Source: Pontibacter populi (GTDB lineage: Bacteria; Bacteroidota; Bacteroidia; Cytophagales; Hymenobacteraceae). Taken from it: a stretch of 64,000 nucleotides of DNA. Made by a program: the position numbers and the translations under genes. Each line of letters opens with the position of its first letter. Positions within the stretch are counted from its first letter, which is position 1. Where the stretch lies: NCBI RefSeq assembly GCF_019336435.1, contig NZ_JAHWXQ010000004.1, forward strand, positions 186,001-250,000, given 5' to 3'. Under the pieces are notes generated by a model that was given only the letters and a program-made list of their open reading frames with translations, had not been told where the DNA came from and did not search any database. Shown piece after piece: positions 1-64,000 of the stretch.

Positions 1-912
1 TCGGGCCTGAACGTGGTAAGCGCCTGTGACACCAACTATAAGAGCAGCAAAAACCAGCGGCTGCACGTGGAGCTGTGCCTGATGAAACTGGCGCACCTGA
101 ACGCAGCCCTGAATTTTGCAAACGAAGGAGCAGAAGTAAAAAAAGCTAAGGTAGCAGCGCCGGCACCCGCCTCTACCGTAAATACAGGTGCCATTCCTTC
201 TGCTACGATGCAGCCTGCTCATGCACAGGGTACCGTTCCATCGCAGCAGATGCAGCAGCCTGCACCGGGCAGTGTGCCGTCGGAGCAGATGCAGCAGCCA
301 CACGCTCCAAACCAGGTGCCATCTGAGGGTTTACAGCAACCACCTAAGCCTGTAGAGGTAACCCCGGATGCGCATATTGCACCAAAGGCACCGGTTGCCA
401 CGGAGCCATCGCGCGCTAAAGTACAGTTGCCGCCGGCAAAAAAACTAAGCAAACTGCCTAGTTTAAAAGACCTGAATAATGCCTCGGCTCTTACCGCCGA
501 AGTAGCAGTAGCTGCTGAGGAAGAGGACACAAACTATGGCGTTATAGTACCTATAGATGAGGCACGGCTGAAGACGGTCTGGCATGCGATACTGCGTCGC
601 AAGAAGGCGGAGAATATGATGGAGTTTACACTCCTGAACCGTCAGTATCACCTGGGGCCTGACAACGAGATCATCCTTCACCTGGATAACCACGTGATGA
701 TGGACCAGTTTACAGCCATTTACCGGGATATAGTTCGGGAACTGAGAAGCGAAACCGGTAACAGAACTATAAAACTGCGGGCAGAGGTAGTGGAAGCGCA
801 GGACGACGGACGAAAACTCTATACATCGCAGGATAAATTTAACTATCTGGCCGAGAAATTTCCGGTTATCGTCGATATGAAACAGCGCTTCGGCTTAGAT
901 ACTGATTTTTAA
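1..912 (+). CDS. dnaX: DNA polymerase III subunit gamma/tau, C-terminal part (5' end outside window)
   Basis: The frame is open to the left edge, so only the C-terminal ~300 residues are present. The conserved end of the clamp-loader domain is visible at the start (NYKSSKNQRLHVELCLMKL), the segment that in DnaX closes the collar helices. It is followed by a long Pro/Gln/Ala-rich linker (about residues 45-150 of the visible part) with imperfect repeats of the type VPSxQMQQP. A folded C-terminal domain of about 120 residues follows, typical of Bacteroidota DnaX. In the replisome DnaX is the ATPase of the clamp loader and tethers the polymerase. The AAA+ ATP-binding region lies upstream of this window, so its motifs cannot be checked. 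The M16 peptidase gene follows after 51 bp on the same strand. Confidence 0.88.
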   Translation, partial: SGLNVVSACDTNYKSSKNQRLHVELCLMKLAHLNAALNFANEGAEVKKAKVAAPAPASTVNTGAIPSATMQPAHAQGTVPSQQMQQPAPGSVPSEQMQQPHAPNQVPSEGLQQPPKPVEVTPDAHIAPKAPVATEPSRAKVQLPPAKKLSKLPSLKDLNNASALTAEVAVAAEEEDTNYGVIVPIDEARLKTVWHAILRRKKAENMMEFTLLNRQYHLGPDNEIILHLDNHVMMDQFTAIYRDIVRELRSETGNRTIKLRAEVVEAQDDGRKLYTSQDKFNYLAEKFPVIVDMKQRFGLDTDF

Positions 913-963
913 TCTGTAATATACTATCTTCGTATAGTTACATCATCACCTAAAAACCAAACT

Positions 964-3918
964 ATGACAGTCAAAAAGGGATTATCTCTGTTTTTGGTTG
1001 TGTCTGCTTTTACATTAACCCAGTGTAAGAATGAGATCAACCAGACACAGGCGACCACCGAGGCTACCGCTGAAGCCAAATCCGAAAAGGAGTACAAATA
1101 CGAAACAGCGCCCAACGACCCGCTTAATGCCCGCATTTATACACTGGATAACGGCCTGAAAGTATACCTGACAGACTACGAAGAAGCACCGCGCATCCAG
1201 ACATACATTGCTGTGCGCGCCGGTTCTAAAAACGACCCTTCCGATGCGACCGGCCTTGCCCACTACCTGGAGCACATGGTATTTAAAGGTACTACCGAAC
1301 TGGGTACACAAAACTGGGAGAAAGAAAAAGTAGAGCTCGATAAAGTAGAAGCCCTTTACGAAAAGTACAGAGCAACTACAGACGAAGCTGCCCGCAAAAA
1401 GATCTATGCGCAGATCGACTCCGTTTCGGGTGTAGCGGCTACGTATGCTATTGCCAATGAGTATGATAAAATTCTGGGTGCTATTGGGGCAAAAGGCACA
1501 AACGCTTACACCTGGGTAGACCAAACCGTTTATACCAACGACATCCCAAGCAACCAACTGGAACGCTGGGTAGAACTGGAAGCTGACCGCTTTGGCGATA
1601 TGATACCACGTATTTTCCATACGGAACTGGAGGCAGTGTACGAAGAGAAAAACCGTACGCTGGATAACGATGGCTGGAAGGTACAGGAAGCGATCAGCGC
1701 AGCCCTCTTCCCGACACACCAGTATGGTTCACAGTCAACTATAGGAACGATAGAGCACCTGAAAAACCCTTCTATTACCGAGATCAAGAAGTATTATAAC
1801 AAGTACTACATTCCGAATAACATGGCCATTGCCATGAGCGGCGACATTGATTTCGATCAGACTATCCGCCTGATTGACAAGTACTGGGGAAGTATGGAGA
1901 AGCAGCCTGTGCCAGCGTTTGACGTTGCCCAGGAGAAGCCAATCCAGAAGCCGATCGTTAAGGAAGTACTGGGCCCGGATGCAGAGAACGTATCCATTGC
2001 TTTCCGTACACCGGACATCAACTCTAAAGATGCGTTGATGATCCAGATGATCAGCAACTTGCTTTACAACGGCCAGGCCGGTTTAGTAGACCTTAACCTG
2101 AACCAGCAGCAAAAAGTACTACAGGCCTATGCCTATGATACCCCGATGAAAGATTACGGCATGTTCCGGATGACGGGTATGCCACGCCAGGGCCAGACCT
2201 TAGACCAGGTTCGTGATCTGCTTCTGCAGCAACTGGAGCTGATCAAGAAAGGTCAGTTTGATGAGTCGCTGATACAGGCGGTGGTGAATAACGACAAGAT
2301 AAACACCATGAAGGCCTATGAAGATAACAGCAACCGCGCTGATGCCTTTGTATCTGCTTTTATCTACCAGATGCCATGGGATAAATTTGTTAGCCGCCCT
2401 GCAGCCTATGCACAGATCACAAAACAGGATGTAATGGATGTGGCAAACAAGTATTTCGGTAACAACAACTATGTGCTGATCTACAAGAAAACAGGCAAAG
2501 ACCCGAATGCCCAGAAAGTAGAGAAACCTGCCATTACGCCAGTTGCGGTTAACCGCGATGCACAGTCAGACTACTACAAAGCTTTTATGGCGAAAGAAGT
2601 AGCGCCACTGCAGCCCGTGTTCATCGACTATAAAAAGGATATTACAGAGTCTAAGCTAAAGCAGAACATTCCTTTGCTTTACACTAAAAACAAGGAAAAT
2701 GGCCTGTTCCAGCTGTACTACATCCTGGAAATGGGCACCAACAACGACCCAAAACTGGGTATGGCTGTTAACTACCTGAAGTACCTGGGTACCGACAAGT
2801 ATACTGCCGAAGAACTTCAGAAAGAATTCTACAAACTGGGTACTTCGTTTGATGTTTTCTCTTCCGGAGACCAGGTGTATGTAAGCCTGACAGGTTTGGA
2901 TGAGAACTTCGAGAAAGGCCTTAACCTGTTTGAGAGTGTATTAGCTAACGCCAAGCCAGACCAGAAGGCTCTGAACGACATGGTAGCCGGTATGCTGAAA
3001 GCTCGTGAAGATGCCAAGAAGAACAAAGGCGTTATTCTGCAGCAGGCCATGATGAACTATGCAAAATATGGCCCGAAGAACCCGTTCAACACCGTAATGA
3101 GCGAGAAAGAACTAAAGGCTGTTAAACCGCAGGAACTGGTAAACATCATCAAGAGTATTCCAACTTACGAGCACCGCGTACTATATTACGGTCCACGTGA
3201 AACGGATAAGCTGACAGTTGCCCTGAACGCAGGCCACAACGTACCGGCTACGCTGAAGCCAGTGCCTGCCGAGAAAGTATTTAAAGAGATCGACTTTACG
3301 CAGCCTACTGTTTACTGGGCAGACTATAATATGGTACAGGCTGAGATGATGTTTGTGAGCAAATCAGTGCCTTACAGCAAAGACATTATTCCGGTAGTGC
3401 GTTTGTACAACGAGTACATGGGTGGTATTGTGTTCCAGGACCTGCGTGAGTCTAAGGCCCTTGCCTACTCTACTTACTCAAACTATAGCACTGCTTCCAA
3501 GAAAGACCGGGCAAACTACCTGGTGTCGTACATTGGTGCTCAGGCTGATAAATTATCGGAAGCGATGGCGGGTATGCAGGCGTTGTTAACTGATATGCCA
3601 CTGGCAGATGCAAACTTCCAGAACGCACAGGCAGCGCTACGTAACAGTATCTCTACCGAGCGTATCACCAAATCCGATATCCTGTTCAACTATGAGCGTG
3701 CTAAAAAGTTGGGCCTGACTTATGACATCCGTCAGGATGTGTACCAGAGCGCCAATACCATGACCTTTGACCAGCTAAAGGAGTTCCAGCAGAAGTATGT
3801 AAAAGCCCAGCAACAGGCAATACTTGTGATCGGCTCTAAAGACAAGCTGAACTTTAAAGAACTGGCGAAATACGGTAAAGTGAAGCAGCTGACCTTGAAG
3901 GAGTTGTTTGGATATTAA
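964..3918 (+). CDS. M16 family zinc metallopeptidase, lipoprotein, double-length
   Basis: This 984-residue protein has a lipoprotein signal (lipobox LTQC, Cys21), so it is probably anchored in an envelope membrane. The inverted zinc motif HYLEH of M16 (inverzincin) peptidases is at residues 100-104, followed by the distal glutamate region AVYEEKNR near residue 225. The length fits two tandem halves, each an M16 peptidase domain plus an M16_C domain. Only the N-terminal half carries the zinc ligands; the C-terminal half has the R/Y-type motif (DLRESKALAYSTYS) of the inactive half. Such proteins degrade peptides in the periplasm or at the surface. It stands alone between dnaX and a strong terminator at 3961. 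The substrate cannot be inferred. Confidence 0.9.
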   Translation: MTVKKGLSLFLVVSAFTLTQCKNEINQTQATTEATAEAKSEKEYKYETAPNDPLNARIYTLDNGLKVYLTDYEEAPRIQTYIAVRAGSKNDPSDATGLAHYLEHMVFKGTTELGTQNWEKEKVELDKVEALYEKYRATTDEAARKKIYAQIDSVSGVAATYAIANEYDKILGAIGAKGTNAYTWVDQTVYTNDIPSNQLERWVELEADRFGDMIPRIFHTELEAVYEEKNRTLDNDGWKVQEAISAALFPTHQYGSQSTIGTIEHLKNPSITEIKKYYNKYYIPNNMAIAMSGDIDFDQTIRLIDKYWGSMEKQPVPAFDVAQEKPIQKPIVKEVLGPDAENVSIAFRTPDINSKDALMIQMISNLLYNGQAGLVDLNLNQQQKVLQAYAYDTPMKDYGMFRMTGMPRQGQTLDQVRDLLLQQLELIKKGQFDESLIQAVVNNDKINTMKAYEDNSNRADAFVSAFIYQMPWDKFVSRPAAYAQITKQDVMDVANKYFGNNNYVLIYKKTGKDPNAQKVEKPAITPVAVNRDAQSDYYKAFMAKEVAPLQPVFIDYKKDITESKLKQNIPLLYTKNKENGLFQLYYILEMGTNNDPKLGMAVNYLKYLGTDKYTAEELQKEFYKLGTSFDVFSSGDQVYVSLTGLDENFEKGLNLFESVLANAKPDQKALNDMVAGMLKAREDAKKNKGVILQQAMMNYAKYGPKNPFNTVMSEKELKAVKPQELVNIIKSIPTYEHRVLYYGPRETDKLTVALNAGHNVPATLKPVPAEKVFKEIDFTQPTVYWADYNMVQAEMMFVSKSVPYSKDIIPVVRLYNEYMGGIVFQDLRESKALAYSTYSNYSTASKKDRANYLVSYIGAQADKLSEAMAGMQALLTDMPLADANFQNAQAALRNSISTERITKSDILFNYERAKKLGLTYDIRQDVYQSANTMTFDQLKEFQQKYVKAQQQAILVIGSKDKLNFKELAKYGKVKQLTLKELFGY

Positions 3919-3960
3919 TAGTCCGAATTACGACGCAAAACATTGCGTTTCTACAAAAAC

Positions 3961-3997
3961 AAAAGCGGCAGCCACCTATGGCTGCCGCTTTTGTTTT
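3961..3997 (+). terminator. Rho-independent terminator after the M16 peptidase
   Basis: A 14-bp perfect stem (AAAAGCGGCAGCCA pairing with TGGCTGCCGCTTTT) with a 4-nt loop is followed by a T-rich run. It lies 42 bp after the stop codon. Confidence 0.9.
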
Positions 3998-4163
3998 ATC
4001 CCTGTTTTATGCAGCTTCTAAACCTCCGGTGCTTTATGCTTTTCTGCTAACTATACTTTTATCTCCAATGTCTGAACAGCTTTCTGAAAGGCTCGTTTAA
4101 AAGTTTACATACTTAATAAAATACAGATGTAATAAACAATAATACAATATACTTATACAACAG

Positions 4164-5651
4164 ATGTCTTTTACTTTCCGGTTGGCTTACTGGTGCCTGT
4201 ACGGTTGCTTTCGAATAGGATTCCTGCTTTCAGGGTACAACTTATTTTCGGAAGAAGCTCAGTACTGGCTCTGGTCTAAGCATCCGGATTGGGCTTATTA
4301 CTCAAAGCCACCTCTTATAGCTTGGGTAAACCTGCTGACCAGTTCTATTTTCGGGAGCCATGAACTTGTGATCAGACTGACGGCCCTGGCTTTTGGGGCT
4401 GCCACGCTCTACGCGCTGTATAAGGTAAGTTTGCTGCTTTTCAATGACAAACTGCTCGCATCCCTGGCCACCATGATCCTCAGCATCATGCCCTACTTCA
4501 TGCTGGCCTCCACCTTTTTCACCACTGACTCGCTTTTACTTTTCTTTTGGGTAAGCACGACTTACTTCTTCCTGAAAGCGTTGCAGCACAACACATTGCA
4601 TTATTGGTTACTTACCGGTCTCAGCTTCGGATTGGGCTGCCTTTCGAAGCAGGCCATGCTTTTCTTCCTGCTCTTCCTGCTGGTACCGTTCTTTGTTCGG
4701 GGCGGCAAGCGCTACTTGGGTGGGCAGGCATTGGTACTCGTGATGGTGCTGGCTTTTAACCTGCCGCAATTCTGGTGGAATTATCACCACAACCGAATTA
4801 TGGAGCGGCACCTGATGCAGTTGGCGGGAGCCGGATCAGAAATGGTGGCTACACAAACAGCAAAGAACCTGGCTGAGCTTTTCGGTGGTTTTATTCTGAT
4901 GAACTCGCCCTTTTTCCTGCTCCTTCTTTTGCGCGTCTCAAGTTTCAGGTTCCGGCCTTTTCCCGCAGCAGACAAACAAAAACTCACTCTCCTTTTTATC
5001 CCGACTATCGGAAGCCTGCTGCTATTCTCGTGCGTGGCCCTGGTGAAGCGCGTAGAGGCTAATTGGTATAACATAGGCTGCCTGTTACTCCCGATCGGAA
5101 TTGCCTACCTGGTGGTACAAGAAAAACGTTTTCGGCAAGCGCGTGTAGCCTTTTGCCTGACAGGCGTATGCTGGCTGTTTTTCCTCTATCCTGTGCTGCA
5201 GGACTATACAGGGCTGAGCCGTATAGTTCCGGTGCGCCGCGATGGCTTAAAGCGCCTGGCGGGATGGCAGCAACTAGGGCAACAGGTAAGGCAATTAAGT
5301 ACCAAACATGCTACCCTGGCTCCTTTTCAAATAACCAGCGTAGATTACCAGGTGACCTCGCTGCTGGCATTTTATTCGGGCAACACCAACGTGCGCTGTA
5401 TCTGCGATGCTAAAAAGTATAACCAGTTTGTGATCTGGTCGGCCACCGGCTGGCCGAGAATTCCCCAGAATACCATTTTTGTAACCGACAAAGCCGACTT
5501 ACCGGCGCATCTATACCTGCACTACGACCTGGTGGAGTCGCAGCAGGTGCCTATTATTTACCGGGAACAAACGCTCTACACCTACACTATCTACGTTCTG
5601 CGTGCTAAGTCCGCGTCTTCCTATACCCTTTCCCGACATCCGCCATTTTAG
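4164..5651 (+). CDS. GT39/ArnT-like membrane glycosyltransferase
   Basis: This 495-residue polytopic membrane protein has about ten hydrophobic segments. The first periplasmic loop carries the acidic motif SEEAQYW (residues 29-35) followed by YYSKPP (45-50), the signature of dolichyl-/undecaprenyl-phosphate-sugar-dependent transferases of the GT39/GT83 group (PMT, ArnT). The acidic pair (Glu30-Glu31) would be the catalytic/metal site. These enzymes move a sugar from a polyprenyl-phosphate carrier to a protein or lipid on the outer face of the inner membrane. The C-terminal ~150 residues form a soluble domain. There is no neighbouring glycan cluster, so donor and acceptor are unknown. It converges on the reductase gene at 5694. 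Confidence 0.82.
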   Translation: MSFTFRLAYWCLYGCFRIGFLLSGYNLFSEEAQYWLWSKHPDWAYYSKPPLIAWVNLLTSSIFGSHELVIRLTALAFGAATLYALYKVSLLLFNDKLLASLATMILSIMPYFMLASTFFTTDSLLLFFWVSTTYFFLKALQHNTLHYWLLTGLSFGLGCLSKQAMLFFLLFLLVPFFVRGGKRYLGGQALVLVMVLAFNLPQFWWNYHHNRIMERHLMQLAGAGSEMVATQTAKNLAELFGGFILMNSPFFLLLLLRVSSFRFRPFPAADKQKLTLLFIPTIGSLLLFSCVALVKRVEANWYNIGCLLLPIGIAYLVVQEKRFRQARVAFCLTGVCWLFFLYPVLQDYTGLSRIVPVRRDGLKRLAGWQQLGQQVRQLSTKHATLAPFQITSVDYQVTSLLAFYSGNTNVRCICDAKKYNQFVIWSATGWPRIPQNTIFVTDKADLPAHLYLHYDLVESQQVPIIYREQTLYTYTIYVLRAKSASSYTLSRHPPF

Positions 5652-5693
5652 GTGTTTATGGTAGGTTATCTATAGTTGTGAAGTATTAAATCT

Positions 5694-6611
5694 TTACCGC
5701 TTTGCCAGCACTTCAGCTACAGAAGTCCATTTTATTTCAGGGTAGCGGTTGTTATCTAAGGGGTCCAGTTTTGGTAAGCCAGTAAACATATCGCGCATGT
5801 ATTGCATGCCCTGCCAGGCTGGGAATACTTCTTTATTATTAGGTGTAAGCGCTTTTGTAACCTTGATGATCGTATTTAGTAAGCCTAAACCACCAACCCG
5901 CAACAGTCCAAACTCTTCTCCTGTAGCTTTACTGGCAGCTTCTTTCAAACCATTGGCATTCAGCACATCGCCGGCAATGCGCAGGTAACGCGGTGTGGTT
6001 GGGTCAAGTGCGGCGGCAGCAGTATAGTCTGCAGTATTTTGTATAGTTGTAAAATCCATGAGTTGGTCCGGATTGCCATAGTACATCACCTTTTTTATCG
6101 GGAACAGAACTATAGGTGCCTGCCCGGTAAGCAGATCGGCAAACATACCACACAAGATTGAAGTAGCAGCAATAGGAGCATTGTCTAAGCGCTCTTTAAA
6201 TTCTTTCCGGAAGTCCAGGTTGCGGTTGTTCCCAAAAGGCAGTTTCGTAAAATCAATGGCAAAGTCAGAAGGAATGAAACGGGGCACTCCAGCTGCTACA
6301 GCTGCATTTAGTAAAAGTGTTTGCACACCAACCATAACATAATGCAGTCCTGACAAGACTGAAACTACACAACTTGCTCCTTCGCATGCTTTTGTTAATT
6401 CAGCAGCATTATGGAAATCTACTGCAACTATAGTAGCGCCCGATTTTTGCAACGCGTTTACTTTACCTGCATCACTATCAGATCGGACCAGCACGCGCAC
6501 TTCAGCCCCTTTTTCTAGCAGCGCCTTAGCTATGCGTCCACCTAAATCTCCCGTGGCTCCCGCCAAAACTATTGTTGGCTTTTGTGATGCTGAAGTGTTG
6601 TTACTTTCCAT
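5694..6611 (-). CDS. NmrA / isoflavone-reductase-like NAD(P)-binding protein
   Basis: This 305-residue protein opens with an atypical-SDR Rossmann signature GATGDLGGRIA (residues 18-28), followed by an acidic strand and VDFHNAAEL where the adenine pocket lies. The motif and the absence of a clear YxxxK catalytic pair fit NmrA-like or isoflavone-reductase-like proteins, which either reduce small molecules or sense NADP(H). It is transcribed alone on the minus strand, convergent with the glycosyltransferase. The substrate is unknown. Confidence 0.82.
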   Translation of the reverse strand: MESNNTSASQKPTIVLAGATGDLGGRIAKALLEKGAEVRVLVRSDSDAGKVNALQKSGATIVAVDFHNAAELTKACEGASCVVSVLSGLHYVMVGVQTLLLNAAVAAGVPRFIPSDFAIDFTKLPFGNNRNLDFRKEFKERLDNAPIAATSILCGMFADLLTGQAPIVLFPIKKVMYYGNPDQLMDFTTIQNTADYTAAAALDPTTPRYLRIAGDVLNANGLKEAASKATGEEFGLLRVGGLGLLNTIIKVTKALTPNNKEVFPAWQGMQYMRDMFTGLPKLDPLDNNRYPEIKWTSVAEVLAKR

Positions 6612-6731
6612 AGATGACCGTTTACCTTTGGTTTGTAACAGGGTTTAGATGGAAAGGTTGCGGTATATGCCGCAAGTTTAGCGTCAGCACAACTTACGGC
6701 ATATGAATACAAAGACATCATTCCTGGAGGG

Positions 6732-7175
6732 TCATGCTTCAAATACTCTTAGATTGTTGCCGCTAAGTGTTGTGTTATATTTCTTTAAGTTTTCAGTTGC
6801 CGGACCTGCAATCTTAACTCCAGTGGAATTAAAGACTGACCCATGATCAGGTCCTTGCTGTGAGCAAGGGAAAGTATTATTACCTGCATTATAAGTCAAG
6901 GGATTTCCTTGGTGAGTACATTTCGACTGGAAAGCAAGATAAGCATTACCTGATTTTGCTATGATCGCACCGTTGCGTATAGTCCATCCGTTGTTTTGTA
7001 GATCACTATCAGAGGTAACGTCAAATGTAAAATCAACTTTAGTGTTTCCGGGAGGGTTATTCGGATTATTTGGACTTGGGGTGTCAGAATCGGAGGAGCA
7101 CCCTCCAGCGCATGCAAGAAATATGATAGCCCCGGTACCTATCCCGATGGTCTTGATAAATTCTTTTCTATCCAT
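6732..7175 (-). CDS. Rieske-fold [2Fe-2S]-like lipoprotein with altered second ligand motif
   Basis: I chose the start at 7175 because MDRKEFIKTIGIGTG begins a standard lipoprotein/Tat-like leader (lipobox AGGC, Cys26); an upstream in-frame ATG at 7226 would add 17 residues before it. The mature part resembles Bacteroidota Rieske lipoproteins, which have CTHxGC near the centre and CPCHGS about 16 residues later. Here the first motif is CTHQGN and the second is CSQQGPDHGS. The Cys/His pair is therefore C-x6-H rather than C-x2-H, and both cysteines of the usual disulfide are missing. It may still bind a cluster with unusual geometry or have lost it. No electron-transfer partner gene is adjacent. 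Confidence 0.75.
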   Translation of the reverse strand: MDRKEFIKTIGIGTGAIIFLACAGGCSSDSDTPSPNNPNNPPGNTKVDFTFDVTSDSDLQNNGWTIRNGAIIAKSGNAYLAFQSKCTHQGNPLTYNAGNNTFPCSQQGPDHGSVFNSTGVKIAGPATENLKKYNTTLSGNNLRVFEA

Positions 7176-7974
7176 GGTTTTGAAACTTATATGTTGCAGA
7201 TCAATGATGAAAAGCTTTGTAAACATCGCCCGGCTCTTATTCCTATATCACAGCCTCACAAACCAGGATTATAAATAATTTAAATTAATTAAATTATATA
7301 AAAACAAATACGTTTATTGGAATATTAAGATTCTATTTTGGCAGGGATTTATTAGCATTGAACGATTTTTAAAGGGGGGGGAATCTACAGGCCTAGTAAC
7401 TAGCACTTAAAAATTTGTACTGCAGCTTGAAAGATAAAGAAACAAGAGCTGCAAGCTAGCGCCAGCAGGAGTCTTTGCAAGTTTTGGTTAACTCAGTAGC
7501 ATTATACAAATATACTTTACGCTTATTCTATAATTGAGACATATCGAACAATCCAAATTGCTAATCACATTAGGCATCTATTACAACTCATTACGCTGAA
7601 TCAAACCTAATAAATAACTACCAATCAAAATGTTAATAAACATGTTGAAAAATAAATTCAAAAACCTTTACGACAATGCTTTATATATTAGTAATATAAA
7701 TTATCTTTGCTAAAGAATATAGTTACTCTAACTATAATACTTAGTCCACGCAATTCTTATTACTGAAAGCACATAGCTTTTATCTCAAACAACTTATCGG
7801 TTTTTATATTATTATACCAATAGGGTATTATTCTTCTGTTATCTTCTTTATCATTCTCAGAATATAGATTATCGGCTTGCTCCCCTATAATTCTTAATTC
7901 AATTCAATTATACTCTATTTTAATCTCATCAAATTTCTATAGTGTTTTAATTTCCTACCTTAAAATAAATAGCA
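7176..7974. other. Gene-free AT-rich stretch
   Basis: About 800 bp with no credible coding frame. It is markedly more AT-rich than the flanks, especially 7490-7960, and includes a run of eight G (around 7373-7381). A -7-like element TATCTTTG lies at 7702-7709, but I see no matching -33 element, and the only downstream frame is the small ORF at 7975. I see no RNA gene in it. Confidence 0.5.
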
Positions 7975-8241
7975 ATGCCACTAAGCAAGAAGCCAAGGCA
8001 CAAACACAACCCTGCCAAGGGTTTGACCAATCTGGAAGGTCAAAAAACTAACTCAAAGAGGGTTAGCAAAATCATCAAAGTCAATAGATGGCTTAATTTG
8101 AAACTCGAATCTATTACCATCAATATTCCTAGACTTTTAGGAATAGTTGGCTTACTCATCTTCATAGTCTTACTTAATAAGATAAGTGATTATGAAATAT
8201 CAGATATCATACTTTTCTTAGGACTAGCCCAAAAGAAGTGA
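7975..8241 (+). CDS. Small putative membrane protein, unknown
   Basis: This 88-residue frame has a very basic N-terminal half (about residues 1-45, rich in Lys/Asn) and one clear membrane segment (IPRLLGIVGLLIFIVLL). I recognise no family. The ATG follows an AT-rich leader, and the stop is just before the hairpin shared with icd. It might be real, or only a chance frame in AT-rich DNA. Confidence 0.4.
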   Translation: MPLSKKPRHKHNPAKGLTNLEGQKTNSKRVSKIIKVNRWLNLKLESITINIPRLLGIVGLLIFIVLLNKISDYEISDIILFLGLAQKK

Positions 8242-8242
8242 C

Positions 8243-8279
8243 AAAAAAAGGCTGCCCGATCTCTCAGGCAGCCTTTCAT
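8243..8279 (-). terminator. Terminator of icd (usable from both strands)
   Basis: A GGCTGCC / GGCAGCC stem with flanking A and T runs. On the minus strand it is followed by seven T residues, so it chiefly serves icd. It also lies just after the 88-codon plus-strand frame. Confidence 0.85.
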
Positions 8280-8300
8280 TAATGTACTTTATACTTCTAC

Positions 8301-10580
<2,280 letters not shown>

Positions 10581-10655
10581 TTAAAAAAAGCTGTAAGTTA
10601 GGTTAATGTTAAACCTGATTACGGGCAATGTGTTTACCCTAACCGGATAGTGCAG

Positions 10656-10663
10656 CAAATATA
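10656..10663 (-). promoter_or_regulatory. Candidate -7 element of the icd promoter
   Basis: TATATTTG on the minus strand fits TAnnTTTG of Bacteroidota promoters. No well-spaced -33 TTTG is visible. The leader to the chosen start would be about 120 nt. The rest of the 10530-10944 gap shows nothing else. Confidence 0.35.
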
Positions 10664-10944
10664 ATAGTCTTTTTGATAAAGGTGGGTTATTGCAACAGGC
10701 TTTCGCGGTTAAGAATTTCACGCACTGATAAAGCCTTCAATCATACTTTAGTTTCCTAGTAAGCTACCACCCTTCTGCTATAAGACCATCCCGGAAACAA
10801 CAACTTTACGCCCTTGCTTTTTCGAAAGTCAACTATAAATCAGGCGGTTGCAGGATAAAACTATAACAAATCGGGCTTAAGCACGTGTTACTACAGGTTA
10901 AGTATTTTAATCACGTTGTAATTCACTCTTAATTCCTTCTTGTA

Positions 10945-12270
10945 GTGCACCTATTCAGAAAGATATTGCTGTTTTGTTTACTGGCCATGCTACCAACTAT
11001 AGTTTGGGCTCAGCCGAAACGCATTATGTGCCTGGGAAACTCTATAACCCAGGGCAACAATGATTTTGCCAGTTACCGGTTTGAACTATGGAAGATGCTT
11101 GTTGAAGCAGGTGTTGACTTCGAGTTTGTAGGTTCTCATAATACGAATTATGGTGGTCAGTCTCCGGCTTTTGGCACCCAACTGCGGGGACAGACTTTCA
11201 CAAACTATAACGAAGGGCATTGGGGCTGGAGCGCCGACCAGATCTTAGACGGCAATAACGAGCAACCCGGCGCAGGGAAATTGAGCGACTGGCTTACCAA
11301 CTATACGCCCGATTTTGTTCTGATGCACCTTGGCACCAATGATATGTTCCGGAATCACCCCATAGACGAAACATTAAATGAGCTCCGGGAAGTAGTTCGG
11401 CTATTAAGAGTAAGCAACCCAAACGTAACTATACTGCTGGCTAAACTTATTCCTGCTGATGCAGGTGCAGCCGGGCCTGGAGCAGCAAATAATATTACCC
11501 TTTTTAATGAAGAGATACCGGAACTGGTACAGGAACTAAGCTCCGCTGCGTCGCCGGTCCTGCTTGTTGACCAGTTTACAGGATTTGATGCTACTAAAGG
11601 AGCAGACACCTGGGATGGCATACACCCTGACGAGAGCGGCGAAGTGAAAATGGCCCAACGATGGTTTGATACTTTGTATCCGTTGCTGGTTCAGTCGTTG
11701 CCTGTTACTTTGCTGAGTTTTGAAGCTAGCCTGACAACTGATAAAAAGGTACAGCTAAGCTGGGAAACAGCGAGTGAACAGAATAACGCTTATTTTGAAG
11801 TAGAGCGCTCCACCGATTCGTTACAGTTTACACCTATAGGCAGGGTAAACGGAAGAGGAACTACACAAACCAGATCAAGCTATAGTTTGCTGGATAAAGT
11901 GCCGCTGCCCGGCAACTTGTACTATAGATTAAGACAGGTCGATGCGGATGGCAGCAGCACCTTTTCCGATATTATAAATATCTATATTACCGTATCGGAG
12001 AAGGCACTTTATGTTTACCCAACTATAAGCCACCACGAGGACATAGTTATTTTAACGCAGCATTTACAACCCAACACTCCCCTGGAGTTTATTATTTATA
12101 CAGCCAACGGAAGCGTGGCAAGCTCGCTGCAAACAAAGACAGATGCTGCAGGAAACTATAGAAACATCCTGGACCCGGAGAGTCTGGAAGGTCACGGATT
12201 ATACTTTATAAAACTGGTAGCAGGCGACAAGGTATTGAAGAGTAAATTTATAGTTTCGCCGGCGTATTAA
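10945..12270 (+). CDS. Secreted SGNH/GDSL hydrolase with T9SS C-terminal sorting domain
   Basis: This 441-residue protein starts at a GTG codon (10945), giving a clean signal peptide ending VWAQ. The SGNH blocks are complete: GNSIT (residues 31-35, nucleophile Ser33), a block II/III region with GHWGW, GTND (130-133) and DGIHPDE (224-230, Asp/His of the triad). Residues after ~260 form a beta-sandwich-like stretch. The last ~85 residues resemble a type A sorting domain for type IX secretion (LYVYPTIS start, GLYFIKLVAGDKVLKSKFIV end). It therefore looks like a secreted esterase, perhaps acting on acetylated glycans. It ends 4 bp before the convergent phosphoribosyltransferase gene. Confidence 0.88.
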   Translation: MHLFRKILLFCLLAMLPTIVWAQPKRIMCLGNSITQGNNDFASYRFELWKMLVEAGVDFEFVGSHNTNYGGQSPAFGTQLRGQTFTNYNEGHWGWSADQILDGNNEQPGAGKLSDWLTNYTPDFVLMHLGTNDMFRNHPIDETLNELREVVRLLRVSNPNVTILLAKLIPADAGAAGPGAANNITLFNEEIPELVQELSSAASPVLLVDQFTGFDATKGADTWDGIHPDESGEVKMAQRWFDTLYPLLVQSLPVTLLSFEASLTTDKKVQLSWETASEQNNAYFEVERSTDSLQFTPIGRVNGRGTTQTRSSYSLLDKVPLPGNLYYRLRQVDADGSSTFSDIINIYITVSEKALYVYPTISHHEDIVILTQHLQPNTPLEFIIYTANGSVASSLQTKTDAAGNYRNILDPESLEGHGLYFIKLVAGDKVLKSKFIVSPAY

Positions 12271-12274
12271 GTCA

Positions 12275-12892
12275 TCACTGATGCTGTAGCAACGCAATCA
12301 CTTCTTCATCGGAGGTTTGCCTGAACTCTACGTAAAACTGCCCAACCGCCTGGAAAAACGGTGGAGTCAGCAAGCAAATTACTTCATCAGCTTCTTCACT
12401 GAAACGCTCGATAGCAGCTTGCGGGGCAACCGGAACGGCAACTATAATTTTAGCGGGCTCCTGCTTTTTTGCCTGTTCTATAGTTGCCATCAGGGTTTTG
12501 CCGGTTGCAATGCCATCATCAACTATAATAACCAGCTTGTCTTTTAGCGGAATGGGCTTTCTATCGCCCATAAACAGTGTATATTTTTTGCGGAGGCTCT
12601 CCCGCACGCGCTCAGCTTCTGCATCAATGTATTCCCGGGGCACTTCTATAGTTGGGTCTATAGTTATCGCGTCGAGGCTAACGGAACCTATGGCATATTC
12701 AGGGTTGGCAGGATGACCGATCTTTTTGATGAGCATAACTTCCAGGGGCATGTGTAACCTTCTGGCAATGGGTGCGGCTACGGGCACACCTCCCCGCGGT
12801 ATCGCCAATACCACACCATCCTGTCCTCTGTATTGCTCCAGAAGATCAGCAAGCATTTCTGCAGCTTCCTCTCTGTTCCTGATCATCTCCAT
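12275..12892 (-). CDS. Type I phosphoribosyltransferase domain protein
   Basis: This 205-residue protein has an IPRGGVPVAAPIA loop (residues 31-43) and the PRPP-binding motif VIIVDDGIATGKT (121-133). These are the marks of a stand-alone PRTase of the kind often linked to dienelactone-hydrolase-like enzymes, to which it is adjacent here (hydrolase upstream on the same strand, gap 87 bp). In other bacteria, including mycobacteria, the two domains are fused, which supports joint function. The substrate is unknown. An AT-rich repeat word related to the 40.3-kb inverted repeat lies directly before its start. Confidence 0.85.
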   Translation of the reverse strand: MEMIRNREEAAEMLADLLEQYRGQDGVVLAIPRGGVPVAAPIARRLHMPLEVMLIKKIGHPANPEYAIGSVSLDAITIDPTIEVPREYIDAEAERVRESLRKKYTLFMGDRKPIPLKDKLVIIVDDGIATGKTLMATIEQAKKQEPAKIIVAVPVAPQAAIERFSEEADEVICLLTPPFFQAVGQFYVEFRQTSDEEVIALLQHQ

Positions 12893-12979
12893 GCTCTTGA
12901 GTAATTATGAATTATGACGTTCGAATTATGAATGTATAAGGCAGAGCAGGTTGCCAATTCGTTAGTTAACACCTCAGGG

Positions 12980-13624
12980 TTACAGGTATTTTTTAAACCA
13001 GTCTGTTGCTAACTGCGCTACTTTCTCCAAGGTACCGGGTTCTTCAAACAGGTGTGTGGCGCCAGGCACTATCTCCATGCTTTTTTCGCATTGCAGTCTG
13101 TCATATGCCTGCTGGTTCATTCCGATAACGGGCTCGTCGTTGCCGCCAACTATAAGCAAGGTGGGCGCTTTTACTTCTGGCAATACCTCATCTGCCAGAT
13201 CCGGTCTTCCGCCCCGGCTTACAACTGCTTTTATGACATCGGGCCCAAGTGCAGCCGCGGCTCTTAAGGCTGACGCAGCTCCGGTGCTTGCTCCGAAAAT
13301 GCCAATAGCGAGTTCGTTGAGCAATAGGTTTTCCTGTATCCAATAACCTGTATCTACAAGGCGTTGGGTTATCAGGGGTATGTCGAAGCGCTTTGCCTGG
13401 TCCTGGTCTTCTTCAGGTGTGAGGAGATCGAAGAGTAAGGTAGCAAAACCTGCCTGTTGCAGTTGTTCAGCTACAAACCTATTGCGCTCACTCAGGCGAC
13501 TACTACCACTTCCATGCGAAAAAACGATAAGGCCCGTTGCACTTTCCGGAACTATAAGATCTCCTGTTAAGGCTACCTGATGTATATTAATCTGCACTGT
13601 GTCGTTAAAAGTATAGTTCGCCAT
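12980..13624 (-). CDS. Dienelactone-hydrolase-like alpha/beta hydrolase
   Basis: This 214-residue protein has an oxyanion-hole strand VFSHGSGSSR (residues 34-43), a nucleophile elbow GASTGA (111-116, Ser113), a likely acid in GGNDEP and a catalytic His in GATHLFEEPG. It is a cytosolic serine hydrolase of the short dienelactone-hydrolase group. It precedes the phosphoribosyltransferase gene with 87 bp between them and is probably in the same operon. The substrate is unknown. Confidence 0.85.
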   Translation of the reverse strand: MANYTFNDTVQINIHQVALTGDLIVPESATGLIVFSHGSGSSRLSERNRFVAEQLQQAGFATLLFDLLTPEEDQDQAKRFDIPLITQRLVDTGYWIQENLLLNELAIGIFGASTGAASALRAAAALGPDVIKAVVSRGGRPDLADEVLPEVKAPTLLIVGGNDEPVIGMNQQAYDRLQCEKSMEIVPGATHLFEEPGTLEKVAQLATDWFKKYL

Positions 13625-13754
13625 AGTTTTATAGTTTAGGTTAGCAAGCAGATCACAAAAGTCCCACCTATTTTGTACGCCCGCCGGGTGACAGGGTTAA
13701 GACGTTCACATCTGCAATTCAACACCTTACGTACTCCTGAAAAACAGAAACCAC

Positions 13755-14429
13755 ATGCAGAAATTACTTTGGCTGGGAGTTATAGTATTGTTAACAACCA
13801 GTTGCAACCCAGAAGAGCGCACAGCGGAGAATAGAACTATAGCAGATGGAATAGATTCGCTGGAAGCAGTGCAGGAAGAACCGCAGCGCCAGCAAGATAA
13901 AACCACTACAGACACAGTTGCTTTTAAAGTGGCATTCGGGCAATTCTTTAGGGCTTTGCAAGCTTCGGACACGGCAACTATAAACCAGTTCATTCATCCG
14001 GAGTACGGCCTTTGGATAATTGAGCAACCCGGAGCTGTGCCAAAAATGACACATGTAACCGATGTCCGGAATTTTAAACGTGAATACCAGGATAGATATT
14101 TCATTACTGTTAAGGACGAAGTAAAAACCTGTGACCTGAAAGAGGAAGCCTGGCCTACCTTCAGCTGCGCCGATGTGGATTACGAAAAGAAAACGAGCGG
14201 CTATAGTAAGGATGGTTGCTTTGTGGCCGGCCCCGGTAAATTCCAGAAAAGCGGCTACTGGGATTATGCCAGTCTATCAGAAAGCCAGATCCAAACTATA
14301 AGATCAACGTTGCCTTTTGTTCAAAAGTCAGTTCTGCACACGGCTACCTCCTTCGAGTTTCATTTCGGTTTTATAGATGGACACTGGCGCCTGCTTTTCA
14401 CCAAACTCATTTATCCCTGCAGCGCGTAG
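13755..14429 (+). CDS. Hypothetical lipoprotein
   Basis: This 224-residue protein has a lipobox (TTSC, Cys17) and an acidic, Gln/Glu-rich linker to about residue 55. A soluble domain of ~165 residues contains four cysteines (CDLKEE, SCADVDY, DGCFVAG, YPCSA) that could form disulfides. I do not recognise the family. The fold probably lies at the periplasmic side of a membrane. No operon partner is visible. Confidence 0.75.
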   Translation: MQKLLWLGVIVLLTTSCNPEERTAENRTIADGIDSLEAVQEEPQRQQDKTTTDTVAFKVAFGQFFRALQASDTATINQFIHPEYGLWIIEQPGAVPKMTHVTDVRNFKREYQDRYFITVKDEVKTCDLKEEAWPTFSCADVDYEKKTSGYSKDGCFVAGPGKFQKSGYWDYASLSESQIQTIRSTLPFVQKSVLHTATSFEFHFGFIDGHWRLLFTKLIYPCSA

Positions 14430-14437
14430 AAAGTTAA

Positions 14438-14647
14438 GGAGTTAGAGAGTTTGGGAGTTAATGAATGTAAGAGATAGAAAAAACCAGAAGGGTTAGAGTT
14501 TTATTATTAGAAAGTTAAAGGCAAGAACAACTAAAGATAGCTTTTTGCTCTATTCATCGTAATAGCAACAAAGGGCTTAAGCTTATTGATCAACCTAATT
14601 CAACCTTCTAACTTCTAAACTTCCTAACTCACAAACTCTCTAACTCC
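14438..14647. repeat. 23-nt imperfect inverted repeat before the endonuclease V gene
   Basis: Arm 14438-14460 (begins GGAGTTAGAGAGTTTG) and arm 14625-14647 are reverse complements with one mismatch, separated by 164 nt. The right arm and its continuation lead directly into the ATG at 14666. The core GGAGTTAGAGAGTT recurs at 52125-52138, again just upstream of a start codon and in the same orientation relative to the gene. Confidence 0.8.
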
Positions 14648-14665
14648 TAAACTCCCAAACTAACC

Positions 14666-15349
14666 ATGGCCTACTACCGACGCTTCGATTACCCTGCCCC
14701 TGACCCGATTATACTTGCCCGGCTAACCGAGCAGCAGCGTGAAATGCAGTCGCGTGTTATACTTCAGAAGCCGGATTTTGACCTGAAACTGATTGCCGGC
14801 TGTGATTCTTCTTTTATTGGTGAGGACCAGATACTTTCTGCTTTTGTGCTGCTGACTTATCCTGCGTTGGAGTTGGTCGAGAAGGTGTACCATGTCGGAG
14901 CTGTTGAGTTGCCTTATATTCCCGGTTTCCTGGCTTTCAGGGAAGCGCCCAACCTTCTGAAAGCGTATGAAAAGCTTCAGCAAAAGCCTGACCTGATCAT
15001 GGTAGATGGCCATGGTATTTCGCACCCGCGCCGCCTGGGCATTGCCACACACCTGGGTATCCATATAAATAAACCAACGATGGGGGTAGCTAAAAAAGTA
15101 CTGGTAGGTAAGTACAAAGAGCCTGCTACAAGCAAAGGCTCCATCTCGCCACTGATCTATAAAGATGAGATAATTGCCAATGTGCTCCGGACCAAAGATA
15201 ATGTGAAGCCGGTTTTCGTGTCGCCGGGACATTTTATGGACCTTGAAACGGCTACAACTATAGCTATGGCCTGCGCCATAAAACATAAACTACCGGAACC
15301 CACCCGCCTGGCCGACCATTATGCTGCGGTGTTTAAGAGTGAAGTATAG
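14666..15349 (+). CDS. nfi: Endonuclease V (deoxyinosine 3'-endonuclease)
   Basis: This 227-residue protein has all family blocks: AGCDSSF with Asp47, the wedge-containing PYIPGFLAFRE with Glu93, and VDGHGISHPRRLGIATHLG with Asp114. These three acidic residues match the metal-binding triad of EndoV. The enzyme nicks DNA (and RNA in some lineages) one base 3' of inosine, starting repair of deaminated adenine. It is a single gene whose start codon directly follows a repeat arm. Confidence 0.94.
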   Translation: MAYYRRFDYPAPDPIILARLTEQQREMQSRVILQKPDFDLKLIAGCDSSFIGEDQILSAFVLLTYPALELVEKVYHVGAVELPYIPGFLAFREAPNLLKAYEKLQQKPDLIMVDGHGISHPRRLGIATHLGIHINKPTMGVAKKVLVGKYKEPATSKGSISPLIYKDEIIANVLRTKDNVKPVFVSPGHFMDLETATTIAMACAIKHKLPEPTRLADHYAAVFKSEV

Positions 15350-15884
15350 GTACGTCATACAACACGACCGATAGTAGCAAAGAGCAAACTCCTCCTTCTC
15401 TACGCCATCAGCTTTCAGAAATTTTATATGCCGTTGTTGCGTCATCAGACTAACAACTTGCCGATGAGTACCCAACAAGGCCTTTAACTATAGTTTGAGT
15501 AGTCTCCTTATTTTCTTGAGTTGACGGCATCGCTTCCTGCGACTCCCAAAATCAGAGCTTTTCATTTTGTAGTCGGTATTCATAGCGCCGACATTCACAC
15601 CCAAAACAAGTCTGGTACCCGTGACTTGTGCCTAACTATAGTTTGGGTGCCCGGGCCAGGTAATCAAAAGTAATTTAAGCCCATCCTTTCCGATAATACT
15701 TTTTCCCTATCCCTTCTGCTGGCGATTTACTACCCCAATAAGGTCGCTTTTCTGTGCCATTAAAACTACAAATATAGCTATAAAGCAATTTTTAGGAGCT
15801 AATACTGCCTTTCGTCATCTTTTAAGCTAACCAGAGTCATCTCTTTAACTGCGCAACGTCATACTCTGCGGAGGCGCGCTGCTA
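15350..15884. other. Non-coding stretch with two copies of the octamer repeat
   Basis: There is no credible gene. Two ACTATAGTTTG copies (around 15487 and 15634) lie here, plus a direct word CCGACATT/GCCGATGA region of no clear meaning. The distal end holds the promoter of the YceI operon. Confidence 0.5.
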
Positions 15885-15892
15885 TAGCTTTG
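15885..15892 (+). promoter_or_regulatory. Candidate -7 element for the YceI operon
   Basis: TAGCTTTG fits TAnnTTTG and is 48 bp before the ATG at 15940. No good -33 element is visible at 19-21 bp, so the assignment is tentative. Confidence 0.4.
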
Positions 15893-15939
15893 CATTATAG
15901 AAATAACACAAACAGTAATAACCTTTAACGCTTTGTATC

Positions 15940-16539
15940 ATGAAAATTTTTAGCTCCATAAAACTGCTAAGCATGTTTAGCCTCCTTTTAGGACTAAGCT
16001 TTGGCAATACACTTCTAGCCCAGGACCAATATAAGCTGGCCGGCAAGCCCGAACTTAAAGTAAAGGGCACCTCTACCCTGCACGACTGGGAAATGACATC
16101 GGCACAGGTCCAGGGCAAAGCCGAAATGATACTGGAAGGCAACACACTTAAAAACGTGAAGTCTGCTTCTGTAACTATGAAGACCCAGTCTATTAAGAGT
16201 GGCACAGACAAAATGGATGCCCTTGCTTACGAGTCGCTGAAAGCAAGTAAGTTTCCTGATATCGCGTTTACCCTGACCTCTTTCCGTGTTCTGGATAATA
16301 ACCGCGCCCAGGCCATAGGCAACTTAACTATAGCCGGCACTACCAAGCCAGTAACCTTTAACGTGGAAACAGGCACAAAATCAGGTCTGGTACAGATGGC
16401 AGGTGAAGCAAACATCAAATTCACAGAATTCGGAATTAAACCACCAACTGCACTTTTAGGCACTGTAAAAACAGGCAACGAGCTTAAACTTCTCTTCAAG
16501 GTAAGCTTCCAGCAGACATCAACTTACACAAAAAACTAA
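15940..16539 (+). CDS. YceI family periplasmic protein
   Basis: This 199-residue protein has a signal peptide ending NTLLAQ and a YceI-type lipocalin-like beta barrel. The family opening is LKVKGTSTLHDWEMTS, followed by the middle motif FPDIAFTLTSFRVLDNNRAQAIGNLTIAGTTKPVTF. YceI proteins bind polyisoprenoid/quinone-type lipids in the periplasm. It heads a three-gene unit with an outer-membrane barrel (21 bp downstream) and a second YceI-like protein, suggesting a shared role in an envelope process. Confidence 0.9.
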   Translation: MKIFSSIKLLSMFSLLLGLSFGNTLLAQDQYKLAGKPELKVKGTSTLHDWEMTSAQVQGKAEMILEGNTLKNVKSASVTMKTQSIKSGTDKMDALAYESLKASKFPDIAFTLTSFRVLDNNRAQAIGNLTIAGTTKPVTFNVETGTKSGLVQMAGEANIKFTEFGIKPPTALLGTVKTGNELKLLFKVSFQQTSTYTKN

Positions 16540-16560
16540 AGAACTTAAACACCGATCATC

Positions 16561-17916
16561 ATGAAAAAGATTACACTTTCACTGGGCCTGTTGCTTGGAT
16601 TAAGCATAAGCTCTTTTGCGCAGATCACCTTATCTGACCTGCCATACGCACGACCTTACGATAAAAGAGGTCTGAATACATTCGAGACACCTAAAAAAGA
16701 CACGATTGCCTTCGATGGCATAAAAGTGAGACTTGGTGGTGGCTTTGCACAGCAGTTCCAGGGCTTGCAACACAAGAATACGGCAACAGCCCAGATGCAG
16801 CAGCAAGGCGGCAACGAAGTAAACCTGAACCAGCTGATGCCTATCGAAAACGGTTTTAACCTGGCCTCTGCCAACCTTAACCTGGACGTGGCGCTTGCAG
16901 ATGGTATCCGACTGAACCTGGTTACTTACCTGTCATCAAGACACCACTCTGAGGCCTGGGTAAAAGGTGGTTTTATTCAGGTTGATAAAGCTGAGTTCCT
17001 GAACAGCCCGCTGGTAGATAAACTGATGAAGAACATCACCCTGAAAGTAGGTCACATGGAGATCAACTATGGTGATGCCCACTTCCGCAGAACAGATAAC
17101 GCCCATGCCCTGCAGAACCCGTTTGTTGGCAACTACATCATGGATGCCTTCACAACAGAGATCGGTGCAGAAGTGATCTACCAATACAAAGGCTTCCTGG
17201 CAGTAGGTTCTGTTACAGGTGGCGAAGTACAAGGTGGTATCCAGAATCCGGACCAGCGCAAGCCTTCTTTCATCGGTAAATTAGGCTACGACAGCCAGAT
17301 AAAAGACGACCTGAGAGTAAGATTAACAGGCTCTGTGTATACAACTGCAGGCTCTGTGCGAAACACACTCTACGGTGGCGACCGTGCCGGTTCACGTTAC
17401 TTCCTGGTAATGGACCCTGCTAAAGTGGCAAGCGGCGCAGCGGTAACACCTGCTACGCACTTCACTTCAGGTCATATTAACCCGGGCCTTACCAACAGCA
17501 TCACCGCCATGGTTATCAACCCATTCGTGAAGTTCCACGGCCTGGAGTTCTTCGGTAACTTTGAGCAGGCAAAAGGTAAAGGCAGATTAGGTGCAAACGA
17601 CGAACCAACAGACCGTACCTGGAGACAACTGGGAACAGACCTGGTTTACAGATTCGGCAGCAACGAAAACCTGTACGTAGCAGGACGCTACAACGTGGTA
17701 GAAGGACGCCTTGCACCACTAGCAGCAACTCCGAATGTGCAGAACAACGAAGTGAACCTGAGCAGAGTGCAGGTAGGCGGTGGCTGGTTTGTAACCAAAA
17801 ATATCCTTGCCAAAGCTGAGTATGTAAAACAACAGTACAAAGGTTTCGCTCCTTCTGATATCCGCAACGGCGGCGAGTTCAATGGATTCATGATCGAAGG
17901 TGCCATATCTTTCTAA
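16561..17916 (+). CDS. Outer-membrane beta-barrel (porin-like) protein
   Basis: This 451-residue protein has a signal peptide ending SSFAQ. The rest alternates hydrophobic and polar residues in strand-sized pieces and ends in a typical C-terminal barrel strand (EFNGFMIEGAISF, final Phe). It looks like a porin of the OprO/OprP or related type. There is no TonB box or plug, so it is not a TonB-dependent receptor. It is flanked by two YceI-like genes in one operon; perhaps the three proteins handle a common hydrophobic ligand. Confidence 0.78.
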   Translation: MKKITLSLGLLLGLSISSFAQITLSDLPYARPYDKRGLNTFETPKKDTIAFDGIKVRLGGGFAQQFQGLQHKNTATAQMQQQGGNEVNLNQLMPIENGFNLASANLNLDVALADGIRLNLVTYLSSRHHSEAWVKGGFIQVDKAEFLNSPLVDKLMKNITLKVGHMEINYGDAHFRRTDNAHALQNPFVGNYIMDAFTTEIGAEVIYQYKGFLAVGSVTGGEVQGGIQNPDQRKPSFIGKLGYDSQIKDDLRVRLTGSVYTTAGSVRNTLYGGDRAGSRYFLVMDPAKVASGAAVTPATHFTSGHINPGLTNSITAMVINPFVKFHGLEFFGNFEQAKGKGRLGANDEPTDRTWRQLGTDLVYRFGSNENLYVAGRYNVVEGRLAPLAATPNVQNNEVNLSRVQVGGGWFVTKNILAKAEYVKQQYKGFAPSDIRNGGEFNGFMIEGAISF

Positions 17917-17927
17917 CACTTAAAACC

Positions 17928-18488
17928 ATGTTACCTGTTCGTATCCTTCTGGTTGCTGTATCCATGCTGAGTACAATGGTACTGCCTGAAAAAAAAGAGT
18001 TTGTTGTGATCTCAGGAAATAAAATAACTGTAGCAGCAGCCACTTCACTAGGCACTATAAACTGTGCTTACACCAGCAGCAGCAGCCAGAAAGATACACT
18101 TTTACTTAACACACAGATTCCACGGGTAGAAAGGCTGAAACTGGCCATACCCGTTAAAGAGTTCGACTGTGGAAACGTACTGCTGAACAGGGATTTTGCA
18201 AAAGCACTGAATGTTGGCCAGCATCCTTACACCAGAATTGAGGTAGTTTACCTGAAGCGCGAAGGCAAAGGATACAAAGGCAACCTGAATCTATTAGTAG
18301 CAGGTAAAACAATTCCGCTGCAGAACGTGAGCTTTACCAGCTGTGTAGCCAAGGGCGTAAACAACCTGAAAAGCAACATCTGCCTGAACTTCTCTGAAAT
18401 AGGCTTAGCCACACCCAAAAAAATGGGCGGTTTGTTTAAAGTAGAAGATGAGCTACGGGTAACAGTGGAACTACAATTAACAGAATAG
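17928..18488 (+). CDS. Divergent YceI-like exported protein
   Basis: This 186-residue protein has a short hydrophobic leader. Its pattern parallels YceI: LKLAIPVKEFDCGNVLLNRDFAKALNVGQHPYTRIEV corresponds to the middle YceI region where a small change is tested against KFPDI, and FSEIGLATPKKMGGLFKVEDELRVTVEL matches the C-terminal EFGIKPPTALLGTVKTGNELKL of the first operon gene. It carries four cysteines (NCAY, FDCGN, TSCVA, NICL) that the canonical copy lacks. It is the last gene of the operon, 11 bp after the barrel gene. The assignment rests on this parallel, not on a strong motif. Confidence 0.7.
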   Translation: MLPVRILLVAVSMLSTMVLPEKKEFVVISGNKITVAAATSLGTINCAYTSSSSQKDTLLLNTQIPRVERLKLAIPVKEFDCGNVLLNRDFAKALNVGQHPYTRIEVVYLKREGKGYKGNLNLLVAGKTIPLQNVSFTSCVAKGVNNLKSNICLNFSEIGLATPKKMGGLFKVEDELRVTVELQLTE

Positions 18489-18510
18489 AAAAGGTTATGT
18501 TTGATTTTTA

Positions 18511-18550
18511 CAGCCAAAGGCAGCCAGTTGTGCTGCCTTTGGCTGTTTTA
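18511..18550 (+). terminator. Terminator of the YceI operon
   Basis: A 13-bp stem AGCCAAAGGCAGC / GCTGCCTTTGGCT is followed by GTTTT. Confidence 0.9.
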
Positions 18551-18710
18551 GTACACCTGCATTTCGACTTCTGCCATTCTGTCTCTAATACGCACTTTTA
18601 GAACAACTCATCCTGTCAAAATTTCAGCAAAATCCTACTATAGTGCTATTGGTTTACCCTTTGCTGAGTACCTCGTAGAACAATAACTATAGGAAAACAG
18701 GCAAAGCGAT

Positions 18711-21329
18711 ATGAATTTTAATAACTATACCATTAAAGCCCAGGAAGCCATACAAAAGGCGACTGAGATAGCAGGCGGCAACCAGCAGCAGGCTATCGAG
18801 ACAGGGCACATTTTAAAAGCAATACTGGAGACAGACGAGAACGTAACTAACTTCCTGCTCCAGAAACTGAACATCAACGGCAACATCCTGCATACCAAGC
18901 TCGACGAGATCGTGGCTGGCTACCCGAAAGTGAGTGGCGGTAGTCCTTACCTGGCAAATGATGCGAATACTGCCCTGCAGAAAGCGACTTCTTACCTGAA
19001 AGAGTTTGGCGATGAATATGTAGCAATAGAGCACATGCTGCTGGGTATTCTGGCTGGCCGTGACCGTGTGGCCGGGGTAATGAAGGATGTTGGTTTTAAC
19101 GAAAAAGACCTTAAGAAAGCCATTAAAGAACTGCGCGGTGGTGCCAAAGTTACGGACCAGAACGCCGAAGCAAAGTACAACTCCCTCAAGCGCTACGCCC
19201 GCGACCTGAACGAGATGGCACGTAGTGGCAAGATCGACCCGGTAATTGGACGCGATGAAGAGATTCGCCGCGTACTGCAGATTCTGAGCCGTCGTACCAA
19301 GAACAACCCGGTACTGCTGGGCGAGCCTGGTGTAGGTAAAACAGCTATAGTGGAAGGCCTGGCGCAACGGATCGTATCTGGTGACGTGCCGGAAAACCTG
19401 AAAAACAAGACGCTGATGAGCCTGGATATGGGCTTATTGGTAGCAGGTGCCAAGTATAAAGGAGAGTTTGAAGAGCGACTGAAAGCAGTAATTAAAGAAG
19501 TGGTGGATGCGGAAGGCGACATCGTCCTCTTCATCGACGAGATTCACACGCTGATAGGTGCCGGTGCGGGTGGCGAAAGTGCCATGGATGCTGCCAACCT
19601 TTTAAAACCGGCTTTGGCGCGTGGTGAGCTGCATGCCATCGGTGCCACTACTCTGAAGGAATACCAGAAGTATATCGAGAAAGATAAAGCGCTAGAGCGA
19701 CGTTTCCAGGCGGTGATGGTAGATGAGCCAAGCGTGCAGGATGCCATTTCCATACTTCGCGGTATCAAAGATAAATACGAAGTGCATCACGGGGTGCGCA
19801 TTAAAGACGATGCTATTATTGCTGCGGTAGAATTATCAAGCCGTTACATTACAGATCGTTTTTTACCGGACAAGGCGATTGACCTGATGGATGAAGCGGC
19901 TGCAAAACTGCGTATCGAAATCGACTCGCTTCCGGTAGAGCTGGACGAAATTCAGCGCCGCATTATGCAACTGGAAATTGAGCGCGAAGCTATCCGTCGT
20001 GAAAATGACAAGGACAAGGAAACGATCCTTTCAAAAGAAATTGCAGACCTTTCGACGAAGCGCGATGATCTGAAAGCCAAGTGGCAGAACGAAAAACAGA
20101 TCATTGAAGGCATCCAGAAAGAGAAAGAAAATATAGAGAACTATAAGCTGGAAGCCGAACAGGCCGAACGCAGCGGTGACTATGGCCGCGTAGCGGAGTT
20201 GCGCTATGGCAAGATTCAGGAAGCGGAAGCAAAGCTCAAAGAACTACAGGAGCAGGTACACCAGATGCAGGGCGAAAACCCGATGCTGAAGGAAGAAGTG
20301 AATTCTGAAGACATTGCCGAAGTGGTAGCCAAATGGACGGGCGTGCCGGTGAGTAAAATGCTGCAATCGGATCGTGAAAAGCTGCTGCACTTAGAGCAAG
20401 AACTGGGCAAACGCGTAGCTGGTCAGGAAGAAGCGATAGAAGCTATTTCGGATGCCGTGCGCCGCAGCCGTGCCGGTATGCAAGACCCGAAACGGCCGAT
20501 CGGTTCATTCATTTTCTTGGGTACAACCGGTGTGGGTAAAACCGAGCTTGCCAAAGCGCTGGCCGATTACCTGTTTAACGATGAGAACGCGATGGTGCGT
20601 ATTGATATGAGTGAGTACCAGGAGCGCCATGCTGTAAGCCGTATGATCGGAGCGCCTCCGGGCTATGTGGGTTACGACGAGGGTGGCCAGTTAACAGAAG
20701 CTGTACGCCGCAAGCCATACTCAGTAGTATTGCTGGATGAGATAGAAAAAGCTCACCCGGATGTGTTCAACATTCTGTTGCAGGTGTTGGACGATGGCCG
20801 ACTAACCGATAGTAAAGGTCGTGTAGTGAATTTTAAGAACACGATCATCATCATGACCTCTAACATCGGGTCGCATATTATCCAGAGCAATTTTGAGCTG
20901 ATGGATGAGATCAACCACGATGAGGTAATCGAGCGTACCAAGGATGAAGTATTTGAGCTACTGAAGAAATCGGTAAGGCCCGAGTTCCTGAACCGAATTG
21001 ATGAACTGGTTATGTTCCGTCCACTGAGCCGTGGCGATATCCGCAAGATCGTTACCATACAGTTCGGCCACATCCAGGATCGCCTGGACGAAGCCGGTAT
21101 CCGACTTATCGCGACTGATGAAGTGCTGGATTACCTGGGCGAACAAGGCTACGATCCGCAGTTTGGTGCCCGACCACTGAAGCGTGTGCTGCAGCGCCAA
21201 GTACTGAATGAGTTATCGAAAGAGATCCTGGCCGGAACTATAAGCAAAGATTCAGTAGTGGAAGCTGTGCTCGAAAACGGCAAGATACAATTCAACAATG
21301 TGGACGTAGAGATCCCGACCGGAGAATAA
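18711..21329 (+). CDS. clpB: ATP-dependent disaggregase ClpB (Hsp100)
   Basis: This 872-residue protein has the full ClpB architecture: N-terminal Clp_N repeats (1-150), first AAA+ domain with Walker A GEPGVGKT (204-211), and the coiled-coil middle domain (about 410-530, heptad-rich with the [23 protein letters not shown] region). The second AAA+ domain has GTTGVGKT (604-611), Walker B and sensor motifs. It works with DnaK to pull apart protein aggregates. The length and presence of the middle domain separate it from ClpA/ClpC. It is monocistronic, with a strong terminator at 21355. I see no HrcA (CIRCE) element upstream. Confidence 0.97.
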
Positions 21330-21354
21330 GTATAAGTTTAAGGTTTAGTTTAGT

Positions 21355-21390
21355 AAAAAGCCTCACCGTTTGGTGAGGCTTTTTGTTTTT
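21355..21390 (+). terminator. Terminator of clpB
   Basis: Stem AAAAAGCCTCACC / GGTGAGGCTTTTT with a T run, 25 bp after the stop. Confidence 0.92.
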
Positions 21391-21545
21391 TATCTAATTA
21401 ATAATTTTAACTATTTATTTATTCGTTTTAAAAATAGAATGAAAATATATTGCGAAATGCTTATATTGTCAATACAATATACTTAAATCCTATCTGGAAA
21501 TTAGAATAGGAATGCATTAAATAAAACAAACTATATAAACTACTT

Positions 21546-22145
21546 ATGCTATCAATTAAAGATTTAACATCTGAAGAACAAGACCCTAAAGTAATTGAGA
21601 AAGTTCTCCCTAAGGTTCAGAGCTTTTGTACTTCTAATGAGGAAATACAATACATAGCTGTACAGAAGAATAAACTTGGGCTAAACTTTTCTCCTGATTG
21701 TATTGCATTGACCAATAAACGTGTAATAATGATCAGACCTAAGTCATTTGGCTTAAGTCTTGACTTTAAAGATTATTCATGGCTTAATGTTGCAGATGTT
21801 CATATGAAGGAAGGTGTATTTTCAGCTACTATTACAGTTAAGACTACAAGTGGAATCCTAGACTGCATGGAAGATATACCGAAAACACAAGCTAGAACCT
21901 TATATCGCTTTGCACAGGAAATGGAGGAAACAAAGAAAGAAGAGCGTAGACAGCGTGAACTTGAAGATAAGCGTGCGGTTGCAGGTGGAGGAATTGTTAT
22001 TAATACACCTAGCAGTTCATCTGCAAGTCAGACAACAGATGATCCTATTACGAAATTACAAAAGATGAAAACTCTGTTAGACAGCGGAATTTTATCTCAA
22101 GAAGAATTTGATGCCAAAAAGGCCGAAATTTTAGCAACAATGTAA
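21546..22145 (+). CDS. PH-like domain plus SHOCT domain protein
   Basis: This 199-residue protein has an N-terminal region (about 25-125) that looks like a bacterial PH domain of the YokE type (ALTNKRVIMIRPKSFGLSLDFKDYSW). A charged linker follows (KKEERRQRELEDKRA), then a C-terminal SHOCT segment (ITKLQKMKTLLDSGILSQEEFDAKKAEIL, 165-199). SHOCT is an oligomerisation module. It has no signal peptide, so it is cytosolic or membrane-associated. The gene and its leader are clearly more AT-rich than clpB and DUF4142 on either side and lack the octamer repeat, which hints at horizontal origin. Confidence 0.82.
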   Translation: MLSIKDLTSEEQDPKVIEKVLPKVQSFCTSNEEIQYIAVQKNKLGLNFSPDCIALTNKRVIMIRPKSFGLSLDFKDYSWLNVADVHMKEGVFSATITVKTTSGILDCMEDIPKTQARTLYRFAQEMEETKKEERRQRELEDKRAVAGGGIVINTPSSSSASQTTDDPITKLQKMKTLLDSGILSQEEFDAKKAEILATM

Positions 22146-22147
22146 TT

Positions 22148-22182
22148 ACAAAAGAGCGGTTAAAAACCGCTCTTTTATTTTA
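22148..22182 (+). terminator. Terminator of the PH/SHOCT gene
   Basis: Stem AAAAGAGCGGTT / AACCGCTCTTTT and a following T-rich run. Confidence 0.88.
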
Positions 22183-22378
22183 ATAAGTTGTTTGAAAGAG
22201 ATTATTGACTACAATTTTGAATGATGTATCATAACTACAAAGTAGTAATCAATTGAACTAATACATAAAGGTTTTAGAGCCTACTTTAAGATACCAAAGT
22301 ATCTCGCTCATTAAAATATTAACCCCCGCATCCACCAGTCGTATAAATATCTGATTTTTAACATCTTACTCAAAAACT

Positions 22379-23011
22379 ATGAAAAAAACTTTATTCTTAT
22401 TTGCTGTGGGAGCCTTACTGGCAGGTGCAGCGTGCACAAGCTCCGATACAACAACGGATACAACCACTGATACCACTACGGAAACAACTGACGCTGCTAC
22501 CGGCAATGATATGGCTACCGGTAATGAAACAACAACCACAACTACAGAAACCACCACTGGCGCTGCTGTAACCATGACAAACATGGACGATGCTACTTTT
22601 ATATCAACGGCAGCAAGCAGCAACGCTATGGAAGTACAACTAAGCAACATGGCACTACAAAAGGCCACTGATGCGAAAGTAAAAGAGTTTGCACAGATGA
22701 TTGTGGACCATCACAGAAAGAGTAGCCAGGAGCTGCAGGCTGCTGCTTCACAGGCAGGAGTAACGGCATCGAATGTAGTTATGCCCATGCATCAGAAAAT
22801 GATAGATGAGCTAACCAACTATAACGGCACAGGCTACGACGAAAAGTATATGGACCTGATGGAAACAGCTCATAAAAATGATATAGCTATGTTTGAAGCC
22901 AAAAGTATGAATGCAACAAACCCGGCTGTAAAAGATTTCGCACTTAAGGCAATTCCAACATTGCGCTCACATTACGAGATGGCCACCAACATTGAAGACA
23001 CAGTAGATTAA
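22379..23011 (+). CDS. DUF4142 lipoprotein
   Basis: This 210-residue protein has a lipobox (GAAC, Cys19) and a Thr/Asp-rich low-complexity spacer (about residues 20-65). A four-helix DUF4142 domain follows (DATFISTAASSNAMEVQLSNMALQKATDAKVKEFAQMIVDHH, then the second helical hairpin). DUF4142 proteins have a ferritin-like layout with conserved histidines (DHH, HQKM); their function is unsettled, often envelope stress related. It is a single gene, convergent with DUF1275. Confidence 0.88.
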   Translation: MKKTLFLFAVGALLAGAACTSSDTTTDTTTDTTTETTDAATGNDMATGNETTTTTTETTTGAAVTMTNMDDATFISTAASSNAMEVQLSNMALQKATDAKVKEFAQMIVDHHRKSSQELQAAASQAGVTASNVVMPMHQKMIDELTNYNGTGYDEKYMDLMETAHKNDIAMFEAKSMNATNPAVKDFALKAIPTLRSHYEMATNIEDTVD

Positions 23012-23027
23012 CTATAAACTATATAAA

Positions 23028-23070
23028 AGCAGGGCCGGCAAATTTCTGTTTGCCGGCGCTGCTTTTTTTT
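23028..23070 (+). terminator. Terminator between DUF4142 and DUF1275
   Basis: Stem GCAG-GCCGGCAAA / TTTGCCGGC-GCTGC followed by eight T on the plus strand. Confidence 0.88.
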
Positions 23071-23083
23071 AACTTATCTATAG

Positions 23084-23815
23084 TTACCGGGTCCGCAAGT
23101 GCCGCCATAGTTTTATGATGCGTACCCGCGATATGTCATAAAACATAGCAACTATAAGCAGCCCGGCCGGAATCAGGAAAGTGTAATGCTGCAATACAGT
23201 GTAACTATAGCCTCCGGCAATAGCTCCTGCCAGAAAGAAAAGTATGATAACCAACCGAAGTACGATACGTTTCTGCAACCCGGGCTTTCGTAAATTCTCA
23301 GGCAAGGTGGCCGCTGCCAAGTCTATTCCGAGATCAGTAAAAATACCTGTAAGGTGCGTTGTACGCACTACGGAGCCTGATATCATAGAAACCATGGCAT
23401 TCTGCAGGCCCATGGCAAAAAGCAGACTGCCCGCAAAAACCTTGCGCATCCATATACTGCCATCGTATTTGTGCCCGTAAATACTATTCAGCAGTAGAAT
23501 CGCAATCTCGATGAAGATAGGAATTGTGTAGGCAAATACCTGGTCGCGCCCAACACGCCCAACTATAAAACTGGATGTAAAAGCGCCCAGCAGAAAAAGG
23601 AACATCCACAACCCAATAATCCGGACTGCTCTCAGATCGCCTTGCGCCATGCTTTCGGCAAAGTATGCGACATGGCCGGTTACATTGGTGGTGAGTACTG
23701 CAAAAGCAAGCAGCCCGGCAATGTTAACAAACCCGGCGGTAAGGCAAAGTATAGCTGCCAACCGAATGTTGTGCCTGAAATTTCTGCGATTTCCGAGGTG
23801 CCGTAACATGGACAA
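23084..23815 (-). CDS. YoaK/DUF1275 family membrane protein
   Basis: This 243-residue membrane protein has six to seven hydrophobic segments and the family opening TAGFVNIAGLLAFAVLTTNVTGHVAYFAES. A middle block GLQNAMVSMISGSVVRTTHLTGIFTDLGI is also typical of DUF1275. The function is unproven; transport of a small metabolite is often proposed. It is monocistronic and the minus-strand leader runs toward the HupE-like gene on the opposite strand. Confidence 0.88.
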   Translation of the reverse strand: MSMLRHLGNRRNFRHNIRLAAILCLTAGFVNIAGLLAFAVLTTNVTGHVAYFAESMAQGDLRAVRIIGLWMFLFLLGAFTSSFIVGRVGRDQVFAYTIPIFIEIAILLLNSIYGHKYDGSIWMRKVFAGSLLFAMGLQNAMVSMISGSVVRTTHLTGIFTDLGIDLAAATLPENLRKPGLQKRIVLRLVIILFFLAGAIAGGYSYTVLQHYTFLIPAGLLIVAMFYDISRVRIIKLWRHLRTR

Positions 23816-23995
23816 AAGGTAATAATTTTCAGACGATCCTACCCTTTATTTCAGATAATTTATCCGCTTGTTCTATTCTGTAATGTCATCCCTGCGCCTT
23901 CCTATTGCATGCAAAAGTTTAAACATGTAATTTACCGCTTAGCTTATACTATAACCTATACTTAAACAACTTTGTCGTCTGTATTTTTCACCTAC

Positions 23996-24565
23996 ATGGA
24001 GCTGGGCTTCCACCATATTTTTAACCTGAAAGCCTATGACCACATGCTCTTCCTGTTTGCCCTATGCGCCATTTATACCTTAGGAGACTGGCGAAAAGTA
24101 CTTGCACTGGTTACGAGCTTCACCATTGGTCACTCTATTACGCTGGCTTTGTCTACCTTCAACATTATAAAGTTTGATACCGGCCTGATCGAGTTCCTTA
24201 TTCCTGTAACTATCTTTATTACCTGCGTTACCAACTTTTTTAAATTGAAAGGTGCTGCCAGCAAGCAACACACCATCTTTTCGATGCACAATCTAATGGC
24301 TGTTTTCTTTGGGCTGGTACACGGCATGGGCTTCTCGAATTACCTGAAATCGCTTTTAGGCCGAAACAGTGATACGTGGTTACAGCTACTGGCCTTTAAT
24401 GTTGGCATTGAGCTGGGCCAGCTACTGATCGTGTTTCTGCTGCTGATCGCCGCTTTCTTGATGCTGAATCTGTTCAGTGCCAAACGTCGCGACTGGATAA
24501 TAGTACTTTCCAGTGCAGTAGCAGGTATCTCCTTGATTTTGATGATGGAAACCAATATCTTTTAA
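23996..24565 (+). CDS. HupE/UreJ-type membrane protein
   Basis: A 189-residue polytopic protein. I took the ATG at 23996 (MELGFHHIFNLKAYDHML) rather than a TTG 24 bp earlier because the family begins with G-x-x-H-I-x-x-x-D-H. Conserved histidines and acids (HHIF, YDHMLFLFAL, FTIGHSITLAL, GLVHGMGF) fit HupE/UreJ_2, linked to nickel or cobalt entry. No hydrogenase or urease gene is nearby, so the ligand here is uncertain. The M1 peptidase gene follows after 54 bp and may be co-transcribed. Confidence 0.82.
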   Translation: MELGFHHIFNLKAYDHMLFLFALCAIYTLGDWRKVLALVTSFTIGHSITLALSTFNIIKFDTGLIEFLIPVTIFITCVTNFFKLKGAASKQHTIFSMHNLMAVFFGLVHGMGFSNYLKSLLGRNSDTWLQLLAFNVGIELGQLLIVFLLLIAAFLMLNLFSAKRRDWIIVLSSAVAGISLILMMETNIF

Positions 24566-24619
24566 CAGACTTTACCTTATACAACCAACTATACTAACCT
24601 TAACTCACCTTACTTCAGA

Positions 24620-26956
24620 ATGAAAAACCTACTCACAGGTTTAGTCTTTTTCGGATTAGCAGCTGCACCAATGGCAACTATGGCGCAGAGTAACACCGAT
24701 CAGTCTAAATTTAAGCAGTTGCAGCAGGAGCTTCCTACGCCAAACACTTACCGTTCGGCATCTGGCGCTCCGGGCCACCAGTACTGGCAACAACGTGCAG
24801 ACTATAACATCAAAGTTGAGCTGAACGACGAAAACCAATCCATAAACGGCTCCGAAACTATAACCTACACCAACAACTCGCCCGACGTACTGACCTACCT
24901 GTGGCTGCAGCTGGACCAGAACATCTACGAGCCAAACTCGATGGCAAACTCAACCCGCACCGGCGCGCTTAATGATAAGATGCCATTGCAGGCCGTGGAG
25001 TACATGACGCGTGAGAAGTTTGATGGTGGCTTTAAGATCAGAACAGTAAAAGACCGCAATGGCAAAGCCCTGAAATACACCATCAACAACACAATGATGC
25101 GTATTGACTTGCCTTCTGACCTGAAGCCAAAACAAAGCTTTACCTTCAGCATTGACTGGAATCATAACATCAACAACCAACTAACATTAGGTGGTCGCTC
25201 AGGATATGAGTTTTTCCCGGAAGATGGTAACTACCTGTACGAAATGGCGCAGTGGTTCCCGCGTATGGCCGTGTATGATGACGTAAATGGTTGGCAGCAT
25301 AAGCAATTCCTGGGCAGCGGCGAGTTTGCCTTGCCTTTCGGCGACTATAAAGTAAGCATTACCGTACCTGCCGACCATATAGTTGGTGCTACCGGTGAGC
25401 TACAGAATGCCAGCCAGGTACTTACCTCAACTCAACAAAAACGCTGGGCACAAGCCGCCAAAGCTGATAAGCCGGTGGTGGTTGTAACTCAGGAAGAAGC
25501 TACCCAAGCCGAAAAAAGCAAAGCCAAAGGCAAAAAGACCTGGGTTTACTCAGCCAAAGATGTGCGTGACTTTGCATGGGCCAGCTCCCGTAAATTTATC
25601 TGGGATGCCATGAACGTGAAGGTAGCCGGTAAAAACGTATTGGCTATGTCGTATTATCCTAAAGAAGGAAATCCGCTTTGGGGCAAATACTCTACGCAGT
25701 CGGTGGCACATACCCTGGAAGTTTACTCCAAGCACACGATAGATTACCCTTACCCGGTAGCTATTTCGGTGCATGGGCCGGTAGGCGGCATGGAGTACCC
25801 GATGCTGTCGTTTAACGGTTACCGCCCGGAGCCAGATGGCACTTACTCCGACCGTACCAAGTATGGTTTGATCTCTGTTATCATTCACGAAGTAGGCCAT
25901 AACTTCTTCCCGATGATCATTAACTCGGATGAGCGCCAGTGGACGTGGATGGATGAAGGCCTGAACACCTTTATGCAATACCTGTCAGAGCAGGAATGGG
26001 AACGTAATTACCCATCGCGCCGCGGAGAACCTGCTGACATAGTAGAGTATATGAAGAGCGCCAAGAACACACAGGTGCCGATTATGACCAACTCTGAGTC
26101 TGTGTTACAGTTTGGTAACAACGCTTACGGTAAACCGGCTACAGCACTTAACATCCTTCGCGAAACTATAATGGGCCGCGAGCTCTTCGACTATGCTTTT
26201 AAAGAATATTCGCAGCGCTGGGCATTCAAACATCCGATGCCGGCAGACTTTTTCAGAACGATGGAAGATGCTTCAGGCGTAGACCTTGACTGGTTCTGGA
26301 GAGGCTGGTTTTATACAACCGATCATACTGACATCTCGATTGAGGGTGTGAAATGGTTTACGATTGATTCGCAGAACCCGGAATTTGTAAGCGCTCAGAA
26401 ACGTACCGAGCAGAACAAAGCGCCACAAACCTTGTCGCAACAGCGCAACCTGCAGGACATCAAAAAAACCCGCGTAGAACTGCGCCCTGAACTGAACGAC
26501 TTTTATAATAGCTACGATGAGCTGGCAGTAACAGCCGCAGACAAGCAGCGTCACCAAAGCTTCCTGAGCGGGTTAACTCCAAAACAGAAGGAAATGCTTG
26601 ATTCAGGCCTTAATTTCTATGAAGTTGGTTTCAAAAACCTGGGTGGTTTGGTAATGCCGCTCATCGTGAAGATGACGTATGAAGATGGCACAAATGAAAT
26701 AGTGAACGTACCAGCAGAAGTGTGGCGCTACAACAACGAAGAGATAACGAAGGTATTCGTAACTGAAAAGCCAGTTGTAAACTTCGAGCTCGACCCAATG
26801 CTACAAACAGCTGATACGGATCTGTCTAACAACTATTTCCCACGTAAAGTGGCACCTAGCCGCTTCGAGATTTTCCAGCAGCAGCAACGTAACCAGCCAA
26901 ACCCTATGCAGCGCCAGAACGCAACGCAAAATACCAATACTAACTCAGGTCGCTAA
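24620..26956 (+). CDS. M1 family zinc aminopeptidase, secreted
   Basis: This 778-residue protein has a signal peptide (ending TMAQ), an N-terminal beta domain (about 45-240) and the thermolysin-like catalytic domain. The zinc site HEVGH is at 423-427, with the third ligand Glu446 in WMDEGLNTF exactly 18 residues on. The M1 exopeptidase signature appears as GGMEYPM in place of GxMEN. The final ~40 residues are Gln/Asn-rich and disordered. It would trim N-terminal residues from peptides in the periplasm or outside. A terminator lies at 26976. Confidence 0.92.
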   Translation: MKNLLTGLVFFGLAAAPMATMAQSNTDQSKFKQLQQELPTPNTYRSASGAPGHQYWQQRADYNIKVELNDENQSINGSETITYTNNSPDVLTYLWLQLDQNIYEPNSMANSTRTGALNDKMPLQAVEYMTREKFDGGFKIRTVKDRNGKALKYTINNTMMRIDLPSDLKPKQSFTFSIDWNHNINNQLTLGGRSGYEFFPEDGNYLYEMAQWFPRMAVYDDVNGWQHKQFLGSGEFALPFGDYKVSITVPADHIVGATGELQNASQVLTSTQQKRWAQAAKADKPVVVVTQEEATQAEKSKAKGKKTWVYSAKDVRDFAWASSRKFIWDAMNVKVAGKNVLAMSYYPKEGNPLWGKYSTQSVAHTLEVYSKHTIDYPYPVAISVHGPVGGMEYPMLSFNGYRPEPDGTYSDRTKYGLISVIIHEVGHNFFPMIINSDERQWTWMDEGLNTFMQYLSEQEWERNYPSRRGEPADIVEYMKSAKNTQVPIMTNSESVLQFGNNAYGKPATALNILRETIMGRELFDYAFKEYSQRWAFKHPMPADFFRTMEDASGVDLDWFWRGWFYTTDHTDISIEGVKWFTIDSQNPEFVSAQKRTEQNKAPQTLSQQRNLQDIKKTRVELRPELNDFYNSYDELAVTAADKQRHQSFLSGLTPKQKEMLDSGLNFYEVGFKNLGGLVMPLIVKMTYEDGTNEIVNVPAEVWRYNNEEITKVFVTEKPVVNFELDPMLQTADTDLSNNYFPRKVAPSRFEIFQQQQRNQPNPMQRQNATQNTNTNSGR

Positions 26957-26975
26957 GATCTATAGTTTATAGTTT

Positions 26976-27008
26976 AAAAGCCTTCGGATGATTTCCGAAG
27001 GCTTTTTT
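26976..27008 (+). terminator. Terminator of the M1 peptidase gene
   Basis: Stem AAAAGCCTTCGGA / TCCGAAGGCTTTT with a six-T tail. Confidence 0.9.
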
Positions 27009-27067
27009 GTTTGGGTGAATTAAGCTTTCAGGTTTTATGATTAGTTGTAGTTCATTGTTTGTACTGC

Positions 27068-27092
27068 TGGCGCGAGCGTCTTCGCTCTTGAC
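27068..27092. repeat. Single copy of the GCGCGAGCGTC repeat word
   Basis: The 25-nt word starting TGGCGCGAGCGTCTTCGCTC matches, with few differences, the arms of the inverted repeat at 52269-52417. A short inverted word (GAGTCTCCTGACTC, 27105-27118) follows. Confidence 0.7.
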
Positions 27093-27144
27093 TTATTATG
27101 GTGTTGAGTCTCCTGACTCAACTGGCCCGATAGGGACGGGAATT

Positions 27145-27750
27145 GTCTGAATCAGGATTTTCAGGATGGGTCTTTGGTATAGTTGGAGTTTTAACCCACC
27201 CCTACCCCTCCCAAGAGGGGAATTGCGTCTACTGCTATAGTTTGAGGTACCGTTCTATAGTTACCGTCCACAAAAAGGGCAGGTTTACCTGTCCCTTCGG
27301 AACTATCAACACGATAAAGCTAGAAGCTTAACTTTTCAAATCAAACTATAAATAAGCTATCGAACTGATCACAGTCTTTGGGTTGAGCGCCTTTGCTTTG
27401 TTGCGGTGCCGCCAGGCAGCCCGAGCAAAGCGAGGGTAGCAAGAAAGCAGCAGCGCGATGCTCGAAGACGGGGCCTCCCGGCCGTGAGGGCACCAAAGCT
27501 AACTATAGAACAGTAGGTGATTAGAGCTCCCAGGATGAAAAGCAGCTATAAAAGGAAGGCTTGGTTCTAATTGTATAATAGCAAACTATAGAACTATAGC
27601 CTGTAGCAATCAACCTCAACTATAAGCTGAGATAGATTTCTCTCTGCGTTCGAAATGACAAAAGAGAAGTAAATCAACTATAGCTCAGACACTAGCAGGA
27701 GCTGCGCACATTGCTAGGTCATTAGGAATCCTGAAAATCCTGATTCAGAC
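27145..27750. repeat. Composite ~600-bp non-coding repeat, copy 1, with 23-bp perfect terminal inverted repeats
   Basis: Arms 27145-27167 and 27728-27750 are perfect reverse complements (right arm starts ATCCTGAAAATCCTGATTC). The interior (about 27190-27670) shares a run of ordered blocks with 32040-32612. The blocks are a CCCCTCCC..GAGGGG palindrome, a GGCAGG..CCTGTCCC hairpin, a 129-nt GC-rich block (27372-27500), AGAGCTCCCAGGAT, GGCTTGGTTC, and CTGAGATAGATTTCTC..CGAAATGACA. Several CTATAGTT octamers lie between blocks. No coding frame is shared between the copies. Confidence 0.85.
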
Positions 27751-27765
27751 AAACCCACTCCAAAC

Positions 27766-27799
27766 AAAACGGGCAGCACTTTTCAGTGCTGCCCGTTTG
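27766..27799 (-). terminator. Terminator of ndh
   Basis: Stem AACGGGCAGCACT / AGTGCTGCCCGTT directly after the ndh stop on the minus strand, with a T-rich 3' side. Confidence 0.85.
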
Positions 27800-29149
27800 T
27801 TATTCCTCTGCATTATACTTATCAAAAAATCGCTGTTTGATCTTGTCTCCTTTCCGGACGTAGGGGCGAATGATGAGGCGGGTTCCGTTCTCGTATGTGA
27901 AGAACCTGTAAACCCAGTTACTCAGCACCACAAGCTTATTCCGGAAACCAACCAGTGCCATCACGTGCACAAACAGCCAGACAACCCATGCGAAAAATCC
28001 TCCGAAGTGCAGGTTGCCCGGCAGATCTGCCACAGCGCGGTTACGACCAATAATTGCCAGGGATCCTTTATCCGTATATTCGAATGGTTCCAACTGCTCT
28101 TTGTTCTGCAGGCGTTGCAGGTTTTTTGCTAATAACTGGCCCTGCTGTATGGCAGGTTGCGCTACACCCGGATGTCCTTTCGGCCATTTATCCGTTTTCA
28201 TAAAGGCAATATCACCGATTGCGAAAAGGTCGTTAAAACCCAGGACCTGATTGTGCTCATTTACCAGAATACGACCGCGTTCCATTGTCTCAGGTGGCAG
28301 ACCATCTATTAACGCGCCTGATACACCAGCTGCCCAGATCAGGGTATTTGTACCTATCTGATCTCCGTTTTTGAGCACTGCCTTATCGCCATCGTAAGAC
28401 TCCACTAAGGTGTTAAGGATAATATTTACCCCGAGGTCCTTGAGATATTTATATGTCTTTTCGCTTGATTCCGGCGACATCGGTGGCAGCAAACGATCCA
28501 TCCCTTCAACCAGGTAAATGTTCATTTTGCTGATATCCATGCCAGGGTAATCGTAAGGCAGCACGTGTTTCTTCATTTCAGCCAGTGCACCGGCCAGCTC
28601 CACCCCTGTTGGTCCTCCACCTACAATCACAAAATTCATCAGGTTTTGCCGTAGTTCCGGGTCACCGGTCATGTTGGCCTGCTCAAAGCATTGCAGCATC
28701 TGGCTACGCAGGTTCAATGCATCCGGAATCTTTTTAAGCGGGAAAGAGAATTTCTTGATCTGGTCGTTACCGAAATAATTGGTTTTGGTACCGGTAGCTA
28801 TAACCAGGTAGTCGTATGGCAGGTCGCCGATAAGCGTTGATACAACTTTGGCTACAGGGTCAATGTGAGTTACCCGTACCAGCCGGAAAAAGAAATCATC
28901 GTAATCTTCGGCGCTGAAGAGTTTGCGCAGTGGCTCTGCAATAGCGTCTGGCTCCAGGCCTGCGGTTGCTACCTGGTAAAGCAGCGGCCAGAAACCGTGG
29001 TAGTTTTGCTTATCAAACATTACGACCTGGAAGTTTTTGCCGCGCAGTTTTTTAGCAAGGTTTATTCCTCCAAATCCACCGCCGATGATCACAACGCGCG
29101 GTTTCCGGGTTTCGGGTATATTTAGTGTTAGGGTTGTTATAGGAAGCAT
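27800..29149 (-). CDS. ndh: Type II NADH dehydrogenase (NDH-2)
   Basis: A 449-residue protein with the start taken at 29149 (MLPITTLTLNIPETRKP), as the frame's longer N-terminus adds only a non-conserved stretch. The FAD-binding Rossmann motif VVIIGGGFGGINLAKKL is followed by the NDH-2 block NYHGFWPLLYQVATAGLEPDAIAEPL. The NADH-binding motif VIVGGGPTGVELAGALAEMK lies mid-protein, and AIGDIA with AQPAIQQG closes the FAD site. A C-terminal hydrophobic helix region (GGFFAWVVWLFVHVMALVGF) anchors the enzyme to the inner membrane. It transfers electrons from NADH to menaquinone without pumping protons. Confidence 0.95.
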   Translation of the reverse strand: MLPITTLTLNIPETRKPRVVIIGGGFGGINLAKKLRGKNFQVVMFDKQNYHGFWPLLYQVATAGLEPDAIAEPLRKLFSAEDYDDFFFRLVRVTHIDPVAKVVSTLIGDLPYDYLVIATGTKTNYFGNDQIKKFSFPLKKIPDALNLRSQMLQCFEQANMTGDPELRQNLMNFVIVGGGPTGVELAGALAEMKKHVLPYDYPGMDISKMNIYLVEGMDRLLPPMSPESSEKTYKYLKDLGVNIILNTLVESYDGDKAVLKNGDQIGTNTLIWAAGVSGALIDGLPPETMERGRILVNEHNQVLGFNDLFAIGDIAFMKTDKWPKGHPGVAQPAIQQGQLLAKNLQRLQNKEQLEPFEYTDKGSLAIIGRNRAVADLPGNLHFGGFFAWVVWLFVHVMALVGFRNKLVVLSNWVYRFFTYENGTRLIIRPYVRKGDKIKQRFFDKYNAEE

Positions 29150-29366
29150 ATGTCGTTTGTTTAGCTTTAGCAACAGCAAAAAGGTGCTTTGTTGCATGGT
29201 AATGCTTTAGTAGCATACGTACGAGCTACATTGCCAACTAACGAAACGGACATTGGTTAGTTACTTTAGCCATAAAGCAACTATAACAGAGGAGAGCAAA
29301 ATAGCTACAGCAGCAAGCAAAGAGCTACAACAGGATGTACCTGTTTACTATCTATAAACTATAAAT

Positions 29367-30035
29367 CTATTTTTTCTTAAACTCGCCGTTTCTCAGCATA
29401 TCAATCAGCTTAAGTACGGCAAACGGGCTTATAGTTGGTATTAAGTATCGGTTCTGAGCCTGTATTTGTTGGTGCTGGTTAAACACCTTGGAGTTCGAAT
29501 TTCCATCCATCGGCACAGTCGCAAACAGTTCTCTGAGGCGTTCGGGGTCTACGTTTTTATTGGCAGCAGAGCGGCCTTCGTCGGGTAGCTTTAGGGATAA
29601 AACGGCCTCTTTAAAGTCGCGCTCGGTTGCCCATGGAATTACCTGTATCTCTGCCAGTTCTATCGCCTCTTCCTGCATCTGCATAATAATGGAATAGCTG
29701 CTTGACGGGTACGTTCTAGGGATAACCAGCGTCTGCTTTTTATAGCCGAGCGCGCTGAAAACAACGGTATCGCCGGTTAAAACCGGCAACGAGAAGAAAC
29801 CATAGCGGTTAGTCTGCACACCGCGGTCTGTTTTGGGAACATATACGCTTACATTGCTTACTCCATACAGGCTGTCGCCGATGGTAACAAACCCTGATAG
29901 CTGCACCACACGCTGCCCGCCCTGCGCTTTTGCCTGTTCGGGCGTGGCGGCAAATGCAAGCAAAACAAGTATAGTAGCTGCTAATACTTTGTACAACTTC
30001 ACGTGGCTATCTAAAGCTTTTAAATACGACTTCAT
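29367..30035 (-). CDS. Exported carboxypeptidase-regulatory-like domain protein
   Basis: A 222-residue protein; start at the ATG 30035 (MKSYLKALDSHVKLYK) because the longer reading begins with TTG. It has a signal segment ending FAATPEQAKAQ. Residues ~45-125 form a CarboxypepD_reg-like beta-sandwich (VVQLSGFVTIGDSLYGVSNVSVYVPKTDRG...YGFFSLPVLTGDTVVFSALGYKK), as found at the N-terminus of SusC-type receptors, but here with no barrel. The C-terminal third is helical and unrecognised. It is divergently transcribed from the ArsR-family gene with 73 bp between. Confidence 0.82.
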   Translation of the reverse strand: MKSYLKALDSHVKLYKVLAATILVLLAFAATPEQAKAQGGQRVVQLSGFVTIGDSLYGVSNVSVYVPKTDRGVQTNRYGFFSLPVLTGDTVVFSALGYKKQTLVIPRTYPSSSYSIIMQMQEEAIELAEIQVIPWATERDFKEAVLSLKLPDEGRSAANKNVDPERLRELFATVPMDGNSNSKVFNQHQQIQAQNRYLIPTISPFAVLKLIDMLRNGEFKKK

Positions 30036-30108
30036 GTAGTACAATTATAGGGTATATTATTTTATTATAGCAGCTTTTGCCTATTTTTGTTTGCGTTGGT
30101 AGATAAAT

Positions 30109-30495
30109 ATGCGATTAAAACATTTCAGTCTTGCGTTCGGGGAACAGGTATTTAAAGCGCTCGCCGATGAGTCGCGGGTCCGTATTCTGAGCCTGATTCT
30201 GCGCAATAAAGAAATGTGCATCTCTGACCTGGAACAGGTGCTTGATTTTACGCAAACCAAAACATCGCGCCATCTTGCTTATCTGCGCAGTGCAGGCCTT
30301 GTTGCGCCCCGCAAACTGGACCAATGGGTGTATTACTCGCTGAAGGATGAAGCCGCTGACCTGATAAACCAGATTTTCGGTTACCTGGAGCGCGACATAA
30401 CGCTGCAAAAAGACCAGGAAACATACCAGGTATTGTATTCGAATCGCGAACTGGCTATTAATAAACTACACAGCCGCCGTTGGACAAACATTTAA
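30109..30495 (+). CDS. ArsR-family winged-helix regulator
   Basis: This 128-residue protein shows the ArsR winged helix: FKALADESRVRILSLIL, a recognition region CISDLEQVLDFTQTKTSRHLAYLRSAGLV, and a wing around RKLDQWVYYSLK. It contains one Cys in the position (MCISDL) resembling ELCVCDL metal-binding helices, but without the second Cys, so metal sensing is doubtful. It is divergent from the exported regulatory-domain gene, which could be a target. Confidence 0.88.
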   Translation: MRLKHFSLAFGEQVFKALADESRVRILSLILRNKEMCISDLEQVLDFTQTKTSRHLAYLRSAGLVAPRKLDQWVYYSLKDEAADLINQIFGYLERDITLQKDQETYQVLYSNRELAINKLHSRRWTNI

Positions 30496-30633
30496 CCCTT
30501 CAACTATAACTATACCACTTCTTTTTTATTGTATAAACCGGCAGGTCCGCAAACTGTTCGACTATAAATCGGTGCAATTTCTGAACAATGGCTGCGGCAG
30601 TCCGTTTTACTTTAACTCCCTTAGATAATTAAT

Positions 30634-31335
30634 ATGAAAACATATACCCACATTCTCTTCGACCTGGACCATACCCTTTGGGATTTTGAAAAGAACTCCG
30701 AAGAAACACTTTACACTTTATTCGACCAGTACGAACTAGCTGCTTTTAACAAATTCGACAACACCTCTTTTTACAAGAAGTACAAGTTTGTAAATAACCT
30801 GCTCTGGGATCAGTATAACAAAGGCAAGATCAACCAACAGGAATTACGCGAGCAGCGCTTTGTAAAAACCCTGACCGGCCTTGGCCTGGAAGCTCACCAG
30901 GTTCCGGAGGGCTTGTCAGAAGCTTACACTGATCTGTGCCCTACTAAAACGGCTGTTTTTCCTTACACCCACGAAGTGCTGGCTTACCTGCAGCCAAAGT
31001 ATGGTCTGCACATTATAACTAATGGCTTTAAAGAGGTACAGGCCATTAAAATGACGGCTTCTAACCTGCATGGGTATTTTAAGGAAGTAGTTACGTCAGA
31101 GTGTTGCGGTTACAAAAAACCGGACAAGCGTATGTTTGACCATGCCCTGGAGCGCATCAATGTAAAGCCCGAAGAATGCCTGATGATTGGCGACAACCTG
31201 GAGTGTGATATTGATGGTGCCCGTGCCGCCGGCATAGATCAGGTTTTCTTTAACCCCGAGAAGAGTAAGGCTAAACTAAGCCCCAAGCCAACTTATGAGA
31301 TACATTGCCTGAGCCAACTACAGGATATACTATAA
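30634..31335 (+). CDS. yjjG: Pyrimidine 5'-nucleotidase, YjjG type (HAD superfamily)
   Basis: This 233-residue protein has HAD motif I FDLDHTLWDF (Asp10, Asp12), motif II TNGFKE, motif III Lys in CGYKKPDKRMF, and motif IV GDNLECDIDGA. The cap is the helical type. The sequence around motif I and the length agree with YjjG, which hydrolyses non-canonical pyrimidine nucleotides to protect DNA. It is a single gene with a strong terminator. Confidence 0.9.
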   Translation: MKTYTHILFDLDHTLWDFEKNSEETLYTLFDQYELAAFNKFDNTSFYKKYKFVNNLLWDQYNKGKINQQELREQRFVKTLTGLGLEAHQVPEGLSEAYTDLCPTKTAVFPYTHEVLAYLQPKYGLHIITNGFKEVQAIKMTASNLHGYFKEVVTSECCGYKKPDKRMFDHALERINVKPEECLMIGDNLECDIDGARAAGIDQVFFNPEKSKAKLSPKPTYEIHCLSQLQDIL

Positions 31336-31337
31336 AA

Positions 31338-31377
31338 AGAAAGCCCGGCTATTATAATAGCCGGGCTTTCTTTTTAA
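31338..31377 (+). terminator. Terminator between yjjG and the 139-aa exported protein
   Basis: Stem AAAGCCCGGCTATT / AATAGCCGGGCTTT with flanking A and T runs; the two flanking genes converge on it and both could use it. Confidence 0.9.
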
Positions 31378-31391
31378 CTACTGACTAAAAG

Positions 31392-31811
31392 TTAGTCCTT
31401 TATGTCCTTCTTGGTTTCAAGGGCACGAAGCTCGCCCTGCAGCAGCTTTATCTTGGCTTTATCGTCATTGCCCAATTCGTTAGAAACTACTTTGCGGCGC
31501 GCATCCAGTTTCTTCATAATCGCCTGCACTTTGTTCCACTCAGCATCCGTGAATGAATCCTGGCGATCACGCACGCTTTGTAAAAGCATAATGTATGCTT
31601 CGCGCAGATCAGTTGCTGCGATCTTGTTTATTTCAGCGTAAGGCCCCAGCAGATCTTTCTCCAGTTGAGGTACGCCCTGGTTGCCTTGTTGTGTCTGTAC
31701 AGGCTGGTTACCTTGTGCTGTAAAGTTATAGTTTGCGGCTTCGGCAGCAAAAGAGAAACTCATTGCACCAGCCAATATTAAACCTACATATGTTTTGTTC
31801 GATCTTTTCAT
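31392..31811 (-). CDS. Small exported helical protein, unknown
   Basis: This 139-residue protein has a signal peptide ending FAAEAA and a Gln/Asn-rich stretch (about 30-48). A predicted helical domain with regular charge (LREAYIMLLQSVRDRQDSFTDAEWNKVQAIMKKLDARR) and a coiled-coil-like tail follow. No family recognised. It is monocistronic and convergent with yjjG. Confidence 0.75.
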   Translation of the reverse strand: MKRSNKTYVGLILAGAMSFSFAAEAANYNFTAQGNQPVQTQQGNQGVPQLEKDLLGPYAEINKIAATDLREAYIMLLQSVRDRQDSFTDAEWNKVQAIMKKLDARRKVVSNELGNDDKAKIKLLQGELRALETKKDIKD

Positions 31812-32039
31812 AGTATTAAGATTTTAACTCTTACAAATTGTAACAGCAAGTGCCTTATACGTATAAAAGTGCAATTTAAGTTACAGTTTTGCTATAGTTT
31901 GTATTGCAATATAACTTATACAGCTGTTTTATACCGGTTTATTCCTGCATTGTAATTTAGCTGATAAGTAAAATCGATGCAATAATTTATGTAGACTGAG
32001 AGAGGTTAGATTTATAGTTTTGGTAGTGTCTTATCTAAG

Positions 32040-32612
32040 AGGAATTAACCCACCCCTCCTTGTTTAAGGAGGGGAGCTTTTTCTGTTACTGCTATAGTTT
32101 GACCTATAGTTTTTTAGTTGCGGTTTGTCATCCCCCTGCCCCCTTCAAAGGGGAACTTTCTGCTATTGCTATTCGAACTGTCATTTCGACCAACGGGAGA
32201 AATCTGGTTTTTTTATAGTTACAGCCCACGAGCAGGACAGGTTTCCCTGCCCCTTAGAACTATAGCCACGATAAATTTCGAAGCTTACCGGTTCAAACTA
32301 TAGATGCTGGTAGCTATGCGAAACTTCTCAGTCTTTGGGTTGAGCGCCTTGTAGATTTGCGGTGCCGCAGCTATTGCGAGTGAGCGAGCAAAAGAGATTC
32401 GCGCAGCGCGATGCCCGAAGACGGGGCCTCCCGGCCATGAGGGCACCAAAGCTAAATTGAAACGACAGATTTGTAGAGCTCCCAGGATAATAGAAAATTT
32501 GACAGGACGGCTTGGTTCGGATGGTACAGTCTAAAACTATAGAACTGTAAATAATCGAACTATAAGCTGAGATAGATTTCTCGCTAAGGCTCGAAATGAC
32601 AAAAGAGTAACG
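32040..32612. repeat. Composite non-coding repeat, copy 2
   Basis: It has the same ordered blocks as 27190-27670: CCCACCCCTCC palindrome, GGACAGG..CCTGCCCC hairpin, the GC-rich block at 32329-32454, AGAGCTCCCAGGAT, GGCTTGGTTC, GAACTATAAGCTGAGATAG..TCTCG and CGAAATGACAAAAGAG. An extra ~110 bp piece (about 32115-32220) is inserted, including a TGTCATTTCGACC..GAGAAATCT word that is the reverse complement of the terminal block. The remaining DNA from 31812 to 32039 shows no gene. Confidence 0.85.
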
Positions 32613-32716
32613 ATAGAACAGTGACGATTTCCGATCCGACGATTAATTTCACAAAACTCCAGACACAATCTAATTACAAACTATAACCCTGACACAGAGA
32701 ACAATATAAATTGCAA

Positions 32717-32748
32717 TTTTAAAGTCACCTCTCTTTCGTGTACCTTTG
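32717..32748 (+). promoter_or_regulatory. Candidate promoter of the 410-aa M16 peptidase gene
   Basis: TTTT (32717-32720), 20-bp gap, TACCTTTG (32741-32748): a perfect -7 and a one-off -33 element. The ATG is 20 bp downstream, giving a very short leader. Confidence 0.55.
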
Positions 32749-32767
32749 CAGGCTAATTCTGAACTGA

Positions 32768-34000
32768 ATGCTTGATTATCATATTCATACATTACCAAAC
32801 GGCATCCGTGTCATTCATAAGCAGGTAAGCCATACCAAAATAGCTCATAGCGGGTTTATTATGGATATTGGCAGCCGCGACGAGCTTCCGCAGGAACAGG
32901 GCCTGGCACATTTCTGGGAGCACATGGCTTTTAAGGGAACTGCCAAACGTAAGTCTTTTCACATCATTAACAGCCTGGAGTCGGTAGGTGGCGAACTGAA
33001 TGCCTATACTACCAAGGAAAAGATCTGTTTTTATAGTTCGGTGCTGGACAAGCACTTTGAGCGTTCTTTCGAACTGCTAACTGATATTACCTTCCGTTCT
33101 ATTTTCCCGGAGAAAGAGATCGAGAAAGAGCGTGGTGTGATACTGGAAGAAATGTCGATGTACCTCGATACACCGGAAGATGCTATAGTGGACGAATTTG
33201 ACGATGTGGTTTTCAGCGGCCATCCGCTGGGCAACAACATCTTAGGTTCCAAGGAAAGTGTTTCTGGCTTTATGAAGCAGGATTTCCTGAACTTTATAGA
33301 CCGCAACCTGAGCACCGATACGCTGGCTTTCTGCTCTGTAAGTAACTGGCCGTTCGAGAAGGTGGTGAAACTGGCTGAGAAATACCTGGCTGGCATACCA
33401 ACTATAACCAAACACCGCGACCGTGTTCCGTTCCTGAAGTATGAGCCAAAAGCCATAACGATAGAAAAATCTATTTCGCAGGCACATTGCGTGATCGGTT
33501 GCCCGGCTTATGCGCTGAATGACGACCGCCGCATCCCATTCTTTATGCTGGTAAATATACTGGGCGGACCGGGTATGAACTCCCGCCTGAACCTGGCGGT
33601 GCGCGAAAAGCACGGACTGGTTTATACAATTGATGCGAATTACTCTACTTACATCGATACCGGCCTCTTCTCTATCTACTTCGGAACCGAAAAGAAGCAG
33701 CTGAAACGTACAACTTCGCTGGTACTGAAAGAGATGAAAAAGCTACGCGAAAAACCTTTAGGTTCTCTGCAACTGCACACGGCTAAAGAACAGTTGATGG
33801 GTCAGCTGGCCATGGCTGAAGAAAGCAATATGGGCCTGATGATGATGATGGGCAAAAGCATACTCGACCAAGGCAAAGTAGAGCCACTAAACGAGATCTT
33901 CGACAAAATCAAAAGTATAGATTCAGGGCACCTGGTTGATATCGCTAATGATGTGCTTCGTGAAGACCAACTCAGCTTCCTGAATTACGTGCCGAATTAA
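32768..34000 (+). CDS. M16 family zinc peptidase (single-length, processing-peptidase-like)
   Basis: This 410-residue cytosolic protein (no signal) has the inverted zinc motif HFWEH (48-52) and the distal glutamate in VILEEMSMYLDTPEDA near residue 126. The C-terminal half holds GGPGMNSRLNLAVREKHGLVYTIDANY, the Arg/Tyr block of the M16_C domain. The layout is that of bacterial processing-peptidase-like proteins. It is followed after 77 bp by an O-methyltransferase, the intervening DNA being a repeat word. Confidence 0.92.
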   Translation: MLDYHIHTLPNGIRVIHKQVSHTKIAHSGFIMDIGSRDELPQEQGLAHFWEHMAFKGTAKRKSFHIINSLESVGGELNAYTTKEKICFYSSVLDKHFERSFELLTDITFRSIFPEKEIEKERGVILEEMSMYLDTPEDAIVDEFDDVVFSGHPLGNNILGSKESVSGFMKQDFLNFIDRNLSTDTLAFCSVSNWPFEKVVKLAEKYLAGIPTITKHRDRVPFLKYEPKAITIEKSISQAHCVIGCPAYALNDDRRIPFFMLVNILGGPGMNSRLNLAVREKHGLVYTIDANYSTYIDTGLFSIYFGTEKKQLKRTTSLVLKEMKKLREKPLGSLQLHTAKEQLMGQLAMAEESNMGLMMMMGKSILDQGKVEPLNEIFDKIKSIDSGHLVDIANDVLREDQLSFLNYVPN

Positions 34001-34015
34001 TGGCTTCATGGCTAA

Positions 34016-34055
34016 ATGGTTAAATTGCTAAACACAAGAGCAACAATTTAACCAT
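34016..34055. repeat. Inverted repeat before the O-methyltransferase gene
   Basis: Perfect 12-nt arms ATGGTTAAATTG (34016-34027) and its complement (34044-34055), followed by the related word CAACAATTTAACAATT up to the ATG at 34078. It has no T run, so it is not an ordinary terminator. Confidence 0.7.
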
Positions 34056-34077
34056 CAACAATTTAACAATTAATAAG

Positions 34078-34722
34078 ATGGAATTCATTGACGAGGAACT
34101 ACAGCAATATGCCGAAGAACATACAAGTGCAGAAAGTGAGCTGTTGCGCAAAGTAAACCGCCAGACGCACCTGAGTGTGATGAAGCCGCGCATGCTTTCA
34201 GGGCATTTGCAGGGGCGTTTATTGGCTATGTTCTCGCAGATGATTCAGCCAAAGCAGATACTGGAAATCGGAACTTATACCGGCTACTCGGCGCTTTGCC
34301 TGGCCGAAGGGCTGCAACCCGGCGGCACGCTGCATACTATAGATATCAACGAAGAGCTGGAAGACCGCGTGCGTGGTTATTTTGACGAAGCCGGCCTGAC
34401 GGAACAGGTAAAATACTACATCGGCAATGCCCTGGATATCATTCCAACTATAGATGCCACTCTGGACCTGGTTTTTATAGATGCCGATAAGATCAACAAC
34501 GCTGCTTACTATGACCTGGTACTAGATAAAGTACGCCCGGGTGGTTACATTATTGCCGACAATGTGCTCTGGAGCGGAAAAGTGCTTTCCAAATACCGCA
34601 AAAAGCTCGACGAAGACACCGCTGCGCTACTGGCTTTCAATAAAAAGGTGCACGACGATGCCCGTGTTGAGAACATTTTGCTACCAGTCCGTGACGGGTT
34701 ATTGGTTGCCCGTAAAAAGTAA
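34078..34722 (+). CDS. Class I SAM-dependent O-methyltransferase
   Basis: This 214-residue protein has SAM motif I LEIGTYTGYSALCLAEGL (from about residue 62), the acidic ribose contact HTIDINEE, the metal-site motif FIDADKINNAAYYDL and DNVLWSGKV. These are the marks of the cation-dependent catechol-O-methyltransferase-like family. The acceptor is unknown. It is likely co-transcribed with the upstream M16 peptidase. Confidence 0.92.
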   Translation: MEFIDEELQQYAEEHTSAESELLRKVNRQTHLSVMKPRMLSGHLQGRLLAMFSQMIQPKQILEIGTYTGYSALCLAEGLQPGGTLHTIDINEELEDRVRGYFDEAGLTEQVKYYIGNALDIIPTIDATLDLVFIDADKINNAAYYDLVLDKVRPGGYIIADNVLWSGKVLSKYRKKLDEDTAALLAFNKKVHDDARVENILLPVRDGLLVARKK

Positions 34723-34865
34723 GCTCTCCTCTATACTTCCGGTAGCACAACTACAGTTATTAGATTACTGCTGGTAATCTAATAACTGGCAAACCTGCTA
34801 TAAAACCGGCCTGAACCAATAAATTATATTTAGCAATTATTTTATATTAAAAACTTAGTCTACAG

Positions 34866-34898
34866 TTTTAGAATACGGTCCTTTTTGCTTTATTTTTG
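34866..34898 (+). promoter_or_regulatory. Candidate promoter of the LysM/transglycosylase gene
   Basis: TTTT at 34866-34869, 21-bp gap, TATTTTTG at 34891-34898 (perfect -7). The leader to the ATG at 35007 would be about 100 nt. Confidence 0.45.
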
Positions 34899-35006
34899 CA
34901 AATGGGTTTTCCTATATAGAACAAACTATAACTTAGCCCTTTACTCCCGGTTGCCTCAACAGCAACTATAGCCCGAATACATTTAGCCAAAGTATAATTA
35001 CCTTTT

Positions 35007-37436
35007 ATGAGACAACTCTCTACACTTCTTATTTTAATGTTTCTGCCCCTGTTTGTTTGGGCACAACAAGCCGTAACGGTTCCTAAAAATGTGTATTTCG
35101 CAGACATACACCTGACCCTTACAGATGGCGCACAACAGGAGATTCAGAAAAAAGTGGATGCCCTGCACAAGCACCCAACTTATTTTAAAGCAAAAGTGGA
35201 GCTGGCAGATGCGTACTTCCCGCTGATCGACCAGGTTTTTAAAGAAGAAGGCGTACCGGCAGACCTGAAATTCTTGTCGATGCAGGAGAGTGGTTTGATT
35301 GGAGATGCTGTTTCTACATCAAATGCGGTGGGTTACTGGCAGTTTAAGCGTGAGGCAGCTTCGGACTTTAACCTGCGCGTGGATAACGTGATAGATGAGC
35401 GCAAGCACATTCTGGAAGCCAGCCGTGGTGCAGCCAAATATTTTAAGCGCAGCAATAACTACTATAACAACTGGTTCAATTCTATCCTGTCGTATTACCT
35501 TGGCTATAGTGGTGCCAAAGCCGAAACAAAAACGTCGGATATTGGCGCCAAGAAGATGGAGATTACGGAGAAGACACATCCTTACCTGCTAACTTTCCTG
35601 GCGCACAAAATTGCTTATGAGAACTTTGTAGGTAAAACCACTAAGCCGGCAATTGCTTTACAGCCCCTGCGCGCTACGCCGGGCCAGAGCCTTGCGGAGA
35701 TCGCCCTGGACAACAAAACCGACTTTGCCGAACTAGAGAAATACAACAAATGGCTATTAGGCAGCACTATACCATCAGACAAGGATTATTATGTTATGCT
35801 GCCTGTGCGTGGCGCAGAGCGTGTGGTGCTGGCATCAACAGACAACACCACTAAACTGCCTGCTTCCACAAGCAAACAGAATTCCAGTGCTGCTGCAGCT
35901 GCCATGGTTAACCGCAATGGCTTAAATGCCCTGGTAGCCCGCCCTGGCGACACAAAAGATAAACTGGCCCTACAGGCTGGCATCTCAACACGTAAATTAC
36001 TGAAGTATAACGACCTGCGCAGCTTCGATAACATTGAGGCCGGAACCGCTTATTACATTGAGCCAAAGCATATCAATGCATCTGCGGCTGAATACCACGT
36101 AGTGCAGCCAGGCGAAACCATGCAGATGATCTCGCAACACTATGGTATCCGTTTAAAGCACCTGGTGTTTAAGAACCGCATGAAGAATAACGAGGTGCCG
36201 CTTCCGGGCCGCGTGCTATGGTTACAGAAACGCAGACCATTTACTACCGAAGTGGAAGTGCGTAGCCTGGACAAGCAAACTGCCGCCAAGCAGGAAATGG
36301 CTGCCAGCGAAGTGAAACCTGTTGAACGAACTACTGCTACAAAAACTGCAGGAAAGCAGAAAGAAAACTTCTTTACCCGTTTCATCAACAGCTTTAAGAA
36401 AGATAAAAAGCAAACGGCGCCGGCTAAGCAGGAAACGACAGTAGAAACCGGAGCAATGGGCACAAACATGTCTCCTGAAGAACTCAGGAAGTTAGAAGCT
36501 GAAAAGGTAGCTAAAGCCGAAGAAACAACAGAAACAGATGATACTATAGTTGAGGAACAGCCTGCCGCACCGGTAGCCCGCGAGGCTATTTACCCGGGCA
36601 GCAGAACAGCTGCAAAGTCTTCTACAACTACAGCAAAGCCAGCAGCAACGCCTGCAAAACAGGAAACTGCCACAGCTAAACCTGCAGCAGCAACAGCTAA
36701 GCCTGCTACTACAACAACCGCTACACCAAAACAGGAACCAGCTAAAACAACAGCTGTGCCTGCAAAACCAGCAACTACACCTGCCAAAACAGAGCCGGTT
36801 AAGGAAGCAGTGGTAACAATACCTGAGAGTGAGGTTGAGGAAGTAACTGAAGAAGCTACTCCAGCAACCAAATCGGCGAAGCACGTGGTGGCAAAAGGCG
36901 AAACGCTTTACGGCATCTCTAAAATGTATAACGTAACTGTTGCTGAGCTTACTTCCTGGAACAAACTACCGGAAGGTCCGCTTAAACTTGGTCAGGAACT
37001 GATCATTGCAGAGCCATTAACTGGTGTTGCGCTTCCTGAGCCTACCGATGCAGCTGAAGCGGTAGAAGTAACATTACCGGCAGATGGCATGCACACTGTA
37101 GCTACCGGCGAAACTTTATGGAGTATCTCTAAGCGTTATAACGTAACTATAGATAACCTGAAAGCATGGAACAATTTACCGGAAGGCGTACTTTCTATAG
37201 GTCAGCAACTGCGCGTTGCAGCCCCGGCAGGCAACCAGACAACTGAAGAAACAGCCCCGGAAGCAACTCCGGTACAGACTATAACGTCAGATGTTTACCA
37301 CACTGTAGAGGCCGGCGAAAGCTTATACAAGATCTCCCGCACGTATGGCGTAACTATAAAAGAGGTGATGGAGTGGAACAAGAAAGCTGACTTTAGTGTG
37401 AAGCCGGGCGAGAAACTGCTTATCAAGAAAAAATAG
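35007..37436 (+). CDS. Lytic transglycosylase with multiple LysM domains (MltD-like)
   Basis: This 809-residue protein has a signal peptide (ending FVWAQ) and a soluble lytic transglycosylase domain at about 75-215, with the catalytic Glu94 in LSMQESGL and the family blocks GYWQFKREAASDF and ILSYYLGYSGA. The rest holds up to six LysM units. Three are weak ones (about 220-405) and three are strong ones near the end (HVVAKGETLYGISKMY, HTVATGETLWSISKRY, YHTVEAGESLYKISRTY). A long Ala/Thr/Lys/Pro-rich linker (about 430-620) separates the two groups. It cleaves peptidoglycan glycan strands in the periplasm. Confidence 0.93.
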   Translation: MRQLSTLLILMFLPLFVWAQQAVTVPKNVYFADIHLTLTDGAQQEIQKKVDALHKHPTYFKAKVELADAYFPLIDQVFKEEGVPADLKFLSMQESGLIGDAVSTSNAVGYWQFKREAASDFNLRVDNVIDERKHILEASRGAAKYFKRSNNYYNNWFNSILSYYLGYSGAKAETKTSDIGAKKMEITEKTHPYLLTFLAHKIAYENFVGKTTKPAIALQPLRATPGQSLAEIALDNKTDFAELEKYNKWLLGSTIPSDKDYYVMLPVRGAERVVLASTDNTTKLPASTSKQNSSAAAAAMVNRNGLNALVARPGDTKDKLALQAGISTRKLLKYNDLRSFDNIEAGTAYYIEPKHINASAAEYHVVQPGETMQMISQHYGIRLKHLVFKNRMKNNEVPLPGRVLWLQKRRPFTTEVEVRSLDKQTAAKQEMAASEVKPVERTTATKTAGKQKENFFTRFINSFKKDKKQTAPAKQETTVETGAMGTNMSPEELRKLEAEKVAKAEETTETDDTIVEEQPAAPVAREAIYPGSRTAAKSSTTTAKPAATPAKQETATAKPAAATAKPATTTTATPKQEPAKTTAVPAKPATTPAKTEPVKEAVVTIPESEVEEVTEEATPATKSAKHVVAKGETLYGISKMYNVTVAELTSWNKLPEGPLKLGQELIIAEPLTGVALPEPTDAAEAVEVTLPADGMHTVATGETLWSISKRYNVTIDNLKAWNNLPEGVLSIGQQLRVAAPAGNQTTEETAPEATPVQTITSDVYHTVEAGESLYKISRTYGVTIKEVMEWNKKADFSVKPGEKLLIKKK

Positions 37437-37484
37437 TTACTGGTTGTTAGCTATTCGTTATTAGCAATCCAAGTCAATGAATCA

Positions 37485-37520
37485 AGCATAAAGCCGGCCA
37501 CAAGTCGGCTTTATGCTTTT
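37485..37520. terminator. Terminator between the LysM gene and the MFS gene
   Basis: Stem AGCATAAAGCCG / TCGGCTTTATGCT with a short T run on the plus strand. The two flanking genes converge here. The surrounding 37437-37560 also carries repeat words (GTTGTTAG, GTTATTAG and their complements). Confidence 0.8.
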
Positions 37521-37562
37521 ATATGAACCAAAAACTAACAACTAATAACCACCAACTACAAC

Positions 37563-38891
37563 CTACCTTTCCTCGGGTGGAGCAGTTAAAGTGGAGGCTG
37601 TATGCAGGCCGGTGGCAATTTCAGGAACTATACCCAGGCGCTGGTAAACTGGCCACACCATCTGACGAAGCTTTCCTAATCTCATGGCAAACGGAATAAT
37701 ACTTAACCCGCATAAAAGTCCACAGGCAGCCAACGTATAGTTTACCCCGATCAGCTCGGCTACAGAACTGGCCAGCATACTTCCGATAGGCGCCATCCCC
37801 ATAAAAGCAGTAGCATACAGGCTCATTACCCGGCCCCTTTTCTCTTCATCAACTATAGTTTGCAGCAGCGTATTACACGATGCCATCGATACGATCATCC
37901 CGAAACCGACAAACAACATAAGCAGCAGCGAGATAATCAGCGTCTTGGAAAACGAGAAAGCAATAAGCGCCGACCCAAACAGCAGCATCGTGAAAATGAT
38001 GATTTTGCCCAGCCCCAGTACCGACTTCCGTTGCGCCAGGAACAAAGCACCTGTAAGCGCTCCCACTCCCGAAGCTCCCATCAGGAAACCCAGCGTATTA
38101 GCTCCACCATGCAGAATATCACGGGCGAACACGGGCAGCAGCACGCTGAACGGCATCCCGAATAAACTGAGTAGCCCAACTATAAGGATAAGCGCCCGGA
38201 TCGGAGGAAAATTGTACGCGTAACCAAACCCTTCCTGTAAGGAGCGCCATACCTTTTCTTTTTTCTCTACAGGCACAAACGGCTTCAGGCGCATGAGCAG
38301 CAACGATGATATAACGGCAATGTAACTGACTGCATTTATCAGGATACACATCCCCTCGCCTACGGCCGCGATCAGCAAACCGGCAATAGACGGGCCAACG
38401 AGCCGGGCCATGTTAAACAACGAAGAGTTAAGCGCAATGCCATTACTTAGGTCCTCCCTTTTTTCTACCATCTGCACCACAAAAGCCTGCCGTGTAGCAA
38501 CATCAAACGCATTAATTACGCCCAGAACAGCACTCAGCGTAAGTATATGCCATATTTCTATAGTTTGGGTAAGCACCAGTGCGGCCAGCGTAGAGGCCTG
38601 CACCATAGAGAGGGCCTGCGTTACAACCAACACTTTCCGGCGCTCAAATTTATCGGCCATTACACCGGCAAACGGACCCAGTAAAAAGGAAGGGATCTGG
38701 CTGGAGAACGTAACTGCACCCAGCAGAAAAACAGAATCGGTGAGACGGTATACCAGCCAGCTAAGCGCGATCTGCTGCATCCAGGTTCCGATAAGTGAAA
38801 TGCCCTGTCCTATAAAAAAGAGCCTGTAGTTGCGATAACGCAAGGCCCTGAACATTCCGCCTAGTTTACCCGGCTTTTCCGCTACTTCCAT
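37563..38891 (-). CDS. MFS efflux transporter (EntS-like)
   Basis: This 442-residue polytopic protein has about twelve membrane segments. The N-terminus MFRALRYRNYRLFFIGQGISLIGTWMQQ and the loop AGVMADKFERRKVLV are typical of the MFS_3/enterobactin-exporter-like group (EntS and relatives). It probably exports a small molecule. The substrate is unknown and no siderophore genes are in the window. Confidence 0.88.
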   Translation of the reverse strand: MEVAEKPGKLGGMFRALRYRNYRLFFIGQGISLIGTWMQQIALSWLVYRLTDSVFLLGAVTFSSQIPSFLLGPFAGVMADKFERRKVLVVTQALSMVQASTLAALVLTQTIEIWHILTLSAVLGVINAFDVATRQAFVVQMVEKREDLSNGIALNSSLFNMARLVGPSIAGLLIAAVGEGMCILINAVSYIAVISSLLLMRLKPFVPVEKKEKVWRSLQEGFGYAYNFPPIRALILIVGLLSLFGMPFSVLLPVFARDILHGGANTLGFLMGASGVGALTGALFLAQRKSVLGLGKIIIFTMLLFGSALIAFSFSKTLIISLLLMLFVGFGMIVSMASCNTLLQTIVDEEKRGRVMSLYATAFMGMAPIGSMLASSVAELIGVNYTLAACGLLCGLSIIPFAMRLGKLRQMVWPVYQRLGIVPEIATGLHTASTLTAPPEER

Positions 38892-39074
38892 TCTTGAATT
38901 CTAAGTTCTATGCCCGTTAATGTACAAACTAAAGCGTACGAACAATACTATAGTCTGAGTTATTGAAATACCGGGCTATGGGTACTTTATTAAAACCCAA
39001 ATGTGGGGTTCCGTGTTTTAGTTAAATTGATATACCACAAACTATAGTTGCCAACTATAGAAACTTATTATTTC

Positions 39075-40163
39075 ATGAATGACATTTTAGATCGCATATA
39101 TTTTAATAACACGGTTCAGGAATACCTGATTGTTTTAGGGTTTATTCTGCTGGGCTCGTTACTCATCACTGTTTTCAGAAAATCAGTACTGACCAGGTTA
39201 AGACGCTGGACCGAAAGTACGCATACCCGCTTCGACAATTTTGTAGTCAACAGCTTTTCCCGTTTCGGTATTCCCATACTGCATTTTATAGTTATCTATG
39301 CCGGTATTAGCTATCTCAACCTTTCACCTAAAGCTGAGCGCATTTTAACTGTAGCCACAACGGTTGCCATTACTTTTATGGTTATCCGGCTTATAACATC
39401 CACGCTGATCTTGCTTGTAAGGTCCTATATTAAACGAAGATACCCCGATAAACCACATGTAAACGAAATCGGGGCGATAGGGCTGATCATCAACTTAGTT
39501 ATCTGGGGAATTGGGCTGGGCTTTTTGTTTGATAACATGGGCTACGACCTCACGGCTATTATTGCCGGTTTGGGAATTGGCGGTATAGCAGTGGCACTGG
39601 CAGCCCAGAACATTCTCGGCGACCTTTTCAACTACTTCGTCATCTTCCTGGACAGACCTTTTGAGGTAGGTGATTCTATTGCAGTGGGCGATAAAAACGG
39701 AACGATAGAGCACATCGGGGTAAAAACAACACGCCTCCGAAGCCTGACCGGCGAGCAACTGATCATCTCCAACAGCGACCTGACAAGTTCCCGTATTCAT
39801 AACTATAAGCGACAGCAACGACGGCGCGTCGAGTTTACGCTTGGAGTTGCCTATGAAACTTCTATCGATAATCTGAAGGCCATTCCTGACCTGCTAAAAA
39901 AGATCATCACAGCGCATGAATTAGTGGAGCTAGACCGCGCACATTTTGCTTCGTACGGAGAATCTGCCCTTAACTTTGCAGTGGTTTACAATGTGCTCAC
40001 CTCTGATTTTGCCAAACATATGGATATAAAGCAGGCCATTAACCTCAGCATTTTCCAGGAGTTTCAGGAACGGGGCATCGAATTCGCTTATCCAACACGA
40101 AAACTTTTTGTAGTAAACCCACAACTTGAGGAAGAGAAAGCAGCACAGCGCTATAGTCCGTAA
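39075..40163 (+). CDS. Small-conductance mechanosensitive channel (MscS family)
   Basis: A 362-residue protein; ATG at 39075 (MNDILDRIYF) preferred over a TTG 27 bp earlier that lies in repeat sequence. It has four hydrophobic segments. The pore helix AGLGIGGIAVALAAQNILGDLF is the Gly/Ala-packed TM3 of MscS, followed by the beta domain motif DRPFEVGDSIAVGDKNGTIEHIGVKTTRLRS and a C-terminal alpha/beta domain. It opens under membrane tension to release solutes on hypo-osmotic shock. Confidence 0.93.
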   Translation: MNDILDRIYFNNTVQEYLIVLGFILLGSLLITVFRKSVLTRLRRWTESTHTRFDNFVVNSFSRFGIPILHFIVIYAGISYLNLSPKAERILTVATTVAITFMVIRLITSTLILLVRSYIKRRYPDKPHVNEIGAIGLIINLVIWGIGLGFLFDNMGYDLTAIIAGLGIGGIAVALAAQNILGDLFNYFVIFLDRPFEVGDSIAVGDKNGTIEHIGVKTTRLRSLTGEQLIISNSDLTSSRIHNYKRQQRRRVEFTLGVAYETSIDNLKAIPDLLKKIITAHELVELDRAHFASYGESALNFAVVYNVLTSDFAKHMDIKQAINLSIFQEFQERGIEFAYPTRKLFVVNPQLEEEKAAQRYSP

Positions 40164-40190
40164 ACAAACTATAGTTTAAATTTAAAAGAG

Positions 40191-40219
40191 GCAGCGGAGA
40201 TTATTTCCGCTGCTTTTTT
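40191..40219 (+). terminator. Terminator of the MscS gene
   Basis: Stem GCAGCGGA / TCCGCTGC, tail of six T. Confidence 0.87.
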
Positions 40220-40320
40220 GTTAGTAAGTCTGTTGGTAAATGGGCGGTTTATAGTTTGGGCAGCCGGCCTATTTTCTGTAATTTTAACATCCTGAAATGG
40301 CTTGTGCCAAGCCGAATTAA

Positions 40321-40476
40321 AAATTAGAAATTAAAAATTATGAATGTAAAGCAAAGCCAATTCTACATTGCTTATTGTCATAATTTGATTCTGAAATTAG
40401 TTTGGTTTGGATATAACTGGAGCTTAGATCCCAGCTTTCAAGTCATTTCTAATTCATAATTTTTAATTTCTAATTT
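40321..40476. repeat. Perfect 25-nt inverted repeat upstream of dnaE
   Basis: Arm 40321-40345 (begins AAATTAGAAATTAAAAATTA) and arm 40452-40476 are exact reverse complements, 106 nt apart. The right arm ends 8 bp before the dnaE start codon. Related words (GAATTATGA) occur upstream of the phosphoribosyltransferase gene at 12900-12932. Confidence 0.9.
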
Positions 40477-40484
40477 CCACAGTC

Positions 40485-43400
40485 TTGCCTGTTTTTTCGC
40501 ATTTACACACCCATACCCAGTACTCGCTGCTCGACGGACAGGCCAGCATCAGCGCGCTCATGAAAAAGGCGCAGGCCGATGGCATGCCAGCCGTTGCCAT
40601 GACCGACCACGGAAATATGTTTGCCGCTTTCAACTTCGTGAATGAGGCCAACAAGTATAACGTGAAACCGATCGTAGGCTGCGAGTTTTACCTTGTTACC
40701 GATCGTCATCAGAAATCCTTTAGCAAGGAGCAGAAAGATGTGCGCCACCACCAGTTGTTGCTTGCCAAAGACCAGGAGGGCTACCAGAACCTGGCCAAAC
40801 TTTGCTCTATGTCTTATATTGAGGGGATGTACAGCAAGTGGCCGCGCATAGATAGAGAACTGCTTTTAAAATACAGCAAAGGCCTGATTGCCACCAGTTG
40901 CTGCATTGGTGCCGAAGTGCCGCAGGCCATACTATGGAAAACTGAAGATGAGGCCGAAGAAATCTTTAAGTGGTGGCTGGATGTGTTTGGTGAGGATTAT
41001 TATATCGAGATCCAGCGCCATGGCCTGATGAACATTGACGGTACCGGCAAAAGCCAGGAAGACATTAACCAGGTACTGCTGAAGTGGGCAAAAAAGTATA
41101 ATGTAAAGGTAATCTGCACCAACGACTCGCATTACGTAGATCAGGAAGACTGGAACGCGCACGATATTCTGCTTTGCGTGAACACCGGCGAAGACCAGAG
41201 CACTCCGGTTGGAGACTTTACCACTAAATATTACCGCTTTTTGTCGGATGACCAGAAGGTGATCTATGACACGGTAGAGAATGTGCGCCAGAAGTATGGC
41301 CACCAGTCAAGTGTGCGCCAGATGCTGAACCGCATTGACGAGGCCGGCCCGAAAACACGCTTCGGCTTCCCGAACGACCAGTTCTACTTCAAGACGCAGG
41401 CCGAAATGAACGAGCTGTTCAAGGATGTGCCTGAAGCTGTTGATAATACTAACGATATCGTAGACAAGATTACGCCTCCGAAACTGAAGCGCGATATCCT
41501 GCTGCCTAACTTCCCTATTCCGCCGGAGCATGCAAATGCCGATGCTTTCCTGCGCCACCTGACGTACGTGGGCGCTAAAAAGCGTTACACTGACATCACC
41601 CCTGAGATAGAAGAGCGCCTGGACTATGAGCTTCGCATTGTGGAAACGATGGGCTTTGCCGGTTACTTCCTTATTGTGCAGGATTTCATTAACCGTGGCC
41701 GCGACATGGGCGTGTTTGTTGGGCCGGGTCGTGGTTCGGCAGCCGGCTCAGCAGTAGCGTATTGCATCGGTATCACCAACATCGACCCGATAAAGTATAA
41801 CCTGCTGTTCGAGCGATTCCTGAACCCGGAGCGTGTGTCGATGCCCGATATTGATATTGACTTTGACGACGTGAACCGCCAGCGCGTAATCGATTACGTG
41901 GTAGACAAATACGGCAAAACACAGGTAGCCCAGATCATTACCTTTGGTACCATGGCTGCCAAATCGTCTATTAAAGACGTAGCCCGTTCTACTTCCCTGC
42001 CACTGGCAGAAGCCAACGAACTGGCTAAAATGGTACCTGAAACTCCGGGTACTACCCTAGCCAAGGCCTTTATGGAGAACCTGGACCTGGCCGCGATCCG
42101 CGAAGGAACCGACCACCGCGCTGCGGTACTTAAACTGGCTGAAAAGCTGGAAGGCTCTATACGTAATACCGGTATTCATGCGGCGGGTGTGATCATTGCC
42201 CCGGACGACATTACCAATTATATCCCGGTTTCTACTTCCAAAGACTCTGACCTGCTTGTAACGCAGTTCGATGGTAAGGTGATCGAGAGTGCCGGCATGT
42301 TGAAGATGGACTTTTTGGGCCTGAAAACCCTGACCATCATTAAGGATGCCATGGAACTCATCAAGAAAAACCATGGCGTTGAAATCGATATAGACAACAT
42401 TCCGATTGACGACGAAAAGACGTACCAATTATACCAGCGTGGCGACACCATTGGTACATTCCAGTTTGAGTCAGAAGGTATGCGCATGTACCTCAAAGAC
42501 CTGCAGCCTACCAACATTGAAGACTTGATTGCCATGAACGCCCTTTACCGTCCAGGCCCGATGCAGTTCATCCCGAACTTCATTAACCGGAAGCATGGTA
42601 AAGAGGAAGTAGAATACCCGCACGAGCTGCTGGAGCCGATCCTGAATTACTCTTACGGGATCATGGTGTACCAGGAGCAGATCATGCAGACGGCCCAGAT
42701 CCTGGCCGGTTACTCGCTGGGTGGTGCCGACTTGCTGCGCCGTGCGATGGGTAAAAAGGACATGAAAAAGATGGCCGAGGAGCGTGAGAAATTCATTGCC
42801 GGAGCCGCCGAAATTCACAATATCCCTTCTAAGAAAGCCTCTGAGGTTTTCGACGTGATGGAGAAGTTTGCCCAGTACGGCTTTAACCGCTCCCACTCCG
42901 CCGCTTACTCTGTAGTTGCTTACCAGACCGGTTACCTGAAGGCCCACTACCCTGCCGAATACATGGCCGCGGTGCTTACCAACAACATGAACGACATTAA
43001 AAAGGTGACGTTCTTTATTGAGGAAGCCCGCAAGCAAGGTGTGGCAGTGTTAGGTCCGGACGTAAACGAATCGCTACTCAAGTTTAACGTGAACGAACAG
43101 GGGCAGATCCGTTTTGGTTTGGCTGCGATAAAAGGAACCGGTGAAGCTGCTGTAGATGCTATTATTGCAGAGCGCGAAAAAGGCTTGTACCAGGATATCT
43201 TCGACTTTGCCAAGCGTGTGAACCTGCGTGCTGTAAACAAGAAAACGTTCGAAAGCATGGCCTTGGCCGGCTGTTTCGACTCGTGGGAACTATACCACCG
43301 CGCTCAGCTGATCGAGATTCCGGAAGGCGAGAGTATGCCTTTGCTGGAAAAAGCGGTACGTTATGGCAACAGCTACCAGGCAGAACAGCAGGCTGCGCAA

Positions 43401-44105
43401 CAGTCATTATTCGGAGGTGGAGCCGCCGTAGCTGCACCACTACCAAAAATACCGGAAGTACCAGTCTGGACACAGGCAGAGATGCTGCGTCGCGAGAAAG
43501 AGGTGGTAGGTTTCTATATGTCAGGCCACCCGCTCGACCAGTTTAAGCTGGAAATAGACTCTTACTGCACCTGCCCGCTGGATAAAATTGAAGAGTATAA
43601 AAACCGTGATGTGAATGTGGCCGGTATGGTTACCGATGTAGTGATCCGTACGGCTAAGAACGGCAACCCGTTTGCCCTGTTCACGATCGAGGATTATGAC
43701 ACGTCGATGCAGATGGCGCTATTTGGGGAAGATTATGTGAAGTTCTCTCCTTACCTGAAAATGGGCTTATACCTGTTTATTAGAGGGAAAGTGCAGCTGC
43801 GTTACAAAACCGAAGACCAATGGGAGCTGAAGCCAGTTAACATTCAGCTGTTAGGCGATGTGATGGATAAAATGGCGCAGGGCGTTCAGCTAAACATTAA
43901 CCTGCAGCACTTTACACCAAATGTTGCAGAAGCCCTGGAAGAGGCAATAGTTGCCAGCGCCGGCCAGAAGCGCCTGGAAATTATGCTGCACGTGCCAGAC
44001 GAAAAACTGGCACTGCCAACTTATTCCCGCAAGTACAGAATCGACCCGAAAGTGTTCCTAACTTCTATTAAGGAATTGGGATTGGGGGAGTGTAAGTTGA
44101 TCTGA
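40485..44105 (+). CDS. dnaE: DNA polymerase III alpha subunit
   Basis: This 1206-residue replicative polymerase starts at TTG 40485, since a stop codon lies in frame at 40464 and the PHP opening follows at once (MPVFSHLHTHTQYSLLDG). Domains: PHP (1-~280), the palm with VGPGRGSAAGSAVAYCIGITNIDPIKYNLLFERFLNPERVSMPDIDIDFDD carrying the catalytic aspartates, thumb/fingers, a helix-hairpin-helix region, and an OB fold (VAGMVTDVVIRTAKNGNPFALFTIEDYD). The PHP histidines (HLHTHT) are intact, so a metal-dependent proofreading site could be present. It has no operon partner. There is no visible Shine-Dalgarno; the leader is the repeat arm. Confidence 0.96.
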   Translation: MPVFSHLHTHTQYSLLDGQASISALMKKAQADGMPAVAMTDHGNMFAAFNFVNEANKYNVKPIVGCEFYLVTDRHQKSFSKEQKDVRHHQLLLAKDQEGYQNLAKLCSMSYIEGMYSKWPRIDRELLLKYSKGLIATSCCIGAEVPQAILWKTEDEAEEIFKWWLDVFGEDYYIEIQRHGLMNIDGTGKSQEDINQVLLKWAKKYNVKVICTNDSHYVDQEDWNAHDILLCVNTGEDQSTPVGDFTTKYYRFLSDDQKVIYDTVENVRQKYGHQSSVRQMLNRIDEAGPKTRFGFPNDQFYFKTQAEMNELFKDVPEAVDNTNDIVDKITPPKLKRDILLPNFPIPPEHANADAFLRHLTYVGAKKRYTDITPEIEERLDYELRIVETMGFAGYFLIVQDFINRGRDMGVFVGPGRGSAAGSAVAYCIGITNIDPIKYNLLFERFLNPERVSMPDIDIDFDDVNRQRVIDYVVDKYGKTQVAQIITFGTMAAKSSIKDVARSTSLPLAEANELAKMVPETPGTTLAKAFMENLDLAAIREGTDHRAAVLKLAEKLEGSIRNTGIHAAGVIIAPDDITNYIPVSTSKDSDLLVTQFDGKVIESAGMLKMDFLGLKTLTIIKDAMELIKKNHGVEIDIDNIPIDDEKTYQLYQRGDTIGTFQFESEGMRMYLKDLQPTNIEDLIAMNALYRPGPMQFIPNFINRKHGKEEVEYPHELLEPILNYSYGIMVYQEQIMQTAQILAGYSLGGADLLRRAMGKKDMKKMAEEREKFIAGAAEIHNIPSKKASEVFDVMEKFAQYGFNRSHSAAYSVVAYQTGYLKAHYPAEYMAAVLTNNMNDIKKVTFFIEEARKQGVAVLGPDVNESLLKFNVNEQGQIRFGLAAIKGTGEAAVDAIIAEREKGLYQDIFDFAKRVNLRAVNKKTFESMALAGCFDSWELYHRAQLIEIPEGESMPLLEKAVRYGNSYQAEQQAAQQSLFGGGAAVAAPLPKIPEVPVWTQAEMLRREKEVVGFYMSGHPLDQFKLEIDSYCTCPLDKIEEYKNRDVNVAGMVTDVVIRTAKNGNPFALFTIEDYDTSMQMALFGEDYVKFSPYLKMGLYLFIRGKVQLRYKTEDQWELKPVNIQLLGDVMDKMAQGVQLNINLQHFTPNVAEALEEAIVASAGQKRLEIMLHVPDEKLALPTYSRKYRIDPKVFLTSIKELGLGECKLI

Positions 44106-44134
44106 TAATCGAGCTACTTATATGACAACTATAA

Positions 44135-44170
44135 AAGGGTGAGCTGCTGTGGTAGCGCACCCTTTTTGTT
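44135..44170 (+). terminator. Terminator of dnaE
   Basis: Stem AAGGGTGAGCT / AGCGCACCCTT with one mismatch and a T run. Confidence 0.8.
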
Positions 44171-44299
44171 ATAGCTTCTTACTTACTTTTCAAGCCAATC
44201 TTTTTTGAGCTTTCTTTCTGCGTTTCAACTATAGCTGCTTCTAACAGCAAGTCTTTTCCGGAAACTATACTGGCTATAGTTGGCTTCACAACTCATGCT

Positions 44300-44413
44300 C
44301 TTTCAGACTTCCTAGTCTGAAAGTACTCTGATGGGGATTTCCCAATCCCCGTACCTACAAACGCGGATTAGGAAATCCGCTTCAGCTTTAGTTTCGGATT
44401 AAGAAATCCGAAA
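44300..44413. repeat. REP-like palindrome array, left flank of RAYT
   Basis: Four palindromes about 30 bp apart: A 44300-44323 (CTTTCAGACT..AGTCTGAAAG), B 44333-44350 (GGGGATTTCCCAATCCCC), C 44363-44380 (GCGGATTAGGAAATCCGC), D 44392-44413 (TTTCGGATT..AATCCGAAA type). B-D share GGATTnnnAAATCC-like cores. The order is mirrored on the other side of the transposase gene. Confidence 0.92.
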
Positions 44414-44462
44414 CAGCATTGGAAAAGTATAGAAATGCAGATATGAAGGGAGAAAGTTTGTG

Positions 44463-45008
44463 TTAGCTGATGAGTGTAACTGATAATAACCCCGCCTCTC
44501 CGGCATAGTTGGCAGCTGAACTATAACGATAATATTCCGGCTCATTTACCCATTCTGCCCGAACCGGGTTTTGATGAATGTATTCCAGCTTTTGATCAAT
44601 AAACGTGTTACTGAACATTTCTTTCGCTTCGTTGCCATCCTGCCATAGTTTATAGTGTTTTACTTTAGAGTTTTGGTCAGCATTGAACTTAAAGCGATGC
44701 AACAGCCATTGCCTGCGGCTTTCGGGTTCATCCTGTATAGTGGCTACTATTTTGCGACTGGTAAATTGCTTAAAGTCACGGATAATGTCCGATAGGGTTT
44801 TGCCTTCTTCTGCTGCAGCAATCAGGTGTAAGTGATTACTCATCAGAACCCATGCGTATAGTTCTAAGCCTTTCTTGTCCTGACAATACTTAAGAGCCTC
44901 AACTATAATATGTTTGTAAACTGGCCGAGTAAAAATATCTACCCAATCAACTACCGTCATGGTTAGAGAGTATACCCCGTTTGGTACTATCTTATTCTTA
45001 AGCCCCAT
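44463..45008 (-). CDS. REP-associated tyrosine transposase (RAYT, Y1/IS200-like)
   Basis: This 181-residue protein has the HUH motif NHLHL (His59, His61) after the typical AWVLMSNH, and the Tyr143 of LEYIHQNPVRAEW as likely nucleophile, with the family tail YRYSSAANYAG. RAYTs are single-copy, vertically kept relatives of the IS200/IS605 transposases that process REP palindromes. Here the gene sits precisely between two mirror-image palindrome arrays, as expected. Its reading frame is intact. Confidence 0.92.
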   Translation of the reverse strand: MGLKNKIVPNGVYSLTMTVVDWVDIFTRPVYKHIIVEALKYCQDKKGLELYAWVLMSNHLHLIAAAEEGKTLSDIIRDFKQFTSRKIVATIQDEPESRRQWLLHRFKFNADQNSKVKHYKLWQDGNEAKEMFSNTFIDQKLEYIHQNPVRAEWVNEPEYYRYSSAANYAGEAGLLSVTLIS

Positions 45009-45069
45009 AAAGCAACTATACCTTATAGTTTAATATGCTGTTTCAGGTTTTGCAGCTGTTTTATAGCTG

Positions 45070-45183
45070 TTTCGGATTTCTTAATCCGAAATTATCCCTG
45101 AAGCGGATTTCCTAATCCGCGTTTGTAGGTACGGGGATTAGGAAATCCCCATCAGTGTGCTTTCGGACTAAGAAGTCCAAAAG
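45070..45183. repeat. REP-like palindrome array, right flank of RAYT
   Basis: D' 45070-45091, C' 45103-45120 (GCGGATTTCCTAATCCGC), B' 45133-45150 (GGGGATTAGGAAATCCCC), A' 45160-45183 (CTTTCGGACT..AGTCCAAAAG). The order is the inverse of the left flank, making a large imperfect inverted repeat with the transposase inside. Confidence 0.92.
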
Positions 45184-45369
45184 AGCCTTTTACACATATC
45201 TGCTAACTCCTTCATCCACCAGATTATTTTTAAACTACCCTATATTTACAAGCACACAAAACAATTATATTACTTACCTGTTATGCTTTACAACTATACT
45301 TTTACCCGTTTTAGACGTAAGTAAAAAGCTATGGCCTGAAAACAACGTCACCTTGTCAGGTGGGTATAG

Positions 45370-45400
45370 TTTGGGCTTATATTTGCCGAAGCTATATTTG
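45370..45400 (+). promoter_or_regulatory. trxA promoter, consensus Bacteroidota type
   Basis: TTTG (45370-45373), 19-bp gap, TATATTTG (45393-45400), a perfect match to TTTG-N19-TAnnTTTG. Transcription should begin near 45407, giving a leader of about 40 nt. The -33 TTTG is the tail of a TATAGTTTG word, i.e. of the octamer family. The 45184-45369 DNA holds no gene I accept. Confidence 0.75.
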
Positions 45401-45447
45401 TTACTATATTTATAACACAGAATTTAACCAACAAAAACGCTAAAGTT

Positions 45448-45774
45448 ATGGCTAACAAAGCAATAGAAATTACAGACGCTAACTTTAATGAGATAATCAA
45501 TTCAGATAAGCCGGTGCTGGTAGACTTTTGGGCAGAGTGGTGCGGCCCATGCCGTATGGTAGGCCCGATCGTGGAAGAACTGGCTGGCGACTACGAAGGG
45601 AAAGCCGTTATCGGTAAAGTAGACGTAGATGCAAATCCGCAGACTTCTGCTAAATTCGGTATCCGCAGCATTCCTACATTGCTGGTTTTCAAGAACGGTG
45701 AAGTAGTAGATAAGCAGGTTGGCGCGGTGCCTAAAAACGTACTGGCTCAGAAGCTGGATGCGCAAATGGCATAA
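45448..45774 (+). CDS. trxA: Thioredoxin
   Basis: This 108-residue protein has the active site WCGPC (31-35) in the exact family setting VDFWAEWCGPCRM, the cis-Pro in IRSIPTLLVFKNG, and normal length. It is the cytosolic disulfide reductant. It has a consensus promoter and a strong terminator and stands alone. Confidence 0.97.
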   Translation: MANKAIEITDANFNEIINSDKPVLVDFWAEWCGPCRMVGPIVEELAGDYEGKAVIGKVDVDANPQTSAKFGIRSIPTLLVFKNGEVVDKQVGAVPKNVLAQKLDAQMA

Positions 45775-45798
45775 GCTACACAAGCTTTAAAAATTCAA

Positions 45799-45837
45799 GG
45801 TCCCCTTTTGCAACTATAGCAGAAGGGGACTTTTTTG
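45799..45837. terminator. Terminator between trxA and DUF421
   Basis: Stem GTCCCCTTNTGC-type (GTCCCCTTTTGC / GCAGAAGGGGAC) with a plus-strand T run; the octamer AACTATAG forms part of the loop. Confidence 0.85.
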
Positions 45838-45840
45838 TAA

Positions 45841-46341
45841 TTACCCTTTTTTAATAATAATGCTGATCTCGCCGTTGCGCTCCAGGTAAGCCGTTTCAAT
45901 GGTTGAGATGTCGGGGTGTTTACTATGCGTACGCAATGCTTCCATCAGATCGTTTTCGGTCATACTGTATTTTTGGAGGGCATCATGCTGTAGTTCCCCG
46001 TTTTTTACCAGCTGTACGGGCCTGCCCTTCAGAAAATCACCAAACCTGCCCGACGTATGATAGGCTATCGTGGCCAGGCCACGATGCAGGAGTACCAGCA
46101 CCAACGCAGAAGCCAGCGTCGGCCAGAAAGGCGAATTACCGGTTATGGCCCGGCTCAGGATAGATCCGAAAACAACGCCAAGGATAATATCAAAAGCAGT
46201 GTTTTTGCCGAATACCCGTTGGTTACCTACCCTAACTATAAGCAAGGCCGCAAAGAAAACCCCGATAGCCCGCAGCGACATTTGCCACCATGTCAGGGTA
46301 TCCTCCCCTATCCCGAATAAATAATTAAAATCAAGCTCCAT
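45841..46341 (-). CDS. DUF421/YetF-like membrane protein
   Basis: This 166-residue protein has three membrane segments in the first 95 residues (FFAALLIVRVGNQRVFGKNTAFDIILGVVFGSILSRAI) followed by the YetF-type soluble domain (GRPVQLVKNGELQHDALQKYSMTENDLMEALR). The family is common, its function largely unknown; links to spore and envelope traits exist in Bacillus only. It is convergent with trxA. Confidence 0.85.
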   Translation of the reverse strand: MELDFNYLFGIGEDTLTWWQMSLRAIGVFFAALLIVRVGNQRVFGKNTAFDIILGVVFGSILSRAITGNSPFWPTLASALVLVLLHRGLATIAYHTSGRFGDFLKGRPVQLVKNGELQHDALQKYSMTENDLMEALRTHSKHPDISTIETAYLERNGEISIIIKKG

Positions 46342-46378
46342 GTGCTCTTGCCAACGCAGCGCACAACTATAAAGTTAT

Positions 46379-48304
46379 TTAAGCCGGGCACTCACAAAGT
46401 TTACTATCTATACTGCAAAGAATGGTATAGTTCTGTTTTGCTTCCTGCAGCAGGCGCTGCAGCTGTTTTGTATAGTCCTGCACTTTCTGTAGCTGCGAGA
46501 TCTCCGGTTGTTGTTTGGCTAAGGCATCCAGGGTCTTTATGGAGGCCGAAAAAGCATCGCTTTTCTCTTTGATGCGGGCGTAGTAACTATCCATGCCATT
46601 ATCGGTGGTAGCTACGGCGGTAGCCTGCAGGTTATTCTCAAAACATAGTTGCTGACGCAGATAAGTAAATACCTGTTGCTCGGCTTCGTTGCGCAGTTTT
46701 GTCATGTCGTGCACGGCTTCGCGCAGTTTGTAGCTTTCGTAACGCTTGTTGTAAGCCGTAACGGCATCACGTACTTTATCGCGGCAGCTCAGGCAGTTGC
46801 TGGCATTTACTTTATCCTGCAGCGCATTGCGTACAGCTATAGTTTCATCCGATGCCGGGGTATCATCCAGCTTTTTAACATCTTTTTCAAATACCGATGC
46901 ATACTGCAATTCTTCCAGTTTTGCTTTTAACCGAACGATGGCTTCCCCTTCCACAGAGGCCGACAGCAGATCTGGGCGCGGCAACTCTACGGCGTATAGT
47001 TTAGCCAGCGCTTTCTCGCGTTTTTCGGGCGTGTTATAGTTGGCCGGGTCGTTTTCGAGCTCGCGCAACGTGTTTACCAACAGTTTCCCGCTTTTCAGGT
47101 TATGATCGGCCTCTAAGTACAGATCGGCATTGGTAAGTATAGATTGATACTCGTTCTTAAAGATATTCTTATAGGTGCTGTTTGTTTTGAATTCCGCTTC
47201 ACGGGCATCCATGGTTGCTTTCAGGCGCTTGTATTCCTGGATGATGGCAAACAGGTTGCGGGCATTTATTTCAGGGCTGTTATTGCGGTAGTTTAACCGG
47301 TAAATGTTAAGCTGCTGCTTCATTTCGGCAAACACACGCAAAAATTCCACAAACAATTTCTCCTGCCTGAAGGTCTCGTCGTTTACCAGTTGCTGCTCGT
47401 AGGCGTTCTGTATTTTCTGTTTGCGCTTTTCTATCAGGTCCAGGGTTACTTCGTCGCCGGTCAGCACATCCATTTTGTACAACGATTTATAGTTGGCGAT
47501 CACCATGTAAGGGTAATCCTTATAATTGGTCATCTCTTCCAGCATGCGGCGCTCCAGCTTGTTCGGGTTTTTAGCCAGGTAGTCGGCCAGGCGGGCCGAT
47601 TTTATAGTTACCGTTTTTACTTCGCCGGGCACAAATACATACACTTTAACCGAGTGCAGGCGCGTATCGAAGTCCTGGCCCTCGTACAATCTTATAGTGG
47701 AACTGAAACGGTATTCGCGCTTGCTGGTGCGGGTACTGAGCAAATTACCAAACTCCCCTACCAGCGACAATACAGCCCCGGTTGGTGTAGTCAGCTTAGA
47801 CAGGTTGACAAGTTGTTTTGCCACCATCCCAAAAACCTCATCGCCGCCGTCGTTTGTTATGGCCTTGGCATTTATGGTAGCATCTATGTTATTCTGGGTC
47901 GATGAAAGTGGCATCTTATCAATGATCCGAACCACTTCCAGGTTATCGCTTACCTGTGTTTTATAGTTATCCTTTTCCTGGTCTACATAAAAGTTATAAA
48001 GCGGATACACGATCTCATCGTTTCCGAAGAGCTTCATGTTTTTGAGCTGCGCTGTAATCAGCAGGTATTCCAGTTTATTGCGGTAGCGTTTTTTGGGTCT
48101 TTTAACGCCGCTTTCCAACTCGTTAAGTACACGTGTAAACTTGCTGCCGTTAAAAAGGTAGATGTCGGTGCTCAGGTATTGCCACTCATCCGAGAACTCA
48201 AACTGGTCGGTGTAACTATAGCCAAGACGGGTTTCGATGTTCTTCTGTGCGAGAACCTGTTGGCTTATAAGCAGGAAAAATAAAAAAAGTATAAAATTTC
48301 TCAT
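46379..48304 (-). CDS. Large exported helical protein, unknown
   Basis: This 641-residue protein has a signal peptide ending QQVLAQ. The N-terminal ~250 residues are beta-rich; the remainder is predicted helical with coiled-coil character (for example KRKQKIQNAYEQQLVNDETFRQEKLFVEFLRVFAEMKQQL). A CLSCRDKVRDAV motif near residue 525 and three further cysteines near the end (QLCFEN, LCSIDSKLCECPA) could form disulfides or bind a ligand. I do not recognise the family. It is monocistronic between DUF421 (same strand, 37 bp away) and the DUF5329 gene. Confidence 0.75.
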   Translation of the reverse strand: MRNFILFLFFLLISQQVLAQKNIETRLGYSYTDQFEFSDEWQYLSTDIYLFNGSKFTRVLNELESGVKRPKKRYRNKLEYLLITAQLKNMKLFGNDEIVYPLYNFYVDQEKDNYKTQVSDNLEVVRIIDKMPLSSTQNNIDATINAKAITNDGGDEVFGMVAKQLVNLSKLTTPTGAVLSLVGEFGNLLSTRTSKREYRFSSTIRLYEGQDFDTRLHSVKVYVFVPGEVKTVTIKSARLADYLAKNPNKLERRMLEEMTNYKDYPYMVIANYKSLYKMDVLTGDEVTLDLIEKRKQKIQNAYEQQLVNDETFRQEKLFVEFLRVFAEMKQQLNIYRLNYRNNSPEINARNLFAIIQEYKRLKATMDAREAEFKTNSTYKNIFKNEYQSILTNADLYLEADHNLKSGKLLVNTLRELENDPANYNTPEKREKALAKLYAVELPRPDLLSASVEGEAIVRLKAKLEELQYASVFEKDVKKLDDTPASDETIAVRNALQDKVNASNCLSCRDKVRDAVTAYNKRYESYKLREAVHDMTKLRNEAEQQVFTYLRQQLCFENNLQATAVATTDNGMDSYYARIKEKSDAFSASIKTLDALAKQQPEISQLQKVQDYTKQLQRLLQEAKQNYTILCSIDSKLCECPA

Positions 48305-48469
48305 GTATCAGTACTTGTCGGTAAGCAGGGTCTTGCGTATACACCCCTATAAGCACATGGCATAAAACTTAGTCAGCATAACGCTGGCGCCTGTACTATA
48401 GTGCTTTAAAATTGCGAATAATTTCTTAAGCATCACAGACCAAACCTGTAAAACAAACTATAAAATAGT

Positions 48470-48871
48470 ATGAAAACGATAACATCAATTGCCTTATTTA
48501 TACTTTGCCTTGTTGCAGTACAACCAACTATGGCACAGCAAAGCAATACACCTGGTATTACCACTTCTTCTTCGGTGTCTGGCACGTTGTCTGAATCTCA
48601 AAAAATAGACCAGTTGATTGAAAGTATCCGGGGCATGAAGGGCGCTACTTTTATCCGGAACGGTACCGAACACAGTTGCCAGGAAGCAGCCGAGCACCTG
48701 AAAGCAAAATTGGAAAAACATGGAGACAAAATAAAATCGGCAGAAGACTTTATAGAGTATCTGGCTACTAAATCGTCGATGAGCGGCGAAGTTTACAAGA
48801 TCCGCTTTGCTGATGGCCGCGAAGAACCCACTGGCGAAGTGTTGCTTAAAACACTCGGGCAATTAAAATAA
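48470..48871 (+). CDS. DUF5329-like exported protein
   Basis: This 133-residue protein has a signal peptide ending PTMAQ. The mature region matches the DUF5329 pattern: IDQLIESIRGMKGATFIRNGTEHSCQEAAEHLKAKLEKHGDKI and later KIRFADGREEPTGEVLLKTL. It is a small periplasmic or lipid-linked domain of unknown function. It contains a single Cys. It is 81 bp from the next gene and may be in one transcript. Confidence 0.8.
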   Translation: MKTITSIALFILCLVAVQPTMAQQSNTPGITTSSSVSGTLSESQKIDQLIESIRGMKGATFIRNGTEHSCQEAAEHLKAKLEKHGDKIKSAEDFIEYLATKSSMSGEVYKIRFADGREEPTGEVLLKTLGQLK

Positions 48872-48952
48872 AGCACGTGCGTTAAAACTGTATTACATAT
48901 GATCAATATTTCATAAACGTGTACCCTGCCGGTTGCGTTAATAGCTTAAAGA

Positions 48953-49330
48953 ATGTCAACATCCATGTTAGAATTGTTAGAAGAATCAAAAGGTGATCTG
49001 GTAGCTTTCCGGATATCGGGCCATGTAGACAAAAACGATTACGATATAATGCTGCCTATACTGCAGGAAAAAATAAAGCAGTATGGCAAAATAAATGTGT
49101 ATGCTGAGATGCAGGAAGTGGAAGATTTTACCCTGAAAGCCCTGTGGGAAGACCTTAAATTTGACTTCAGACACGCTGCAGACTTTAGCAAGGCCGCCCT
49201 TGTTGGCGAACAGAAATGGCTCGACTGGCTTATTGTAGCAGCATCGCCTTTCACATCTGCTACCGTAAAACACTTTACCTTAGAGCAACGCCAGCAAGCC
49301 CTGGACTGGATACAAACTCCTGAAGAATAA
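48953..49330 (+). CDS. SpoIIAA/STAS-like small protein
   Basis: This 125-residue cytosolic protein follows the SpoIIAA-like (DUF3478) pattern: GDLVAFRISGHVDKNDYDIMLPILQEKI, then DFTLKALWEDLKFDFRHAADFSKAALVGEQKWLDWL. Such domains in other bacteria bind lipids or act as anti-anti-sigma-like switches. There is no kinase or sigma gene nearby, so the function is open. Confidence 0.82.
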   Translation: MSTSMLELLEESKGDLVAFRISGHVDKNDYDIMLPILQEKIKQYGKINVYAEMQEVEDFTLKALWEDLKFDFRHAADFSKAALVGEQKWLDWLIVAASPFTSATVKHFTLEQRQQALDWIQTPEE

Positions 49331-49353
49331 AAGTTGAATTATACCTAAAAGTT

Positions 49354-49393
49354 GCGGGCTATACTTAGTACAAGTATAGCCCGCTCTTTTTAT
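49354..49393. terminator. Terminator between the SpoIIAA-like gene and the isoaspartyl peptidase gene
   Basis: Stem GCGGGCTATACTT / AAGTATAGCCCGC with a T run on the plus strand; the two genes converge on it. Confidence 0.9.
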
Positions 49394-49414
49394 ATCAACT
49401 ATAGTGTATAGTTA

Positions 49415-50455
49415 CTACTCTTTATAAATGGCCACTTCAGCTTTTCCCTTTTTAATATAGCCACGGTACATACCTGCAGAGTTAAAAGGCATGGCAACAT
49501 TTCCATCTCTATCAACGGCTATTACACCACCTTCGCCGCCACGTTTCACCAGTTTCTTCATTACTACCTCGTCGGCTGCTTTCTTTAAACTATAGCCTTT
49601 ATATTCCATTAAAGCGGCAATGTCGTGGGCTACCACCGAGCGTATAAAATACTCGCCATGGCCTGTTGCCGAAACGGCACATGTATTATTATCGGCATAA
49701 GTACCGGCACCAATAATCGGCACATCGCCTACGCGGCCGTAGCGCTTGTTGGTCATGCCGCCGGTTGAGGTTGCTGCCGCCAGGTTGCCATAAGCATCCA
49801 GGGCTACGGCGCCAACGGTTCCGAACTTCTCACCTTCCACAAAAATATTCTCGGTGCTGCTGGTGCCGCTGCTATCGTGGTCTAGTTTTGTTTTCTCGCC
49901 TTCTTTTTCTTTCAGCTTCTGTAGTTGCTGGTAACGGGTTTCGGTACGGAAGTAAGAAGGGTCAACAATCTCCAGCCCTTTTTCTTTGGCAAACTTCTCA
50001 GCGCCCTGTCCTATCAGCATTACATGTTCTGATTGCTCCATTACGGCACGGGCAGCAGTAATTGGGTTGCGCACAGTTGTAAGGCTGGCTACAGCTCCTG
50101 CTTTGCCTGTTTTGCCGTCCATAATAGCCGCATCCAGTTCGTTTTTGCCTTCGTTGGTAAACACGGCACCTTTGCCGGCATTAAATAACGGCGAGTCTTC
50201 CATTACGCGTACGGTGGCTTCTACTGCATCGAGGCTTGAGCCGCCTTTCTCCAATATAGCGTAGCCGGTTTTCAGAGCCTGGTTAAGCACTTCTTTGTAG
50301 GCTTTCTCTTTTTCAGGTGTCATGTTGGCTTTGGTTATAGTTCCGGCGCCGCCATGTATTACCAGGGTAATCTTAGAATAATCGGGCTTGGATTGCGCCA
50401 TGCTAACTATAGCCATTAGCAGAAAGAGGCACAGAAAGTATAGTTGTTTTTTCAT
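49415..50455 (-). CDS. Isoaspartyl peptidase / type 2 L-asparaginase (Ntn hydrolase)
   Basis: This 346-residue protein has a signal peptide (ending VSMAQ). The Ntn fold opens with LVIHGGAGTI, and the autocleavage site is Gly212-Thr213 in KFGTVGAVALD; Thr213 becomes the nucleophile. The substrate-binding loop STGGMTNKRYGRVGDVPIIGAGTYAD and TGHGE follow. It removes isoaspartyl residues from peptides and hydrolyses asparagine; with the signal it acts in the periplasm. Confidence 0.93.
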   Translation of the reverse strand: MKKQLYFLCLFLLMAIVSMAQSKPDYSKITLVIHGGAGTITKANMTPEKEKAYKEVLNQALKTGYAILEKGGSSLDAVEATVRVMEDSPLFNAGKGAVFTNEGKNELDAAIMDGKTGKAGAVASLTTVRNPITAARAVMEQSEHVMLIGQGAEKFAKEKGLEIVDPSYFRTETRYQQLQKLKEKEGEKTKLDHDSSGTSSTENIFVEGEKFGTVGAVALDAYGNLAAATSTGGMTNKRYGRVGDVPIIGAGTYADNNTCAVSATGHGEYFIRSVVAHDIAALMEYKGYSLKKAADEVVMKKLVKRGGEGGVIAVDRDGNVAMPFNSAGMYRGYIKKGKAEVAIYKE

Positions 50456-50699
50456 GATGTAGTTAGGTGAAAGTACAGATGTTAAAGTTATCCTTTTTTA
50501 CGGGAATCGGAAACGAAGGCGGTAGCAACCAATTGAATTGGTACAAAAATTTTCAGGTATCCCATCAACCTATAAGCCAAATAAGTAGAGCCCTTTGCTC
50601 CTCATTCCCAGTATTTTATATAAAATATTCAATTCTCACAATATTGCACTATACTTCGTCGTTTGAGGAACAATAAATATAGTGTTTATCTAATTTAGC
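50456..50699. other. Non-coding gap before ompA
   Basis: No gene I would accept. A 69-codon frame (50467-50676) has no recognisable motif and weak coding character. The distal end holds the ompA promoter. Confidence 0.45.
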
Positions 50700-50730
50700 T
50701 TGGCTTTAGCACTTGTTTTTTACATCTTTG
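50700..50730 (+). promoter_or_regulatory. ompA promoter candidate
   Basis: TTG (50700-50702), 20-bp gap, CATCTTTG (50723-50730), one base off TAnnTTTG. The leader is about 50 nt. Confidence 0.5.
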
Positions 50731-50786
50731 CAGTCGTAAATGTATTACCAGATTACTATTTATAAACTAACAACAAATTAAAACAC

Positions 50787-51503
50787 ATGAAATTTAACTT
50801 TGTAAAAGCGTCTTTCTCTGTATTGCTTTGCACTACAATGCTGGCATCTTGCGTATCTTCTAAAAAATACGAAGACCTGAAAGCAAGCAAAGAAGCTCTG
50901 GAAGCTGAACAAGCTGCTTCTAAGCAAAAAGTTGATGAGTTATCTGCATCTTTAAAAGAGCGTGAGCAATCTCTTGCTGAGATGGAGCGCAAAATGAACG
51001 AGCAGCAGAAAGCACTGGATAACCTGAGAAACGAAGTAAATACTGCATTACAAGGCTTTAACCAGGGCGACCTGAGCGTAGAAGTTAGAGATGGCAAAGT
51101 TTACGTTTCTATGTCTGATAAGCTGTTGTTTAACACAGGTAGCACTAAAGTAAACCCAGGTGGCCAGAAAGCTCTTGATCAACTGGTAAGTGTACTGAAG
51201 AAAAACAATGAAGTTGGTGTGATGGTAGAAGGCCACACAGATGACGTGGAAGTATTGCCAGGTACTAAGAAAATTGCTGACAACTGGGATCTGAGCGTAC
51301 TGCGTGCAACTGAGATCACTCGTATCCTGACTCAGAAAGGTCTTTCTCCGGACAGAGTAACACCTGCAGGTCGTGCTTACTACCAGCCAGCTGACACAGG
51401 ACGTACTGCTGCTGCAAAAGCTAAAAACCGTCGTACTGAGATCGTTCTGATCCCGGACATGACTGAAGTATACAAAGTATTAGGCGTTCAGGCTCAGAAG
51501 TAG
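50787..51503 (+). CDS. OmpA-family peptidoglycan-binding lipoprotein
   Basis: This 238-residue protein has a lipobox (LASC, Cys22) and a coiled-coil stretch (about 27-92, heptads of KVDELSASLKEREQSLAEMERKM). The OmpA C-terminal domain (about 105-225) has LLFNTGSTKVNPGGQKALDQL, VEGHTDDVEV and LSVLRATEITRILTQKGL. This links the outer membrane to peptidoglycan through the diaminopimelate-binding loop. Codon bias is high and the octamer is absent, pointing to strong expression. Confidence 0.93.
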   Translation: MKFNFVKASFSVLLCTTMLASCVSSKKYEDLKASKEALEAEQAASKQKVDELSASLKEREQSLAEMERKMNEQQKALDNLRNEVNTALQGFNQGDLSVEVRDGKVYVSMSDKLLFNTGSTKVNPGGQKALDQLVSVLKKNNEVGVMVEGHTDDVEVLPGTKKIADNWDLSVLRATEITRILTQKGLSPDRVTPAGRAYYQPADTGRTAAAKAKNRRTEIVLIPDMTEVYKVLGVQAQK

Positions 51504-51523
51504 TCTAAGCGAACTATAGTTAC

Positions 51524-51557
51524 AAAGGCCGCCAGCTTTATAGTTGGCGGCCTTTTT
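51524..51557. terminator. Terminator of the OmpA gene
   Basis: Stem AAAGGCCGCCA / TGGCGGCCTTT with an octamer-like loop (TATAGT) and a T tail. Confidence 0.9.
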
Positions 51558-51606
51558 GTTTGAACCGGGATTGATAGGATTGATGTGATTTTGTGCAAAT
51601 CAACAA

Positions 51607-52110
51607 TCAAACCTTCTGCTGTTTGGCTATAGTTATGGCATCAAATAACTCATCGGGTTTCTGGGAGCCAATAAGTAAAGACTTACGGTTATAGAAGTAT
51701 AGTTTCACACCTTTGTTACCATACACGTTGTAAGCCTTGCCTTTTAAACCCCATCTAATGCCCCATCCACCATATTCCATGATCGGGTTATAAGTTACTT
51801 TCTCATAATCGCGTAGTTCGTGCAAAGCTATAGTTACCGGTTTTAAGTGGAATGGCCAGAAACGCACCCGCAGCTCACCGGGAACCACCTCTGTAGTAAG
51901 CGACATTTTGTAGAAAAAGTAAGGCAGCCCTACTCCTACCAAACCTGTTATTATAGCTAACTGCACATCAGATGCTGGCCTGTTGCCAAATGCACCACCC
52001 AACAGAACCTGGTACACAAAGCCCAGCCAGAACAAAGCAGCTATACCCAATATAAGCACCCAAAGCCATACCTGCCTGAACCGCTGTCGCTCCCTGAAAA
52101 GAACCTTCAT
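51607..52110 (-). CDS. Small membrane protein of unknown function, DUF6141-like
   Basis: This 167-residue protein has two membrane segments (about 15-40 and 50-68) followed by a soluble PH-like domain (TTEVVPGELRVRFWPFHLKPVTIALHELRDYEKVTYNPIMEYGGWGIRWG). The layout resembles DUF6141-type proteins, but I recall the family rather than prove it. Its ATG directly follows the repeat word GGAGTTAGAGAGTT in the same orientation as at 14666. Confidence 0.7.
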   Translation of the reverse strand: MKVLFRERQRFRQVWLWVLILGIAALFWLGFVYQVLLGGAFGNRPASDVQLAIITGLVGVGLPYFFYKMSLTTEVVPGELRVRFWPFHLKPVTIALHELRDYEKVTYNPIMEYGGWGIRWGLKGKAYNVYGNKGVKLYFYNRKSLLIGSQKPDELFDAITIAKQQKV

Positions 52111-52268
52111 AGTTTTAGAGTTTAGGAGTTAGAGAGTTAGAGAAAGATAAGCAATTCAGGGTTATAGTTCCAGTAGCTATAGTTACTTCCAGACCTAGTT
52201 TTTTCGGGAATGGTATCCGTTCCTGCCAGCGGCTGAAGAACCATGCAACAAAAACAATAAAACTAATT

Positions 52269-52417
52269 CATGGCGCGAGCGTCCTCGCTCGTGACGTGCT
52301 ATAGCGGGGCCTCTGGCCCCTTTTTCATTGTTTATATTTTATTAAACCGTTCAATTATGTAATAATGGGCGGGACGCCCAACTATAGTTCGACACGAGCG
52401 AAGACGCTCGCGCCATG
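52269..52417. repeat. 149-bp inverted-repeat element with 25-nt arms
   Basis: Arms 52269-52293 (CATGGCGCGAGCGTCCTCGC...) and 52393-52417 are reverse complements with one mismatch. Each arm is itself near-palindromic around GCGAGCG. The interior holds GGGGCCTCTGGCCCC and GGGCGGGACGCCC hairpins. A further arm copy lies at 27068-27092. It is followed by AATCCTG..GATTCAGACAAA words (52439-52470) that match the 27145/27728 terminal repeats. There is no coding frame. Confidence 0.88.
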
Positions 52418-52473
52418 AGAACTATAATCCTGTTAATCCAAAAATCCTGCAAATCCTGATTCAGACAAACAAG

Positions 52474-52506
52474 AAGAGCCGCCAACTATAACGCTGACGG
52501 CTCTTT
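52474..52506 (-). terminator. Terminator of the cystathionine gamma-synthase-type gene
   Basis: Stem AAGAGCCG / CGGCTCTT with an internal GTCAGC..TTGGCGG-type extension, directly after the minus-strand stop. Confidence 0.8.
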
Positions 52507-52535
52507 TAACTTTTATATAAAGTTAGACTATAAAC

Positions 52536-53675
52536 TTACCCAATTGCCTGCTCTAAATCTGCGATCAGGTCTTCTGCATCTTCAACGCCTACACTCAGTC
52601 TGATCAGCGAGTCGCTCAGGCCAGCTTTCATACGCTCTTCGCGTGGTATGCTGGCGTGCGTCATAGTTGCCGGGTGTCCGCAAAGCGACTCTACACCGCC
52701 TAATGACTCTGCCAACGCAAAGAATTTCAGTTTCTCCAACACACGGGTAGCATCTTCTACTTTATCACCTTTCAGCACGAACGAGATCATACCACCAAAA
52801 TCATTCATCTGCTCTTTAGCAACGCTGTGGTTGTTGTGATCTTCAAAGCCCGGCCAGAATACCTTCTCTACCTTGGCATGGTTACGCAGGTACTCGGCAA
52901 TCTTACGACCGTTCTGGCAATGGCGCTCCATGCGCAGGTGCAGTGTTTTTAAGCCACGCAGCAGCAGGAAGCAGTCCTGCGGGCCCGGTGTACCGCCGCA
53001 TGCATTCTGGATAAAGGCCAAACGCTCGTGCAGGTCATCGTTGTTAACTATAAGCGCACCCATTACCACATCCGAGTGACCGCCCATATACTTTGTAAGC
53101 GAGTGCATCACAATGTCAGCACCCAGATCCAGTGGCGTTTGCAGGTATGGAGTGGCAAACGTATTATCAGCTACCAGTAGCAGGTTATGCTTTTTAGCGA
53201 TGGCAGCGCAGCCTTTAATATCAATGATGTTAAGCAAGGGGTTGGTTGGTGTTTCTACCCAGATCATTTTGGTATTCTCGTTTACCAGCGCTTCTACCTT
53301 ACTCAGGTCAGCCATGTTGGTAAAATGGAATTTGATACCATAGTTCTGAAAGATCTTGGTAAAAATGCGATAGCTACCACCGTACAGGTCGTTCGTCGAG
53401 ATCACTTCATCGCCGGGAGCCAACATTTTAATAACCGCATCTATAGCGGCCATACCTGAGGCAAAACACAAGCCATGCTTACCGTTCTCCAGGGCTGCCA
53501 GTGCATTCTGTAGTTGCGTGCGCGTTGGGTTGTGCGTACGCGAATACTCGTAGCCTTTGTGGTCGCCTGGTGACTTTTGCACGTAGGTTGACGTTTGGTA
53601 AATTGGCGTCATGATGGCGCCTGTGGTTGGGTCTGGTTCTACACCAGCATGTATAGCTTTTGTTCCGAATTTCAT
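52536..53675 (-). CDS. Trans-sulfuration PLP enzyme (cystathionine gamma-synthase/lyase type)
   Basis: This 379-residue protein is of the Cys/Met metabolism PLP family: RTHNPTRTQLQNALAALENGKHGLCFASGMAA, ETPTNPLLNIID, and the PLP lysine K195 in SLTKYMGGHSDVVMG. The closing motif is SLGGVESLCGHPATMTHASIPREERMKAGLSDSLIRLSVGVED. The last part favours synthase/gamma-lyase over O-acetylhomoserine sulfhydrylase, but metB, metC and mccB cannot be told apart from one sequence. It makes or breaks cystathionine. Confidence 0.93.
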   Translation of the reverse strand: MKFGTKAIHAGVEPDPTTGAIMTPIYQTSTYVQKSPGDHKGYEYSRTHNPTRTQLQNALAALENGKHGLCFASGMAAIDAVIKMLAPGDEVISTNDLYGGSYRIFTKIFQNYGIKFHFTNMADLSKVEALVNENTKMIWVETPTNPLLNIIDIKGCAAIAKKHNLLLVADNTFATPYLQTPLDLGADIVMHSLTKYMGGHSDVVMGALIVNNDDLHERLAFIQNACGGTPGPQDCFLLLRGLKTLHLRMERHCQNGRKIAEYLRNHAKVEKVFWPGFEDHNNHSVAKEQMNDFGGMISFVLKGDKVEDATRVLEKLKFFALAESLGGVESLCGHPATMTHASIPREERMKAGLSDSLIRLSVGVEDAEDLIADLEQAIG

Positions 53676-53833
53676 ATCTATAGTTTAATTATAAACGATA
53701 CTCCGCAAGTTAATAAAAATAAGAAACAGCGCCCGGCTATAGTTGTTTAGCTATAGTTATACTTTGTTGTCAGCTAAAATCTTTTCTCCTTTGTCATTCG
53801 TCTAATGCTAACATTACCAAACCCCGTAAGCTG

Positions 53834-54553
53834 ATGAAGCTGATACCACTGCTTAAAAACCTTGTCCGCGAAAATGCATCTACGTTTGTATCGATGCTGT
53901 TGTTGGTGGTGGTGCCGGTTACGGTAAGCTCTACGCTGGCTGTTTATTTGTACCAATACCAGGATATTTTCCGGGACCTTACCATCTGGCAGCTGCTTTT
54001 ATACTTTGTGGTGATATCGATTACGATGGCGCTGGCCCTTACCCCTACTACTTTTGTGGCGCTGGTAAGCGGTTTTTACTTGGGATGGCAGGCTTTTCCG
54101 GGTGTAGTAGTGGCGTATGGCGTAGCGGCGCTGGTAGGCTATAGTTTGGCCAAGCTAATTGACCATGGCAAGATGATGAGTTTCCTGAACCGTTTCGAGA
54201 ATGCCCGTAACCTAATGCAGGAACTGCGCGCCGAAAGCTGGCCCCTCATCTTTTTAACCCGCATTTCGCCGGTGCTGCCTTTTGCGCTGATGAACTTTGT
54301 GCTGTCGTTGTTGCAAGTAAACCGAAAAAAGTTTTTCCTGGCAAGTATAGTTGGCATGCTTCCGCGCACTGTTTTCTTTTACTGGATAGGCACACAGGCA
54401 AAAGATATTATTTCTTTGTTGCAAGACCCGGACAGTGGCACCACCGGCAAACTGCTTATGATTGCGCTGATTATCATTTCGATAGGTGGTTTATACTTCG
54501 TTTTTGACCGCGCCCTGAAGAAAGCGCTGAAGAACGCGAGCGCTAAAAATTAA
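53834..54553 (+). CDS. TVP38/TMEM64 (VTT domain) membrane protein
   Basis: This 239-residue protein has five to six hydrophobic segments. The VTT core FVALVSGFYLGWQAFPGVVVAYGVAALVGYSLAKLI and the loop ARNLMQELRAESWPLIFLTRISPVLPFALMNFVLSL are typical. The family transports or flips lipids in several bacteria. It is immediately upstream of tRNA-Arg, on the same strand. Confidence 0.88.
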   Translation: MKLIPLLKNLVRENASTFVSMLLLVVVPVTVSSTLAVYLYQYQDIFRDLTIWQLLLYFVVISITMALALTPTTFVALVSGFYLGWQAFPGVVVAYGVAALVGYSLAKLIDHGKMMSFLNRFENARNLMQELRAESWPLIFLTRISPVLPFALMNFVLSLLQVNRKKFFLASIVGMLPRTVFFYWIGTQAKDIISLLQDPDSGTTGKLLMIALIIISIGGLYFVFDRALKKALKNASAKN

Positions 54554-54572
54554 AAAAATGTGTGTTTAGGGG

Positions 54573-54603
54573 TTGCGTTGTAAGAAAAATTGGCGTTACT
54601 TTG
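54573..54603 (+). promoter_or_regulatory. Promoter of tRNA-Arg
   Basis: TTG (54573-54575), 20-bp gap, TTACTTTG (54596-54603), one base off TAnnTTTG. The tRNA starts 19 bp downstream. Confidence 0.55.
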
Positions 54604-54622
54604 CATCACCATTACGGAAAAT

Positions 54623-54696
54623 GGTCACGTAGCTCAACTGGATAGAGCATCTGACTACGAATCAGAAGGTTAGGGGTTCGACTCCCTTCGCGACCA
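54623..54696 (+). tRNA. tRNA-Arg (anticodon ACG)
   Basis: 74 nt folding as a full cloverleaf: acceptor GGTCACG / CGCGACC (one A-C mismatch), D stem GCTC/GAGC, anticodon stem TCTGA/TCAGA with loop CTACGAA (ACG), variable AGGTT, T arm AGGGG TTCGACT CCCTT, discriminator A at 54696. CCA is not encoded. Its 3' 15 nt lie in the attachment site of the integrated element. Confidence 0.95.
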
Positions 54697-54698
54697 CA
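54682..54698 (+). other. attL: tRNA-side attachment site of the integrated element
   Basis: 17 bp CTCCCTTCGCGACCACA, identical to 62131-62147 in direct orientation. It covers the T stem/acceptor 3' end of tRNA-Arg. The two copies bound a 7,449-bp unit. Confidence 0.92.
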
Positions 54699-54711
54699 CT
54701 TATTTAAAGAA

Positions 54712-54746
54712 AAGGCTTGTAAATCAGACGATTACAAGCCTTTTTT
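54712..54746 (+). terminator. Element-borne terminator behind tRNA-Arg
   Basis: Stem AAGGCTTGTAA / TTACAAGCCTT and six T. It is just inside the element and would end the tRNA transcript; compare the chromosomal hairpin at 62150-62184. Confidence 0.85.
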
Positions 54747-54755
54747 CATTTCTGC

Positions 54756-54773
54756 GGTACACTATACGGTACA
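54756..54773. promoter_or_regulatory. Paired GGTACA sites, left end of the element
   Basis: GGTACA at 54756-54761 and 54768-54773, 12 bp apart start to start, inside the left end. The same pair with the same spacing occurs near the right end (61989-62006). Probable recombinase or excisionase arm sites. Confidence 0.6.
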
Positions 54774-54821
54774 CTTTGTAAAGATTTACATAAATTTCGC
54801 TTTAAAGCAATCGTATTACAT

Positions 54822-55079
54822 TTAAGAATCAAGTCCACTTGAATTCTCTTTTCTTAGTTTTACTCTTCTAAATAATTCAAAAGTATCATATCCTAGTACT
54901 GCCAAAATAAAAGTCATTTCTCTCGGTTCTAACATTATTGTTTGATTTTCAATATCTTGAATATAGCTTAAAGAAGATTGAATCTTTAAAGCTAAATCGT
55001 TTTGCGAAAGTCCTTTTTCCTTTCTTAGCTTTATAAGCTCATCTATCATTAAATCGTAGTAATCATATCCGTTTCCCAT
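54822..55079 (-). CDS. XRE-family HTH regulator of the element
   Basis: An 85-residue protein when started at the ATG at 55079 (MGNGYDYYDLMIDELIKL); a longer frame begins 87 bp earlier with unconvincing sequence. The helix-turn-helix KLRKEKGLSQNDLALKIQSSLSYIQDIENQT (about 18-48) is a standard XRE domain. It is the gene nearest the tRNA end. It could control the element's own genes. Confidence 0.75.
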   Translation of the reverse strand: MGNGYDYYDLMIDELIKLRKEKGLSQNDLALKIQSSLSYIQDIENQTIMLEPREMTFILAVLGYDTFELFRRVKLRKENSSGLDS

Positions 55080-55297
55080 AAACAAATATGATGAATGCCT
55101 CTGATTAACGCAAAAGAGGATACCACAATTTAGATGCAGCACCCTCTTAATCTTAATATCCAGCATTCTTTGTTGATGAAGCTGACGAATGATTAAAAAT
55201 TGATCAGTATGGGAGCATAAAGTGTGTTGATGTTATCTCCCGCTATTGTAGAACTTATCTCCCGCTATGTTTCTCCTACTAAATTTTTAATAACTAA

Positions 55298-55693
55298 TTA
55301 TTCCCTGATATATGAATCAATTGTATGAAAAGCTAAAAGGATATTTTCTCCTATCCTATAACTAATCATTGGATATTCATTTTCTGAATAGCTCCCTAAA
55401 ACTTCAATTATTACCAGAGTTTTCTTACCATCCTTCCCACTATGCGCAGTCCAGTATGTTATCATATTTTCTTCCTTAATGCTTTCACTCTTAAGAATTT
55501 TTAAATCATATTTTCTCCCAGCCCATTGTAATGATATTGTGCTTTGTGTAAAGCTGAATACAGCTTTCTCTTCGAATTTTTCTTTTCTAAGTAAATCGAG
55601 ATTGTAATCAGAGACATAGTAGATAGTTTTTTGCGCATTTGCTGAACCAATCAAAATGAAAGTTAACAGCAGAATCAAGTAAAACTTTTTCAT
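55298..55693 (-). CDS. Exported protein of the element, unknown
   Basis: This 131-residue protein has a clean signal peptide (ending ANAQ). The mature ~110 residues are beta-rich with alternating charge and no motif I recognise (KTIYYVSDYNLDLL, later LVIIEVLGSYSENEYPMISYRIG). It may be accessory cargo. It is divergent from the second XRE gene, about 100 bp away. Confidence 0.7.
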   Translation of the reverse strand: MKKFYLILLLTFILIGSANAQKTIYYVSDYNLDLLRKEKFEEKAVFSFTQSTISLQWAGRKYDLKILKSESIKEENMITYWTAHSGKDGKKTLVIIEVLGSYSENEYPMISYRIGENILLAFHTIDSYIRE

Positions 55694-55794
55694 TTTCGTT
55701 TATATTGTTTGTTTACACTATAAATATACAAACTACTATATCTATAACACATATATGTGTTAATAAAACTTCTTTAATCTCACCTTCTTGCTTT

Positions 55795-56031
55795 GTGACC
55801 AAAGTGAGAAACGAGCATATTATAAAAGCTGTGGGTGAGAACATCCGCTTATTAAGACTTTCTAAGGGCCTTTCTCAAGAAGAAATCGCATATGCAGCAG
55901 ACATTCCAATAAATCAGATAGGAAGGATTGAAAGGGGTGAGATCAATGCTACAGTAAGTACTTTGTATGTTATTTCTAAAGCTCTTGACGTCCCTTTAAC
56001 TTCGCTTGTATCAGTTGAAGAGCAATCTTAA
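55795..56031 (+). CDS. XRE-family regulator (controller-like)
   Basis: A 78-residue protein if the GTG at 55795 (MTKVRNEHIIKAVGENI) is used; the preceding codons look non-coding. A single XRE domain, NIRLLRLSKGLSQEEIAYAADIPINQIGRIERGE with the C-terminal ATVSTLYVISKALDVPLTSLV, fills the protein. It is the size of C proteins that time expression of restriction genes. It is the only plus-strand gene in the element and is 3.4 kb from the restriction enzyme, so the link is only a suggestion. Confidence 0.75.
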   Translation: MTKVRNEHIIKAVGENIRLLRLSKGLSQEEIAYAADIPINQIGRIERGEINATVSTLYVISKALDVPLTSLVSVEEQS

Positions 56032-56373
56032 CTTGCATTAATACTTTTAAGCGTTTTTAAGCGTTTTAAGCATCTCGATAAGTATAATTAACATTGTTTG
56101 CTTTTATCTTAATTTATGACCGCTAAAAATGCGTTATTAAGTAGTATTTGCTTCTCTATTATACTTCTCAATGTTATTTGCTATAATATTAATCTATCTA
56201 ATAGCTTTAACATCTTTTATCTACCCATTATAACCTAATAACACCTTCTATTACCTATCTAATCCTTTGTTAATTCTTCTCTCTTACTTATTAAACTTTT
56301 GCCCATCTCTTCAAACCTTTACACTTCCTTTATTTCAAAGCTTTTCAACCCATTCTAACAAACATTTCTACCC
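56032..56373. other. G-depleted non-coding tract with short tandem repeats, next to rep
   Basis: It starts with three imperfect direct copies of TTTTAAGCG (56044-56071). From 56161 to about 56380 the plus strand has almost no G: 1 G against 17 C in 56221-56280, and 2 G against 17 C in 56281-56340. There is no gene. Strand asymmetry this strong beside a Rep-like gene is compatible with an origin region, but it is not proof. Confidence 0.6.
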
Positions 56374-57126
56374 TTAACATACATTTCGCAATAAATTGTC
56401 GGGTAATGTATACCTTAAATTTGAGTCAAGTGATGACCTCAGCTCTTCATATACTCCTATGCTTTCTGCCTTTATTTTGCACTTTGGTATAGCAGATTGT
56501 ACTAAGTCGTTTAAGTAATAAACACTATTCACATAGAAGCTTTCTTTTGTAAGTTCTGAAACTAAAGCTTCGTGCTTTAAATGCCTTTTAAACAAATAAT
56601 TTGCACTTTGCCCTAATTCAGCTTTACTAAACAACCTTGCTTCTATTCTTAACAAATCTTCTTTATCATAAAGAGATAATACCCTTGCAGAATCTTTCAA
56701 TTCTGCAGCTGTATGGTAATAAATACCTTTCTTCTTCAAGTTACATCCTTTGAAGTATGGAGGATTCTTTAAATGCTTAACATAAGCGCTTGCTCTGATA
56801 GAACTTTTAATATTTGTTGTTATATCAAGCCTGGAATTATGAAACTTCGAAAAATCTATACCTAGTATTTCCGCCATCAGCCCGACAGCTTCTAAAGTTT
56901 CGTTTATACCTGCAAGTTCTATATTACATCCGTTAAATAAGAGCTTCGGTATACTGAATGAAACAATCGTCATACCATTGGGAAATGACAGATGTATCTC
57001 GGCACTATTGTAAGTGATTTTACCACTTTTATTACGCTTAAATTCCTGCTCAAACCTATCACTAAGAATTTGACTATAGTCTTCGTATTGATACGCCCTT
57101 AACGTATCATATCCATAAATATACAT
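56374..57126 (-). CDS. Putative replication initiator (phage/plasmid gene II/CRI-like)
   Basis: This 250-residue protein has a layout resembling the gene II/X and Cri/RstA replication proteins of filamentous phages and satellites. A region SFSIPKLLFNGCNIELAGINETLEAVGLMAEILGIDFSKFHNSRLDITTNI corresponds to the S-x-x-K-x-x-x-G...N...LGID...R-D block. YHTAAELKDSARVLSLYDKEDLLRIEARLF parallels the KxYDKxxE...RxEx segment, where the tyrosine-type nicking site lies in that family. No HUH motif is evident. The gene is tandem with the HTH gene. It may nick a double-strand origin; the assignment is tentative. Confidence 0.5.
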   Translation of the reverse strand: MYIYGYDTLRAYQYEDYSQILSDRFEQEFKRNKSGKITYNSAEIHLSFPNGMTIVSFSIPKLLFNGCNIELAGINETLEAVGLMAEILGIDFSKFHNSRLDITTNIKSSIRASAYVKHLKNPPYFKGCNLKKKGIYYHTAAELKDSARVLSLYDKEDLLRIEARLFSKAELGQSANYLFKRHLKHEALVSELTKESFYVNSVYYLNDLVQSAIPKCKIKAESIGVYEELRSSLDSNLRYTLPDNLLRNVC

Positions 57127-57135
57127 ATACAGAGA

Positions 57136-57172
57136 GTGGCATCAGCAGCGTTTAAGCTACTGATGCTCTTTT
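57136..57172. other. Hairpin between rep and the HTH gene
   Basis: GCATCAGCAGC / GCTACTGATGC around a short loop (57139-57166), then a T run on the plus strand although both flanking genes are on the minus strand. It is within 15 bp of the rep start. It could be a regulatory stem, a plus-strand terminator or a nick-site hairpin. Confidence 0.6.
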
Positions 57173-57207
57173 TACAGTTCTTGAAATTGATTGATTAAAT
57201 GGGTGTG

Positions 57208-57531
57208 TTAATACGGAAGTTCGTCCGTTCGCCCATTAAGAAATGTATCTAACTGTTCTGCTGTGTATAAGCACTTTCTACCTGACTGCATCGGCACCAG
57301 AATGCCCTGCACTTTCCAGTTATGCAAAGTAGTAAGTGATACGTTAAGCTTTTCCGCAGCTTCTTTTCTTGTGTAGAGTTTTTGCTCATTTATAGAGCTT
57401 TTAACTGCACTTAATACATACGGAAGTACTTTCTCCAACTCTACAGCAAATGTTTTACTCATAAGCTCCAAGAGCTGTTGTGAAGTAAGATGTACTAATA
57501 ATGTGTTTGTGTTTAATTGTTCTGGGAACAT
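57208..57531 (-). CDS. HTH_17/excisionase-like DNA-binding protein
   Basis: A 107-residue protein from the ATG at 57531 (MFPEQLNTNTLLVHL). The C-terminal ~55 residues form a winged-helix of the excisionase/MerR-like group (LYTRKEAAEKLNVSLTTLHNWKVQGILVPMQSGRKCLYTAEQLDTFLNG). This is the common HTH found between integrases and rep genes in Bacteroidota elements. It probably acts as excisionase or as regulator of rep. Between it and the integrase lies a perfect 9-bp inverted repeat (57699-57707 and 57735-57743, GGTAAGCTT). Confidence 0.8.
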   Translation of the reverse strand: MFPEQLNTNTLLVHLTSQQLLELMSKTFAVELEKVLPYVLSAVKSSINEQKLYTRKEAAEKLNVSLTTLHNWKVQGILVPMQSGRKCLYTAEQLDTFLNGRTDELPY

Positions 57532-57698
57532 AATAAATTGATTTTTATTTGCCCCGATCAATAAGAACCTATGTTTTAAACAGAGTTCTTACTCTTTACA
57601 GTCTTTACTATTTACAGTATAGGCTCCAACCCTTGTATGCCTATGATTTGCTGAAGCTTTATTATCAAGTTCAGCTTATGTTACGATCTCTTAATTAT

Positions 57699-57743
57699 GG
57701 TAAGCTTTGTATGATATAACTCAGCTTTAATAATAAGCTTACC
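57699..57743. promoter_or_regulatory. 9-bp inverted repeat GGTAAGCTT next to the integrase stop
   Basis: Perfect arms 57699-57707 and 57735-57743, 27 bp apart, adjoining the stop codon of the integrase and upstream of the HTH gene. It could be an operator for the HTH protein or a weak terminator. Confidence 0.4.
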
Positions 57744-59107
57744 TAAGCTACTAACTTCATTATTGCAGACTTATCAGCGAGTTTTTTAAACGCTTCAGCT
57801 TTGTCTTTTGAATTTGAAAAATCTATATATCGTTGAAATGACTTATAGTCTGTATGACCTGAACATTCCATAACCAATTGTACTGGCAACCCTGCTTTAA
57901 GTGCTCTTGTTATAAATGTCCGTCTCATACAGTGAGATGTAAGCATCTGCCATTTGGGTAATACATCAATAATAACTTCTCTACCACCCTGTGTTTTCGT
58001 CTTATTTACCTTATCTGTAATCTTAGCTCTTCTAGCAATTACTTTAATAAGCTTATTAAATTCTTGTTTCGATATTTTTGTAAGCAAAGATTCGATTTGC
58101 TCGTTGTACTTTTTAATAATTGCCACTGCTTCATTACTTACAATGGGTACTGAAAGCGGCTTTGAACGATGTTTTATAGTTTTCTCGGGTAAATACTCGA
58201 TGAAGTAGTTACCGTCCTTATAAGCTATATTACTATGCTTTAAAACCAGTAAATCTGATACCCTGGCACCTACCGCAATACCAAGCACAAAGATGTCTCT
58301 TACCCGTTGCAACTTTTCGTCATCACCTAGATTTACATCTAATAGTTGCTGGTACTCATCATCATTCAAAGTAATTATCTGTTCCTTCTCAGCTTTCATT
58401 ACTTTAAAATTTTTGTAAGCTGTATTACTATGTAATCCTTCCTGCTCTGCCCAGCTAAGAAATGCTTTTATATTTTTAACTGTACACCCTATCGTACTAT
58501 CATCAAGCCCCACAATAGTTTTACCTTTCTCTGTGTAGAAGTATTCATATGTAAAGTAGCTTACGAAATCATTATAGAACCCTTTTGTCATTGAGTCAAA
58601 AGTTAACACTACCCTTCTGACGTCCTGATATATTTCCAGATGCTTTACTGCACAGTTATACTTCGCTACCGTTGATTTACCTATTCTAGCACTCGGAGAT
58701 GCTTTAAGATGTTTTGCTTCTTTATAATCTTGCTTTAAGTAATCAAAAAATGTTTTCTCCTTAATTAAGCTTTTGTTTAAGTGCTGCTTTACCTGTTCTC
58801 TGAATTGTTGAAGTGATAAATGGATACCTTTTGTTTTGTTCTGGATGTATAATCCTTCAATTTCTTCTTCTAAATAATCCAGATACTTATTGTGATGTAC
58901 TTTTGAAGATTGCGATTTAAACCGTTGCTTTTGCTTTCTGTCATCCCACTCTAAGGATGTAGCATTAATTCCAGTACCATAAACAAACGTTTGCCCATCA
59001 TACCGCATTCTTAATTCTACATAGGTCCTTACATTTTGCTTTGCCTTCTTTGTTTGTGTTGTGTCGCCTTTGCTCGCTTTGCCCTTTAAATAAAAGTTGA
59101 TTTTCAT
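57743..59107 (-). CDS. Tyrosine recombinase (integrase) of the element
   Basis: This 454-residue protein has an N-terminal arm-binding region, a SAM-like core-binding region (about 115-235) and a catalytic domain. All catalytic residues are present: Arg282 (GARVSDLLVLK), a lysine in the EKTIKHRSK beta turn, His392 and Arg395 (SHCMRRTF), His418 (SGHTDY) and the nucleophile Tyr427 (QRYIDF). It should integrate the element at the tRNA-Arg 3' end and, with the HTH protein, excise it. It resembles the integrases of Bacteroidota mobile elements. Confidence 0.94.
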   Translation of the reverse strand: MKINFYLKGKASKGDTTQTKKAKQNVRTYVELRMRYDGQTFVYGTGINATSLEWDDRKQKQRFKSQSSKVHHNKYLDYLEEEIEGLYIQNKTKGIHLSLQQFREQVKQHLNKSLIKEKTFFDYLKQDYKEAKHLKASPSARIGKSTVAKYNCAVKHLEIYQDVRRVVLTFDSMTKGFYNDFVSYFTYEYFYTEKGKTIVGLDDSTIGCTVKNIKAFLSWAEQEGLHSNTAYKNFKVMKAEKEQIITLNDDEYQQLLDVNLGDDEKLQRVRDIFVLGIAVGARVSDLLVLKHSNIAYKDGNYFIEYLPEKTIKHRSKPLSVPIVSNEAVAIIKKYNEQIESLLTKISKQEFNKLIKVIARRAKITDKVNKTKTQGGREVIIDVLPKWQMLTSHCMRRTFITRALKAGLPVQLVMECSGHTDYKSFQRYIDFSNSKDKAEAFKKLADKSAIMKLVA

Positions 59108-59329
59108 ACATTAAATTTTTTGTGATGACTCTTAAACGTTCTTTTCGGAAAAGTGGCAATAGAATTATACATCTAAGTTTTTGTGACAAAAAATTCCACT
59201 CCTTTTTCAAAAAGAGTAAAAAATGACACTCCTAAAACACTTTCCTTGATCGTAATTAACCCCGTTGATTAAGTTTGAGCAACTATCATACAAATAATTG
59301 ATATCCTAAAGAGGAGTAGTGCATTGCAA

Positions 59330-59366
59330 ACAAAAATGCCTGAGAGCAACCAAGCTCCCAGGCATT
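59330..59366 (-). terminator. Terminator of the restriction enzyme gene
   Basis: Stem AATGCCTGGGAGC / GCTCTCAGGCATT (one mismatch) and a T run on the minus strand. Confidence 0.85.
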
Positions 59367-59393
59367 AAATCATGTAAATTTTATCCTTACTAT

Positions 59394-61913
59394 CTAATTC
59401 AGTAATGATTTTGATTCTACTAATAATAGATCAGCTTCATTAAGTTTGGCAAGATAATTCAGTTCAATACTTCTTAAAGCTTTTGAAATCTCTTGTTGCT
59501 CCTTAATGTCTGATTTTAAGTCAACTACAATTCTATTTACTTGTTCAGGTGTAAGCTCAATCAAGCCAGTTGATCCAGTAAATAATCTAGATACTTGTAT
59601 TGCTCCAAATCCATTTCTAAGATAATCTGCTAAATAATAAGGATCAATTTTAGATAGATCAGGCCTTATGATAGTTACATGTCCATCTGCAACTGCCGGG
59701 TGTTCTAAGTCATACACTGCACATTTACCTAATGTCCCATCACCTGTTGAAGCTAATACAACATCTCCTTTCCGAACAAAACTCAAATTACAAGGCTCTC
59801 CAGTAACCTTTTCTATCTCTACTCCTTTTTCTAGTAATTCATCATAAATAGCTTTTTCAATCCAATCTGCTCCTTTTGTTATAATTTTGCCGAATTTACT
59901 AATGTTACTTCCTGCTTTTATAACAAGAGCATAACCATCTACTTCGTCTACATAGTTTTCTGCAGAAGGGCTTTTCCCTCGTTGAGTAGGGATTGTATTA
60001 AGTTCAGCTACAGTTAAGTTACCAGATTCACTTAATTCTTCTATCTTTTTTCTCGTTTCGCTGTTCCAATATTTATAATCAAATCTATGAGTATAATCAT
60101 TAACTAAGTCTTGCACATCTACATCAAAAGCTTTCCAATTGTAACCTTCTCTTGTAGAAGAACCTGATTGATCCAAAAGCAGTGTGCTTATCTCATTTAA
60201 AAGCCTATCTAAGTTAAATCCTCTAATTTTATCTCCAGAACCTTGATAACCCAAAGACTTGAATTCACAAACTGTAGTTTTGTATACATCTTCAAATTCT
60301 TCATCTGGCATATCCCGTTTTTCAAGATATAATAAGCTTGATTTTACATTGATCTTATTTGGCTTAAATGTTTCTCCAGGAAGACTAATTGCTGCTATTA
60401 ACCTGCAATGTTTTAATATATATTTTCTTAAGCTTGCTGCTGAATCAGTATTTAATACTCCTTCATCAATTACAGTACATATCTCTCCACCAGCATTTGT
60501 TGCTTTGATCATTTTCTGGATAAATAAATGCTGACCTTTCGTAGAAGATATGTCATACTGTAACAGATCATTTGCAGTCAAAGAATCTGCCTCAGATGTA
60601 CCAAAAGGGGGATTTGTAAGTATTAAATCACAGTCTGAGAATGTAGTAGACCAATTTGTTGCCTTTGAGCTTAAGCTATCCTCATGTTGAATGTTTGTAT
60701 GACCATCGCCTGCTATTATCATATTCATCTTGGCAGAAGCAGCAACACCTTTATTTGCGTCTGAACCATAGAATGTCCTACGTTTGATAATTTCAACGGC
60801 ATTATCATATGTACTTCTGTTAATCTTCCTTCCCTTAAGCTTATCTTGAAGCTGAATTAAAGCATCTTGAAGAAGAAAAACTAAGAACCCACCTGTACCA
60901 CAAGCCGGATCAATTATTTTTAAAGGAGAGCCTGAGAGTACAGAAGTTACTATCTTTTCTCTACCAACTAAAGCGAGCATACATTGAACAAGCTCACGCG
61001 GGGTAAAATATTGCCCGAGCTTTTTACCTTTTAATGTTGCTCTAACGAAGTATTCAAAAGCTGCACCTTTAGAATCATAACTGCAATCAGTAAATGATAC
61101 TGAAGCTAAACTTTTAACAATATTATAGAATGTCCTAGGATTATTAAGTTTTATACCTTCCTTCAATACATCACCATAAGAAGTTCTATCAATTATCGCA
61201 TCTATCATTGATAGGATTGCTACCTTAACTTGATCAGCTTCTCTTACAGGCTTTTCTGCCAATTCATAGAAACGATAAGAATATGGTAACTCAAAATCAT
61301 CTTCATTATCATTCTTTTCTTCTAACAGCTTAAGAAACAACAACTTAGAAAAATCAGCAAAAGCATTATCTTCATCTTTCTCTATTTTTCTTATCATACT
61401 ATGATTCTTGTAAAACAGAGCATTAAGTTGTCTGAGAGGTAGGCCAGGGCGATAAGGAAGACTACTATCGCTAGATAAAGGTATAATTACTGCATCAGGA
61501 TTTGACTTTAATGTTCTAAGAGCAATTTTAAGTTGTTCTTTTGATGGAATCTTATCTAAAGGTTTCCCATCCCAAAGTATTCTATTTTTATTTTTTGTAT
61601 TAAAACACTGTATTTCAATACCATTCGTTACCACTACAAATGGAACATTTATTTCTGACGATCTTGCATATGATATTGCTTGATCTCTGTCTTTACTATT
61701 TAATTTTTTAGATATCTTTTTTGCCTCAATCAGAAAAACAGGCTTAGGCTTTCCTAAGTTTACCAATACATCTATATACCCTTTCGAGTAACGCTCAGCA
61801 GTTACAACCGCTGTTTCAAAGTCAAAATCGCTTTTAAGATCGTACCCTCTTCGTTCTAAGTAAGGCAAAATCTTCTTTATTACTGTTTCAGTTTCCGTTC
61901 TTATACTCGTCAT
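59394..61913 (-). CDS. Single-chain restriction-modification enzyme (type IIG-like): nuclease, N6-adenine methylase, specificity domain
   Basis: An 839-residue protein with three parts. Residues 1-140 form a PD-(D/E)xK-type nuclease as in HsdR N-terminal domains, with Asp48 in YIDVLV and Glu63-x-Lys65 in LIEAKK. Residues ~165-580 form an N6_Mtase domain with GQYFTPR (300-306), SAM motif DPACGTGGF (335-343) and catalytic NPPF (434-437). From ~625 to the end comes a single HsdS-like target recognition domain with a helical tail (KGDVVLASTGDGTLGKCAVYDL, EQQEISKALRSIE). No helicase is present. The gene is therefore a type IIG/IIL-like enzyme that cuts without ATP, the probable anti-phage cargo. 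Transcription is toward the integrase. Confidence 0.9.
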   Translation of the reverse strand: MTSIRTETETVIKKILPYLERRGYDLKSDFDFETAVVTAERYSKGYIDVLVNLGKPKPVFLIEAKKISKKLNSKDRDQAISYARSSEINVPFVVVTNGIEIQCFNTKNKNRILWDGKPLDKIPSKEQLKIALRTLKSNPDAVIIPLSSDSSLPYRPGLPLRQLNALFYKNHSMIRKIEKDEDNAFADFSKLLFLKLLEEKNDNEDDFELPYSYRFYELAEKPVREADQVKVAILSMIDAIIDRTSYGDVLKEGIKLNNPRTFYNIVKSLASVSFTDCSYDSKGAAFEYFVRATLKGKKLGQYFTPRELVQCMLALVGREKIVTSVLSGSPLKIIDPACGTGGFLVFLLQDALIQLQDKLKGRKINRSTYDNAVEIIKRRTFYGSDANKGVAASAKMNMIIAGDGHTNIQHEDSLSSKATNWSTTFSDCDLILTNPPFGTSEADSLTANDLLQYDISSTKGQHLFIQKMIKATNAGGEICTVIDEGVLNTDSAASLRKYILKHCRLIAAISLPGETFKPNKINVKSSLLYLEKRDMPDEEFEDVYKTTVCEFKSLGYQGSGDKIRGFNLDRLLNEISTLLLDQSGSSTREGYNWKAFDVDVQDLVNDYTHRFDYKYWNSETRKKIEELSESGNLTVAELNTIPTQRGKSPSAENYVDEVDGYALVIKAGSNISKFGKIITKGADWIEKAIYDELLEKGVEIEKVTGEPCNLSFVRKGDVVLASTGDGTLGKCAVYDLEHPAVADGHVTIIRPDLSKIDPYYLADYLRNGFGAIQVSRLFTGSTGLIELTPEQVNRIVVDLKSDIKEQQEISKALRSIELNYLAKLNEADLLLVESKSLLN

Positions 61914-61988
61914 TCCACACCTTTAAAAATTCCATTAAAATTAGCATTTCAATAAAGATTGTGAAAGACATATTTAAGAAATGTTTAC

Positions 61989-62006
61989 GGTACATCCTGC
62001 GGTACA
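61989..62006. promoter_or_regulatory. Paired GGTACA sites, right end of the element
   Basis: GGTACA at 61989-61994 and 62001-62006, spaced exactly as the left pair. Confidence 0.6.
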
Positions 62007-62130
62007 ACTTTACTGACAGAAGTGAATCTTAAAGATTAAGCTTGATACAGCTTTGTATAATAAACGCTGTGATAACTGATAATTGAATGCTGATGATTCA
62101 ATAAGATATACTATGATAAACCTGCTCCTG

Positions 62131-62147
62131 CTCCCTTCGCGACCACA
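62131..62147 (+). other. attR: second copy of the tRNA 3' end
   Basis: 17 bp identical to 54682-54698; it lacks the rest of the tRNA. Confidence 0.92.
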
Positions 62148-62149
62148 AT

Positions 62150-62184
62150 AAAAGGCCTGTTTACGAAAGTAGACAGGCTTTTTT
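62150..62184 (+). terminator. Original chromosomal terminator of tRNA-Arg, displaced by the element
   Basis: Stem GCCTGTTTAC / GTAGACAGGC, six T. It follows attR as it would follow the tRNA in an empty site. The remaining DNA to 62598 is AT-rich and shows no gene. Confidence 0.85.
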
Positions 62185-62598
62185 GTTTTCTCGGCTTATA
62201 TTATTTAAATAGTAAGAGCGAACATCACCATCCACTCCTATTTAGAATATACTACCTAATTCCTGATAAGACCAGTATATTCAAGAGTTAAAGCTTTCTC
62301 TTATCTCCACGTTGTTGTGAACTTTAAGTATCTACACTGCTAAAATTGTAGTATAGACTCAATTTCCGATAACATCTGTATTTATATTCTTTCCCAAGCT
62401 TCTCCATAGAAACCCTTGATTGGTTTCACATCTCCTTCTATTGTGCATGCTTTGGATAATATTTCGCTCTAAGTTCTGCTAATAGAGAGGGTTAAAAAGA
62501 CTAAGATTTTCAATTCATATAAAATACCCTATATTCGTCATTGAAAAAGCTTGAGGTTATTACTTACTATATTTTCAGCTTTTCTTCCAATTAACTTA

Positions 62599-64000
62599 AT
62601 GCGATCTGTGAAAACTAAACTTATACTCTTTTACTTCATCAGCCTTGCACTTTCTATTTCAATATGCAATGCTCAGTCTTTTCAACAGCTATTTGCCCCA
62701 GTCTTCACACCCGGAGGGCGCTTTGGAGAAGCTGTAGCAGCTCATTCTGATTTTATGATTGTAGGGGAAACTCAGGCTATTAACCCAGTCAATAAAAATT
62801 ATAGTGCTGGTGTAGCACATGTTTACCAGAAACGCGCTTCAGGCTGGCAACTAACACAAACTATTGCAGAACCTGAAATGTCTACTTATTCTGACTTCGG
62901 ATACTCAGTAGATATAAGTCAAAATTATGCTATTGTTGGTGCTCCTGGCCACTCTTCAAGTGGAGCTGCATACATATATAAAAAAGTGAATGATCGATGG
63001 GTAAAGCAACTTCGTCTGCCTGAGAAGTTCGGAGCAAAGTTTGGACATTCAGTAGCTATAGTTGAGAACTATGCTATAGTTGGAGCAATTAACAGCAGGG
63101 GTAATGGTCCCTCATGGAGCGATAGGGGGAGTGCATGGGTCTATAAAAGAGTTGGTACGGGAGATACTGAAACTTGGACTGAAGTAGCCCACCTTACTGC
63201 CAGTGATGAGTTTGACAGAGCACACTTTGGATTTAAAGTGGACATAAGTGATAGCTATGCTGTAGTTAGTGCATACACAGCCGCAGCTAATGAAAATTAT
63301 AACAGGAGCGGTGTATACATTTTTGAGAGGTCTTATGAATATTGGGCGGAGACAGCTAAATTACAACCTACTGACGCACAACTAACTGACAGAGAACAAT
63401 TTGGATGGGACGTCAATTTGTTCGAAAATCAACTTATTGTAGGCGCACCTCTAGATGTTATTAATGGAAAAAATAAAGGTTCGGCTTATATATTCGAAAA
63501 ACAAGTAAGTGCTTGGTCTCAAACAGCTAAATTAATTGCCTCAAGCGATACCTCTGCATATTTTGGAAGGGCAGTTGAGATAAAAGATGATATTGCGGTG
63601 ATTGGATTCATTGACAATTACCGTGGGGCAGCAAGCTTCTTTCTGAAAACCAAAAAGGGCTGGGTACAAGGGACCAAATTACTCAATCCGGATAAATACA
63701 ATAATGGTTCCATTACTGTCAACTTCGGTACTGCAATAGCATTTTCTGAAAATGAAGTAATCATTGGTCAATTCGACTCAAGCGTGGGAGCATCTATCGC
63801 CGGGACCGTTTTGGTTTTTAACAGGTCAACCCTTACAGGGCTAAATGATATAGCACAAAGCCAGTTTAGTGTATATCCCAATCCGGCTACTGATGTAATC
63901 TCTATTCAGTTCAATGAATCACTGAACTTTAAAGATAAAGTTACTATTGAAATTACTAGCCTGTTCGGTAAGTCAGTTTTAAAGAACAATTACTCTACTA
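62599..64000 (+). CDS. Secreted FG-GAP beta-propeller protein with T9SS sorting tail (3' end outside window)
   Basis: An open frame of at least 467 residues from the ATG at 62599 to the window edge. It has a signal peptide (ending ICNAQ) and seven FG-GAP-type repeats, each starting FGxxV/AxxxxxxxxVG (for example FGYSVDISQNYAIVGAPG, FGHSVAIVENYAIVGAIN, FGWDVNLFENQLIVGAP) and ending GxAYIYxK. This fits a seven-bladed beta-propeller as in integrin alpha N-termini. After about residue 410 comes the T9SS type A sorting start QFSVYPNPATDVISIQF. It is likely a cell-surface or secreted adhesin-like protein. Confidence 0.9.
   Translation, partial: MRSVKTKLILFYFISLALSISICNAQSFQQLFAPVFTPGGRFGEAVAAHSDFMIVGETQAINPVNKNYSAGVAHVYQKRASGWQLTQTIAEPEMSTYSDFGYSVDISQNYAIVGAPGHSSSGAAYIYKKVNDRWVKQLRLPEKFGAKFGHSVAIVENYAIVGAINSRGNGPSWSDRGSAWVYKRVGTGDTETWTEVAHLTASDEFDRAHFGFKVDISDSYAVVSAYTAAANENYNRSGVYIFERSYEYWAETAKLQPTDAQLTDREQFGWDVNLFENQLIVGAPLDVINGKNKGSAYIFEKQVSAWSQTAKLIASSDTSAYFGRAVEIKDDIAVIGFIDNYRGAASFFLKTKKGWVQGTKLLNPDKYNNGSITVNFGTAIAFSENEVIIGQFDSSVGASIAGTVLVFNRSTLTGLNDIAQSQFSVYPNPATDVISIQFNESLNFKDKVTIEITSLFGKSVLKNNYST

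Follow-up and report, generated by a model that had tools for sequence, protein, structure and literature searches.

A unit of 7,449 bp (about 7.4 kb) in the Pontibacter window, by which we mean the whole 64-kb stretch of DNA analysed here, is AT-rich, with a G+C content of 0.33 compared to 0.46 in the rest of the window. It is bounded by two exact copies of a 17-bp repeat, CTCCCTTCGCGACCACA, at 54682-54698 and 62131-62147, which cannot be extended beyond 17 bp and of which the left one forms the 3' end of tRNA-Arg(ACG), just as the original prediction had placed them. The features of the element and its borders are the following:

54623..54697, plus strand: tRNA-Arg(ACG), the integration target (ARAGORN; Rfam tRNA, 66 bits)
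54682..54698, plus strand: left attachment repeat, 17 bp, of which 16 bp are common to the empty sites
54710..54746, plus strand: terminator-like hairpin within the left end, in place of the tRNA's own terminator (from a reading of the sequence), with a counterpart in P. indicus
54755..54773, plus strand: left CGGTACA repeat pair, probable integrase arm sites
54822..55166, minus strand: XRE-1, an HTH_3 protein (HTH_3, 1.4e-9)
55298..55693, minus strand: protein of 131 aa whose start resembles a signal peptide; conserved in the sister element
55795..56031, plus strand: XRE-2, an HTH_3 regulator (HTH_3, 7.6e-13), conserved in the sister element
56374..57126, minus strand: Rep-like protein with putative catalytic Tyr153, a divergent relative of Phage_CRI/G2P initiators
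57139..57166, minus strand: hairpin upstream of rep (11-bp stem, 6-nt loop), conserved in P. indicus
57208..57561, minus strand: HTH_17 protein, probable excisionase (HTH_17, 7.1e-9; phrog_66 excisionase, 1.3e-7)
57743..59107, minus strand: tyrosine integrase with a SAM-like domain (Phage_integrase, 2.3e-13)
59394..61913, minus strand: cargo, an 839-aa predicted single-chain restriction-modification protein
61988..62006, plus strand: right CGGTACA repeat pair, probable integrase arm sites
62131..62147, plus strand: right attachment repeat, 17 bp, an exact match to the left one
62150..62183, plus strand: terminator to the right of the element, found directly after the tRNA in three empty-site relatives

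All genes that had been predicted for the element (recombinase, HTH protein or excisionase, Rep-like protein, XRE pair and restriction cargo) are open frames, most of them with family matches. The 131-aa protein was missing from that list; it matches no family and has only sub-threshold Pfam matches. XRE-2 probably starts at the GTG at 55795 and not at the TTG at 55705, because of its counterpart in P. indicus. The left-end hairpin does not appear in the output of our terminator scan because its loop exceeds the scan's loop limit of 8. The motif stretches GARVSDLL, SHCMRRTF and GHTDYKSFQRY were found in the integrase, and the match of the HTH_17 protein to TIGR01764 (excise) falls under the cut-off of that model. 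The window contains exactly two copies of the motif CGGTACA-N5-CGGTACA, one at either end of the element (expected: 0.00, from 100 shuffles), and such pairs are present at both ends of the P. indicus element as well; they probably serve as integrase arm sites.

Among its relatives, empty sites had been anticipated, and the tRNA-Arg site is indeed empty in three of 20 long loci. Each of these carries 16 of the 17 repeat bases, and in the three relatives the tRNA is followed at once by the sequence with which the right flank of the element resumes. The same order of int, HTH and rep genes at tRNA-Arg with a different cargo, also foreseen, was found in one case, an 8,876-bp element of Pontibacter indicus LP100, which is the sole sister element that we found. 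The proteins of the two elements are 81% (Int), 52% (HTH protein), 61% (Rep), 78% (XRE-2) and 43% (131-aa protein) identical, and no counterpart of XRE-1 was matched in the sister. At the DNA level, int is 83% identical between the two, compared to 71% for the host gene dedA, which points to horizontal gain. No case was seen in which these genes lacked att repeats or occupied a fixed, non-mobile position.

The cargo combines a nuclease-like part (HSDR_N_2, 16-123), an N6 methylase (N6_Mtase, 279-534) and a specificity-like part (Specificity_I match, 712-820) in a single chain, which would correspond to a Type IIG architecture; its best PADLOC model is PDLC03317 'MTase_II', with 998 bits over residues 2-829. 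At E 1e-40, a search of 50 genus genomes gave no other match to the gene. The cargo differs in P. indicus, in line with the proposal of an exchangeable defence slot: judged from these two elements, the position between int and the right end appears to be exchangeable and to hold restriction-modification genes. Each of the two cargoes resembles a single-chain restriction-modification enzyme, but their architectures differ. In the more distant elements at tRNA-Leu, the cargo is not always restriction; it is a restriction system in one of them and looks otherwise in others.

As expected, no conjugation or structural genes came to light: neither mating-pore genes nor phage structural, packaging or capsid-remodelling genes were recognised among the seven proteins of the element (Pfam, PHROGs, NCBIfam), nor were relaxase families, including MobP (Pfam, NCBIfam), apart from one weak HTH cross-match of XRE-1 to MobT, at 12.5 bits versus a cut-off of 600. 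Rep itself has no Pfam match and none to the MobT or Rep_trans families (Pfam, NCBIfam). By profile comparison, it is related to Phage_CRI (hhalign 96.9%, E 1.9e-10), more weakly so with a narrower profile (89.7%, E 1.9e-6). Residues R99, Y153, K155, R160 and E162 are present in all 13 Rep sequences and D101 in 12 of them, so that an R-x-D / Y-x-K / R-x-E pattern is retained. This pattern resembles what is reported for rolling-circle initiators and for MOBT relaxases, as in motifs I, III and IV of one of the latter, RelSt3 (PMC6499999). No clear equivalent of the first acidic motif is seen in the set, with C replacing D7 in five of the 13. PDB sequence searches with Rep and with profile A6 gave no matches, and one with profile A5 gave two at chance level. 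We consider Rep a divergent relative of the G2P-type (Phage_CRI) proteins and likely a DNA-nicking replication protein.

The hairpin upstream of rep is a candidate nick site or leader structure. The best hairpin beats all 60 base shuffles in only two of 13 rep upstream regions, those of the window and of P. indicus; it is equalled by one of 60 shuffles in L037, by four in L036 and by at least 11 in the other regions. Folded as DNA, the hairpin reaches a z of -2.70 in the window (one of 200 shuffles as good) and of -2.04 in P. indicus (seven of 200). Based on these shuffle and fold statistics, we hold it as a candidate origin only. TTAAGCG-type repeats near 56045 were dropped, as they are not retained as repeats in P. 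indicus.

In our judgement, the locus is likely to be a complete, compact integrative element, plasmid-like and of a helper-dependent kind. In the mechanism that we propose, Int and the HTH_17 protein, the latter as directionality factor, would integrate the element into the 3' end of tRNA-Arg and excise it from there, by means of the 16-17-bp core and the paired arm sites at both ends, and the left end would supply the tRNA with a replacement terminator. XRE-2, plus XRE-1 in the window element, would hold the element quiet. After excision, Rep would nick the circle through Tyr153 to start rolling-circle copying, and the same nick may allow a co-resident conjugative element to move the element as single-stranded DNA, while the exchangeable restriction-modification gene would protect the host and thereby favour the element. 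TraM, a Bacteroidota-type conjugation gene of the helper type, was matched in 24 of 50 genus genomes, including P. indicus, which favours this explanation; that the window's own genome gave no match speaks against it. We know of no TcpA coupling protein from Bacteroidota. This, together with the involvement of TcpA in the few cases where an initiator-type protein is known to mobilize an element, as given in one review (PMC5704250), counts against the explanation we prefer. So do the weaker Rep link obtained with the narrower profile, the lack of a clear match for the first acidic motif and the finding of a single sister element.

It is conceivable, but unlikely, that the element is a TLC-like satellite of a filamentous (ssDNA) phage, in which Rep would supply single-stranded copies for packaging by a helper phage. 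Its small size, its lack of transfer genes of its own and the kinship of Rep with Phage_CRI/G2P proteins would fit this, and TLC-type satellites are likewise small chromosomal elements with an initiator of the G2P/CRI type. The TLC element of Vibrio, a filamentous phage satellite, however, integrates through the host Xer at dif and has no integrase of its own, whereas the Pontibacter element has its own tyrosine integrase, an HTH protein and a tRNA target, and no helper inovirus marker in its genome: Zot (PF05707), a rough marker that also matched in control genomes (five of 14, for the most part from archaea and thermophiles), had no match there, although a helper could be located elsewhere. 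Rep had no match in phage and plasmid records at E 1, Int gave matches below 60% identity only, both in plasmid (12 records) and in phage sequences (45 records), and scans of viral contigs with Int, Rep and alignment A2 confirmed no relative. As no phage structural gene was recognised on the element beyond weak HTH cross-matches between the HTH_17 protein and terminase small subunits (best 2.2e-4), and Zot is not matched, a phage satellite is not supported, and of the two natures originally suggested, satellite or plasmid-like, the latter is the better fit.

We find it similarly improbable that this is a plain, integrase-borne restriction island, spread by transformation or transduction and Int, with Rep as a regulator or relic. 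The absence of a TraM match in the own genome would suit such an island, as would the facts that we infer the activity of Rep and that an AlphaFold2 model of Rep, built from the window and P. indicus proteins, gave no usable fold (mean pLDDT 33); yet Rep is 61% identical to its counterpart in the sister element and 35% to that in G004, is accompanied there by the HTH protein and Int, and has conserved putative catalytic residues. Very improbable is a remnant that shrank from a larger conjugative element at this tRNA and lost the genes for transfer. It would be favoured by a second copy of the tRNA-Arg end (44-51 bp) in 16 or more of the 50 genus genomes, in 12 of them on the same contig and mostly at a distance of tens of kb, so that larger elements probably use the site, and by an int-less piece that adjoins the P. 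indicus element. Against it, the window element has two intact ends and an intact integrase frame, and the sister element, comparable in size, shares its core genes and has no recognised transfer genes; with the sister, one relative that is equally compact and has the same ends is already at hand.

For the complete, plasmid-like element that we favour, we found no named family of this make-up in the open-access literature, where a description under other words may exist; no named Bacteroidota family with this gene order had been recognised originally either. In contrast to tailed-phage satellites of the PICI/P4 type, it has no recognised packaging or capsid-remodelling genes. Comparable to it are the Pontibacter tRNA-Leu elements that we found (L037, L085-L089), which are likewise compact, tRNA-targeted and of varied cargo, and combine int, an HTH protein and a Phage_CRI Rep, but belong to other integrase and Rep clades, use another tRNA and do not always carry defence genes. 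Mobilizable Bacteroides elements of the NBU1/NBU2 type are also integrated Bacteroidota elements with a tyrosine integrase and the need for a helper conjugative element, but encode MobP relaxases (PMC5704250), whereas no relaxase family was found here.

The same review offers a close parallel, in streptococcal non-canonical IMEs that have a relaxase resembling rolling-circle initiators and of which 35 of 118 also lack a coupling protein (PMC5704250). Like these, the Pontibacter element is small, without a mating pore, and pairs a tyrosine integrase with a probable directionality factor; as read from its sequence, it has its own integration and excision genes and site-specific att ends, and one initiator-like protein may both replicate and mobilize it. 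It differs in its Bacteroidota host, its single-chain restriction-modification cargo and its initiator, which is of the Phage_CRI/G2P type and not of the MobT/Rep_trans, Rep_2, PHA00330 or Viral_Rep families named in that review. More tentatively, and as a possibility that we would not yet call probable, Bacteroidota may harbour a class of minimal integrative elements that rely on a single divergent G2P-like nickase, both as plasmid-style replicator of the excised circle and as relaxase for piggy-back transfer, and whose slot near the right end takes single-chain restriction-modification enzymes swapped between elements. In our reading, the element is a Bacteroidota counterpart to initiator-type integrative elements, which are mainly described in Firmicutes (PMC5704250), and best in Streptococcus. 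Its ends are defined, its site is found empty in relatives, and it offers a putative catalytic tyrosine and a natural exchange of cargo at a single site, suggesting that restriction systems can travel on units of less than 9 kb and providing a small case for how elements without pore or capsid spread.

Inserted in a tRNA-Arg(ACG) gene of the window is a real, intact-looking integrative element of 7,449 bp, with a G+C content of 33% compared with 46% in the remainder of the window. The source genome measures 4.3 Mb in 11 contigs. The site and the element comprise the following features:

54623-54697, tRNA-Arg(ACG)
54682-54698 and 62131-62147, exact 17-bp repeats bounding the element
54822-55166, minus strand, XRE-1
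55298-55693, minus strand, 131-aa protein with a signal-peptide-like start
about 55795-56031, plus strand, XRE-2
56374-57126, minus strand, Rep-like protein (Rep)
57208-57561, minus strand, HTH_17 protein
57743-59107, minus strand, tyrosine integrase (Int)
59394-61913, minus strand, restriction-modification protein (cargo)

None of the seven proteins could be assigned to a phage structural, relaxase or conjugation family; the only hits of that sort were weak and due to HTH motifs, linking the HTH_17 protein to a terminase small subunit (2.2e-4) and XRE-1 to MobT (12.5 bits, cut-off 600). About 2 kb to the right of the element (62200-64285), including the start of a long frame that runs from about 62640 off the window, had no match among the right flanks of relatives examined.

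A long match to the dedA-tRNA-Arg unit was found in 49 of the 50 genus genomes, the window's own included; the remaining genome (87% complete) yielded short tRNA-like matches only. In 47 of the 48 other genomes the match stops at most five bases from the tRNA end (query 864-869), so that the left end of the window's element does not follow there, the exception being Pontibacter indicus LP100. Directly 3' of the tRNA, three of 20 long loci carry the window's right flank (G323, 95% identity over 59 bp; G302, 91% over 57; G334, 87% over 62) and have 16 of 17 repeat bases in common with the element; we take them as empty sites. The remaining long loci have different sequence after the tRNA.

P. 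indicus carries a sister element of 8,876 bp in the same tRNA-Arg, with five genes in the same order and orientation, whose products are 81% (Int), 52% (HTH protein), 61% (Rep), 78% (XRE-2) and 43% (131-aa protein) identical to ours; XRE-1 has no match there. Its stretch between int and the right end encodes two proteins, one a type IIG enzyme of 1,062 aa (REase_MTase_IIG, 423 bits), the other an SLFN_AlbA_2 protein. The restriction-modification proteins of the two elements align mainly in the methylase domain, at 23% across 267 residues, and the window's cargo gene was found at E 1e-40 in its own genome alone among 50 genus genomes. At E 1e-70, the integrase lineage was confined to these two of 204 family genomes, with at most eight candidates scored per genome. 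The original prediction of a compact mobile element at tRNA-Arg with an exchangeable slot for defence cargo is borne out by the empty sites and the cargo-swapped sister. As int is more similar between the two genomes than dedA (83% versus 71% DNA identity), and closer relatives have empty sites, these comparisons point to horizontal gain. The 131-aa protein, kept in both elements, matches no family; a role in exclusion or immunity would be a guess.

The ends of both elements are built alike. The 64-kb window contains CGGTACA-N5-CGGTACA twice (expected 0.00), once near each element end, and the P. indicus locus contains it twice as well. In both elements the left pair is offset from the left core by 74 and 86 bases. 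The repeats of the right pair precede the right core by 142 and 130 bases in the window and by 143 and 131 bases in P. indicus. We read these pairs, on the model of other tyrosine integrases, as probable integrase arm sites. Between them and the left core, both elements have a terminator-like hairpin, missing from the terminator scan list because its loop exceeds the permitted length. Another hairpin (57139-57166), just upstream of rep and nearly unchanged in P. indicus, is a candidate nick site or leader structure. Adjoining the P. indicus element (L054:8167-10225) is a second left end, with an att core bearing one mismatch, a terminator-like hairpin and a repeat pair of N4 spacing, followed by an OLD/AriA-like ATPase gene; no second right att copy was found, and it is an int-less remnant.

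Across the tRNA-Arg 3' junctions (L006-L035, L055, L057, L058, L091-L106), the tRNA end seems to be a hotspot for integration in the genus, with several different downstream sequences that often have a direct-repeat pair of their own. Of 49 junctions, those of the window and P. indicus among them, 47 were readable; in 28 of these a pair of 9-mers alike in at least eight positions lies just inside, 11-13 bp apart (periods 10-14 allowed), against 2.75 expected from base shuffles. This figure is descriptive and not a test, since the genomes are mutually related and the shuffle preserves base composition only. In at least 16 of the 50 genomes the tRNA end is present again as a copy of 44-51 bp at 98-100% identity, which in 12 genomes lies on the same contig. 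One locus at this tRNA (L056, genome G301), with two att-core copies 13.7 kb apart, is an element of another kind.

A genome of the same taxonomic order, G004, has Int (43% identical), Rep (35%) and the HTH protein (34%) amid other genes, with no tRNA in the 19.9-kb stretch examined. In six genus loci (L037, L085-L089), tRNA-Leu(TAA) adjoins int, an HTH protein gene and a Phage_CRI-type rep; in five of them 13-20 bp of the tRNA end recur exactly 5.8-9.4 kb away, a repeat of 13 bp being weak evidence alone, and none was found in the stretch examined of L037. As cargo, L037 carries a complete type I restriction system together with the candidate defence gene PDC-S26, and ORF translations from others look like acyltransferase-type proteins. 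These loci are separate compact elements with varied cargo, and the int/HTH/Rep kit is therefore more general than the cargo class.

As a single query, Rep had no match in Pfam, PHROG or PDB, and a chance-level hit only in NCBIfam; structure prediction gave no usable model. Matches to Phage_CRI (PF05144) above its cut-off occur in 15 of the 50 genus genomes, but in neither the window's genome nor P. indicus. A profile of six divergent Reps (A6), compared with one of seven Reps from Phage_CRI-bearing loci (A5), gave 96.9% probability over 142 columns (E 1.9e-10, single comparison); a narrower profile of three Reps (A2) gave 89.7% (E 1.9e-6, single comparison). Rep as a single protein matched in 3 of 291 order genomes. 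Profile A6 matched in 4 of 395 genomes of the phylum, and in the three other than our own the frames are 314-335 aa long. Profile A2 matched in 20 of 204 family genomes; most of these matches are weak and fall in longer frames like those of Phage_CRI.

The most economical reading is a plasmid-like element that would excise, nick itself and borrow transfer. The window's genome has no match to PF12508 TraM; P. indicus has one, and its presence in 24 of 50 genus genomes means that possible helpers exist in the genus. PMC5714925 and PMC11389934 provide background on initiators doubling as relaxases and on helper-dependent elements. Among streptococcal IMEs, 118 of 144 carry initiator-related relaxases, and the few known mobilizations by initiator-related proteins involve the coupling protein TcpA, according to PMC5704250 (section 12). 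The weakest step of the reading lies here, where a Bacteroidota VirD4-type system might serve in place of TcpA.

In a joint alignment of the 13 sequences of A6 and A5, R99, Y153 (the putative catalytic tyrosine), K155, R160 and E162 of Rep are kept in all 13 and D101 in 12. In the MOBT relaxase RelSt3, according to PMC6499999, D177 belongs to motif I, K254 and the catalytic Y252 to motif III, and E280 to motif IV. The acidic residue of motif N' has no clear counterpart in Rep, the D7 column being cysteine in 5 of 13 sequences. By order and pattern, without alignment to RelSt3, the Rep residues resemble motifs I, III and IV as given there (PMC6499999).
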